Shown here: one piece after another, positions 1 through 46,767 of the stretch | Numbering within the stretch: position 1 is the first letter of the stretch | Layout of the letters: each line of letters begins with the position of its first letter | Origin: Opitutaceae bacterium | GTDB lineage: Bacteria > Verrucomicrobiota > Verrucomicrobiia > Opitutales > Opitutaceae | NCBI GenBank assembly: GCA_003140665.1 | Contig: PLKS01000060.1 | Location: 21,775 to 68,541, forward strand | DNA: 46,767 nucleotides | Reading direction: 5' to 3' | Position numbers and translations under genes: made by a program | Notes under the pieces: generated by a model | Database searches by the model: none | What the model was told of the DNA's origin: nothing | Seen by the model: the letters and a program-made list of their open reading frames with translations, nothing else

Positions 1-1079
1 GCGGCGACATGCTCGGCGAGTTTCTTTCCGTCGCGAGGAAGATGTTCCGGAGCAACTTCATCGTGATGTCCTATGACAGCATCCTTCAGACGATCGGCCT
101 GATCTCGACGGGGCTCTTCCTTTGGTTCGGCGCCCATGCCGTCATCGATGGCCGGATGACGGTCGGCGGATTCGTCGCCTTCAGCTCCCTCACGGCCATG
201 GCCTATGCGGCCATACTCAGGGCGCTTGGCGTATGGGACGGGTTCCAGATGGCGTCGGTCCTAATGAACCGGCTGAACGACATATTCGAGCAGGAGCCCG
301 AGCAGGGGAGCGACCGGTCCCGGCTCACCCCCGTGCCGAGCCTCGAAGGGCGCATCGAGCTGAGGAAGGTCGGCTTCAAGTACGGCGGCCCCGAGGCTCC
401 CTCCATCCTGAAGGACCTCTCGTTTGACATCGCCCCGGGTCAGATGGTCGCGCTCGTCGGCCGAAGCGGCAGCGGCAAGACAACCCTGATCAAGCTGCTG
501 TCCGGCCTGATGGAGGCGACCGAGGGAAGCATCCACATCGACCATCTCGACCTGAAGAGCGTGAACCATCGCGACCTGCGGCGCTTGATCGGCATGGTCC
601 TCCAGGAAAACCACCTGTTCGACGCGACGATCGCCAGCAACATTTCCTTCGGCGACAGCGAGCCGGACTTTGACCGCGTGCTCTGGTCGGCCCAGGTCGC
701 GAACGCCCACGATTTCATCATGCGGCTGCCGTTGGGATATGAGACGCGCATCGGCGAGACCGGCTTGGCCATTTCCGGGGGGCAGAAGCAGCGGATCGCG
801 ATCGCCCGTGCGGTGTACAACGATCCGCCGATTCTCATCTTCGACGAGGCCACGAGCGCCCTCGACACGGAGTCGGAGCGCACCATCCAGGAAAACATGG
901 GCCGCCTGATGTCCGGCCGCACCTGCATCGTCATCGCCCACCGGCTGAGCACGATCCGCGAGGCGAATGTGATCATCGTGCTCGAGAAGGGTGAGATCGC
1001 CGAGACGGGGACCCATGACGAGCTCATGGCCCGCCGCGGGCTCTATTTCTACCTCTCCAGCCAGCAGCTTGGAATCTGA
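1..1079 (+). CDS. ABC transporter, permease C-terminal part plus ATPase domain (HlyB/PCAT-like exporter); 5' end outside window
   Basis: Walker A GRSGSGKTT, signature ISGGQKQR, Walker B ILIFDEATSALD and H-loop AHRLST follow a partial TM domain. Frame is open through the window's left edge, so the ATG at 9 is probably internal. Confidence 0.93.
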   Translation, partial: GDMLGEFLSVARKMFRSNFIVMSYDSILQTIGLISTGLFLWFGAHAVIDGRMTVGGFVAFSSLTAMAYAAILRALGVWDGFQMASVLMNRLNDIFEQEPEQGSDRSRLTPVPSLEGRIELRKVGFKYGGPEAPSILKDLSFDIAPGQMVALVGRSGSGKTTLIKLLSGLMEATEGSIHIDHLDLKSVNHRDLRRLIGMVLQENHLFDATIASNISFGDSEPDFDRVLWSAQVANAHDFIMRLPLGYETRIGETGLAISGGQKQRIAIARAVYNDPPILIFDEATSALDTESERTIQENMGRLMSGRTCIVIAHRLSTIREANVIIVLEKGEIAETGTHDELMARRGLYFYLSSQQLGI

Positions 1080-1082
1080 CCG

Positions 1083-2279
1083 ATGCCGATGAAACCGCAC
1101 TCAAGGAGAGACGACCAGGGGGCATTGGACAGCGAGTCGCCGATGCTGAGCCGCGACCCGCCGAACTGGGTCGTCCGGGGAGCGGCATGGCTGGTCATTG
1201 CCCTGTTCGTGACGGCGCTCATCGCCTCGGCGGTCGTCCACGTGCCGGAAACGATCCGCTGCCCGTGCATCGTCGTTCCGGAGGGCGGCGCCGACCCGAT
1301 ACAATCGCCGCGCCTCGCGGTCATCCGCGAGGTGCGCGTCGGCGAGGGCCGCGAGGTTGCCGCCGGGGACGAGCTCTTTGTGCTGAGTTCCGAGGACGTC
1401 GGCGACCACGACACGCAGGCGCGCACCCTGGAGGAGGACATGACCTCCCGGAAAAGGAACCTCAAGGAGGCCGAGACCACGGATGCCGCGGACCTTGAGA
1501 TCAAGGATCACGAGATCGCGCAGGCCGACGAGGAGCTCAAGTTCCGCGAAACCTCCGTCGCCGTCGAGCGCGACCTGGTGGCCCGGTACGAGAAGCTGTC
1601 CAAGGTCGGGGTTTACTCCGAGACGGACCTGGTCCTTCGCCAGCTCGAGCTGGCGGGAGCCGAGAAGGACCTGAGCATCGCCGGCCGGACCCGCCAGCAG
1701 GTGGTCCTGCAGCGCCAGCAGATGGCCGCCGAGCAGGCGCGCCAGCGCTCCGACCAGCTCGCGGAGATCAAGAAGCTCGAGATCCGGCTGGATGCCAGCA
1801 AGCGCCAGATGGAGGATACCCAGCAGAACCTGATCTCCATACGCGCGCCCTATGACGCCGTGGTCATCTCCATGTCCGCGAACAACGCCGGAAGCGTGGT
1901 GCAGAACGGCCAGGAGCTGTGCCAGCTCGCCCGCGCGCACGGGAAGCTGAAGCTGCGCCTGCTTCTGGCCGAGGAGGGGATGCCCCGCCTCTCGGTCGGG
2001 CAGCGCGTGAGGTTCTTCGCGGAAGCCTTTCCCTACCAGCGCTACGGCACAATAACCGGGAGATTGTCCTGGATCAGCCCCTCGGCGGTCTCATCCCGCG
2101 ACGGCCAGCAGTTCGTCGCGGTGGCGACGCTGGACCGGGACGCTTTCCAGGTGGGCGGGCTCTCCGCCCCGCTGCGCGTCGGCATGAAGGGCGAGGCCCG
2201 CGTGGTGGTCGGCAGCCGCACCCTTATCGAATATGCCCTGGAGCCGGTCCGCCAGCTTCGGGAGAACCTGGGCCGCTAG
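1083..2279 (+). CDS. HlyD-family secretion/membrane-fusion protein
   Basis: Starts 3 nt after the ABC gene; one N-terminal TM helix (WVVRGAAWLVIALFVTALIASAVV), long coiled coil, and IRAPYDAVVISMSANNAGSVVQNGQELCQLA lipoyl/barrel hybrid segment. Confidence 0.9.
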   Translation: MPMKPHSRRDDQGALDSESPMLSRDPPNWVVRGAAWLVIALFVTALIASAVVHVPETIRCPCIVVPEGGADPIQSPRLAVIREVRVGEGREVAAGDELFVLSSEDVGDHDTQARTLEEDMTSRKRNLKEAETTDAADLEIKDHEIAQADEELKFRETSVAVERDLVARYEKLSKVGVYSETDLVLRQLELAGAEKDLSIAGRTRQQVVLQRQQMAAEQARQRSDQLAEIKKLEIRLDASKRQMEDTQQNLISIRAPYDAVVISMSANNAGSVVQNGQELCQLARAHGKLKLRLLLAEEGMPRLSVGQRVRFFAEAFPYQRYGTITGRLSWISPSAVSSRDGQQFVAVATLDRDAFQVGGLSAPLRVGMKGEARVVVGSRTLIEYALEPVRQLRENLGR

Positions 2280-3505
2280 CTCCCGGAGGCTCGGGCGCCG
2301 GCCGCCGGGGGCAGGAGGTTTATGACCCCGAGCTGATAGAGAAGGTAGAGCTGATTGCGCAGCTCGGGGAAGGGGACACCCAGCGGGATCCGCCGGAGCA
2401 CGCTTGAAAGCGACCGGGTGCCGTCGCCGCGGCGCAGGAGCTCGAGCTCCCATTCAGGCATGCACCACTGCATCGAGAGGTTGAGCGCGACGCTCGCAAT
2501 CGTGAACTTTCTCACGCGGTCGAGCACCTTGCCTCGCGCCCGCGGGAGCCCGACCCTGTAGAGCCGGGTGAGGGCGAGGCTCCATTTGAGCAGTGCGCGG
2601 CGCTCTTCCCAGGGGGGATTTGACTCCGCCTTCGCCGAGAAAAGCAGGCGATGAAACTGGGATGGGCTCAGCCGCTCGAGCAAGTCGCAAACCTGCGCGC
2701 GCGACCTGGGCACCAGCAGCGGATGGGAATCGCTCTCCACAAGCCGCCGAAACAGCCTCGTCGAGGCCCAGTTTCCCGCGAGGTGGAGCCCGGCCCGCCT
2801 TGCATGGAGGGCCCATTTCGAAAGGTCCAGACTGCGGTTCAGCACGCCGAACACGTCGCTTGCCAGGAACTCCGGGCCGTGGGCCGAGACCCTCGCAAGG
2901 CCGTCGGCCGATGTCACCGTGTCGCACATCTTCAGCAGGCCGCGCAACCGCGCGGAATCCTGGAATACGTTCATGTCGTACCCGAACGCGGGGAGCGCCC
3001 GCCGCAGCCGGGTGTTGACGTGCCTCGAGCCGTTGACGCCGAGGTAGAGCGCGCCGCCGGGCTTGAGGCACCGGGCGAAGTTCTTCATGACATTTTCGGT
3101 CTTGGGAATGTAGGAGAGCACGCCGTGGCAGATGATCAGATCGAAGGCGCCCCCAAGCCTGGACGGCAGGCGCAGGTCGGTCAGGTCGGCCTCGACAAAC
3201 CGGATGCCGCGCGTCTCCGTGGAGCGCCGCTGCAGGCGCCTGGCGACCGCGATGGAGCGGGCGCTGAAGTCGACCGCGACAATCTCGGCCCTGGGCAGCC
3301 TGCGGCGCAGGTTGAACGCCTCGGTGCCGTCTCCGCAGCCGGCAAGAAGGACGCGGGCCAGCGCGCCATCGCGGGCTCCGGCGCGCCCGATCGCGTCGAT
3401 CCACTCCAGGGACAGGCTCCAGGAGCGGCGCTTGAGCGCTTTGTAGTTGCCGAACGGATACGGCCGGCGTTCATAGATCTGTCGGACTCGGTCGGCGATC
3501 TTCAT
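2276..3505 (-). CDS. Class I SAM-dependent methyltransferase, architecture resembling protein-lysine methyltransferases with a methyltransferase regulatory-like region
   Basis: VLLAGCGDGTEAF motif I, AEIVAVDFSARSIAVAR motif II, FDLIICHGVLSYIP, LKPGGALYLGVNG; extended C-terminal region ending DGTRSLSSVLRRIPLGVPFPELRNQLYLLYQLGVINLLP. Convergent with hlyD; stops overlap in CTAG at 2276-2279. Confidence 0.85.
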   Translation of the reverse strand: MKIADRVRQIYERRPYPFGNYKALKRRSWSLSLEWIDAIGRAGARDGALARVLLAGCGDGTEAFNLRRRLPRAEIVAVDFSARSIAVARRLQRRSTETRGIRFVEADLTDLRLPSRLGGAFDLIICHGVLSYIPKTENVMKNFARCLKPGGALYLGVNGSRHVNTRLRRALPAFGYDMNVFQDSARLRGLLKMCDTVTSADGLARVSAHGPEFLASDVFGVLNRSLDLSKWALHARRAGLHLAGNWASTRLFRRLVESDSHPLLVPRSRAQVCDLLERLSPSQFHRLLFSAKAESNPPWEERRALLKWSLALTRLYRVGLPRARGKVLDRVRKFTIASVALNLSMQWCMPEWELELLRRGDGTRSLSSVLRRIPLGVPFPELRNQLYLLYQLGVINLLPPAAGARASGS

Positions 3506-3761
3506 ACGAGGGTGGCAGCACGGATAGGATCCGGACGGATGAGATAGGACGCAACAAGGCCCGGGGTCGTCATAGGTATAATATAAGTAGTTTTAATTTA
3601 ATAACTTGCGTTAATTACAAATCATTGGCAAAAAAGCATTGACCGTCCGATGCGAAAGATTGAAAGAATCTCCGCGCTGAAGCTCTCCGTGACATCGCTC
3701 CTGTGATGCCCCGATTGAAATGAGGGCGCCCAACCCAAAACGTCATAACCCGAATAAGCAT

Positions 3762-3887
3762 ATGCCCAACGCAAAGAAAAAGGCCACGGCAAAACCCGCC
3801 GTCAAATTCAAGGATCTCAAGTCGAAGAAGGACCCCAAGGGTGGGCCGATATACATGACGTGGTCGAAGGCCGATAAGGGCGGCTGA
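3762..3887 (+). CDS. Small GG-motif peptide P1: MPNAKKKATAKPAVKFKDLKSKKDPKGG-PIYMTWSKADKGG (putative exported precursor peptide)
   Basis: Hand translation from ATG 3762; shares the KFKDLKSKKDPKGG block with P3-P5 and a conserved 5' leader; adjacent to exporter genes. Confidence 0.75.
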   Translation: MPNAKKKATAKPAVKFKDLKSKKDPKGGPIYMTWSKADKGG

Positions 3888-3906
3888 TCGGACGTCCGAT
3901 GGAAAA

Positions 3907-4021
3907 GGGACCTCACGGCTCCCGAAGAAAAACGTCACAACCGGTAACACCCCACCGGGGGTCGAAGAAGAGCCCCAAGGGGGGCTGGTCCGGCAGTGGT
4001 GGTGACGACCGCGAAGCTTGA
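3907..4021 (+). pseudogene. Degenerate, internally deleted copy P2 of the GG-motif peptide family (retains 5' leader and SKKSPKGG end)
   Basis: Leader GGGA..TCCC plus AACGTCACAACC (3931-3942) is intact, but the start codon and about 20 leader codons are missing. In frame, ...GSKKSPKGGWSGSGGDDREA* ends at 4021. An upstream ATG at 3899 lies in what is UTR in the paralogs. Confidence 0.6.
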
Positions 4022-4269
4022 GCCCCTAAAGGGCGCCTGACGGGCCGGGACGTTCCAGGGGGGCCCGATCCCCGGCCGAAGACAGGGATGGAGCGGCCAA
4101 GCCAAGAGCCTGGGACCGACCGGCCAGGGTTCCGCGCGCCGGCGGCCGAAGACCGTGTGGCGATACAATTCATGGCACCGCGGCGTCCCCCGGCTGTCTT
4201 CTGAATGCAATGGCGCATCCCCGAAATGACGGGCAACGCCCAACCAAGAAGCATCAACCCAAACAAGAT

Positions 4270-4419
4270 ATGGCCTCTGCTAAAAAGAAACCCACGGCAA
4301 GAACCCGGAAGCTAAGGGACCTCAGGGCAGCGAAGGACCCCAAGGGCGGTCAATTGGGGGTCGGCCGGGCGAACATCCCGGGCAGGAATTTCCTGAATCC
4401 GCAGCCCCTTCCTCCCTAG
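4270..4419 (+). CDS. Small GG-motif peptide P3: MASAKKKPTARTRKLRDLRAAKDPKGG-QLGVGRANIPGRNFLNPQPLPP
   Basis: ORF 4210..4419 trimmed to the ATG at 4270 by alignment with P1/P4/P5; conserved leader; C-terminal LNPQPLPP shared with P5. Confidence 0.75.
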   Translation: MASAKKKPTARTRKLRDLRAAKDPKGGQLGVGRANIPGRNFLNPQPLPP

Positions 4420-4560
4420 CCCCGACCATTCCGGAAGGTTTCTTCGGCGCTGGGTCCGCCCGGGAACGGGCCAGCCTTGCGTTGGGGAGCGCTTTCTGCG
4501 TTTGCAATACAGGCAGCCAAAGGGCGCTTTCGCCAGATAACATCACAACCAGATAAACAC

Positions 4561-4665
4561 ATGGCCTCGTCAAAGAAAAAAGCCTCGGCAAAAAGCAGCG
4601 TCAAGTTCAAGGACCTCAAGTCAAAGAAGAACCCGAAGGGGGGATTGAAGCACAAGACCGAGTGA
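4561..4665 (+). CDS. Small GG-motif peptide P4: MASSKKKASAKSSVKFKDLKSKKNPKGG-LKHKTE
   Basis: ORF 4477..4665 trimmed to the ATG at 4561; near-identical to P1 through the GG; conserved 5' leader; ends 20 nt before the SurA/PpiC-like gene. Confidence 0.75.
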   Translation: MASSKKKASAKSSVKFKDLKSKKNPKGGLKHKTE

Positions 4666-4685
4666 CCCGCGGGGAGCGCTAACAC

Positions 4686-5744
4686 GTGCCGCCAACGGGA
4701 GATTGCGCGGCCTTCGCCTTCAGGGACGCCACCACAAGCGTGGGAGATGTTGTCCGCGCCGGGTATTTCAGGGGCGAATTGCAGGCGTCCGCATTCGAGC
4801 TGGCGTGGAAGACGGCCTGTGAAGACGAGGCTGAGCGGTTGAGCCTGGATGCCGACGAGGTCGCCGTTGGGGCGATGATCGATAGGTTCAGGTATGAAAA
4901 CGACCTGATTTCCGCGGAGGAGACGGAGGCGTGGCTCGACAGCCGCGGACTCACGGCGGACGAGGTCCAGGCCTATTTCGAGCGATGCAACTGGCGGGAG
5001 ACCCTCGGGGAGAAAGTCGTCGCCGGGAAGGTTGATCTTTCGCGCGTCACGCCGGAGCTGCTCGGGGAGCTGCAGGTCGAGCTCCTGATGTCGGGGGCCT
5101 TCGGCCCCCTCGCGACCGGGCTGGCCCGCCGCCTCGTCGCGCGCTCCGCTACGGAGGGACCGGTCGACGCGGGACAGGTGGAGGCGGAGCGCGCACGATT
5201 CCTGGCGCGCTCCGGCCTGGATCCTGAACGCGTCGCAGGATGGCTGGCCAATCTCGAACGCGGCGAGGACTGGCTCGGGCGGATGCTTGAAATGGAGGCA
5301 TCGTACCGCCTGACGTGCGCCGCGGTCCTGACGCCGGGAAGGCTGTCGCAGGCGCTTGCGGCGGCGCGCCTTCCGCTCACCCGCCTTGAGGTGGAGACCG
5401 TGGAATTCGATTCCGCCGATGCCGCGCGCGAGGGGCACCTGTGCGTCCGCGACGACGGCCTGTCGCTGGAGGAGGTCAGCCGCGAATCGCGCTATCCGTT
5501 CAAGCGGCTGGAGTTTCTGGCCGAGGATCTCCCCGAGGAGCGGCGGCAGAAGCTGCTCTGCGCCGGGATAGGAGAGGTCATGGAACCCGTGTCGGACAGC
5601 GGCGTCTTTCACCTGAGCCGCGTGCTCGGAAAGGCCGAGCCCAATCTCGCCGACCCGTCCGTCAGGAGAAGGGTTGAGCAGCGGATTCTGGACACCTACT
5701 TTTCCGAAGCCGGCGCGAAGGACATCCGCTGGATAATCCTCTGA
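4686..5744 (+). CDS. SurA/PpiC (parvulin)-related protein without signal peptide, candidate peptide-maturation protein
   Basis: GTG start 4686; alpha-helical SurA-N-like region, then a degenerate parvulin-like C-terminus (LSLEEVSRESRYPFKRLEFLAEDLPEERRQKLLCAGIGEVMEPVSDSGVFHLSRVLGKAEPNLADPSVRRRVEQRIL). N-terminus MPPTGDCAAFAFRD is not a signal peptide. Confidence 0.65.
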   Translation: MPPTGDCAAFAFRDATTSVGDVVRAGYFRGELQASAFELAWKTACEDEAERLSLDADEVAVGAMIDRFRYENDLISAEETEAWLDSRGLTADEVQAYFERCNWRETLGEKVVAGKVDLSRVTPELLGELQVELLMSGAFGPLATGLARRLVARSATEGPVDAGQVEAERARFLARSGLDPERVAGWLANLERGEDWLGRMLEMEASYRLTCAAVLTPGRLSQALAAARLPLTRLEVETVEFDSADAAREGHLCVRDDGLSLEEVSRESRYPFKRLEFLAEDLPEERRQKLLCAGIGEVMEPVSDSGVFHLSRVLGKAEPNLADPSVRRRVEQRILDTYFSEAGAKDIRWIIL

Positions 5745-5790
5745 ATCGTCGCTCCGTCCGCTGACGGACCCTGTCCCGGCCGGCTGCCGA

Positions 5791-5922
5791 TCAGAACTTC
5801 TCGACCTTTAGCGGCGGAAGGGGCTGGGGGTTCAAGCCGCCCTTGGGGCCTTCCTTGCTCGGCTTGAAGTCCTTGAAACCAACGTGTGGCTTTTTCTTGG
5901 CGATTTTCTTCTTGGATGCCAT
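5791..5922 (-). CDS. Small GG-motif peptide P5: MASKKKIAKKKPHVGFKDFKPSKEGPKGG-LNPQPLPPLKVEKF
   Basis: ORF 5791..5985(-) trimmed to the ATG at 5922 (MASKKK, as in P3/P4); shares K-rich leader, FKDFKxSKxxPKGG and LNPQPLPP; preceded by a near-consensus promoter. Confidence 0.75.
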   Translation of the reverse strand: MASKKKIAKKKPHVGFKDFKPSKEGPKGGLNPQPLPPLKVEKF

Positions 5923-5958
5923 ATGGGTCGAATTGGAGGGCTGGGATGCAGCTGCGAA

Positions 5959-5985
5959 ATTATAAACGCGTGAAAGGAGAGTCAA
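5959..5985 (-). promoter_or_regulatory. Candidate sigma70-type promoter for peptide P5
   Basis: On the minus strand TTGACT (5985-5980), 15-nt spacer, TATAAT (5964-5959), about 37 nt before the P5 ATG. Spacer is shorter than the usual 17. Confidence 0.45.
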
Positions 5986-6103
5986 TGCGGGGCCACATGG
6001 GTTTTCCAGGCGGTGCTTTGACGCAAGGCATTGTAATTTAAGCGAATGCAGTGGATGAAGAGGCTCCTGAACTTGGCGCCGGTTCTTTGACGACGGCTTC
6101 CTT

Positions 6104-8062
6104 TCACCGCTGCAGCTTCAGGGTGGCGGCCTTTCCCTCGCCCGCGGCGTTTGTCGCCGAGATGGCAATCGTCGACCCGGGGCCGAGCGAATATCCGCCG
6201 ATCGTCCGCACCACCGGGTCCGCTGCATTCGAATGGATCACGTCCCATCCCTCCAGGAGCACCCATTTGACCGAAGGGAGCGACGCGACGGAGTAGGCGA
6301 GCACCGGGCTGCCGCCGTCCGACACCGGCGGAATGATTTCGATCCTCGCCAGGCCGCCGCTGGTTTCCACGGACGCCGCCTTCGGCGGCGGCGGCGGCTT
6401 GTGCTTCTTCTTGCGCTGCGGAATCACGTTCGCGGTCGGAATGGAATGCGGGCCGGCGCCGGTCGCATTGGTGGCGGCGACCGTGAAGTTCATGGCATGG
6501 CCATTCTCGAGGCCGCTGAATATCACGTATCCCGTCTTCCGAAACGCCGCGGCCGTGACCGTGATCGTGGCGCCGCCCGACGAGGCGACGGTGTACGACT
6601 CGACCGCGGAGCTTCCGTCCAGGCACGGGGGATCCCAGGTCACGTAGGCGAGGCGGTCCCCGGGCGCGGCCGAGACATTGCCGGGCGCGTGGGGCACCGT
6701 CGGGCTGCAGAACCGTTCGGCCAGCACCGATCGGTACGCCGCCAGGACGCCGGCATCCGGCGCGGCGGAGTCCCGCGGGTCCTGCTCGGGGGGTCTTCCG
6801 TCAAAATCGATCGCGGGCGGCATCATCAGGTTCATCGCCTTGTGGTTCGCGCCGAATTGGCTCCCCTGCGGGAGAATGGCGAACCGCGGGTAATGGTCGA
6901 ACTGGTCGTGCTCGATCACCACGGCCTGCGAATGGTCGAGCTCGATCGCGGCCCCGTCGTCTTGGGCGAAGTCGACATAGGAGAACCTGCTGTTGTCGAC
7001 CCGGACCTGCGAGGCATCCGCGATCCTGAGGGCCGTCCACGAGATGTCCCCAAAGACGCAGGCCTCGACGGTGCCGCCTTCCAGGCCCGGCCCGAGGTCG
7101 AGCGCCGGCGTCCCGAGATGCACAAACTCGTCCTCGAGGAACTGGATGCCCCCGGCGAATGTGAAACGTACCGCGGCGGCGGGGGCGCCCGCGGGCCTGG
7201 ACCGGGTGTAGTCGACGTCGAATGAACGCGGCAGGCTGGTGTACTCGAACCGGATTCCCTTGAAGATGAGGCCGGTCACGGGCCGGACCTGGGTTCCGTT
7301 GCCCTCGATCAGGGTCCCGGCCTGCGCCGCCTCGACGTCGGCCGCCGCCATGTCCTCGCCGTAGCGCGGCGTGTAGTAGATCCTCCCCGCGGGCCGGTCG
7401 AAATACCACTCGCCGGGGGTGCCGAGCAGCTCGAACGCGTTCACCACGAAAAAGGGCGGCGTGCCCAGGCGCTCGGACCAGATCGCGGCGGCCTCGGCCG
7501 GCGGGAACAGGACGTCGTCGGGATTCTTCCAGTGGGGCTTGGACTCGGGGATGTCGCTGGCGCCGGCGGTGTCCCTTGCGAATGCCTGGAGCAGCCGGCC
7601 CCGGGTCCGGCTCGCAGGCACCCCGTTGACGAAGAGGTCGCGCGAATCCGCGAGGCCCTCGGGGGCGGGCGCCCACCACAGGCTCCGCGAGCGGTCGGCG
7701 AGGGTCCAGCCGCCGACCCGGAACCCCCCGGTGAGGACCGGGTGCTCCCCGGGAGCCGCCGTGTAGACGATCGAGAAGCCGTTCGTGCCGGAATCCTCGG
7801 GACCGAACTCGATGGGCCGGGCGACCTGGTAGGTCCCCCCGATGAAGACCGTGATGTCGTCGGACATGTCATGGTTCAACGTGCGCACCAGGTCACGGGC
7901 CCGCTCGATTGTCCTGAGTGGCTGCTCCTCGGACCCCGGATTGCGGTCGTCGCCCTTGGGCGAGACCCACAGCGACGCGCGCACCCCCGTGGCGGAGGCC
8001 AGTACCAGTGCGAATAGCCGGGCAGTGAATGCGCTTTGGGCCAAGGCCATCGGGAAGAACAT
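6104..8062 (-). CDS. Secreted right-handed parallel beta-helix protein (DUF1565/GH141-like N-terminus) with C-terminal fibronectin type III domains
   Basis: Signal sequence, LWVSPKGDDRNPGSEEQPLRTIERARDLVR, beta-helix repeats (GGIQFLEDEFVHLG...), two FN3 modules linked by KKKHKPPPPPK. Confidence 0.8.
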   Translation of the reverse strand: MFFPMALAQSAFTARLFALVLASATGVRASLWVSPKGDDRNPGSEEQPLRTIERARDLVRTLNHDMSDDITVFIGGTYQVARPIEFGPEDSGTNGFSIVYTAAPGEHPVLTGGFRVGGWTLADRSRSLWWAPAPEGLADSRDLFVNGVPASRTRGRLLQAFARDTAGASDIPESKPHWKNPDDVLFPPAEAAAIWSERLGTPPFFVVNAFELLGTPGEWYFDRPAGRIYYTPRYGEDMAAADVEAAQAGTLIEGNGTQVRPVTGLIFKGIRFEYTSLPRSFDVDYTRSRPAGAPAAAVRFTFAGGIQFLEDEFVHLGTPALDLGPGLEGGTVEACVFGDISWTALRIADASQVRVDNSRFSYVDFAQDDGAAIELDHSQAVVIEHDQFDHYPRFAILPQGSQFGANHKAMNLMMPPAIDFDGRPPEQDPRDSAAPDAGVLAAYRSVLAERFCSPTVPHAPGNVSAAPGDRLAYVTWDPPCLDGSSAVESYTVASSGGATITVTAAAFRKTGYVIFSGLENGHAMNFTVAATNATGAGPHSIPTANVIPQRKKKHKPPPPPKAASVETSGGLARIEIIPPVSDGGSPVLAYSVASLPSVKWVLLEGWDVIHSNAADPVVRTIGGYSLGPGSTIAISATNAAGEGKAATLKLQR

Positions 8063-8156
8063 GGCGGCTAATGCGGGTTCGGCAACATCAGCTGAAGACC
8101 TCCCGCGGGGCTGGGATTAACCTCGCGTTGGACAGGCTTTCGGGCGGAGGTATGGG

Positions 8157-9398
8157 ATGCCTTTTACAAAACTCAGCCTGGCGCCCAACATGGTGCGCGG
8201 CGTGCAGGCCATGGGTTACACGGAGCCCACCCCCGTCCAGCTCCGGGCCATCCCGGTGGTCATGTCGGGCAGGGACCTGATCGCCTCTGCGCAGACGGGC
8301 ACCGGCAAGACCGCGGCCTTCGCCCTGCCGGTCCTTTCGCTGCTCGGCATCCACAGGGCGGGCGGCCCCCGGGTCCTGGTGCTCGAGCCCACCCGGGAGC
8401 TCGCCGCCCAGGTCGAGACGGCCTTCAGGGATTTTTCGAGGTATTCGGACATCCGGGCGACGGTGCTCCACGGCGGCGTCGGCTATGGCCGGCAGCGCAG
8501 CGAGCTGCGCGCCGGGACCGACGTCGTCGTCGCGACGCCGGGGCGCCTCCTGGACTTCATCCAGGAGGGCGAGCTGAAGCTCGGCTCCATCCAGATCCTC
8601 GTCCTGGACGAGGTCGACCGCATGCTCGACATGGGGTTCATCCATGACGTGAAGCGGATCATCCAGCGGTGCCCGGCCCAGCGCCAGACGCTCTTCTTCT
8701 CGGCGACGGTGCCCCCCGAGATCGCGGCCGTCGCGTCCTTTGCGCTCAAGGACCCGGTGCGCGTCGAGATCGGGGCGGTGAAGGCGGTCACCCAGCTGAT
8801 CACCCACGCGATCTATCCCGTCCAGCAGGAGCAGAAATTCGACCTGCTGCTGGCGCTCCTGGCCGCGATCGATTTCAACAGCGTGCTCGTCTTCTCGCGC
8901 ACCAAGCACGGGGCCGACCGGATCGCCCGGCGCCTGAGGGAGGCCAACCACAGCGTGGCGGTGCTCCATGCGAACCGCTCGCAGAACCAGCGGATGGAGG
9001 CCCTCGAGGGTTTCCGGAGCGGGCGCTACGAGGTGATGGTGGCCACGGACATCGCGGCCCGCGGCATCGACGTGGCCGGCGTCTCGCACGTCATCAACTA
9101 CGACGTCCCGGAGAATCCTGAGGACTATGTGCACCGGATAGGCAGGACCGGCAGGGCCCAGGCCGTCGGCGACGCATTCACGCTCACGACGCCGGAGAAC
9201 ACCTCCGACGTGCGGGCCATCGAGCGTTTCATCGGCCGGGAGATCCCGCGGCTCAAGCTCGAGGGCTTCCCGTACAAGGCCGCGTCGGCATTCCCCCAGC
9301 ACCGGGAGCCGCAGGGGCGCCGGGGCGGGGCGCCCTTTCGGGGGACGCCGTCGCATCATCCGCGCGGCAAGCCGGGCGCCCATTGGGCCCGCCGCTGA
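8157..9398 (+). CDS. DEAD-box ATP-dependent RNA helicase (RhlE-like)
   Basis: Q motif GYTEPTPVQLRAIPVVMSGRD, SAQTGTGKT, DEVD (DEAD variant), SAT, ATDIAARGIDV, HRIGRTGRA. Confidence 0.95.
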   Translation: MPFTKLSLAPNMVRGVQAMGYTEPTPVQLRAIPVVMSGRDLIASAQTGTGKTAAFALPVLSLLGIHRAGGPRVLVLEPTRELAAQVETAFRDFSRYSDIRATVLHGGVGYGRQRSELRAGTDVVVATPGRLLDFIQEGELKLGSIQILVLDEVDRMLDMGFIHDVKRIIQRCPAQRQTLFFSATVPPEIAAVASFALKDPVRVEIGAVKAVTQLITHAIYPVQQEQKFDLLLALLAAIDFNSVLVFSRTKHGADRIARRLREANHSVAVLHANRSQNQRMEALEGFRSGRYEVMVATDIAARGIDVAGVSHVINYDVPENPEDYVHRIGRTGRAQAVGDAFTLTTPENTSDVRAIERFIGREIPRLKLEGFPYKAASAFPQHREPQGRRGGAPFRGTPSHHPRGKPGAHWARR

Positions 9399-9402
9399 GC
9401 AC

Positions 9403-10092
9403 CTAGGGCTGGCCATAGGTGGCCCGGGGGCCATGCTTGCGGCGGAAGTGGCGGTCGAGCAGCGCCGGGACGAGGCCGGCGCTGACGGGCTTGAGGTTGA
9501 GCGTGAGGAACGCGAGCCTCGCGCAAAGCTCGACCGCCACGGCGTTCTCCACCGCCTTGGCCGCGGTCGGGCCCCACGCGAAGGGCCCATGGCCGGCCAC
9601 GAGCACCCCGGGCACGTCCTGCGCGTTCAGCTTCGAGAACGTTTCGAGGATGACCCTGCCGGTCTCGATCTCATAGCTCCCGCGGATCTCCCGCCCCGTG
9701 AGCGCGCGCGTCGAAGGGATCTCCCCGCGGAAGAAGTCGGCATGCGTCGTGCCGAGCACGGGGACCGGGCGTCCCGCCTGCGCGAAGGCCGTGGCGTAGA
9801 GCGAATGCGTGTGGACGATGCCGCCCGCATGGAGAAAGCCCCTGTACAGCTCGGCATGGGTCGGCGTGTCCGAGGAGGGCCGAAGCCTGCCCTCGACGCG
9901 CCTGCCCTCGAGGTCGACGAGCACCATGTCCGCGGGCCGCAGCTTCCCGTAGAACACGCCGCTCGGCTTGATCGCCATGATGCCGCGGCGCCGGTCCAGG
10001 GCGCTCGCGTTTCCAAAGTTGAGGTGGATGAGCCCGTGGGCGGGGAGCGCCATGTTGGCCTCATAGGCTTCCCTCTTTAGCTCGGTCAGCAT
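9403..10092 (-). CDS. araD: L-ribulose-5-phosphate 4-epimerase
   Basis: MLTELKREAYEANMALPAHGLIHLNFGNAS, GGIVHTHSLYATAFAQAGRPVPVLGTTHADFF, VAGHGPFAWG class II aldolase motifs; downstream of araA. Start trimmed to ATG at 10092. Confidence 0.92.
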   Translation of the reverse strand: MLTELKREAYEANMALPAHGLIHLNFGNASALDRRRGIMAIKPSGVFYGKLRPADMVLVDLEGRRVEGRLRPSSDTPTHAELYRGFLHAGGIVHTHSLYATAFAQAGRPVPVLGTTHADFFRGEIPSTRALTGREIRGSYEIETGRVILETFSKLNAQDVPGVLVAGHGPFAWGPTAAKAVENAVAVELCARLAFLTLNLKPVSAGLVPALLDRHFRRKHGPRATYGQP

Positions 10093-10120
10093 GGCGGTTC
10101 GGGTCGGGGGGGCTGCGCGG

Positions 10121-11632
10121 TCATCGGCGGGGGTCCGGGGCGGAGCTGTAGTAGGCCTCGTTCCAGCGGAGCTCCTTCTCAAGCTCGGCCAGGCGGGTGT
10201 CCCGGTCGATGAGCACAAGCTCGATCCCCGCGATCTCCGCGAAGTCGCGCAGGTGCTCGGCGGTCACGGCGTAGCTGAAGGCCGTGTGGTGGGCGCCGCC
10301 GGCGCGGATCCAAGCCCCGCAGGCGGTCTTGAAATCCGGCCGGCATCGCCAGACCGCCCGCGCGACCGGGAGCCTGGGGAGCGGCCGCGGCGGCTTGACG
10401 ACGTCGACCTCGTTCACGATGAGCCTGAAGCGGCCGCCCAGGTCGATCAGCGATGCGTTCAGCGCCGGGCCCGCCGGGGCGTTGAACACGAGCCGCACGG
10501 GATCGTCCCTGCCGCCGATGCCGAGCGGGTGAATCTCCAGCGAGGGCCTGCCCGCGGCGATCGACTCGCAGATCTCGAGCATGTGCGCCCCGAGGACGAG
10601 GCTGCCGGAAGGGTGCAGGTGGTACGTGTAGTCCTCCATGAAGGACGTGCCTCCGGGGAGCCCGGCCCCGATGACCTTCATCATGCGCAGGAGGGCGCAG
10701 GTCTTCCAGTCGCCCTCCGCGCCGAAGCCGTAGCCTTCGGCCATGAGCCGCTGGACGGCGAGGCCCGGCAGCTGGCGCAGGCCGTGCAGGTCCTCGAAGG
10801 TGGTCGTGAAGCCCCTGAAGCCGCCCCTTTCCAGGAACGCGCGCAGCCCGAGCTCGATCCGCGCGGCATCGCGCAGCGACCCGTGGCGCGCCCCGCCGCG
10901 GCGCAGCTCCCGGGCCACCGTGTAGCGGTCGGCGTACTCGGCGCACAGCCGGGTCACGCCGGCCTCCGTCGCCCCCTTGACCTCGGCCGCGAGTTCGCCG
11001 ACCCCGTAGCCGTCGACCGCGTAGCCAAAGCGCGCCTCCGCGGCGAGCTTGTCGCCCTCGGTGACCGCGACCCGGCGCATGTTGTCGCCGAAGCGGGCGA
11101 ACCTCGCGCCCTGGAGGTCCTGCCATGCCCGCGCGACCCGCATCCAGGCGCCCAGCCTGTCGAGGACCTCCGGGTCCTCCCAGTGCCCGACGACGATCTT
11201 CCTCGGAAGGCGCATCCGCGCATGGAGGAAGCCCGCCTCGCGGTCGCCATGCGCCGCCTGGTTGAGGTTCATGAAGTCCATGTCGATCTCCCCCCAGGGC
11301 AGGTCGCGATTGAACTGCGTGTGCAGGTGGGCAAACGGCTTGCGCAGGAGGGAAAGGCCGCCGATCCACATCTTCGCGGGCGAGAACGTGTGCATCCAGA
11401 GGATGAGCCCGGCGCATTCCGGCGCCTGGTTCGCCTCGAGGCAGACCCTTCGGATCTCCTCGTCCGTCGTGAGGACCGACTTGAACGCCACGGGTAGCGG
11501 GACGGCGGGCGAGGCGCTGAGCGCGCGGGCGATCTTCTGCGAGTTGGCCGCGACCTGCCTGAGCGGCCCGGGCCCGTAGAGGTGCTGGGAGCCGGTGACG
11601 AGCCAGATGCCGGATTTCGAAAGGGGTTTCAT
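10121..11632 (-). CDS. araA: L-arabinose isomerase
   Basis: [56 protein letters not shown] motifs; 503 aa. Confidence 0.96.
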
Positions 11633-11645
11633 GTGGAAAGAGGCG

Positions 11646-13313
11646 TCATGCGGCGCGGGCGCCGGCCTGGATCGCCAGGAGTTCCTTCATCACGCCGGAG
11701 AGGTCGGCCCTCCTTCGGACGCCGCCGAACCCATCATGAAGGACGCGGTACTGCGCATAGAGCCGGTTGTAGACCCGGCGGCGGCGGGGATCCGGCCGGT
11801 AGGCTTCCTTTTTGAGCCGCGTCATCGCCTTCTCGGCCGCCGGAAAATCTCGGTGGGCGCCCGCCAGCACCGCGGCGCCGATGGCCGCGCCCAGGGCGCA
11901 CGCCTGGTTCGACCCCGCGACATGCATCGTGCAGCCGGTCACGTCGGCATAGATCTGCATCAGCAGCGGGTTCTTCTCCGAGATGCCGCCGGCGCAGACG
12001 ATCCTGCGGATCGGCACGCCGTACTCGCGGATCCGCTCGATGATCATCCGGGCGCCGAACGCCGTCGCCTCGATGAGCGCGCGGTAGATCTCGGCCCGCG
12101 TCGTCTGCAGGGTGCAGCCGACCAGCAGCCCGGTCAGGCGGGGGTCCACCAGGATGGTCCGGTTGCCGTTCTGCCAGTCGAGCGCGAGGAGGCCGCTGTG
12201 GCCGGGTTCCTGGCGGCCCGCCTCCCTGGTCAGGCGGGCGTGCATCTCCCTGTCGCCTCCGCAGACCGTGTCGATCCACCAGTTGAAGATGTCGCCGACC
12301 GCCGACTGGCCCGCCTCGATCGCGTGGCAGCCGGGCACGATGGAGCCCGGCACGATTCCGCATATCCCCGGGATGTTGGGGACTTTCCCGCGGGAGGAGA
12401 CCAGCGCGCAGTCGCAGGTGGAGGTGCCGATCACCTTCACCAGCGTCCCCTCGCGGATGCCGCATCCGATCGACCCGTAGTGGACGTCGAATTCCCCGAT
12501 CGCGATGGGGATGCCGGCGGGCAGGCCGAGCCGCCGAGACCACTCGGGGCAGAGGGCGCCGGCGGGTGTCGAGGCGTCGAACGCCCGCTTGTAGAGGCGG
12601 TCCCGCAGCCGCCCCAGCCTTGGGTCGAGCGCCGAGAGGAACCTCCTGTCCGGCAGGCCGCCCCATTCGTCGCTGTAGAGGGCCTTGTGGCCCGCGGCGC
12701 ATATCCCGCGCACGACGGCCAGCGGGTCGTCGACCCCGGCCAGCGTGGACGGGATCCAGTCCGCGAGCTCCACCCATGAATGCGCCGCGGTGAAGACCCC
12801 GGGGGCCACCGACAGGCAGTGCCAGATCTTCGACCAGAACCACTCCGACGAGTACCGGTTCCCGCACTTCGCGATGTACTCGGGGCGCATCCGCGCCGCC
12901 ACCTCGGTGATGCGGGCCGCCTCGCGCCAGCTGGTGTGGTCCTTCCAGAGCCAGCACTGGGCCGCGAGGTCGCGCCGCCATTTCCGGTGGAGGGCAAGCG
13001 GGCGGTTGCGGCGGTCGACCGGCATCGGGCTCGACCCGGTGGTGTCGACCCCGATGCCCGCCACGCTCCCCGCCGAGAATCCGCGCGTGCGCGTCGCGGC
13101 GGCGAGCGCGCCCCGGACGCTTTCCCCGAGGGCGATCAGGTAGTCTCCCGGGTGCTGGCGCGCGAGATGGGCGTCACCCGGGTCGAGTAGGACTCCCTGG
13201 CGCCCGCTCCTATACTCCGCCACGCAGCTGCCCAGCTCCGCGCCGTCGGCACAGCGCACGACGAGCGCCCGCGCCGAGTTGGTTCCAAAATCGATTCCTA
13301 GGGTGAACGCCAT
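11646..13313 (-). CDS. araB: Ribulokinase
   Basis: [23 protein letters not shown]-kinase phosphate-1 motif, [36 protein letters not shown]; start trimmed to ATG at 13313. Confidence 0.95.
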
Positions 13314-13371
13314 GTTTCTTGGGGAGCGCGGTTCCTGATTTATCGGCGGGGCATGTCGACACGATCCTGTA

Positions 13372-13387
13372 TTGACTGGACGGTCAA
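13372..13387. promoter_or_regulatory. Candidate operator: inverted repeat TTGAC-N6-GTCAA in araB/symporter divergent region
   Basis: TTGACTGGACGGTCAA read directly between the divergent starts at 13313 and 13474. Confidence 0.35.
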
Positions 13388-13473
13388 GTGAACCGAAGGT
13401 CGCCGCGGAAGGCACGGCTTTTTAGCTTCCGCCCGTTACCCCCCGCACCCTGAGCTCGTTAACCCCGCTCGCC

Positions 13474-15279
13474 ATGGCCTCGACGTCCGCTTCAACCCTC
13501 ACAGGCATAGACTGGCTCGCGATCGCGATCTACTTCAGCATTCTCATCGGCGTCGCCTCCTGGGTCGTCCGGAAAAGCAAGGACACGGCGACCGACTATT
13601 TCCTGGCGGGGCGCAACCTCGGCTGGTGGATCATCGGGGCGTCGATTTTCGCCTCCAACATCGGCTCCGAGCACATCGTGGGCCTGGCCGGGTCCGGCGC
13701 CACGGACGGCGTGGCCCTGGCCCACTACGAGCTCCATGCCTGGTGCCTGCTGGTCCTAGCATGGGTGTTCGTCCCGTTCTACTCGCGCGCGCTCGTGTTC
13801 ACGATGCCCGAGTTCCTCGAGCGGCGCTTCAGCGCGCCGTCGCGCTACGTCCTCTCGATCGTCTCGCTCATCACGTTCATCGTCTCCAAGATAGCGGTCG
13901 GGATCTTCGCGGGGGGCGTCGTCTTCGCCACGCTGCTTCCCGAGATGCACATCAGCATCGGGGGCGCCTCGATAAACGCCTTTTGGATCGGATCGGTGGC
14001 GGTCATCATCCTCACGGGCCTCTACACGATGGTGGGCGGCATGCGGGCCGTCGTCTACAACGACGCCGTGCAGGTGACGGTCCTCATCGGCGGCTCGGCG
14101 CTCCTGACGTTCTACGGGCTGCACCGGCTCGGCGGCTGGTCCGAGCTGCGGCACTACTGCGGCTCCGAGATGCTCAACCTCTGGCGCCCCATCACGCCCG
14201 CGGGGGTGCAGTCGACGTGGTCGCCCGTCCTCGAGACGAACGCCTCCGGGGCGGTCGTGAGGCAGGCGTGGTACTTCAATGGCAACTATCCGTGGCCCGG
14301 CATGCTGATCTGCGCCCCAATCATCGGGCTCTGGTACTGGTGCACGGACCAGTACATCGTCCAGCGCGCGCTCGGCGCGCCCGACCAGAGGACGGCCCGC
14401 CGGGGAAGCATCTTCGCCGCCTTCCTCAAGCTCTTCCCGGTGTACCTCTTCATCATCCCCGGCCTCATCTGCTTCGCGCTCGCCAAGAGCGGGAAGATCC
14501 CCGAGCTGTCCGGGATGGTGGGCGCCGACGGAAAGCCCGTGCCGGCCGAGGCCCAGGCGGCCTTTCCCCTCATGGTGAAGTTCCTCCTGCCGCCCGGGCT
14601 GCGGGGAATCGTGGTCGCCGGGCTCCTTTCGGCCCTCATGGGCTCGCTCGCGGGCGTGTTCAACGCCTCCTCGACCCTGTTCACCGTGGACCTCTACCAG
14701 AAGGTGCGGCCGCTGGCCTCGCAGCACGAGCTCGTGCGGATGGGCCGCATCGCGACGGCGGTCATGGTCCTCATCGCGCTCGCCTGGATCCCCGTCATCC
14801 AGGGGGCGCACGGGCTCTACGGCTACCTGCAGGCGGTCCAGGGCTACCTCGCCCCGCCGATCTTCGTCGTGTTCTTCTTCGGTGTGTTCTGGAAGCGCCT
14901 GAACGCCCAGGGGTGCCTTTGGGCGATGGTGGTGGGCTTCGTGATCGGGGTCTTCCGGATGCTGGTCGACACGCCGGTGACCATGAAGCTCGCGGGCTTC
15001 GAGCAGGGCTACCCCCAGGGCTCGTTCCTGTGGATCGTGAACAACATCAATTTCCAGTATTTCAGCGTGCTCATCACGGTCATCTCCGCCATCGTCATGG
15101 TCGCCATCAGCTACATGACCGCGGTGCCGGACTATCCGCGGATCAGGGGGCTGACGTTCGCGACGGCATCGGACGCCGACCGCGCGCTCACCCGCTCAAG
15201 CTGGGAGAAAAGGGACGTCTTCTTCTCAGCCTTCATCCTGGCCTGCATCCTGGGCGCGTACATCTACTTCTCCGGCTAA
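13474..15279 (+). CDS. Sodium:solute symporter family transporter (SSS, SglT-like sugar symporter)
   Basis: Multiple TM helices, ASIFASNIGSEHIVGLAGSGA, VVAGLLSALMGSLAGVFNASSTLFTVDLYQK; divergent from araBAD. Confidence 0.92.
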   Translation: MASTSASTLTGIDWLAIAIYFSILIGVASWVVRKSKDTATDYFLAGRNLGWWIIGASIFASNIGSEHIVGLAGSGATDGVALAHYELHAWCLLVLAWVFVPFYSRALVFTMPEFLERRFSAPSRYVLSIVSLITFIVSKIAVGIFAGGVVFATLLPEMHISIGGASINAFWIGSVAVIILTGLYTMVGGMRAVVYNDAVQVTVLIGGSALLTFYGLHRLGGWSELRHYCGSEMLNLWRPITPAGVQSTWSPVLETNASGAVVRQAWYFNGNYPWPGMLICAPIIGLWYWCTDQYIVQRALGAPDQRTARRGSIFAAFLKLFPVYLFIIPGLICFALAKSGKIPELSGMVGADGKPVPAEAQAAFPLMVKFLLPPGLRGIVVAGLLSALMGSLAGVFNASSTLFTVDLYQKVRPLASQHELVRMGRIATAVMVLIALAWIPVIQGAHGLYGYLQAVQGYLAPPIFVVFFFGVFWKRLNAQGCLWAMVVGFVIGVFRMLVDTPVTMKLAGFEQGYPQGSFLWIVNNINFQYFSVLITVISAIVMVAISYMTAVPDYPRIRGLTFATASDADRALTRSSWEKRDVFFSAFILACILGAYIYFSG

Positions 15280-15323
15280 CGGAGCCGGGCGAGCGCCGCC
15301 CGGCACCCTGGAATCCAAACCCC

Positions 15324-16454
15324 ATGAACGCACGAATCACGACCCGGCTCCTCACTTTCATCCTCGCCTGCGGGGCCTGCGCCTTCGCGGCCGGCGCGGC
15401 CGGCGGCCCCTCCGTGGAAAAGCAACCTTTCGGGAAAGCTGGGGATCGGGACGTGGACCTCTACATCCTCACGAATTCGAGCGGCATGGTGGCCAAGGTG
15501 ATGACCTATGGCGCGACGCTCACTGAATTGGACGCGCCCGATCGGAACGGGAAGCTGGATGACGTCGTGCTCGGGTTCGACGGCATCGACGGCTACCTCG
15601 GAAAGGAGCCGTACTTCGGGGCCACCGTCGGCCGCGTGGGAAACCGGATCGCGAAGGGCCGATTCACCCTGGACGGCAAGGCCTACCAGCTCGCCACCAA
15701 CGACGGCCCGAACCACCTGCACGGCGGGACTAAGGGGTTCGACAAGGTGGTCTGGGACGCGAGGGTCGCGACGTCCCACGCCGGGCCGGCGGTGTTGTTC
15801 AGCTACCTGAGCAAGGACGGGGAGGAGGGCTACCCGGGCAATTGCCGCGTCAGCGTCCTCTACACCCTCACCGACGCCGGTGAACTCCGGCTCGACTACA
15901 CGGTGACGACCGACCGCGACACCCCCGTCAACGTGACCAACCACAGCTATTTCAACCTGGGAGGGGCCGAGAACGGCGACATCCTTGGCGACGAGCTGAC
16001 CCTCTTCGCGGATCGGTTCACGCCCGTCGACGCGACCCTGATCCCCACCGGCGAGCTCGCCCCGGTCGCCGGCACGCCGATGGATTTCCGGCGCCCGACG
16101 CCGATCGGGGCGCATATCAGGGAGGTTGGCGGCCACCCGGTGGGCTACGACCACAACTATGTGGTCAACGGCCAAGCAGGGAAGCTCTCGCCGGTTGCCG
16201 CCCTCTATGACCCGAAGTCGGGCCGCGAGATGGACGTCTCGAGCACGGAGCCGGGCGTGCAGTTCTACAGCGGCAATTTCCTCGACGGGACGATCACCGG
16301 GAAGAAGGGGGCCGTGTACCGGCAATACTGGGCGCTGGCGCTGGAGACCCAGCATTTTCCCGACTCGGTGAACCACGCCAACTTCCCGTCGTACGTCCTC
16401 AAGGCGGGCGACACCTACCGCTCCACCACGATCTACCGCTTCAGCGCAAGGTAG
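15324..16454 (+). CDS. Aldose 1-epimerase (galactose mutarotase), exported
   Basis: ATG 15324 with signal peptide; NRIAKGRFTLDGKAYQLATNDGPNHLHGGTKGFDK, VTNHSYFNLGG, YSGNFLDG motifs. Confidence 0.93.
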   Translation: MNARITTRLLTFILACGACAFAAGAAGGPSVEKQPFGKAGDRDVDLYILTNSSGMVAKVMTYGATLTELDAPDRNGKLDDVVLGFDGIDGYLGKEPYFGATVGRVGNRIAKGRFTLDGKAYQLATNDGPNHLHGGTKGFDKVVWDARVATSHAGPAVLFSYLSKDGEEGYPGNCRVSVLYTLTDAGELRLDYTVTTDRDTPVNVTNHSYFNLGGAENGDILGDELTLFADRFTPVDATLIPTGELAPVAGTPMDFRRPTPIGAHIREVGGHPVGYDHNYVVNGQAGKLSPVAALYDPKSGREMDVSSTEPGVQFYSGNFLDGTITGKKGAVYRQYWALALETQHFPDSVNHANFPSYVLKAGDTYRSTTIYRFSAR

Positions 16455-16541
16455 CCGCGGCAAGGGCGCGCCGGCGCGCAGTGGCGGCCTTGACAGGGGC
16501 GACTCGCCTGTCAGGCATCATCGTCCCGGGAACCCCATTCT

Positions 16542-19421
16542 ATGACATCAGGCAATAGGCGATGCCTCGCGCTTTTCATTTCACTGTCCGTGGGCGCGGC
16601 CGCGCTTCCCGCCGCGGCGGCCGAGCCCATCAGCCGGGAGCGGCTTCTCATGGATTCCGACTGGAGCTTCCACCTTGGCAACGATTGGGGCACGGGACAA
16701 AGCCTGGCGAAGTCGGGGACGGGCATGGGGCCGGCGAGCGTGTCGCAGAGCGTCGCGAGCTGGCGCCGGGTGAACCTGCCGCACGACTGGGCGATCGAGC
16801 TGCCCTTTGATCCGGCGGCCGACGGCTCGCACGGCTTCAGGCCGGTGGGGGAGGCTTTCCCGCAGAACAGCACGTCGTGGTACCGGCGGTCGTTCGACCT
16901 TCCGGGATCGGACGCGGGCAAGCGGATCTGGCTGGAGTTCGACGGTGTGTACCGCGACTGCACGGTGTTCGTGAACGGTTGGTTCGCCGGCCACAACGAG
17001 AGCGGCTACAGCGGATTTCGCTGCGACATCACGGACGTCGCCAATTGCGGAGGCGCGAACATCGTCGCGGTCAGGGTCGACGCCTCGCAGCCCGAGGGCT
17101 GGTTCTACGAGGGCGCCGGCATCTACCGGCATGTCTGGCTGGTGAAGACGGCCCCGCTGGCCGTCGCGCCCGACGGGGTGTTCGTTTCCAGCCGGTTCAA
17201 GGACAATGTCCCTGTCGGGACCGACGTGCTTCATCTCGAGGCGCGGCTCCTGAATTCGCAGGGGGCGCCAGCCGACGCGACGGTCACCTGGGAAATCTCC
17301 GGGCCGGGCGGCCTGGCGTTTGCGACCGCGGCCAGGTCCGCCCGCGTTGGGGCCTGGGAGGCGCTCGACATTGAGCAGACTGCGGAGATGCGGGCGCCCC
17401 AGCTCTGGTCGCCGGAAACGCCGAAACTCTACAAGCTCGTGACGATCGTCGCCAGCGGGGGCCGGATCGTCGACCGCGTCGAGACCGAGTTTGGAATCCG
17501 CACGGTCGGTTTCGACGCGGACAAGGGATTCATGCTCAACGGAAAGCCCTATGTGCTCAAGGGCACGTCCAACCACCAGGACCACGCGGGCGTGGGCTCG
17601 GCGCTCCCGGACGGACTCCAGTACTTTCGCATCGCGCGGTTGAAGGAGATGGGCTGCAACGCATACCGCACCGCACACAACCCGCCGACGCCCGAGCTGC
17701 TCGACGCGTGCGACCGGCTCGGCATGCTGGTCATGGACGAGAACCGGCTTATCGGCGGCGACGCCCAGCACATGGACCGGCTGGAGCGCCAGATCCGGCG
17801 CGACCGCAACCATCCCAGCGTGGCGATCTGGTCCATGGGCAACGAGGAATTTCAGACCGAGAAGACCGCGGCGGGCGGCCGCACCGTCGGCACGATGCAG
17901 GACCTGGCCAAGCGGCTCGACCCCACGCGGCCGGTGACATTCAACGCGGACCTTGGCAACGAGTTCGCCGGGATCGACAGTGCGATCGAGGTGCGCGGCT
18001 GGAGCTACCATGTCGGCCCGGCCATGGACGACTACCACAAGGCGCATCCGCTCCAGCCGAACGTCGGCAGCGAGCAGGGCAGCACGGTCGGCACGCGCGG
18101 AATATACGCGAACGACCCGGTCCGGGGCTATGTCAGCGCCTACGACGACAATGCCCCCGAATGGGCCCAGACGGCGGAGACCTGGGTGGGTTTCTTCGCC
18201 ACGCGCCCGTGGCTCTCCGGCGGCTTCGTGTGGACCGGCTTCGACTATCGGGGCGAGCCGACACCCTACGGATGGCCGTGCATCAACTCGCATTTCGGGA
18301 TCATGGATACCTGCGGCTTCCCGAAGGACAACTTCTGGTACTACCAGGCGTGGTGGACCGACCGGCCCGTGCTGCACCTCATGCCGCACTGGAACTGGCC
18401 GGGGAGGGAGGGCCAGGAGATCGACGTGCGCGCCCTCAGCAACTGCGACGAAGTCGAGCTGTACCTGAACGGCGCGAGCCTGGGGCGCCAGGAGATGAAG
18501 CCTCAATCCGTGCTCAAGTGGAAGGTTCCGTACGCACCGGGCGTCCTGTCCGCGCGCGGGTTCAAGGGAGGGAGCGTGGTCGCCGAGACGAAGGTCGAGA
18601 CCACCGGTGCGCCAGCGGTCGTCCAGCTCAAGCCCGATCGCATCGCGATCGGAGCCAGCGGTGAGGACGTCGCGGTCGTCACGGTCGCAATCGCCGACGC
18701 GCAGGGGCGGGTGGTGCCCGTGGCGGGGAACGAGGTTTCATTCGAGCTCGAGGGCCCCGGGCGGATCCTGGGGGTGGGCAATGGGGACCCCAGCAGCCAC
18801 GAACCCGACACCTTCGTGGCAGTGGCCCCAACCCGGAGCCTCCCGGTGGATGGATGGCGCTGGAAGAAGATCGCCGACCCGTACCCGCACAATCTCCCGG
18901 AGGAGGGGGCCCAGTTTGACGACTCGGCCTGGGACACGACCGACGTGCGTGCGGAGAGCGGCCCGCTCGGTCTGAGGGAGCGGGCCATTTTCCGCGCCCG
19001 CTTCACCGTCGCCGAGAACGACCTCGAGGCGCCGGTCATCGAGCTCTGGTTTGGACGGATCTCCGGCGGCATATCCGTCTACGTCAACGGGCAGATGGTC
19101 GGGGACGCGGCCGACCCCCGCACGCCCTCGATCTTCGATGTAAAGGCGCTGCTCCATCCGGGCGAAAACGTCGTGGCCGTGGCGACCGCCAACTATGGCC
19201 CCGAGCACTCGGGGCTGAGCAAGGGCGCGGAGCTGCGCCTGCAGGGGGATCCGCCAGCGGTCCACTGGCGGCGCAGCGTGTTCAACGGGCTTGCCCAGGT
19301 CATCGTGCAGTCTTCCACGCAGGCCGGCACCCTCAAGCTGACGGCGCGTTCCGAGGGACTCGAACCCGCGACGCTCCTGCTGCAGTCCCTTCCCCCGGCA
19401 CCCCTCGCCTCGGTGCCGTGA
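16542..19421 (+). CDS. Glycoside hydrolase family 2 (beta-galactosidase-like), with an additional beta-sandwich domain inserted near the C-terminus
   Basis: VNLPHDWAIE, YRRSFDLPG, GTSNHQDHAGVG, NAYRTAHNPPTPELLDACDRLGMLVMDE, IWSMGNEEF, SEQGSTVGTR; 959 aa. Confidence 0.93.
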   Translation: MTSGNRRCLALFISLSVGAAALPAAAAEPISRERLLMDSDWSFHLGNDWGTGQSLAKSGTGMGPASVSQSVASWRRVNLPHDWAIELPFDPAADGSHGFRPVGEAFPQNSTSWYRRSFDLPGSDAGKRIWLEFDGVYRDCTVFVNGWFAGHNESGYSGFRCDITDVANCGGANIVAVRVDASQPEGWFYEGAGIYRHVWLVKTAPLAVAPDGVFVSSRFKDNVPVGTDVLHLEARLLNSQGAPADATVTWEISGPGGLAFATAARSARVGAWEALDIEQTAEMRAPQLWSPETPKLYKLVTIVASGGRIVDRVETEFGIRTVGFDADKGFMLNGKPYVLKGTSNHQDHAGVGSALPDGLQYFRIARLKEMGCNAYRTAHNPPTPELLDACDRLGMLVMDENRLIGGDAQHMDRLERQIRRDRNHPSVAIWSMGNEEFQTEKTAAGGRTVGTMQDLAKRLDPTRPVTFNADLGNEFAGIDSAIEVRGWSYHVGPAMDDYHKAHPLQPNVGSEQGSTVGTRGIYANDPVRGYVSAYDDNAPEWAQTAETWVGFFATRPWLSGGFVWTGFDYRGEPTPYGWPCINSHFGIMDTCGFPKDNFWYYQAWWTDRPVLHLMPHWNWPGREGQEIDVRALSNCDEVELYLNGASLGRQEMKPQSVLKWKVPYAPGVLSARGFKGGSVVAETKVETTGAPAVVQLKPDRIAIGASGEDVAVVTVAIADAQGRVVPVAGNEVSFELEGPGRILGVGNGDPSSHEPDTFVAVAPTRSLPVDGWRWKKIADPYPHNLPEEGAQFDDSAWDTTDVRAESGPLGLRERAIFRARFTVAENDLEAPVIELWFGRISGGISVYVNGQMVGDAADPRTPSIFDVKALLHPGENVVAVATANYGPEHSGLSKGAELRLQGDPPAVHWRRSVFNGLAQVIVQSSTQAGTLKLTARSEGLEPATLLLQSLPPAPLASVP

Positions 19422-19453
19422 CGGGTCAAACCGGCGGCCGCGGCCCCTCAACG

Positions 19454-20116
19454 ATGAGTCCGCTCAATCCCGCCGAGGTGCGGGTCCTCGGATCGCTGAT
19501 CGAGAAGGACATCACGACGCCGGATTACTACCCGCTGACGCTGAATGCGCTGACCAACGCCTGCAACCAGAGCTCAAACCGGGATCCGGTGATGTCGCTG
19601 TCGGACCAGGACGTGGTGCGCGGGCTCGATTCGCTGCGTGAGAAGAAGCTGGCCTTCATGTTCGAGGGAGCGGACAGCCGGGTGTCCAAGTACGGGCACC
19701 GCTTCGCCGAGACCTTCGAGCTCGCCCGGCCCGGGACGGCCGTCATGTGCGTGCTCATGCTCCGGGGCCCTCAGACCCTCGGCGAAATCCGCGGGCGGGC
19801 GGCCCGGATGCATGAGTTTCCCGGCCTTGAGGAGGCCGCGGCCGAGCTCGCGTCGCTGATCGCAAGGTCGCCGGAGCCCCTGGTCCTCAAGCTTCCCCGG
19901 CAGCCGGGCTTCAAGGAGCAGCGCTACGCGCACCTTCTTGCCGGAACCGTGTCGATCCCGGCGCCCGAGGCCGGGCGGACTCCTGAGCCCGCTGTCATTG
20001 CCGTGCGCGCTGAGAACGAGCGGCTGGCAAGGCTCGAGGCGGAGGCTGCCGCCCTGCGCGCGGAACTCGCGGACCTCAGGGGGCAGCTCGCCGAGCTGAG
20101 GAAACAGCTTGAGTGA
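19454..20116 (+). CDS. YceH/DUF480 family protein
   Basis: LNPAEVRVLGSLIEKDITTPDYYPLTLNALTNACNQSSNRDPVM and LMLRGPQTLGEIRGRAARMHEF are family hallmarks. Confidence 0.9.
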   Translation: MSPLNPAEVRVLGSLIEKDITTPDYYPLTLNALTNACNQSSNRDPVMSLSDQDVVRGLDSLREKKLAFMFEGADSRVSKYGHRFAETFELARPGTAVMCVLMLRGPQTLGEIRGRAARMHEFPGLEEAAAELASLIARSPEPLVLKLPRQPGFKEQRYAHLLAGTVSIPAPEAGRTPEPAVIAVRAENERLARLEAEAAALRAELADLRGQLAELRKQLE

Positions 20117-20151
20117 GCCCCGGCAGTGGGGCAGGACTCCTCTTGGAAGCT

Positions 20152-21549
20152 ATGCATGCAACGACGGCTACCGCGGCGAAGGATCGCTCGGGTGATGGCC
20201 ACGCACCCGCCGGCGGCGCGCCGCTTTACCTTCTTCTCCTGGCCGGCCTGGTCCTAGCCGGCTGCGCGGACGTTCCCATCATCTATCCCGACACAAATCC
20301 CATGACACCACTTCCCACGGTAAGCCAATTCAACAAGGACGAGGCGCTGGCCATGGTCGAGTTCTGCATCGACCTCGACAACCAGGACGACCGGGCGAAC
20401 CCGAACGCGCGAAACATCTACAAGATGCGCGCGGACCGCTTTTCCGCCTGGGAGCTGGTCGATGACAGCCGGGTGCGCTATGCCGATGCCATCCACCTGA
20501 CGGGCGCCGACAGGGTCAACCCCTCGCTCAACGGCTTCCCGCCATTCGGGAGCGCCTGGACGCTCTGGAGAAACGCGAACGCCGCGAAGAGCGGCGAACA
20601 GGTCTACGCGCTTGCGTTCCGCGGCACGGTTTTGTCATTCCGTCCCAGCGTCGTGGAGGACGCCTTGGTGACGACGGCGGCGAGCAGGCATGGGCTCGAG
20701 CTGCCGGTGGGCCGGTTCCTGAACGTCACCTTCGCCACGGAGCCGCGCGCGGAGGTCCACGAGGGCTTCGCCTACGCCGTGTTCGGCCAGCTTTTTGACA
20801 AGGACTTCGGCGTCCTCGCCCGGATGCGCGACGAGGTCCCCAACGGCTCGACGCTCATCATCACGGGCCACAGCCAGGGCGCCGCCCTGGCGACGCTCGC
20901 GCACGCGTTCTTCTTCTATGCCGCGCAGGAGGGGCGCTTCGGGATCGCCGAAAAGAAGCTGAATCTGAGGTCCTACGTGTTCGCGCAGCCCAAGCCAGGA
21001 AACACGCAGTTCTCGCAGGATTTCGCCGGCATCACCGGCGCCGGGGCTTCGTCCTTCACCTTCAACAACACGATCGACCCGGTCTCGATGCTTCCGCCGA
21101 CACACGGCTTTCTCTTCGGGGCGTTCGAGGATGTCCCACGCGTGAAGAATCCCGGCTGGGAGTTCATCCGCATGATCAACAACGCAGCGAACAAGATCAG
21201 CAAGGCCCTGGGCAGCTTCTCGGAAAGGACGACGGCGGGGAAGATCGCCGTGCTTCAGAAAAAAAGCGACGACAGCCTCTATCTCGCCAATGAGCTGCCG
21301 GCCGAGCCCGATGTGAGGCCCGCGCCGTCCGTGTCTCAGAACTACGCGTCGGCCGGCAATGTGATCCCGCTCGTCGGCCTCCACAACGGGTCGAAGTACT
21401 TTGGCAACCCGCTCGACGCCGACGACGTGTTCATTCAACACCATGCGACCACCTACCGCCGGCTGCTCGAGGCGATGTACGGGCTTCCGCCGACCACGGA
21501 CGACACGCCCGGCCTCGTGGTGCCGCCGGTCGTTTCGATCCCAAACTGA
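20152..21549 (+). CDS. Class 3 lipase-like lipoprotein
   Basis: Lipobox LVLAGC; GHSQGAALATL nucleophile elbow; lipase_3-like context (FAQPKPGNTQFSQDF). Confidence 0.8.
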   Translation: MHATTATAAKDRSGDGHAPAGGAPLYLLLLAGLVLAGCADVPIIYPDTNPMTPLPTVSQFNKDEALAMVEFCIDLDNQDDRANPNARNIYKMRADRFSAWELVDDSRVRYADAIHLTGADRVNPSLNGFPPFGSAWTLWRNANAAKSGEQVYALAFRGTVLSFRPSVVEDALVTTAASRHGLELPVGRFLNVTFATEPRAEVHEGFAYAVFGQLFDKDFGVLARMRDEVPNGSTLIITGHSQGAALATLAHAFFFYAAQEGRFGIAEKKLNLRSYVFAQPKPGNTQFSQDFAGITGAGASSFTFNNTIDPVSMLPPTHGFLFGAFEDVPRVKNPGWEFIRMINNAANKISKALGSFSERTTAGKIAVLQKKSDDSLYLANELPAEPDVRPAPSVSQNYASAGNVIPLVGLHNGSKYFGNPLDADDVFIQHHATTYRRLLEAMYGLPPTTDDTPGLVVPPVVSIPN

Positions 21550-21570
21550 GGCGGCCCATCCTGCCGGCGC

Positions 21571-22041
21571 TCAGGGCGCCCGTTTGCCCTGCCTTAGAGC
21601 CCTGATCGCCCTTGCGACCCGGCCTGCGCGCGTCTCTTCGCGCTTTGCCGACTCGATCCACCGCGCGTATTCCTTCTGGCTGGTGTAGGAGAGCCCGCGA
21701 AAAAACAGGAGCGCCTTCGGCTGGCCCCTCAGCGCCTTCGCCAGGTCCCCCGGGACCTCGACGACCCGCGGCTCCAGGTCCTCCTCGACCACCACGTCCA
21801 CGGCGTCGCCGGGGCCTTTCCCTATCGTCTCCCGGATGTGCTTGAGCACCGGCAGGATGTGGCAGGTTCCGCCCATCCGCACCAATGAGCCCCGATATGG
21901 CTCGGCGTCGATTGTCACCTGGACGGGAACGCGCTTCTTCCCGAAGACCAGCTCAACGTCGAAGGGAACGGAGACAAACGCGCCCCCGCCGCCGGCGCTT
22001 TCGATTACGGACCTGAATCTCTGGATCGAGCCGCAGCTCAT
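21571..22041 (-). CDS. DUF1905/YdeI (OmdA)-like protein
   Basis: FDVELVFGKKRVPVQVTIDAEPYRGSLVRMGGTCHILPVLKHIRETIGKGPGDAVDVVVEED..., C-terminal SYTSQKEYARWIESAKREETRAGRVARAI. Start trimmed to ATG at 22041. Confidence 0.78.
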   Translation of the reverse strand: MSCGSIQRFRSVIESAGGGGAFVSVPFDVELVFGKKRVPVQVTIDAEPYRGSLVRMGGTCHILPVLKHIRETIGKGPGDAVDVVVEEDLEPRVVEVPGDLAKALRGQPKALLFFRGLSYTSQKEYARWIESAKREETRAGRVARAIRALRQGKRAP

Positions 22042-22398
22042 CGCATGCCGCCCGCGGCGGCCCTCGGCCATGCAGGCGCCAAGATCGGGCCGCGCTGGGA
22101 CGGATCGGGATTTGCTGGGCCCATCCTGGAGGGCACGTTGGGAAGGGGTCGCGTTTTCAGGGAATGGCTTCGGTGCGGGAAGAGGCAGAAGCGGGGCCCG
22201 TGCCCCGGCCGTCAAAGGCAAGCGTATTGGGCTTTCATAGGCAAGAGCTCAGGAATGGGACCGATGGCCCGCGCACCGGCGCAAGGCGGCCACAAATCGC
22301 TCGCTTCGACTGCGCGCGGCCGATTGTTTGGACCCGCGACCATGATCACGCCTGCTGACGATGAGGATCGTTTGAGGACGCCACACCCAAGCCGGCCG

Positions 22399-23478
22399 AT
22401 GCGCCGATACCTGTGCCTTCTCCTCATCGGCGCCCTTCCCGTCCGCGCCGCGGCGCCGACGGCGGTCCCGGCCAACGACGCGCGCATCGCCTACATGGGG
22501 CGCGTCGAGCTCTCCGCGCAGAAGGCGGAAATGGGGTATCCCGGCATCACGATTCGCTTTGTCTACAGGGGTCCGGCGCCGATCATGAGGCTGACCGGCG
22601 ACTCGCCGAATTGCTTCTTCAACCTCTCGTGCAACGGATGGGATCCGGTGGTCATCAAGCTGAACCAGGGCGCGAACGAGATCCCCCTGCCGACCGGGAT
22701 CGCCCCTCCCGGCGGCTGGCTGGTCGAGCTGGTGCGGCGGACCGAGTCATGGATGGGCACCGCGTCCTTCGACGGACTGCTACTGCCCGCGGGATGCGAG
22801 CTTCTGCCTCCGCCCGCATGGCCGGACCGCAGGCTGATGTTCATCGGGGACTCCCTCACCTGCGGCGAGTACAACGAGCGCTTTCCGCAGGAGAACGACT
22901 CCACGCCCCGCTCGACGAACGCCGCGCGTTCCTACGGGATGCTCCTTGCCCGCTGGCTCGGGGCCCAGGTGCACCTGGTCAGCTACGGCGGCAGGGGCAT
23001 CACGCGCGACTGGTCGGGCAAGACGGATGTGAACATCCTGCCCGTCTTCTTTCCCCTCACGCTACCGGACAGGCCCGGCTCCGACTGGGCGCCCTCCCGC
23101 TACAAGCCCGACGTGATCGTGATCAACGACGGGACGGACTTTGACGCGGGTCCGCAGGACGAGGCGAAGTTCACCGATGCCTATGCGGCGTTCGTCGGCC
23201 AGGTGCGCTCGGCCTACCCGGGCGCCTTCATCCTCCTGACCGAGAGCGGATTCCAGTCCGACGGCTCCGACGGGAGACCCAGGATCGCGCGGGACCAGTT
23301 GATGCGGACGATGCAGGAGGTTGTGGAACGCCGGCACAAGGCGGGAGACAGCCGGATCCGCGTGGTGAGGACGGGATTCTTCCCGGGAACGCCGACCAAC
23401 GGCCACCTCGTGGCCTTCCAGCACGAACAGATCGCCCTCGACCTCCTCGGCCCGATCCGCGAGGTGACCGGCTGGTGA
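22399..23478 (+). CDS. Secreted SGNH/GDSL hydrolase, CE2-like acetyl esterase architecture
   Basis: Signal peptide from ATG 22399; N-terminal beta-sandwich, then LMFIGDSLTCGEYNER, catalytic-type GTPTNGHLVAFQHEQIA. Confidence 0.82.
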   Translation: MRRYLCLLLIGALPVRAAAPTAVPANDARIAYMGRVELSAQKAEMGYPGITIRFVYRGPAPIMRLTGDSPNCFFNLSCNGWDPVVIKLNQGANEIPLPTGIAPPGGWLVELVRRTESWMGTASFDGLLLPAGCELLPPPAWPDRRLMFIGDSLTCGEYNERFPQENDSTPRSTNAARSYGMLLARWLGAQVHLVSYGGRGITRDWSGKTDVNILPVFFPLTLPDRPGSDWAPSRYKPDVIVINDGTDFDAGPQDEAKFTDAYAAFVGQVRSAYPGAFILLTESGFQSDGSDGRPRIARDQLMRTMQEVVERRHKAGDSRIRVVRTGFFPGTPTNGHLVAFQHEQIALDLLGPIREVTGW

Positions 23479-23529
23479 CGGCCGCGACGGGGAAGCGCGG
23501 AGGGGCGGCGCCGGGGGCGCCCGGCACGC

Positions 23530-24672
23530 TCACCTGAGCGCCTGCTCGAGGTCGAGGATGAGGTCGCCCGTGTCCTCGAGTCCAACCGACATGCGCAGCA
23601 GGTCGGCGGGCGTGGAGCTCTGCGGGCCCTCGACGCTGGCCCTGTGCTCGATGAGACTCTCCACGCCGCCGAGCGACGTGGCCCGCTTCCAGACCTGGAG
23701 CCGGCCGATGAAGGCGAGCGCGCCTGGCGCGCCTCCCCTCACGCGGAGCGAGAGCATGCCGCCGAATCCGCCGCGCATCTGCCGCGCCGCGATCTCATGG
23801 CCGGGAAATGTCGCCAGGCCGGGGTAGAGGACCGCCTCGATCCCCGCGTGGCCGGAAAAGCGCTCCGCAATCCGCTGCGCGCTGCGGCTCTGCGTCTCGA
23901 CCCTGGCATACAGCGTGCGCATGCCGCGCAGGAGCAGCCATGCCTCGAATGGGCCAAGGACCGCCCCGGCCTGCGTTCGAACCGTCTTTATCCGCTGCCA
24001 GGAGTCGTTCGCCGCGGCCGCCGTGACCGTGCCGGCGATGACGTCGGAATGGCCGTTCAGATACTTCGTCGCGGAATGCATCACGAGGTCCGCGCCGAGG
24101 GCTATGGGCTGGGTGTGGACGGGCGTGGCGAATGTTGAATCGACGGCCAGCGACGCGCCTGCGCGGTGGGCGACGTCGGCCAGCGCGGCGATGTCGGTGA
24201 CGACGAGCGTCGGATTGGCCGGCGTCTCGATCCAGATGAGCCTGGTCTCCCCGGGACGCGCGGCGGCTGCGACGCGGGCCGGATCCGTCATGTCCACGGA
24301 CTCGATGCGAAGCCCCCAGTCCGCCGCCCATCCGACCAGCCAGCCGCGGAGGGCCCAGTAGATCACCTTGGGCACGAGGACATGGTCGCCCGGGCGAAGG
24401 GAGAGAAACACCGCCGTGGCCGCGGCCATGCCGGAGCTGAACGCCGCCGTCGCAGCCCCGCCCTCCAGCCGCGTGAGGAGCGCCTCGACCTGGTCGTAGT
24501 TCGGGTTGTCGGGGCGGGAGTAAAGCCGGCCGGACAGGAGCTGGTTGTCCGGGCCGCGCTCGTAGGTCGTGGCAGGCTGGATGGGCGGCACAAAGGCGCC
24601 TGTCACCGGGTCGCGGAAGCCGAGCGCCTGCGCCGCGGCGGTGGCTGGTTTGACGGAATCGGGCAAGCTCAC
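23530..24672 (-). CDS. Cystathionine gamma-synthase / Cys-Met metabolism PLP-dependent enzyme
   Basis: PIQPATTYERGPDNQLLSGRLYSRPDNPNYDQVE, HSATKYLNGHSDVIAG PLP-lysine region; GTG start at 24672. Confidence 0.9.
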   Translation of the reverse strand: MSLPDSVKPATAAAQALGFRDPVTGAFVPPIQPATTYERGPDNQLLSGRLYSRPDNPNYDQVEALLTRLEGGAATAAFSSGMAAATAVFLSLRPGDHVLVPKVIYWALRGWLVGWAADWGLRIESVDMTDPARVAAAARPGETRLIWIETPANPTLVVTDIAALADVAHRAGASLAVDSTFATPVHTQPIALGADLVMHSATKYLNGHSDVIAGTVTAAAANDSWQRIKTVRTQAGAVLGPFEAWLLLRGMRTLYARVETQSRSAQRIAERFSGHAGIEAVLYPGLATFPGHEIAARQMRGGFGGMLSLRVRGGAPGALAFIGRLQVWKRATSLGGVESLIEHRASVEGPQSSTPADLLRMSVGLEDTGDLILDLEQALR

Positions 24673-24784
24673 GGAATTCGAGCAAACTGGGGGCCGCGCG
24701 AAAGGCAACCGGGGGAATTTGGGGTGGGCCCGGCCGCCGGGATGCGCGCGAGCCGCGCCCGGGGCGCGGGAATTCTCCGGTGGG

Positions 24785-25237
24785 TCAGGCCCGCACAAAC
24801 GGGCCTATCCTCCCGTCTGCCCTCAGCTCGGCGAGCTCGGCGACGGTTGGAAGCCGCGGTTTGTCTCGCTCGGTCCGCACGACGCAGAGAAAACCCAGGG
24901 GCTCGCCGGCCGTCGCGCGAAACTGGTGCCACGTCTGCGGCGGCACGCGGACCAGGTCATTGGCCTGCAGCGCGTGGATTTCCCGGCCCACCAGCGCCTG
25001 TCCGCAGCCGCGCAGCACCATGACCGAGTGAATGTGGTCGTGGCGCTCGAGCGTCGAGTGGCCGCCGGGCGCGATCTCAAAGTAGCGCAACTGGCTGCCG
25101 GCGGCATCCCCGTCGTCGAAAAGCACCTGGCGGGTGATGCTCCTGAAGTGCGTGCCGCCGTCCTCCTTGTATGCGAGGACCGGCACGTCCTCCCATCGGA
25201 ACGGCTCGGTTTGTGCGATGTGGGTTTTCTGGCTCAC
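24785..25237 (-). CDS. Cupin-domain protein
   Basis: EIAPGGHSTLERHDHIHSVMVLRGCGQALV and VRVPPQTWHQFRA cupin motifs; GTG start overlaps the upstream stop (GTGA). Confidence 0.88.
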   Translation of the reverse strand: MSQKTHIAQTEPFRWEDVPVLAYKEDGGTHFRSITRQVLFDDGDAAGSQLRYFEIAPGGHSTLERHDHIHSVMVLRGCGQALVGREIHALQANDLVRVPPQTWHQFRATAGEPLGFLCVVRTERDKPRLPTVAELAELRADGRIGPFVRA

Positions 25238-26346
25238 GAAGGGTAGGGGAAAGCATGCACGGCCTCCACGAATTGGCGACCCCGCAGGAGCAGCGTCCCC
25301 GCATTGGGCGCCTCAAGGAGGCTCCCGCCGAGAAGGAGCATCGTGTCGGCGCCGTACGCCTCGAGGGCTTCCGCGACATTCTCGATCCTGATGCCGCCCG
25401 CGGGCACCGGCAGCGCGGGCGCGGTGGCCGAATCCGGCGCGCGAAGCGCCCGGGCGATGCCCAAGCACACCTCGGGGCCGTAGCTGAATCGGCCTCCGGC
25501 GTTCGGGTAGATCACGGCGTCCGCGCCGAAGAGCGGGAACAGTTTCCCGAGCAACGCCACCGGCGCGATCCGCTGCGCGCCGCCGAAGGCCGGGTGGGCG
25601 AGGACCGGCAGCCCCAGGCCTCGCGCGAGCTCGTTGAGGAAGGGCAGACCAAGGAGCATGGGCGAGACCATCACGGCCCCGACGCCCAGCTCCTTCGCCT
25701 CCCGGGCCTGGCGAAGCACGGTCGCGGGCGAGCCGATGAGGTTGGGCACATAGGTGGCCCGGCGCCCGGTCGTCCCCGCCGCGTCCGCGGTTGCGGCGAG
25801 GCAGGCCCGCGCGCGTTCGACGAACCGGCAGTTCGGGTGGTCCGCCAGGCCGTGGTCGTCCTTGATCACGTCGAGGCCCGCAAGCGCCAGGGTGCGGCAG
25901 AGCGCCGCCGCCCCGTCGACGGTAAGCCCCATCGGCTTGAGGACCGAGGCGGTGAGGGCGCGTCCCCGGACGCCGGTGAGCCGGCGCAACCCGGCGGCGC
26001 CGAAGCGGGGTCCGCCGAGCGTTCGCGCCAGCGCCTGGGGAAGGCGAACGTCCTCCAGCTCGACATCGGGCTGGAGCGAGCAGTTGCCGAAGAGGACATT
26101 GAGGAGCTGGGCCGGATCGTTGGCGGCCGCCTCCGCTGGCTGGGCGAGGCGCACCCGGAAATCGCCGGTCCCCACCTCCTCGGTCGCGATCACCCGGCCG
26201 ACGAAATGCTCGAGCACGTCGGGCGAGCGGATCGCCGCGCGCCGCAGCTCGACGGTCTGCTCCAGCAGCAGCGCCTCGACCCGCTCGCCGAGCCCCGACG
26301 GCTCGGTGCGCACCCGGTAGACCGCCTCGATTTCGTCCTTGGCCAT
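25234..26346 (-). CDS. RuBisCO large-subunit-like protein (form IV)
   Basis: TASVLKPMGL, ALAGLDVIKDDHGLADHPNCRF, VLAHPAFGG, AVIYPNAGGRFSYGPE RuBisCO-fold motifs; KDDH replaces canonical KDDE. Confidence 0.88.
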   Translation of the reverse strand: MAKDEIEAVYRVRTEPSGLGERVEALLLEQTVELRRAAIRSPDVLEHFVGRVIATEEVGTGDFRVRLAQPAEAAANDPAQLLNVLFGNCSLQPDVELEDVRLPQALARTLGGPRFGAAGLRRLTGVRGRALTASVLKPMGLTVDGAAALCRTLALAGLDVIKDDHGLADHPNCRFVERARACLAATADAAGTTGRRATYVPNLIGSPATVLRQAREAKELGVGAVMVSPMLLGLPFLNELARGLGLPVLAHPAFGGAQRIAPVALLGKLFPLFGADAVIYPNAGGRFSYGPEVCLGIARALRAPDSATAPALPVPAGGIRIENVAEALEAYGADTMLLLGGSLLEAPNAGTLLLRGRQFVEAVHAFPYPS

Positions 26347-26451
26347 TCGGGGCCACGCTACACGGCGCGGCCCTCCCAGGAAGCAGAAAGCGCGCGTCCG
26401 GGCTCCGCTATAACTTTGCTTTGTCGGCGGAAGATTATTCGCTTTGGGAAC

Positions 26452-27759
26452 GTGAGCAACACCCCCGACCCTCACCGCTTCGGCTTCGAGACGCGGATGG
26501 TCCATGCCGGTCACATCCCGGACGCCGTGACCGGCGCCCGCGCCGTGCCCATCTACCAGACCACCTCGTTCGTCTTCGACGACGCGGAGCAGGCCGCGCA
26601 GCTCTTTGAGCTGAAGCAGTACGGCAACATCTACACGCGCATCAGCAACCCCACCACGGCGGTGTTCGAGGAGCGCATGGCCTCGCTCGAGGGCGCCACC
26701 GGGGCGGTCGCGACCGCCAGCGGCATGGCGGCCCAGCTTGTGACGTTTCTCACGCTTCTTCAGCCCGGCGACGAGATCGTGGCCTCGTCGCAGCTCTACG
26801 GCGGCTCAAACACGCAGCTCGTGCACACGCTGAAGAAGTTCTCGATCGGCGTCACCTTCGTGGACCCGTCCCGGATCGGTGACTGGGAGGCTGCGATAAC
26901 CCACGGGACCAAGGCGCTCTACGGGGAGACCATCGGCAATCCCCGGGGAGCCATTCTGGACCTCGGGCGCCTTGCCGGCCTCGCCAGCTCGCGCGGGATT
27001 CCGCTGATCGTGGACAACACGATGGCAACCCCGGCGCTCTGCCGGCCGATCGAGCACGGCGCGACGCTCGTGGTGCATTCGGCCACGAAATTCATCGGCG
27101 GCCACGGAACCGCGATCGGCGGCGTCCTGCTCGACTCCGGCACGTTTGATTTCAGCGGCTTCCCCAGCATAGCAGCCCCCTCGCCGGCCTACCACGGCCT
27201 GCGCTTCTACGACACGTTCGGCCACTACGGCTTCCTCACGAAGGCCCGCGCCGAGACCATGCGCGACACGGGGGCATGCCTCTCGCCGTTCAACGCCTTT
27301 CTCCTCATCCAGGGCCTTGAGACGCTTTCGCTGCGCATGGAGCGGCAGACTTCGTCGGCCCTGCGGGTCGCCCGGCACCTGGAGGAGCATCCGGCCGTGG
27401 CATGGGTCGCCTATGCCGGGCTTCCGAGCCATCCCGACCACGCGCTCGCCGCGAAATACCTGCCGAAGGGGCCTGGCGCGGTGTTCTCGTTCGGCCTCAA
27501 GGCCCGCTCCGGGGAGGACGGGCGGGCGGCCGGGAGGAAGTTCATCGAGGGGCTCAATCTCTTCTCGCACCTAGCCAACATCGGCGACGTTCGCAGCCTG
27601 GTGATTCACCCGGCGTCGACCACCCACCAGCAGCTCACCGACGAGGACCTGGCGAAGGGCGGCGTAAGCCCCGAGCTCATCCGTCTGTCGATTGGCCTCG
27701 AAAACGTGGAGGACCTCCTATGGGACCTGGACCAAGCGTTGCATGCGCTATCACGCTGA
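26452..27759 (+). CDS. metY: O-acetylhomoserine sulfhydrylase
   Basis: GFETRMVHAGHIPDAVTGARAVPIYQTTSFVFDDAEQAAQLFELKQYGNIYTRISNPTTAVFEERMASLEG; HSATKFIGGHGTAIGG; GTG start 26452. Confidence 0.93.
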   Translation: MSNTPDPHRFGFETRMVHAGHIPDAVTGARAVPIYQTTSFVFDDAEQAAQLFELKQYGNIYTRISNPTTAVFEERMASLEGATGAVATASGMAAQLVTFLTLLQPGDEIVASSQLYGGSNTQLVHTLKKFSIGVTFVDPSRIGDWEAAITHGTKALYGETIGNPRGAILDLGRLAGLASSRGIPLIVDNTMATPALCRPIEHGATLVVHSATKFIGGHGTAIGGVLLDSGTFDFSGFPSIAAPSPAYHGLRFYDTFGHYGFLTKARAETMRDTGACLSPFNAFLLIQGLETLSLRMERQTSSALRVARHLEEHPAVAWVAYAGLPSHPDHALAAKYLPKGPGAVFSFGLKARSGEDGRAAGRKFIEGLNLFSHLANIGDVRSLVIHPASTTHQQLTDEDLAKGGVSPELIRLSIGLENVEDLLWDLDQALHALSR

Positions 27760-28253
27760 ACTCGGCGCTCACGCCCGAGCAGCAGAGGCTCTACCAGGAC
27801 CCGATCGTGATCCAGCGGCTCCTTCGTGACGTGCGGACGATCGCGATCGTCGGACTGTCGACGGATCCCCAGCGCGCGAGCTGGTTTGTGGCGAGTTATC
27901 TCAAGAAGGAGGGATACCGCATCTTCCCGGTTAACCCCAAGGCGGACCGGATCGTGGGGGAAAAGGCCTATCCGGACCTCGCGAGCATCCCGGAGCCGGT
28001 GGACCTGGTGGACGTTTTCCGGCCCGTGGCGGAGTGCTCCGCCGTCGCGCGGCAGGCCGTCGCGATCGGAGCCAAGGCGCTGTGGCTGCAGCTCAGGCTC
28101 GTCAGCCTCGAGGCCGCCGAGCTCGCGTCGCGGAGCGGCCTGGACATCGTGCTCGACCGCTGCGTCAAGATGGAGCACGGGCGCTACCGTGGGCGGCTGC
28201 ACTGGGCCGGAATGAACACCGAGATCATCTCCGCCCGCAAATCCCGCTCCTGA
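27720..28253 (+). CDS. CoA-binding domain protein (YccU-like)
   Basis: RTIAIVGLSTDPQRASWFVASYLKKEGYRIFPVNPKADRIVGEKAYPDLASIPEPVDLVDVFR; overlaps the 3' end of metY by 40 nt. Confidence 0.85.
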   Translation: MGPGPSVACAITLNSALTPEQQRLYQDPIVIQRLLRDVRTIAIVGLSTDPQRASWFVASYLKKEGYRIFPVNPKADRIVGEKAYPDLASIPEPVDLVDVFRPVAECSAVARQAVAIGAKALWLQLRLVSLEAAELASRSGLDIVLDRCVKMEHGRYRGRLHWAGMNTEIISARKSRS

Positions 28254-28281
28254 CCGGCCGCAACCATCGAATGATTTACCC

Positions 28282-28740
28282 ATGAAGCCCAAATCCATCC
28301 TGCTCATCGCCGCGCTCGCCGCGTTTTTCCTCATGGCCCGCGTGGGCACCGCCGACGTGCCGCCCCAGGCCACGCCGGCGCTCCAGGGCGATGCCGCCCG
28401 CCCCGGGGCCGCGCGCTGGCTGCGCAGCGAGCTTTATTTCGGCATCGGGCCGGTCGACGTTCCCGACGGCGGCGTCGGCGAGCTGCGGTGGCGCGCGTTT
28501 CTGGACAGGGAGGTCACCCCGCGCTTTCCTGACGGGCTCACCGTCTTTGAGGCCTATGGGCAGTGGCGCGACAGCGGGCAGGCCGTTCCGAGCCGCCTTC
28601 GGTCAAGGGTGCTCGTCATCCTGCATGAGGACACCCCGGCGAACCGCGCGGCGATCGACGCGATACGACTCGCGTGGAAAACCGCCACCCACGACCAGTC
28701 CGTGCTCCTTTCAAGCGGCAGCGTGGACGTCTCGTTCTGA
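28282..28740 (+). CDS. DUF3574-type small secreted protein
   Basis: Signal peptide; SELYFGIGPVDVPDG...WRAFLDREVTPRFPDGLTVFEAYGQWRD. Confidence 0.75.
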   Translation: MKPKSILLIAALAAFFLMARVGTADVPPQATPALQGDAARPGAARWLRSELYFGIGPVDVPDGGVGELRWRAFLDREVTPRFPDGLTVFEAYGQWRDSGQAVPSRLRSRVLVILHEDTPANRAAIDAIRLAWKTATHDQSVLLSSGSVDVSF

Positions 28741-28764
28741 TCTAGGCTTCGAACCGCCCTGGCC

Positions 28765-29283
28765 ATGCCGCACGCGCTTTTTCCAACACAGTTTGGGACC
28801 TGTGGAGTAGCGTGGAACGAGACGGGACTGACGGCCTTCCAATTGCCCGAAAGCACGGAGGCGCTGACGGAAAAAAGCCTCGCTGCCCGCGGGCGCACGC
28901 AGCCGGGCGATCCACCGGAATGGGTACGGGAGGTCGTCGTCCGGGCCCAGCTTCACCTTGGTGGCAAGCCCCAGGATTTTTCGGGCACGGCGCTCGACGC
29001 CTCATGCGCCAGCGATTTCCAGATGGCCGTCTACGTCCAGACACAGGCCATCCAGCCCGGGTTCAAGAAGAGCTACGGCGAAATCGCGAGGCTGATGGCG
29101 ATGGGAAATGAGGCGGCGAGGGCGGTTGGCGTGGCATTGGCCGCAAACCCGTGGCCGCTCATCGTTCCATGCCACCGCGTGGTTTCGGCGGGCGACAAGA
29201 TGACCGGTTTCTCGGCGCCGGGGGGTGTTCGCACGAAGACGCGCCTTCTTGCGCTCGAGGGGGCCGAACTGCTGTCCGAGTGA
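28765..29283 (+). CDS. ogt: Methylated-DNA--protein-cysteine methyltransferase
   Basis: IPGFKKSYGEIARLMA-type segment, AVGVALAANPWPLIVPCHRVV active site. Confidence 0.9.
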   Translation: MPHALFPTQFGTCGVAWNETGLTAFQLPESTEALTEKSLAARGRTQPGDPPEWVREVVVRAQLHLGGKPQDFSGTALDASCASDFQMAVYVQTQAIQPGFKKSYGEIARLMAMGNEAARAVGVALAANPWPLIVPCHRVVSAGDKMTGFSAPGGVRTKTRLLALEGAELLSE

Positions 29284-29354
29284 GTCGGGCTGCCGGCGGC
29301 CCCTGGCCCCCGGATGCTGCTTGCGGCTGCGGTGTCGGGGATTACAAGAGCGTG

Positions 29355-31499
29355 ATGCGCGCTCTCATCCTGTTCATCGCCACGGCAATCGCCGGGAATG
29401 CGGCGGCGGCCGGCCTAATGCCGGTGCCCCCGACGCCCAAGCAGCCGGTTGTGGAGTACTACCAGGGGGTGAAGGTAACCGACGACTACCGCTGGCTCGA
29501 GGACGGGGGTTCGCCGGCCGTGAAGGAATGGAGCGACGCCCAGAACGCCCGGACGCGGGCCTACCTGGACACGCTCCCCCACCGGGCGGAAATCGGCTCC
29601 CGGGTCGATCGCCTGATCCGGTCCACCTCGACGTCCTATATCGTCACCGCCAGGCGGGGCGGGCGTCTTTTCGCATATAAGACCGATCCCAAGCTGCAGC
29701 AGCGGATGATCGTCACGCTCGCCTCCGCCGATGATGTTAGTTCCGAACGCGTCCTCGTCGATCCCAACAAGCTCGATGCCTGGGGCGGCACCGAGATCGA
29801 CTGGTTCGTGGTGTCCCTCGACGGCAGCAAGATCGGGGTGTCCCTCTCCCGGGGCGGAAGCGAGGACGGGGACATGCACGTCTACGACGTGGCGGACGCG
29901 CGGGAGATCGGGGAGGTGATCCCGGGGGTTCAAAAGGGCACCGCCGGGGGGAGCGCCGCGTTCACGCCGGACGGCCTCGGGTTCTGGTACACGCGCTACC
30001 CGCGCGGGAGCGAGCACGCTCCCGAGGACGCGGGATTCTACCAGCAGGTCTGGTTTCACCGGATAGGCACCAAGACGGAGAGCGACACCTACGAGCTCGG
30101 CAACGGGCTGCCGAAGATCGCCGAGATCGCCCTTGAGACCAAGGAGGATGGGAAGTGGACGGTTGCCGAGGTGAGGAACGGGGACGGCGGCGAGGTGGCC
30201 TATTACCTACGGTCGACGTCGCCAGGATCTCCCTGGGCCGGGGTTTCGGGCTTCTCGGACAAGATCGTGCGGTACGCCTTCGGGCGGGACGACGCGATCT
30301 ACCTCATGTCGCGGACGGGAGCCCCCAAGGGAAAGATTCTCCGCCTCCCGCTGGACGCGTCTCCATCCCTCGGAAACGCGGTCGAGATCGTGAAGGAGTC
30401 CGAGGGCTCGATCGAGGAATTCTGCCCGACGTCTTCCCGCCTGTACGTCAACGACCTTCTCGGCGGCCCGTCCCGCGTGCGCGTCTTCGATCTCGCAGGC
30501 AAGCGGCTCGCGGACCTGCCCGTGCCGCCGATCTCGTCGGTCGACGGCATGGTGGCCGTCGAGGGCGACGACCTCCTCATTGAAATCGGCAGCTACCTTG
30601 AGCTGCCGGCATGGCTGCGATTCTCGGCTGCCGGCGGGGCCTGCCGGAAAACCGCCCTCCTGCAGACGTCCATCGTAGACTACTCCGACACCGAGGTGAT
30701 CCGCGAATACGCGAGGTCCAAGGACGGGACGATGGTCCCGCTTGACATTCTCCGGAGGAAATCGGCGAGGCTCGACGGAGCCAATCCCACCATCCTGTAC
30801 GGATACGGGGGCTATGGGGTCAGCATGACCCCGAAATTCTCGGCGTCCCGCCGGATCTGGCTGGACCAGGGCGGAGTCTTCGTCCTTGCGATCCTTCGCG
30901 GCGGCGGTGAATTCGGGGACGAGTGGCACCTTGCCGGGAACCTTCAGAGAAAGCAGAACGTCTTCGACGACTTCTACGCATGCGCCGAATGGCTGGTCGA
31001 GCACAAATACACATCGCCGGCGAAGCTGGCGATCTTTGGCGAGAGCAACGGGGGGCTGCTGATGGGCGCCGCTCTGACCGAGCACCCGGAATATTACCGC
31101 GCAGTCGTGAGCCGGGTCGGCATCTACGACAGCCTGCGAGCCGAGACCACCACGAACGGCCGCTTCAATGTGACGGAATACGGGTCGGTCAACGACCCGG
31201 AGCAGTTCAAGGCGCTGTATGCCTATTCGCCCTACCACCACGTCGTGGACGGCGTGAAATATCCGTCGATCCTGCTCACGACGGGCGCAAACGACCCGAG
31301 GGTCGATCCATGGCATTCACGGAAATTCTGTGCCCGGCTTCAGGCTGCGAGTGCGTCGGGCAACCCGATCCTCCTGCGCACGAGCAAGACGTCCGGACAC
31401 GGCATGGGAAACTCGCTCGATGAGACCATCGCCGAGAGGACGGACATTTTCGCCTTCCTGATCCATGAACTCGGGGTCGAGTTCAGGCCGGCCATGTAG
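29355..31499 (+). CDS. Prolyl oligopeptidase family serine peptidase (S9A)
   Basis: Signal peptide from ATG 29355; VTDDYRWLED, GYGGYGVSMTPKFS, AILRGGGEFGDEWH, FGESNGGLL, HGMGNS catalytic region. Confidence 0.93.
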   Translation: MRALILFIATAIAGNAAAAGLMPVPPTPKQPVVEYYQGVKVTDDYRWLEDGGSPAVKEWSDAQNARTRAYLDTLPHRAEIGSRVDRLIRSTSTSYIVTARRGGRLFAYKTDPKLQQRMIVTLASADDVSSERVLVDPNKLDAWGGTEIDWFVVSLDGSKIGVSLSRGGSEDGDMHVYDVADAREIGEVIPGVQKGTAGGSAAFTPDGLGFWYTRYPRGSEHAPEDAGFYQQVWFHRIGTKTESDTYELGNGLPKIAEIALETKEDGKWTVAEVRNGDGGEVAYYLRSTSPGSPWAGVSGFSDKIVRYAFGRDDAIYLMSRTGAPKGKILRLPLDASPSLGNAVEIVKESEGSIEEFCPTSSRLYVNDLLGGPSRVRVFDLAGKRLADLPVPPISSVDGMVAVEGDDLLIEIGSYLELPAWLRFSAAGGACRKTALLQTSIVDYSDTEVIREYARSKDGTMVPLDILRRKSARLDGANPTILYGYGGYGVSMTPKFSASRRIWLDQGGVFVLAILRGGGEFGDEWHLAGNLQRKQNVFDDFYACAEWLVEHKYTSPAKLAIFGESNGGLLMGAALTEHPEYYRAVVSRVGIYDSLRAETTTNGRFNVTEYGSVNDPEQFKALYAYSPYHHVVDGVKYPSILLTTGANDPRVDPWHSRKFCARLQAASASGNPILLRTSKTSGHGMGNSLDETIAERTDIFAFLIHELGVEFRPAM

Positions 31500-31575
31500 C
31501 CTGTCGGCTGCGATGGGAGGGCGTCAGGCTAGCCGCCCCGGCCAATCATGTATCGGGGGCCGTCGACCCCGGGCG

Positions 31576-31734
31576 CTAGGCCCTCTTGCCGCCGAACAGG
31601 GAGGCAAGAAACAGGATGAGGAACAGGACGAAGAGAACCTTCGCGATCATGGCGGCCGTGCCGGCAATGACGCCGAACCCGAGGACGCCCGCGATGATGG
31701 CGATGATGAGGAAGGTGACTGCGTAGCTCAGCAT
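31576..31734 (-). CDS. DUF1328 (YtjA) small membrane protein
   Basis: Hand translation: [52 protein letters not shown]; absent from the supplied ORF track. Confidence 0.88.
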
Positions 31735-31747
31735 GGCAATGTTGGGT

Positions 31748-31954
31748 TCAGTTCTCTCTGGATCCGCGCATTACCCCGACCAGGCCGATGAGGGCCGCGG
31801 CGCCGCCGCCGATGAGCAGCCATAGGGTCTTGTCAGTGGGGGAGCCGGTGAACATCCGGGAAAAACCGGAGCCGACCGAGTTGGAGGCGCTGATGCCGTA
31901 GACGATGAGGACGATCCCCGCGACGAGGAGTGCGAGCGAGACTGCTTTGTTCAT
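31748..31954 (-). CDS. DUF3185 small membrane protein
   Basis: [64 protein letters not shown]. Confidence 0.85.
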
Positions 31955-32080
31955 GTGGTTTATGTTTCAGGAGGCTTGCGCCTCTTTGATTTCGATCCGG
32001 GACCCGGCCGTCCGGGCCTTCCGTTTTATGCATTTCATTGGGACCGTCCGCAATTATGTCGGTTCTCCCAGCCTAAAATG

Positions 32081-32108
32081 GGTGCGGCCGGCAATGGCCG
32101 GCCGCACC
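32081..32108 (-). terminator. Strong stem-loop downstream of the BON-domain gene, probable terminator
   Basis: GGTGCGGCCGGC-AATG-GCCGGCCGCACC (12-bp perfect stem), followed on the minus strand by CATTTTAGG. Confidence 0.6.
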
Positions 32109-32154
32109 GCTTGAATGAAAAAGAGCCATGTGGGCCCTGCTGCCTGTTTTATAC

Positions 32155-32898
32155 TTAGGTCTTTATCGTCATGTCATTGACGACCGACTTCACGCCTCGC
32201 GTGTCTTGGGCGAGCTTGGTGACGAGAGCTTTCTCGGCATCTGAGCCCGCAACACCAGTGATGCTGACAACGGCGTTCTCGGTGATGACCTTGGTGGTCA
32301 GCGCGCTTGTCGAGCGATGGCTCAGCAGCGCGTACTTGACCTGCGACGTGATTGAGGCGTCGTCCATGTCTTCTCCGATCGTGCTGTCGCCTGCGCCAGG
32401 AACCTCGACTACAAGCTGGTTCCTGACCGCCTTCACGTTGTCGATGTCCTTCACGTAGGCCTCGGTCAGATCCTTCTGGGCGAGATTCTTAACCGTGCCT
32501 GTCAGGGTGACAACGCCGTCCTTCACGTCGACCTTCGTCGAGGTGGCGCTCACATTCGCCTTCACGAGGAGCTCGCTGCGGATCTTGAGGGCGATCCAGG
32601 CGTCTGAGTGCTCCGGGACGTCGGACTTGACCACGATCTGGTTGTCTACGCTGACGACGCCGGGGAGGTTCTCCACGGTGTCCTCGGCGAGCGCCCGGTC
32701 GTCCTTGTCCTGCACGGTTCCGGTCAGGGTCACCGTACCGTCGGTCGCCTTGACCGATACTTCGTTATCAAGGACGGTGCGATAGTTGTAGGAGGCCTTT
32801 GCGGCATCTTCGATCTTTCGATCTGTTGCTGTGGAGGCGAAAAGCGCGACCGGAAGGGTCGCGGCGAGCAGTAATGCTATTTGTGCGTGTGTTTTCAT
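32155..32898 (-). CDS. Exported protein with three BON domains (OsmY-like)
   Basis: Signal peptide; repeated VKDGVVTLTGTVKN... and VVSVDNQIVV patterns. Confidence 0.9.
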   Translation of the reverse strand: MKTHAQIALLLAATLPVALFASTATDRKIEDAAKASYNYRTVLDNEVSVKATDGTVTLTGTVQDKDDRALAEDTVENLPGVVSVDNQIVVKSDVPEHSDAWIALKIRSELLVKANVSATSTKVDVKDGVVTLTGTVKNLAQKDLTEAYVKDIDNVKAVRNQLVVEVPGAGDSTIGEDMDDASITSQVKYALLSHRSTSALTTKVITENAVVSITGVAGSDAEKALVTKLAQDTRGVKSVVNDMTIKT

Positions 32899-33076
32899 GT
32901 ATTGTTCTTGTTGGATAAGATTCGGCCTGCCCCCGGGGTGTCCCGGGTCAGGAGGCGAGTCGCCCGGCCTTGCGGTCGCCGCGCGCGGCCCTCTTGCGTT
33001 CGCCCTTGGCGAATGGACTTGTCGGGGTGTGGATTGCCGCCATGGGGGTACAGTACCGCTAACCCACCGCAGGCAC

Positions 33077-33124
33077 CATGGGGTGTTCAGGGCATACCTG
33101 AAATGGGCCGGGTTTCACCCCATG
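33077..33124 (+). promoter_or_regulatory. Nested inverted repeats upstream of the sigma-factor gene
   Basis: CATGGGGTG (33077-33085) pairs with CACCCCATG (33116-33124); inside lies TTCAGG-GCATA-CCTGAA (33086-33102). Confidence 0.35.
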
Positions 33125-33149
33125 TTCGCCCGGTCGCCGTGCATGTAGA

Positions 33150-33911
33150 GTGGGCACGGCAATGGTAGCAACAGCTTCACAGATTGGCGCCTCGTATTCA
33201 GGAGGCATCGCAGCGGGTCCCTCCGCGCGTGCCGCCATTTCAGGCCAGGCGGCGGCGCATGACGCCGAGCTGGTGCGCCGTTTCAACGCCGGGGAGGAGA
33301 GTGCGTTTGTCGAGATCGTCACGCGCTATCGGGGAAAGATGTTCTCAATCGCGCTCCGCCATCTCCGCAACCACGCCGACGCAGAGGAGATTACCCAGGA
33401 CACGTTCATCCGCGCCCATCGGGCCCTGACGCGTTTTAGGGGCGACTCCTCCCTCGCAACGTGGCTGCACCGGATCGCCTTCAACCTCTCCCGCAACCGC
33501 TGCAAGTACTATTTCTGCCGCCGCCGGCATGTCACGCTTTCGCTCGACTACGCATTCGGCGAGGACAATCAGGCCAGTTTCGCGGACCTTGTCGCAAGCG
33601 AGGCTCCGAGCCCCGCGCGCGAGGCGACGGCCTGCGAGTTTTCCGAGCTTGTCCTCGTGTGCATGGAGAAGCTTGGCCCGCACCAGCGCGAAATACTCGC
33701 GCTGCGCAACGGATTGAACCAATCCTATGGCGAAATAGCCCGGGAGCTGGGTATCAGCGTCGGGACCGTGAAAAGCCGCATCGGGCGGGCCCGCGAGAGC
33801 CTCCGCGCTCTTCTCGCCGAGGCCTATCCCGAATTGGCGCCTGACGCCTCACCCTTCGACTGGTTCGAGCCCATGCGTTCCTATCGCAACGCGGGCGTCG
33901 CCAGCGCCTGA
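33150..33911 (+). CDS. RNA polymerase sigma factor, ECF/sigma-70 family
   Basis: HLRNHADAEEITQDTFIRAHRALTRFRGDSSLATWLHRIAFNLSRNR (region 2) and GLNQSYGEIARELGISVGTVKSRIGRARESLR (region 4). GTG 33150 or ATG 33162 start. Confidence 0.93.
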   Translation: MGTAMVATASQIGASYSGGIAAGPSARAAISGQAAAHDAELVRRFNAGEESAFVEIVTRYRGKMFSIALRHLRNHADAEEITQDTFIRAHRALTRFRGDSSLATWLHRIAFNLSRNRCKYYFCRRRHVTLSLDYAFGEDNQASFADLVASEAPSPAREATACEFSELVLVCMEKLGPHQREILALRNGLNQSYGEIARELGISVGTVKSRIGRARESLRALLAEAYPELAPDASPFDWFEPMRSYRNAGVASA

Positions 33912-33953
33912 GGGACAAAGGCGGCTTTTCGATGCCGCTCGCGGGTTGACGGG

Positions 33954-34631
33954 TCAGACAATGGTGACCTGGACGCTGCTCTCGATTATTCCCTGCGCTA
34001 TCGCATAGCGGGTCAGTCCAGCCGTGTCATGGATGTTCAATTTGTCCATGAGATGCTGCCTGTGCTTCTCAACCGTCTTTATGCTTATGTTGAGCCCGGC
34101 GGCCACCTGCTTGTTCGCGTGGCCCTCCGCGACCAACTGGATGACCTCGAGTTCGCGCGATGTGAGCCCGGTGGCCTTCTTGATCATGAGCCCCCCGATC
34201 CTGTCGGGTTTCTGGTAGTGGTCGCGCAGCCGTTTTGAGATCTGCGGGCTGTAGAACGAATTGCCCGCCATCACCTCGTGGATCGCCTTGGCGAGGATCT
34301 GGGCCGACGTCTGCTTGACGAGGAATCCGACGGCACCCACGGAGACGACCCTGTCGATGTAGGCGTCGTCGCTGTGCGCGGAAAGCATTATCACCTTGAT
34401 GCCCGGGGCGGCGGCAAGGATCTGGCGGGTGGCCTCCAGCCCGTTGAGAAGCGGCATCGCGATGTCCATGACCACCACGTCGGGGCGAAGCGACAGGGCA
34501 AGTTCCACGGCCTCGCGCCCGTTGTGCGCCTGGCCGACGACATCGATTCCGCCGTCGGCGAGCAGCAGGGCTCGCAGCCCTTCCCGAACGACTGTGTGAT
34601 CATCGGCCAGCAGGGTTTTTATCAGTTTCAT
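33954..34631 (-). CDS. NarL/FixJ (LuxR-type) response regulator
   Basis: REC domain LLADDHTVVREGLRALL...VVMDIAMPLLNGLEA; HTH LTSRELEVIQLVAEGHANKQVAAGLNISIKTVEKHRQHLMDKL. Confidence 0.95.
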   Translation of the reverse strand: MKLIKTLLADDHTVVREGLRALLLADGGIDVVGQAHNGREAVELALSLRPDVVVMDIAMPLLNGLEATRQILAAAPGIKVIMLSAHSDDAYIDRVVSVGAVGFLVKQTSAQILAKAIHEVMAGNSFYSPQISKRLRDHYQKPDRIGGLMIKKATGLTSRELEVIQLVAEGHANKQVAAGLNISIKTVEKHRQHLMDKLNIHDTAGLTRYAIAQGIIESSVQVTIV

Positions 34632-34640
34632 GGGATCGGT

Positions 34641-35777
34641 TTATTTATTGTGCTTGAAAGGAATCCTTGCGGACACCGTGGTGCCGCTGCCGGGAGCGGA
34701 AGTGACATTGAAGGTGCCCCCGATCATCTCCACGCGTTCGCGCATGCCTATCAGGCCCAGGCGCTTGTTTCGGCGGGAGTCCAGCACGTGCGCAACATCG
34801 AACGATTTTCCATCGTCCTTTATCTCCATGTTGATCGCGTTCGGTATCTGCTTGATCACAACGGTCACTTTGGTCGCCTCGGCGTGCTGCGATATGTTGA
34901 TGAGCGCCGCCTGCGCCACCCGGTACAGCACCGTCCTCTCGTCATTGCTCAATTGCTCGATTCCAGAAAAAGTCGAGAAGCTGACCTGCACCCCCGTCCG
35001 CTTCGTGAAAGTCTTCATGTAGGCGTGCAGCGCGGGAATGAGCCCGAGGTCGTCCAGGAGGGTCGGGCGCAGATCGCGCGCGAACTGGTGAACGATATCC
35101 ACCGATTTCTCGACGAGACGCTGCGTGTAGGTGATATGCTTCGAGAAGCTCTGCTTGCTGACGCCGGACTCTATCTTGAGGGAGGCCAGCTGGACATTGA
35201 TTCCCGTGAGGGTCTGGACGATCTCATCATGGAGCTCGCGGCTGATCTCCTTTCGCTCCTCCTCCTGGGCCGACAATATCTGATGCGAAAGGTGCCTTAG
35301 GCGATGCTGCATGCGGCGCGCCTCCCTGAGCAAAACGACGTGATGTTTCTCGCTGAGCCGCAACGCCCGCTCCGCGCTTTTTCTTTGGACAACCTCCGTC
35401 TGCAGGCGCCGGTTGCTGGCGATGAGCTGATCGCTGCGCAATTGAAGCGACTCGTTTGTCTGCTTCAGCTCCGCGATGTTCTCGATCGTCGCGCGACGCG
35501 TCGCTTCGATCGGGGCAAGTACGTCGAGGAAGAACGACCCCGCCCGTTTCACCGTCCTTTGGCGCACGGATTCCGAGCCATTGGAGGGCATGAGGGAGAG
35601 GAGCGCTTGCCCATGGATATAGGCCAAATCGAGAGTGCCCAAACCGTCCAGGACCGCCTTTCTTCCCAATCCGTTCGCCGGTCGCGAGGACGGACGCAGT
35701 CCATTGCGCAAATGGCTGCGCAATGCAGCATGATAAGGCCCCGACAGCCTGGATGGCTTTTGTTTTAAGGAAATCAA
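34641..35777 (-). CDS. Cytosolic sensor histidine kinase, HisKA_3 (NarX/DegS-type)
   Basis: EEERKEISRELHDEIVQTLTGINVQL phospho-His region; ATPase GLIGMRERVEMIGGTFNVTSAPGSGTTVSARIP; no obvious TM segments. Confidence 0.92.
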   Translation of the reverse strand: MISLKQKPSRLSGPYHAALRSHLRNGLRPSSRPANGLGRKAVLDGLGTLDLAYIHGQALLSLMPSNGSESVRQRTVKRAGSFFLDVLAPIEATRRATIENIAELKQTNESLQLRSDQLIASNRRLQTEVVQRKSAERALRLSEKHHVVLLREARRMQHRLRHLSHQILSAQEEERKEISRELHDEIVQTLTGINVQLASLKIESGVSKQSFSKHITYTQRLVEKSVDIVHQFARDLRPTLLDDLGLIPALHAYMKTFTKRTGVQVSFSTFSGIEQLSNDERTVLYRVAQAALINISQHAEATKVTVVIKQIPNAINMEIKDDGKSFDVAHVLDSRRNKRLGLIGMRERVEMIGGTFNVTSAPGSGTTVSARIPFKHNK

Positions 35778-36103
35778 GCGATGGCTTCTTGGGATTGCGC
35801 TGTGTTCGGGCCCGACAGACGGCCAGTCCTAGCCTGTCCCGCGGGCCGCCGTAGAGTCAGCATCGCATGGAGGGGGGGTAAAGTCGATGGGGTATTGACC
35901 CACCTTCCAGCGTAATCGGCTGCGCAAGATGTTGAGAAATCTTTCCCGTGGGCCTTCGCGCAGTAGGGAACCCGCTTTTTGGACGCGCGCCCGGCTCTCA
36001 GCAGGTTTGGCTTGCGCCTTCAGCGGCTGGAACAGTCCGAGGAAAATGCTCGGAATGGGGCCAATCTCGACAATTCCCTTGCCGCGATGCCGCACTCATT
36101 GGC

Positions 36104-36268
36104 TCAGCGCGTGGCAGGGGAGGCCGGCTTCTTGAGGACTTCGTCGACAATCTTGAGCAGGGTTTCCCCGGTGTAGGGTTTCAGGAGAAAGTGCCTAACG
36201 CCCGCGGCCCTTGCAGCTGCGACATTTTCCAGCGAGTCGATGCCGCCTGCGGCGATGACCACTTCGAT
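36104..36268 (-). pseudogene. 3' remnant of a response-regulator receiver domain
   Basis: Minus-strand translation IEVVIAAGGIDSLENVAAARAAGVRHFLLKPYTGETLLKIVDEVLKKPASPATR* matches only the C-terminal part of a REC domain; in-frame TAA upstream at 36313-36311. Confidence 0.65.
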
Positions 36269-36440
36269 CCACCGCAGCCTTAGAAGGCAACTTACGCTTG
36301 TTTTGCCGCTTTACAGTATTCATGTCCGCATAGGGTGGCTCATCCGTATGAAAACTCGTCACGGCCTTTTGTGGCTCGAAAGCGGTCCATTTGGGGACAT
36401 TCGAGCAAGCGAGGCACCGCCCTTCCCGAAAGCATCTCTA

Positions 36441-37562
36441 TCACGCGACCACGGCAGGGAGAATGTGCTCCCTCAGAAGCACCCTCTCGGGGAAGGCCAT
36501 GTCGTTCGGCGTCCACGCGGCAAAGAATACTGTCATCTCCAGTTCCGGGATAACGATTAGCCTCTGTCCGCCCCAGCCAAACGCACCCGCCCATCCCACG
36601 ACCCGGCCATTGACGTTCGATCCACCGATCCACCATTGGTAGCCGTAGAGGTACGAAGGGGGGCCCTTGTTTTGCGCCCTTATGGACTCGTTGATCCAGG
36701 CCGCGGGCACGACCTGGGCGCCCCGCCAATTGCCATTGTTTAGGACAAGCTGGCCGATCTTCGCGGCATCGCATGGCCGCAGCCGCAGGCCACCGCCCGC
36801 CGACGGATCGCCCTGAGGCATTCGTTGCCACTCGGTGTCGTCGATGCCTAAACGATCGAATAGCTCCTCTTTCGCCAAATCGTCGATCGGTTTGCCCGAG
36901 GTCTTTCTCAGGATGAGGCCGAGAAGCGCCGTTGAACCGCTGTTGTAGTTGAAGGTCCGGCCTGCAGGAATTGCCACCGGCCTTCCCAGAATGTAACGAT
37001 ATGGATCTACGGACCTACGCATTTCCATTACCGAATCGAATGGCGGAACAAATTCGTGCCATTCAAGACCGTCGGACATAGTCAACAGATGGCGCACGTT
37101 GATTCGGTCCTTTTCTGGCGTGCGGAGATCTGCGTACTCGGGAAAGTATGAGAACACTGGGGTCTCCAATCCCATTATCCAACCGCGGTCGATCGCGATG
37201 CCCACTAGGAGCGACACCACGCTCTTTGTAGCTGAATTCACATTATGTTTTGTCGTCGCGTTAAACATGACGCGAGCCGGCGGCTCGCGACCAATCTGGT
37301 CTTCGCCTGCGAAATACCGCTCGTGGACCAACACCCCTTCGCGGGCGACAATGATCGCATGCACATTGGCGCCATGGGCTGTGCCCACGCGATCGTCCAT
37401 CGAAATGAGCGGCGCGGAACTCATCCGATGCTGCTCCGGAACGCCAACCAACCAGCCATCATGACGTTCGGTTGTCATACGCGAAGATTCGTCGGACATG
37501 GATCGCTCCAAAGGATTGGTCGGGGACTCGGCCCAGGCGATCCTTAAGGAGTTGTTCGACAA
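36441..37562 (-). CDS. Serine hydrolase, beta-lactamase/class C family
   Basis: NSATKSVVSLLVG (SxxK), HLLTMSDGLEW, FNYNSGSTALLG, GYQWWIGG, GWAGAFGWGGQRLIVIPELEM. Confidence 0.9.
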   Translation of the reverse strand: MSNNSLRIAWAESPTNPLERSMSDESSRMTTERHDGWLVGVPEQHRMSSAPLISMDDRVGTAHGANVHAIIVAREGVLVHERYFAGEDQIGREPPARVMFNATTKHNVNSATKSVVSLLVGIAIDRGWIMGLETPVFSYFPEYADLRTPEKDRINVRHLLTMSDGLEWHEFVPPFDSVMEMRRSVDPYRYILGRPVAIPAGRTFNYNSGSTALLGLILRKTSGKPIDDLAKEELFDRLGIDDTEWQRMPQGDPSAGGGLRLRPCDAAKIGQLVLNNGNWRGAQVVPAAWINESIRAQNKGPPSYLYGYQWWIGGSNVNGRVVGWAGAFGWGGQRLIVIPELEMTVFFAAWTPNDMAFPERVLLREHILPAVVA

Positions 37563-37687
37563 TGGACCCGTTATTGAGACAGCCGCAACGCGCGTATGCC
37601 GACAATTATGTCAGCTAGACCTCGAAATTAATAGACGATACCTTCGCTTAAATGGCTTCAACTCAACTATAATGGCCGCTGACAATA

Positions 37688-39433
<1,746 letters not shown>

Positions 39434-39532
39434 GGGGGTCTCTGTCTTGGTTGGATGCGGGGCCCCCCGGGGCGCGAGTTGCGGCGCAGGAAATTCCGGC
39501 AGAGCGGTCGATATCGCGGGTCGGACGCATGG

Positions 39533-40762
39533 TCATGCGAAGTCCTTCCGGAAGCGATAGACGCTCTGGACCAGTCCTTGCAACAAGCAGCAACTGAGCA
39601 CGAAGGAGCCGCCGTAGCTTATAAAGGGAAGCGGTATGCCCGTGATGGGCACGAGCCCGATGGTCATGGCGATATTAACGAACACATGCACCATGAAGAG
39701 CACGGTGACGCCTAGGGCGAGCAGCGTGCCAAAGCGGTCCCGGGAGAGACCGGCGATGCGAATGCCGTTGAATAACATCAGACCAAACAGGCTGAGAACC
39801 GTAATGCTTCCCAGAAATCCTAGTTCCTCGGCGATGACCGAGAAGATAAAGTCATTGGGCGCCACCGACCGCGGCAGGTATCCAAGCCGCGCCTGCGTCC
39901 CGGCGGTCCATCCCTTGCCGTAGAGGCCGCCGCTGCCGACCGATATCAGCGACTGGCGCTGGTTCCAGCCGACGCCGAGCGGATCAATCTTGTCCGGGGC
40001 CACGAACGGCAGGATCCGGTTGCGCTGGTAGTCGTGCAGCGGCACCCAGCTGTGCTTTTCATAGAGCCCGCGGTCGTCCTGGAAGGAATATCCGCTCCTC
40101 TCCATGAAGTCCACATAGCGCCAGGTGTCCCACGCCACGATGCCTGTCACCAGGAGAAAAGCTGCCAGGGCGCCCGCGAAAAATCGGCCGGAGAGACGCG
40201 ACACGTAAAGCATGGAAAAGACCATCGGGGGGAGAACAATCGCGGATTTCAGGTCCGGTTGTTTCAGAATCAAGAGCATGGGCGCACCCACAGCAAGGGC
40301 CAATTTCCCGAGGACCCCCAGCGATTGCTTGACCGTCCCTATTTCGCTGCGCACCAGCAGGCTGGCGGTTATCAGGAGCACGGCGACCATCGCCATCTCC
40401 GACGGCTGAAAGGAGAAGGGGCCAAGGTGGATCCAGCGCTGTGAACCATACACCCTTGTGCCGATTCCCGGCACCAGCACCAGGACCAGCGGAACGAGGC
40501 AGAGGGCGTAAAACCAGTGCGCGACCGCCAGCCAGAACTGGTAGTCTATGAGCGAAACGGTGACGTAGACGCCAGCCCCGATCAGCAGCCAGAGCATTTG
40601 GACGATCCAGCCGCGCCCGTGGACGGGCAGCTCGGCGGAATAGATGAAGGCGATCCCGAACGCGCCCAGGCCCGCCATGGCAATCGGCGTCAGGAGATCC
40701 CACCTTTCTCGGGTGGTGGTGTTGAAGACGCTGGCGCCGTCGACGGGCAGGCGGAGGTTCAC
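39533..40762 (-). CDS. rodA: Rod shape-determining protein RodA (SEDS family)
   Basis: SQRWIHLGPFSFQPSEMA, VGSGGLYGKGWTAGTQARLGYLPRSVAPNDFIFSVIAEELGFLGS, GLVPITGIPLPFISYGGS. Confidence 0.95.
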   Translation of the reverse strand: MNLRLPVDGASVFNTTTRERWDLLTPIAMAGLGAFGIAFIYSAELPVHGRGWIVQMLWLLIGAGVYVTVSLIDYQFWLAVAHWFYALCLVPLVLVLVPGIGTRVYGSQRWIHLGPFSFQPSEMAMVAVLLITASLLVRSEIGTVKQSLGVLGKLALAVGAPMLLILKQPDLKSAIVLPPMVFSMLYVSRLSGRFFAGALAAFLLVTGIVAWDTWRYVDFMERSGYSFQDDRGLYEKHSWVPLHDYQRNRILPFVAPDKIDPLGVGWNQRQSLISVGSGGLYGKGWTAGTQARLGYLPRSVAPNDFIFSVIAEELGFLGSITVLSLFGLMLFNGIRIAGLSRDRFGTLLALGVTVLFMVHVFVNIAMTIGLVPITGIPLPFISYGGSFVLSCCLLQGLVQSVYRFRKDFA

Positions 40763-42279
40763 CGTATGCCCGATTCAGTACCCAACGGGCCGGCCTTTGC
40801 AACCGGCCATTCGTCCGGCGCGGGGTCCGCGCACTCGGACGGTGACGGCTTCTCGAGCGCCGCCGAGGGCTGCCGGGAGTGGGAATTGGCGAGTCCGAGC
40901 ACGGTCCAGAAGATGACGGCCCCCATCGGCGACTCCAGAACGACGCCGACGCACGCGCTGATCCAGATCACGCAGGTCACGCTGGCGAGGCCCAGGCTGT
41001 CGGCGTCTCCGCGCCTGAACAGTCGCCACGCGACCCCCGCCATGCTGGCGGAAACGGCGACCCAGATCGCGAGCCCGAGGAACCCCATCCGGCCGAAGGT
41101 GGTCACGAATATGCTGTGGGGGCTGCGTGCCGCAAACGTCTCGTCCGAGAGAAGGTCATAATCAGCCAGGAAGCGCGCCGCCAGGTCGCTGCCGAAGCCC
41201 AGCCCGAAGACGGGGTTCGTGCTGAGCGTCTGGTCGCACACGTCCCGCCACCAGATCCAGCGGAATCGGTTGTTGTCGCCCGGATCCCCGCTTTCGCCGT
41301 TCACATAGGAGCCCGTGCCCTCCGGGTCGAAAATGGAGATGGCATGCTCGTACGCGGAATATGGGGCCGAGGTCCGCAGGTCCTTGCCGGCAATGGCGAG
41401 CACGCCCAGCGTAACGGCCCCGCCTCCGAGCACGATGCCCGCGAGCGCCGCCGCAATCCGCCAGCGACCTACGAGGAGCCAGAGCGCCATCGTGATGACG
41501 GTGGCCGCCATCGCGGCGCGGGGCGACACCATGACACCGATCAACAGGATGCTCGCGGCCGCGAGCAGCGGCCACAGGTACCGGCCTTTCGGGTTCCGGC
41601 GCGTCCAAAGCCAGAAAAAGCCCGCGGCCAGGGACGTCGCGATGAGATCGCTCTTCTGGTAGATGAGCGGAATCCCGTTCCAGGTGAGGTGCTCGATCAG
41701 GTAGTCCGGAAACAGATGGATGCTAAGGACCACGGGCAGCAGGGCGACAAATGCGGTGGTGAGGACGCCCTTGAGAACCCTGGTTGACCCGGCGTGAGCC
41801 CCGAATGCCTGGCCGATGTAGAAAAAGGCCGCGTAGTAGATCATCGCGTAGTCGCGAAGGGCCATGATCCCGAACTGGCCCAGGTCGAACGGCAGCCGCG
41901 TGGTCCCGTACAGAATCCAGAACAGCACCGAGTAGTTGAGGCTGTCGCTTCTGAATCCGATCGTCCTCTTCATGGCCATCCGAACGACCAGCGCGGGCAC
42001 CGCGACGAGGAGCACGGCTTCCGCGGGGAGAAGCGGAATCTGCCTCGACGGCTGGAATTGAGCGAATCCCCGGTTTCCGACGACGTAGCCGACCAGGGTG
42101 GCGCCGAGAAGCCAGACGTCGGGAGGGGCGCCGCTTGTCCGCTCGACGATCACCCAGCCGGAAACCAGCGCGACAACGACGGCCACGCCATAGTCCTCGT
42201 TCGAGATGTCGACCCCGATGAAGACCGCGATCGCGGCCCCAAGGACGAGAAAAAGGCAGAGCCGCAGCTTCGGCGTCAT
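40759..42279 (-). CDS. O-antigen ligase/polymerase-like membrane protein
   Basis: Multiple TM helices, large periplasmic loop with NNRFRWIWWRDVCDQTLSTNPVFGLGFGSDL and RSPHSIFVTTFGRMGFLGLAIW; start trimmed to ATG 42279. Confidence 0.82.
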   Translation of the reverse strand: MTPKLRLCLFLVLGAAIAVFIGVDISNEDYGVAVVVALVSGWVIVERTSGAPPDVWLLGATLVGYVVGNRGFAQFQPSRQIPLLPAEAVLLVAVPALVVRMAMKRTIGFRSDSLNYSVLFWILYGTTRLPFDLGQFGIMALRDYAMIYYAAFFYIGQAFGAHAGSTRVLKGVLTTAFVALLPVVLSIHLFPDYLIEHLTWNGIPLIYQKSDLIATSLAAGFFWLWTRRNPKGRYLWPLLAAASILLIGVMVSPRAAMAATVITMALWLLVGRWRIAAALAGIVLGGGAVTLGVLAIAGKDLRTSAPYSAYEHAISIFDPEGTGSYVNGESGDPGDNNRFRWIWWRDVCDQTLSTNPVFGLGFGSDLAARFLADYDLLSDETFAARSPHSIFVTTFGRMGFLGLAIWVAVSASMAGVAWRLFRRGDADSLGLASVTCVIWISACVGVVLESPMGAVIFWTVLGLANSHSRQPSAALEKPSPSECADPAPDEWPVAKAGPLGTESGIR

Positions 42280-43313
42280 GGCACGCGTCCGTCGGCCCGC
42301 TCGAGCTGCCGCCTGCACGCGGCATCGACCCTTTGGGTGGTCCAGTAGCCCAGGCAGGCCATCGGGTTCGCGGTGTTCATGCAGCCGGGAAGTTCCGCCG
42401 TGAGTTTTTCACAGGGCGCGCAGTACAGGTCCGGATGCCTCAGGGCAATCCAGCGATCCCGGTGCCAGTACGGGTCCCAGCCGATCGCCGTGGGTCCGGT
42501 CACGGCGACTCCCGGGCACCCCAGGGCATTCGCCAGGTGCATGGGCCCCGAGTTGTTGCCGAGAAAAAGATCGGCGCCGGCGAGCCACGCGGCGAGGCCC
42601 GCGAGGGAGTCGACCGGGGCGGCCGTCGTCCCGGGGGGTGCGCGCCCGGTGGTGCCCCCATGTTCAATCCAGACCACCTCGAAATCCCGGGAAAGCGACG
42701 CGGCGACCGAGGCAAAGCGCTCCAGCGGCCATTGGTTCATCCCGCGGCTCGCGCCCGCGTGGACGACCAAGCGCCTTCGGGCGCCGGAGGGTGGGCGGCT
42801 CCCCGTCAGGAGATGGCGCAGGTCGGGCGGGGGAGGCTCGTCGGGCCAACCGGCGCCGCGGCCGAACGACCGGGCGAGCGCGCCGGTCATCCTCCAGTTC
42901 CATGTCACCGGGCTGGCGTCCTGCGGGAGGGGGATCTCCTCAGTCAGCGACCGGCCTACGCGGATTCGCCCGAGGTTTCCGCCGATCCGGACCGCGGCGC
43001 CGCTGAATTTTGCGACCGCATGCGCCGCGTTCGACTGGTCGAAGGCGATGAGACAGGCGCCGGGCCGCCTTCGCCTGATGGTCCACAGCCACCTCGCGAG
43101 CTCCCACGGCCTCCGGTAGGATTTGTCGAACGCGGGCTTCGCGCAGGTCAGGATCTCCTGGGGGCCGAGGGGGCCGCCATAGAGCTCGGCCGCATTTGGC
43201 GTCGTGAGGACCGTGATCTGCCAGTCGGGGCACCTCTCGCGCAGCGCCTGGACCGCGGGGACAAATGCGATGTTGTCTCCCAGCTGGTTGATCTTGAAGA
43301 GGACGACCCTCAT
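42276..43313 (-). CDS. Glycosyltransferase family 9 (heptosyltransferase-like)
   Basis: MRVVLFKINQLGDNIAFVPAVQALRERCPDWQITVLT, VVHAGASRGMNQWPLERFA, DLFLGNNSGPMHLANALGCPGVAVTGPT. Confidence 0.9.
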   Translation of the reverse strand: MRVVLFKINQLGDNIAFVPAVQALRERCPDWQITVLTTPNAAELYGGPLGPQEILTCAKPAFDKSYRRPWELARWLWTIRRRRPGACLIAFDQSNAAHAVAKFSGAAVRIGGNLGRIRVGRSLTEEIPLPQDASPVTWNWRMTGALARSFGRGAGWPDEPPPPDLRHLLTGSRPPSGARRRLVVHAGASRGMNQWPLERFASVAASLSRDFEVVWIEHGGTTGRAPPGTTAAPVDSLAGLAAWLAGADLFLGNNSGPMHLANALGCPGVAVTGPTAIGWDPYWHRDRWIALRHPDLYCAPCEKLTAELPGCMNTANPMACLGYWTTQRVDAACRRQLERADGRVP

Positions 43314-44650
43314 GCGCGTAGACCCCCGCTTTCCTGCTGCCGCATGGCCCGGACGGTTTCCCACGCAAGCGGAAGGAGCGCAAAGGCGAGGCCGATGGAG
43401 CCCGCCTTGAGGACGCCGCCCACGGTTCCGCCTCGCGAGGCCCAGAAAAGGGCCGACGCGGAGATCAGGAAGCCCGGCGTTGCGGCCCAGGCGAGCCGGT
43501 GAAGCCTGCCGACCCCGATCAGGTAGTAGATCAGGGGCTGAGCGGCCATCTGCAGGACGCACCATGCAGCGGTGAGCGCCGCGACCCGGTGCCCGGCAAA
43601 CACCGCCGACGGTCCGAGCCAGAGCCTCAGGACCGCCTGTGACTGCCACGCGAGGATGGCCACGCCGGCCGACAGGGCGAGGAAAGCGGCGGCCGTCCGC
43701 CAGAACGTGCGGATGACCCACGGATGATCGCCGCGCGCATGCGCCTCCGTGTAGGCGGGCCACACCGGGGTGAGCAGGATCACCTGCCCCTGCTGAAAGG
43801 GGCCGAACAACCGCATGAGCAGCGTGTATCCCGTCACGGCGGACGAGCCGGCCGCGAGCGATATGGCGAGCGCGGGGGCCGACTGGACAAGCGCGAGGCC
43901 AAACTGGGGAAAGGCGAAGAACAGGCTCGAGCGAAGGATGCTGCGGATCTCCGAGGCCGCCGCCAGCGGTGATGGCCTCATCCTCCACCCGAGGATTCGC
44001 AGCATGTGGACGAAAAGGCCGGCGCCCTGGATGCAGGGCACGAGCAGGCTCGCGGCGAGGAACCAAAGGAAGCCCCAGCGGCCGAACGCCGCGGCGGCAA
44101 CGAGCGCAAGGGAGAGCACGCTGCCCGCGGCGATCCATCCCGCGTGGATCCATCCGCGCTGGACGGCGGCGGCAAGCCGGGCCACCGCGTTGAAGGGCAG
44201 CCCGACGGCGACGGCCCCGATCGAGACCGCGAGGGCGCCGCCCGTCTCGGCGCGCAGGTCCGCATCGTGAATATGCAGGACATCCGGCCAGGGCACGATG
44301 AAGGCCGCTGGCAGGCCTGCCGCGAGCATGAGCAACCCGAGGATACCCAGGACGGCAGCGCCGGTCCAGAAGACGCGCTTTGCCGACTCCATGTCGTCGT
44401 TTCCGTAGGCTCGGGCCATGGCGTGCTGCATTCCCACTCCCAGGCCAAAGTCCACGAAGTTGAGGACGACGACGATGCTGAAGAGCGTGACCCAGAATCC
44501 GTACGCCTCGGTCCCCAGGTAATGGAGGGCCAGAGGGACCTGCACGAGCGCGCAGGCCCCCGAGATGCATTTCGCCCCGACCGACGCGGCCACGGTGAGC
44601 CGTATCGCCCGGTCACGGCGAACGACGTTGTGTGGATGGGGAACGGACAC
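43310..44650 (-). CDS. Lipopolysaccharide/polysaccharide flippase (MATE/Wzx-like)
   Basis: Polytopic protein; VSVGAKCISGACALVQVPLALHYLGTEAYGFWVTLFSIVVVLNFVDFGLGVGMQHAMARAYG-type N-terminus; probable GTG start 44650. ORF track start at 45328 is too far upstream. Confidence 0.85.
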   Translation of the reverse strand: MSVPHPHNVVRRDRAIRLTVAASVGAKCISGACALVQVPLALHYLGTEAYGFWVTLFSIVVVLNFVDFGLGVGMQHAMARAYGNDDMESAKRVFWTGAAVLGILGLLMLAAGLPAAFIVPWPDVLHIHDADLRAETGGALAVSIGAVAVGLPFNAVARLAAAVQRGWIHAGWIAAGSVLSLALVAAAAFGRWGFLWFLAASLLVPCIQGAGLFVHMLRILGWRMRPSPLAAASEIRSILRSSLFFAFPQFGLALVQSAPALAISLAAGSSAVTGYTLLMRLFGPFQQGQVILLTPVWPAYTEAHARGDHPWVIRTFWRTAAAFLALSAGVAILAWQSQAVLRLWLGPSAVFAGHRVAALTAAWCVLQMAAQPLIYYLIGVGRLHRLAWAATPGFLISASALFWASRGGTVGGVLKAGSIGLAFALLPLAWETVRAMRQQESGGLRA

Positions 44651-44741
44651 GCCGGACCACGGTGAAGCCGGCGGCCTTGAGTGACAACACTGCGCGTGGG
44701 GCGGGGGAATTTCGCTTGGCGAAAGCCACGGGGCGTCTGGA

Positions 44742-45857
44742 ATGGCGTCCATGCGCGTTAAGCTCGCCCTTTCGACGCTGTGCGAAAACCCCGGCAGGCG
44801 CACGGGGTTGAGCACCCTGTTCCCCGAATTCGTGGCGCACGCCCGGCGCACCCACCCGGATGTCTCGTGGATCGTGTTCGCCGGAAGGGACGCGCCCTGG
44901 CCGCACGACGACCCCGATGTGGAGGTGTGCCGGGATTTTCCATCAAATGAGCGGCCCCTTCGGCGCCTCATGGCGGACCATTTCGGGGTGGCGCCGGAGG
45001 CGCGCCGGCGCGGCGCGGCCGCGCTCCTGACAGTGGGATTCTTTCCGCTTCGGTCCGCCGCGCTTCCCGTCGCGATGCACGTGGTCGCCGTGGGCCCCGC
45101 GAAGGGGGGGGGCGCCATTCGGGCGGCGTACCGCCGATGGGCCATGGCCCGGGGCCTGGGTCGGGCGGTCCTGATCATCGCCAATTCCGCGTGGACGCGG
45201 TCGCGCCTCGCGGCCGCCCGGGCGCCCGTCATCGTGAGCCCCGAGGGACTGCAGCACGACCGGTTCAACCCGGTCGGTCCCCGGGGTGCGCCCGGGATTC
45301 CCGCGCGGTATCTCCTCTGGGCCTCCAATCTCTACCCCTACAAGCGCGCCGAACTGGCCCTCGCCGCATATGCGGGCCTTTCGCCGGCTCGTCGCGCGGA
45401 GCTTCCGCTGGTGGTCGCCGGGGGCGACTGGGGCGGCGGGCGCGTGCGGGCGCAGGCCGCCGCATGTCGGCTGGGGATAGGCGCCGATGTCCGGTTTCTC
45501 GGCTGGGTTGAGGACGGGGTCCTGCCGTCGCTTTACCGGGGCGCGCATGCGCACATCCTTTCCACCGCGCAGGAATCCTTTGGGCGCAGCGTTCTGGAGG
45601 CGATGGCCTGCGGGTGCCCAAGCGTCATCCAGGACCTTCCCGTTCTCAGGGAGGTGGCCGGCGATTGCGCGGTGTACTCCGACTACGCCACCCCCCGCGC
45701 TGCCACCGCCGCCCTGGAGCTGGTCTGCTCGGACGTCGCCTTCAGGGAGCGGCTGAGCGCCGCGGGGATCGAGCGGTCCCGGCAGTTCAGTTTCGAGCGG
45801 CTCGCCCGCGAGCGCGTCGGGGCCATCCTTGAGAGGCTGGGGAAGGCGGCCCCATGA
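44742..45857 (+). CDS. Glycosyltransferase family 4
   Basis: [69 protein letters not shown]. Confidence 0.9.
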
Positions 45858-46767
45858 CGGCTGCATCAAACAGGCTCAGGGCGGCGCCCGCCGTCGCCTG
45901 CGGGTTGGCCGGCCTCGTAGTCTTCCAGTTCTGGGGAAATGCGACCCGGGGTTACATCGCCACCAACTCGCTCTTCCATTGGTGGTTTTACCAATGGGTG
46001 AATCCCGACTCCGAGACCGAGCACGCGTGGCTCATCCTTGCCCTGAGCGCCTTCCTGTTCTGGAAAAACCTCCGGCGCGAGGACGGCGGGGGTGGCTCCG
46101 AGGTGGGCAAGGCCGCTTCGGCGCTCCTTTGCGGCCTGCTGCTTCACGCGATCGGATACATCGCCCAGCAGCCGAGGATCTCGATCGTGGCGCTGCTCCT
46201 GTACGCCTGGGGGGTTCTCGCGCTTGCGGGCGGCGGGCGGTGGGGCAGGTCCGCCGCGTTTCCGATGGCCTTCATGGTGTTCGCAATCCCGGTCAACGCG
46301 CTCGATACTGTGGGCTTCTGGCTCAGGATGTGGGTGGTCGACGCCGGGGCGCGGATCGCGCACGCCGTTGGAATCGGCGTGATTCGCTCGGGCACGCAGC
46401 TTCTGGCGCCGGACGGCCGCTACCAGTACGACGTGGTCGCCGCCTGCTCGGGAATCCGGTCGCTGATGGCCCTCGCCGCCCTGTCGCTCTTCATCGGCTA
46501 CCTCTGGTTCCGGCCCGCCTGGCTGAGGGGGGCGATGCTTCTTCTGAGCCTCCCGCTGGTGTACCTGGGCAATGTCCTGCGCATCTCATCGATCATTGTC
46601 GCCGCGCAGTGGGGCGGGCAGGCCTGGGGCGACCGCGTCCACGACGTGATGGGATTCGGCGTCTTCATCATCGTTGTCGGGGGGATCGCCGCGGTCGCGG
46701 ACGCCATTGCGCGGGGCAATCCGCGCTGGACCGGCGAACCCGCGGGCCGGGCGCCCGCCGCTTCCGC
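45854..46767 (+). CDS. Exosortase/archaeosortase family protein; 3' end outside window
   Basis: ATG 45854 overlaps the GT4 stop; polytopic; catalytic triad context [11 protein letters not shown] (Cys), NVLRISSI (Arg), DRVHDVMGF (His). Frame open to window end. Confidence 0.9.

Follow-up and report, generated by a model that had tools for sequence, protein, structure and literature searches.

A basic double-glycine leader family linked to a cNMP-C39-ABC exporter in Opitutaceae and other Verrucomicrobiota

What do the very short, lysine-rich open reading frames (ORFs) beside the ABC and HlyD genes of an Opitutaceae genome encode? The window, as we call the whole stretch of DNA analysed here (46,767 nucleotides; G000:C147:21775-68541), contains four intact ORFs of this kind (P1, P3, P4 and P5), which an earlier note had read as precursors exported by a double-glycine system. 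These and their neighbours are listed in Table 1.

Table 1. Features of the operon region in the window, and places of the intact leader copies in the genome.
Feature	Position	Strand	Description
Exporter, C-terminal part	1-1079	+	ABC_tran (ATPase) in the window
HlyD-type membrane fusion protein	1083-2279	+	TIGR01843 2.7e-41, below cut-off; PF13437 4.8e-18
SAM methyltransferase	2276-3505	-	profile and fold search; resembles PKMT1, PKMT2, Rv2067c
P1 precursor	3762-3887	+	41 aa; leader to PKGG; core PIYMTWSKADKGG
P2, decayed copy	3899-4021	+	GSKKSPKGGWSGSGGDDREA; remnant only ..KKSPKGGWSGSGGDDREA; E 1.4 with leave-window-out profile
P3 precursor	4270-4419	+	49 aa; core QLGVGRANIPGRNFLNPQPLPP
P4 precursor	4561-4665	+	34 aa; core LKHKTE
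SurA/PrsA-like protein	4686-5744	+	distant relative of TIGR04500 (PpiC_rel_mature)
P5 precursor	5791-5922	- (opposite strand)	43 aa; core LNPQPLPPLKVEKF
Intact leader copies	window (four); C234, C116, C229, C212, C220, C238, C63, C248, C22 (one each); C243 (two)		

The four intact ORFs share a block approximating MxSxKKKxxAKxxVKFKDLKSKK(D/N)PKGG and diverge beyond it. The basic leader motif that they have in common with the decayed copy P2 is (I/V)x(F/V/L)(K/R)DLK(S/P)KK(D/N)(P/A)KGG. The common Lys-rich GG block claimed for them exceeds chance: a leave-window-out profile, trained solely on leader copies from other contigs of the same genome, retrieved the four at E-values of 9.9e-17, 6.6e-15, 9.1e-8 and 1.1e-7, against 1.4 for the next ORF of the window and 0.018 for the best match among 20 shuffled windows. 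With a profile built from other species only, P4, P1 and P3 were matched at 2e-7 to 7e-5, and P5 at just 0.28. Separately from the leader, a tail motif (F)LNPQPLPP recurs in P3, P5 and an ORF of another Opitutaceae MAG (L059 9840-9974+), standing at the start or end of otherwise unlike cores; the P3 tail end, FLNPQPLPP, is identical in L059. We found no paper on NPQPLPP in a literature search.

A profile search of the genome, as the earlier note had proposed for the leader, located 16 leader places with at least 15 intact ORFs on 11 contigs, at least 11 of them outside the window; the copy on C232 is interrupted by an assembly gap. Most copies are unlinked to the exporter. Among these paralogues leader identity averages 61% (31% when shuffled), while tail identity averages 30% (29% when shuffled), i.e., the tails are unrelated. 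The picture of a conserved N-terminal block ending in GG and followed by variable tails, drawn at first from the window, extends to the genome.

The exporter to which these peptides had been assigned, at 1-2279, proved to be of the right type, but the window edge cuts it; on the far side of a 2-N assembly gap its ORF extends for about 2.0 kb further upstream on contig C147. This upstream part encodes two cNMP-binding domains (8.9e-47), a Peptidase_C39 domain (PF03412, 1.2e-33) and the beginning of the ABC membrane domain. The peptidase that had been suspected outside the window is therefore fused to the ABC transporter in one ORF, with its Cys and His intact. The gap sits where relatives carry about 28 additional residues; exporter relatives in other genera are complete, at 1034-1047 aa. 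The C39 Cys and His are kept in all 41 sequences scanned, some records being counted twice. At the third triad position, 40 sequences have Asp and the exporter of this genome has Asn. This change (VANPASG), seen in this genome alone, is either real or a single-base error. Papain-type enzymes use Asn in that triad role, so by analogy it is possible that the Asn-bearing C39 domain is catalytically active. A search for plasmid-borne relatives of the exporter gave only two distant matches in Caballeronia, at 29% identity.

We surveyed 46 loci with the SurA-like gene. They come from Opitutaceae, other Verrucomicrobiota MAGs (many of them Chthoniobacterales, including Candidatus Udaeobacter), one Acidobacteriota MAG and three Gemmatimonadota MAGs. 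The common order is SurA-like, cNMP-C39-ABC, HlyD and often then a sigma-54-type activator; in the Opitutaceae variant the SurA-like gene follows the peptides. Basic GG peptides adjoin the operon in most loci whose contig extends far enough, and a leader HMM run over the surveyed loci gave 33 ORFs at E<0.01, against zero in shuffled DNA. Operon-adjacent leader homologs occur in other genera and in the Acidobacteriota MAG, which bears out the association of homologs with the exporter. No basic leader peptides were found in the Gemmatimonadota loci or in L090.

Co-occurrence of leader and exporter, raised earlier as a check, is strict at the level of the class. Among 287 genomes the SurA-like gene, the close exporter and the leader were each found in the identical six, so that the leader is present in 6/6 exporter genomes and in 0/281 others. 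In a sample of 390 genomes from the phylum it is present in four of eight exporter genomes and in none of the 382 others. Both sets of counts are to be read with the points that the class and phylum samples share genomes and that exporter-linked peptides formed part of the training set of the broader leader model. When the model was trained on this genome alone, its two other positives were both exporter genomes. The four leader-negative exporter genomes of the phylum sample carry distant exporters, at 37-42% identity, and inspection of the surroundings of three distant cNMP-C39 exporters of the phylum (G363, G371, G504) revealed no basic-leader peptides.

Two further genes of the window may act on the peptides. 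The SurA-like protein matches TIGR04500 only partially (1.4e-7), with 31 bits where the family cut-off is 180; its AlphaFold model (pLDDT 89.5) matches SurA and PrsA in Foldseek, and a putative parvulin-type region in its C-terminal half is suggested by matches to single parvulin domains. TIGR04500 proteins are partner proteins in peptide maturation, and one of them, MirC, is an essential partner in the biosynthesis of the graspetide rosaritide (PMC13097080); a part in maturation is thereby supported for the SurA-like protein too. MirC is likewise a chaperone-type protein resembling SurA, and its gene adjoins a PCAT gene in a locus for peptide maturation. Since TIGR04500 partners occur in graspetide systems, a graspetide reading was considered and rejected: unlike in the MirC system, the TIGR04187 ATP-grasp synthetase was found in none of the six genomes (E <= 0.001). 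For the methyltransferase, PKMT1 and PKMT2 of Rickettsia and Rv2067c were among the best profile matches and the top fold matches, yet identity in the fold alignments is 14-19%. From this likeness to protein lysine methyltransferases, methylation of the Lys-rich peptides is an attractive guess. The methyltransferase is present in part of the loci only, being linked in seven of those surveyed.

Going beyond the earlier note, which treated the peptides of the window, we found that exporter-unlinked copies make up most of the family and that some of them adjoin RiPP-modifying enzymes. This concerns three unlinked copies at two loci. The C248 copy has a Ser/Thr/Cys-containing core, KDVLSISPTNTCSTTPTCRT, and only a few bases separate it from the gene for a RamC-type, lanthionine-synthetase-like lyase/kinase downstream; the pair lies at L147 4349-5931+. 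The enzyme has RamC_N (PF25816 at 2e-37) plus kinase and scores 298 bits with NF038150 against a cut-off of 650; its ORF stops without a cyclase domain, the third domain, besides lyase and kinase, that would be expected next to a class III/IV lanthipeptide. On C243 (L149 3656-8784-) the two copies, whose cores carry Cys close to their end, are flanked on either side by a LanB-C (PF14028/TIGR03891) protein, one of which scores below the TIGR03891 cut-off. Upstream of one of the two LanB-C genes lies an 888-aa ORF (L149 6118-8784-) that looks by eye like a divergent LanB; it had no Pfam or PDB sequence match and was therefore left out of the evidence. The C248 and C243 neighbourhoods indicate that the same leader precedes cores in differing enzymatic contexts. 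They are the strongest hint of a shared RiPP leader, as opposed to a single bacteriocin family, and with such enzymes beside some copies, some of the products are probably modified. A single leader may in this way serve several maturation routes that all lead to one exporter.

Given a shared leader, unrelated tails and the confinement of the leader to exporter genomes, the small ORFs very probably encode precursors of secreted peptides with a basic leader, processed and exported via the adjacent cNMP-C39-ABC exporter. At the level of sequence the earlier export interpretation is well supported overall. Several observations count against it, namely Lys/Arg at leader positions -7 and -12, Asn in the C39 triad, and the Gemmatimonadota loci and some distant exporters, near which no such peptides were found. 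The ORFs might instead encode intracellular, nucleic-acid-binding or ribosome-associated proteins, in which the GG and the proximity of the exporter are incidental. Their Lys-rich composition and a leader net charge of +7 to +11 would suit such proteins, but the GG is invariant and followed by sequence unrelated among copies, the leader co-occurs strictly with the C39 exporter and was found in none of the 281 exporter-less genomes of the class, and RiPP enzymes adjoin some copies. We consider an intracellular role very improbable.

Taking the leader family, the C39 domain, the conserved operon, the co-occurrence and the neighbouring RiPP enzymes as sequence-level results, we infer recognition, cleavage, export, gating, modification and biological role of the secreted peptides along the following lines. 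The N-terminal basic leader of about 28 residues would be an address tag for the C39 domain of the adjacent exporter, with a short variable core behind it. Holding or presenting the precursor is the probable task of the SurA/PrsA-like protein. The C39 domain would cut after Gly-Gly while the core is exported through the ABC channel, HlyD and a presumed TolC-type pore, and the cNMP domains probably gate the exporter through a second messenger. The precursor gene would have been copied around the genome, all copies presumably sharing one exporter, and some copies would have their own modification enzymes (the lanthionine-synthetase-like lyase/kinase, LanB-C), while the methyltransferase may methylate lysines. 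The products would comprise modified as well as unmodified peptides, with competition or signalling between bacteria a likelier role than one within the cell.

The leader departs from the rules for double-glycine leaders in its chemistry. Canonical leaders (ComC, LahA, microcin type) likewise belong to short precursors with a conserved GG-ending leader, a variable core and a C39 exporter, but their hydrophobic residues stand at -15, -12, -7 and -4. In 52 basic leaders, chosen by the pattern D-L-x7-GG, by which the D and L are thus fixed, hydrophobic residues stand at -15 (mostly Ile/Val), -13 and -10; Lys/Arg predominates at -12 and -7, and there is Lys at -6, Asp/Asn at -5 and mostly Pro/Ala/Val at -4. 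The canonical hydrophobic rule at -4, -7 and -12 (and -15) does not hold for them, in keeping with the earlier proposal of an unusual, non-ELxxVxGG leader class. Nine precursors gave no match in NCBIfam, including its NHLP, Nif11 and other curated leader families, and the four window precursors none above cut-off in Pfam. No paper describing the basic leader was found in a literature search, which left most subscription journals outside its coverage. Judged by sequence, the leader is a new class inside the known double-glycine/C39 export principle.

Known C39 domains read -4, -7, -12 and -15; LahT150 no longer works when the first three are missing. The leader might then mainly tag precursors for the SurA-like protein or the modifying enzymes, with cleavage and export left to another system and the C39 exporter serving different substrates. 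This would fit a leader without the canonical C39 contact positions, the weak resemblance of a MirC domain to a RiPP recognition element (PMC13097080) and the Asp-to-Asn change in the exporter of this genome. It does not fit the identical distributions of exporter and leader or the invariant GG, and the pneumococcal exporter RtgAB provides a precedent for C39 exporters that recognise N-terminal leader motifs of a non-canonical type (PMC7018657). We rate a leader meant for other partners as very improbable.

Upstream DNA is conserved in many of the leader copies, including a AAACGTCAYAAC-like block immediately before the start codon. Across codons 14-28 in a set of 12 paralogous leaders, the differences counted per codon pair come to 0.14, 0.12 and 0.47 at codon positions 1, 2 and 3, which makes the third position three to four times more variable than the other two in this conserved half of the leader. 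The precursor genes thus appear to have been duplicated together with their upstream region, with the leader protein under selection. An IS1380-type transposase fragment adjoins the dispersed copy on C234 (L148 1-471-), a possible hint of how copies spread. That the copies are decaying, non-functional repeats spread by a mobile element, as their dispersal with conserved upstream DNA, the decayed window copy and the IS1380 fragment might suggest, is scarcely credible in view of the third-position bias, the 15 intact ORFs and a leader protein kept across families and phyla.

Some of the nearest known systems are cyanobacterial. Bacteriocin groups I and II have a long-type CAP_ED-C39-ABC transporter, HlyD and SurA (Wang et al. 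2011, PMC3140520), i.e., likewise an exporter with an extra N-terminal cyclic-nucleotide-binding region and C39, a SurA-like protein and several short GG precursors. Their NHLP/N11P precursors are mostly negative, with an acidic GG motif (PMC3140520), whereas the Opitutaceae leader has a strong positive charge, D standing at -11, L at -10 and K at -6, and belongs mostly to exporter-unlinked copies. HetC of Nostoc, which controls cell differentiation, is likewise a peptidase-containing ABC exporter with an N-terminal cNMP-binding domain, and its substrate is an acknowledged open question (PMC10986499). HetC has no membrane fusion protein nearby, whereas the Opitutaceae exporter has a linked HlyD and candidate substrates.

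A broader idea seems to us evenly balanced between right and wrong: that one basic Gly-Gly leader is a universal address tag in soil Verrucomicrobiota, borne by scattered genes that differ in their cores and in some cases have modification enzymes of their own (lanthionine-type, LanB-type, lysine methylation), all served by one second-messenger-gated cNMP-C39 exporter. If true, the tagged peptides would be a first candidate substrate class for exporters of HetC architecture. Here the candidate substrates tied by distribution to a cNMP and C39 exporter have a leader that falls outside the standard rule of recognition, and searches for ELxxVxGG would therefore miss the family. If confirmed, this would add a leader family for secreted, partly modified peptides of soil Verrucomicrobiota, including Udaeobacter MAGs. 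With short precursors and a purified C39 domain, recognition would be directly testable.

The surveyed loci contain other peptides as well. A second, more conserved precursor kind, IRLDDLIPKxNVxGGxQLLFGATD, often adjoins the variable ones and was seen beside the sigma-54-type activator (L083 14602-14790+, L087 7362-7544+, L078 10153-10338+). Unlike in the variable kind, its leader and core are both conserved, so it could be a signal. Sigma-54 promoters, sought because of the linked activator, were represented by one near-consensus site in 15 loci, away from the operon. Cores of Gly/His repeats occur in relatives (AQGHAAQGH.., TGHTGHIGHTGH and YHGHNTG..; L150 393-569+, L084 16736-16867+ and L061 10680-10814+, respectively) and might bind metals. 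At the far end of the window, an ORF that runs out of it (45854-46767+) resembles an exosortase by eye.
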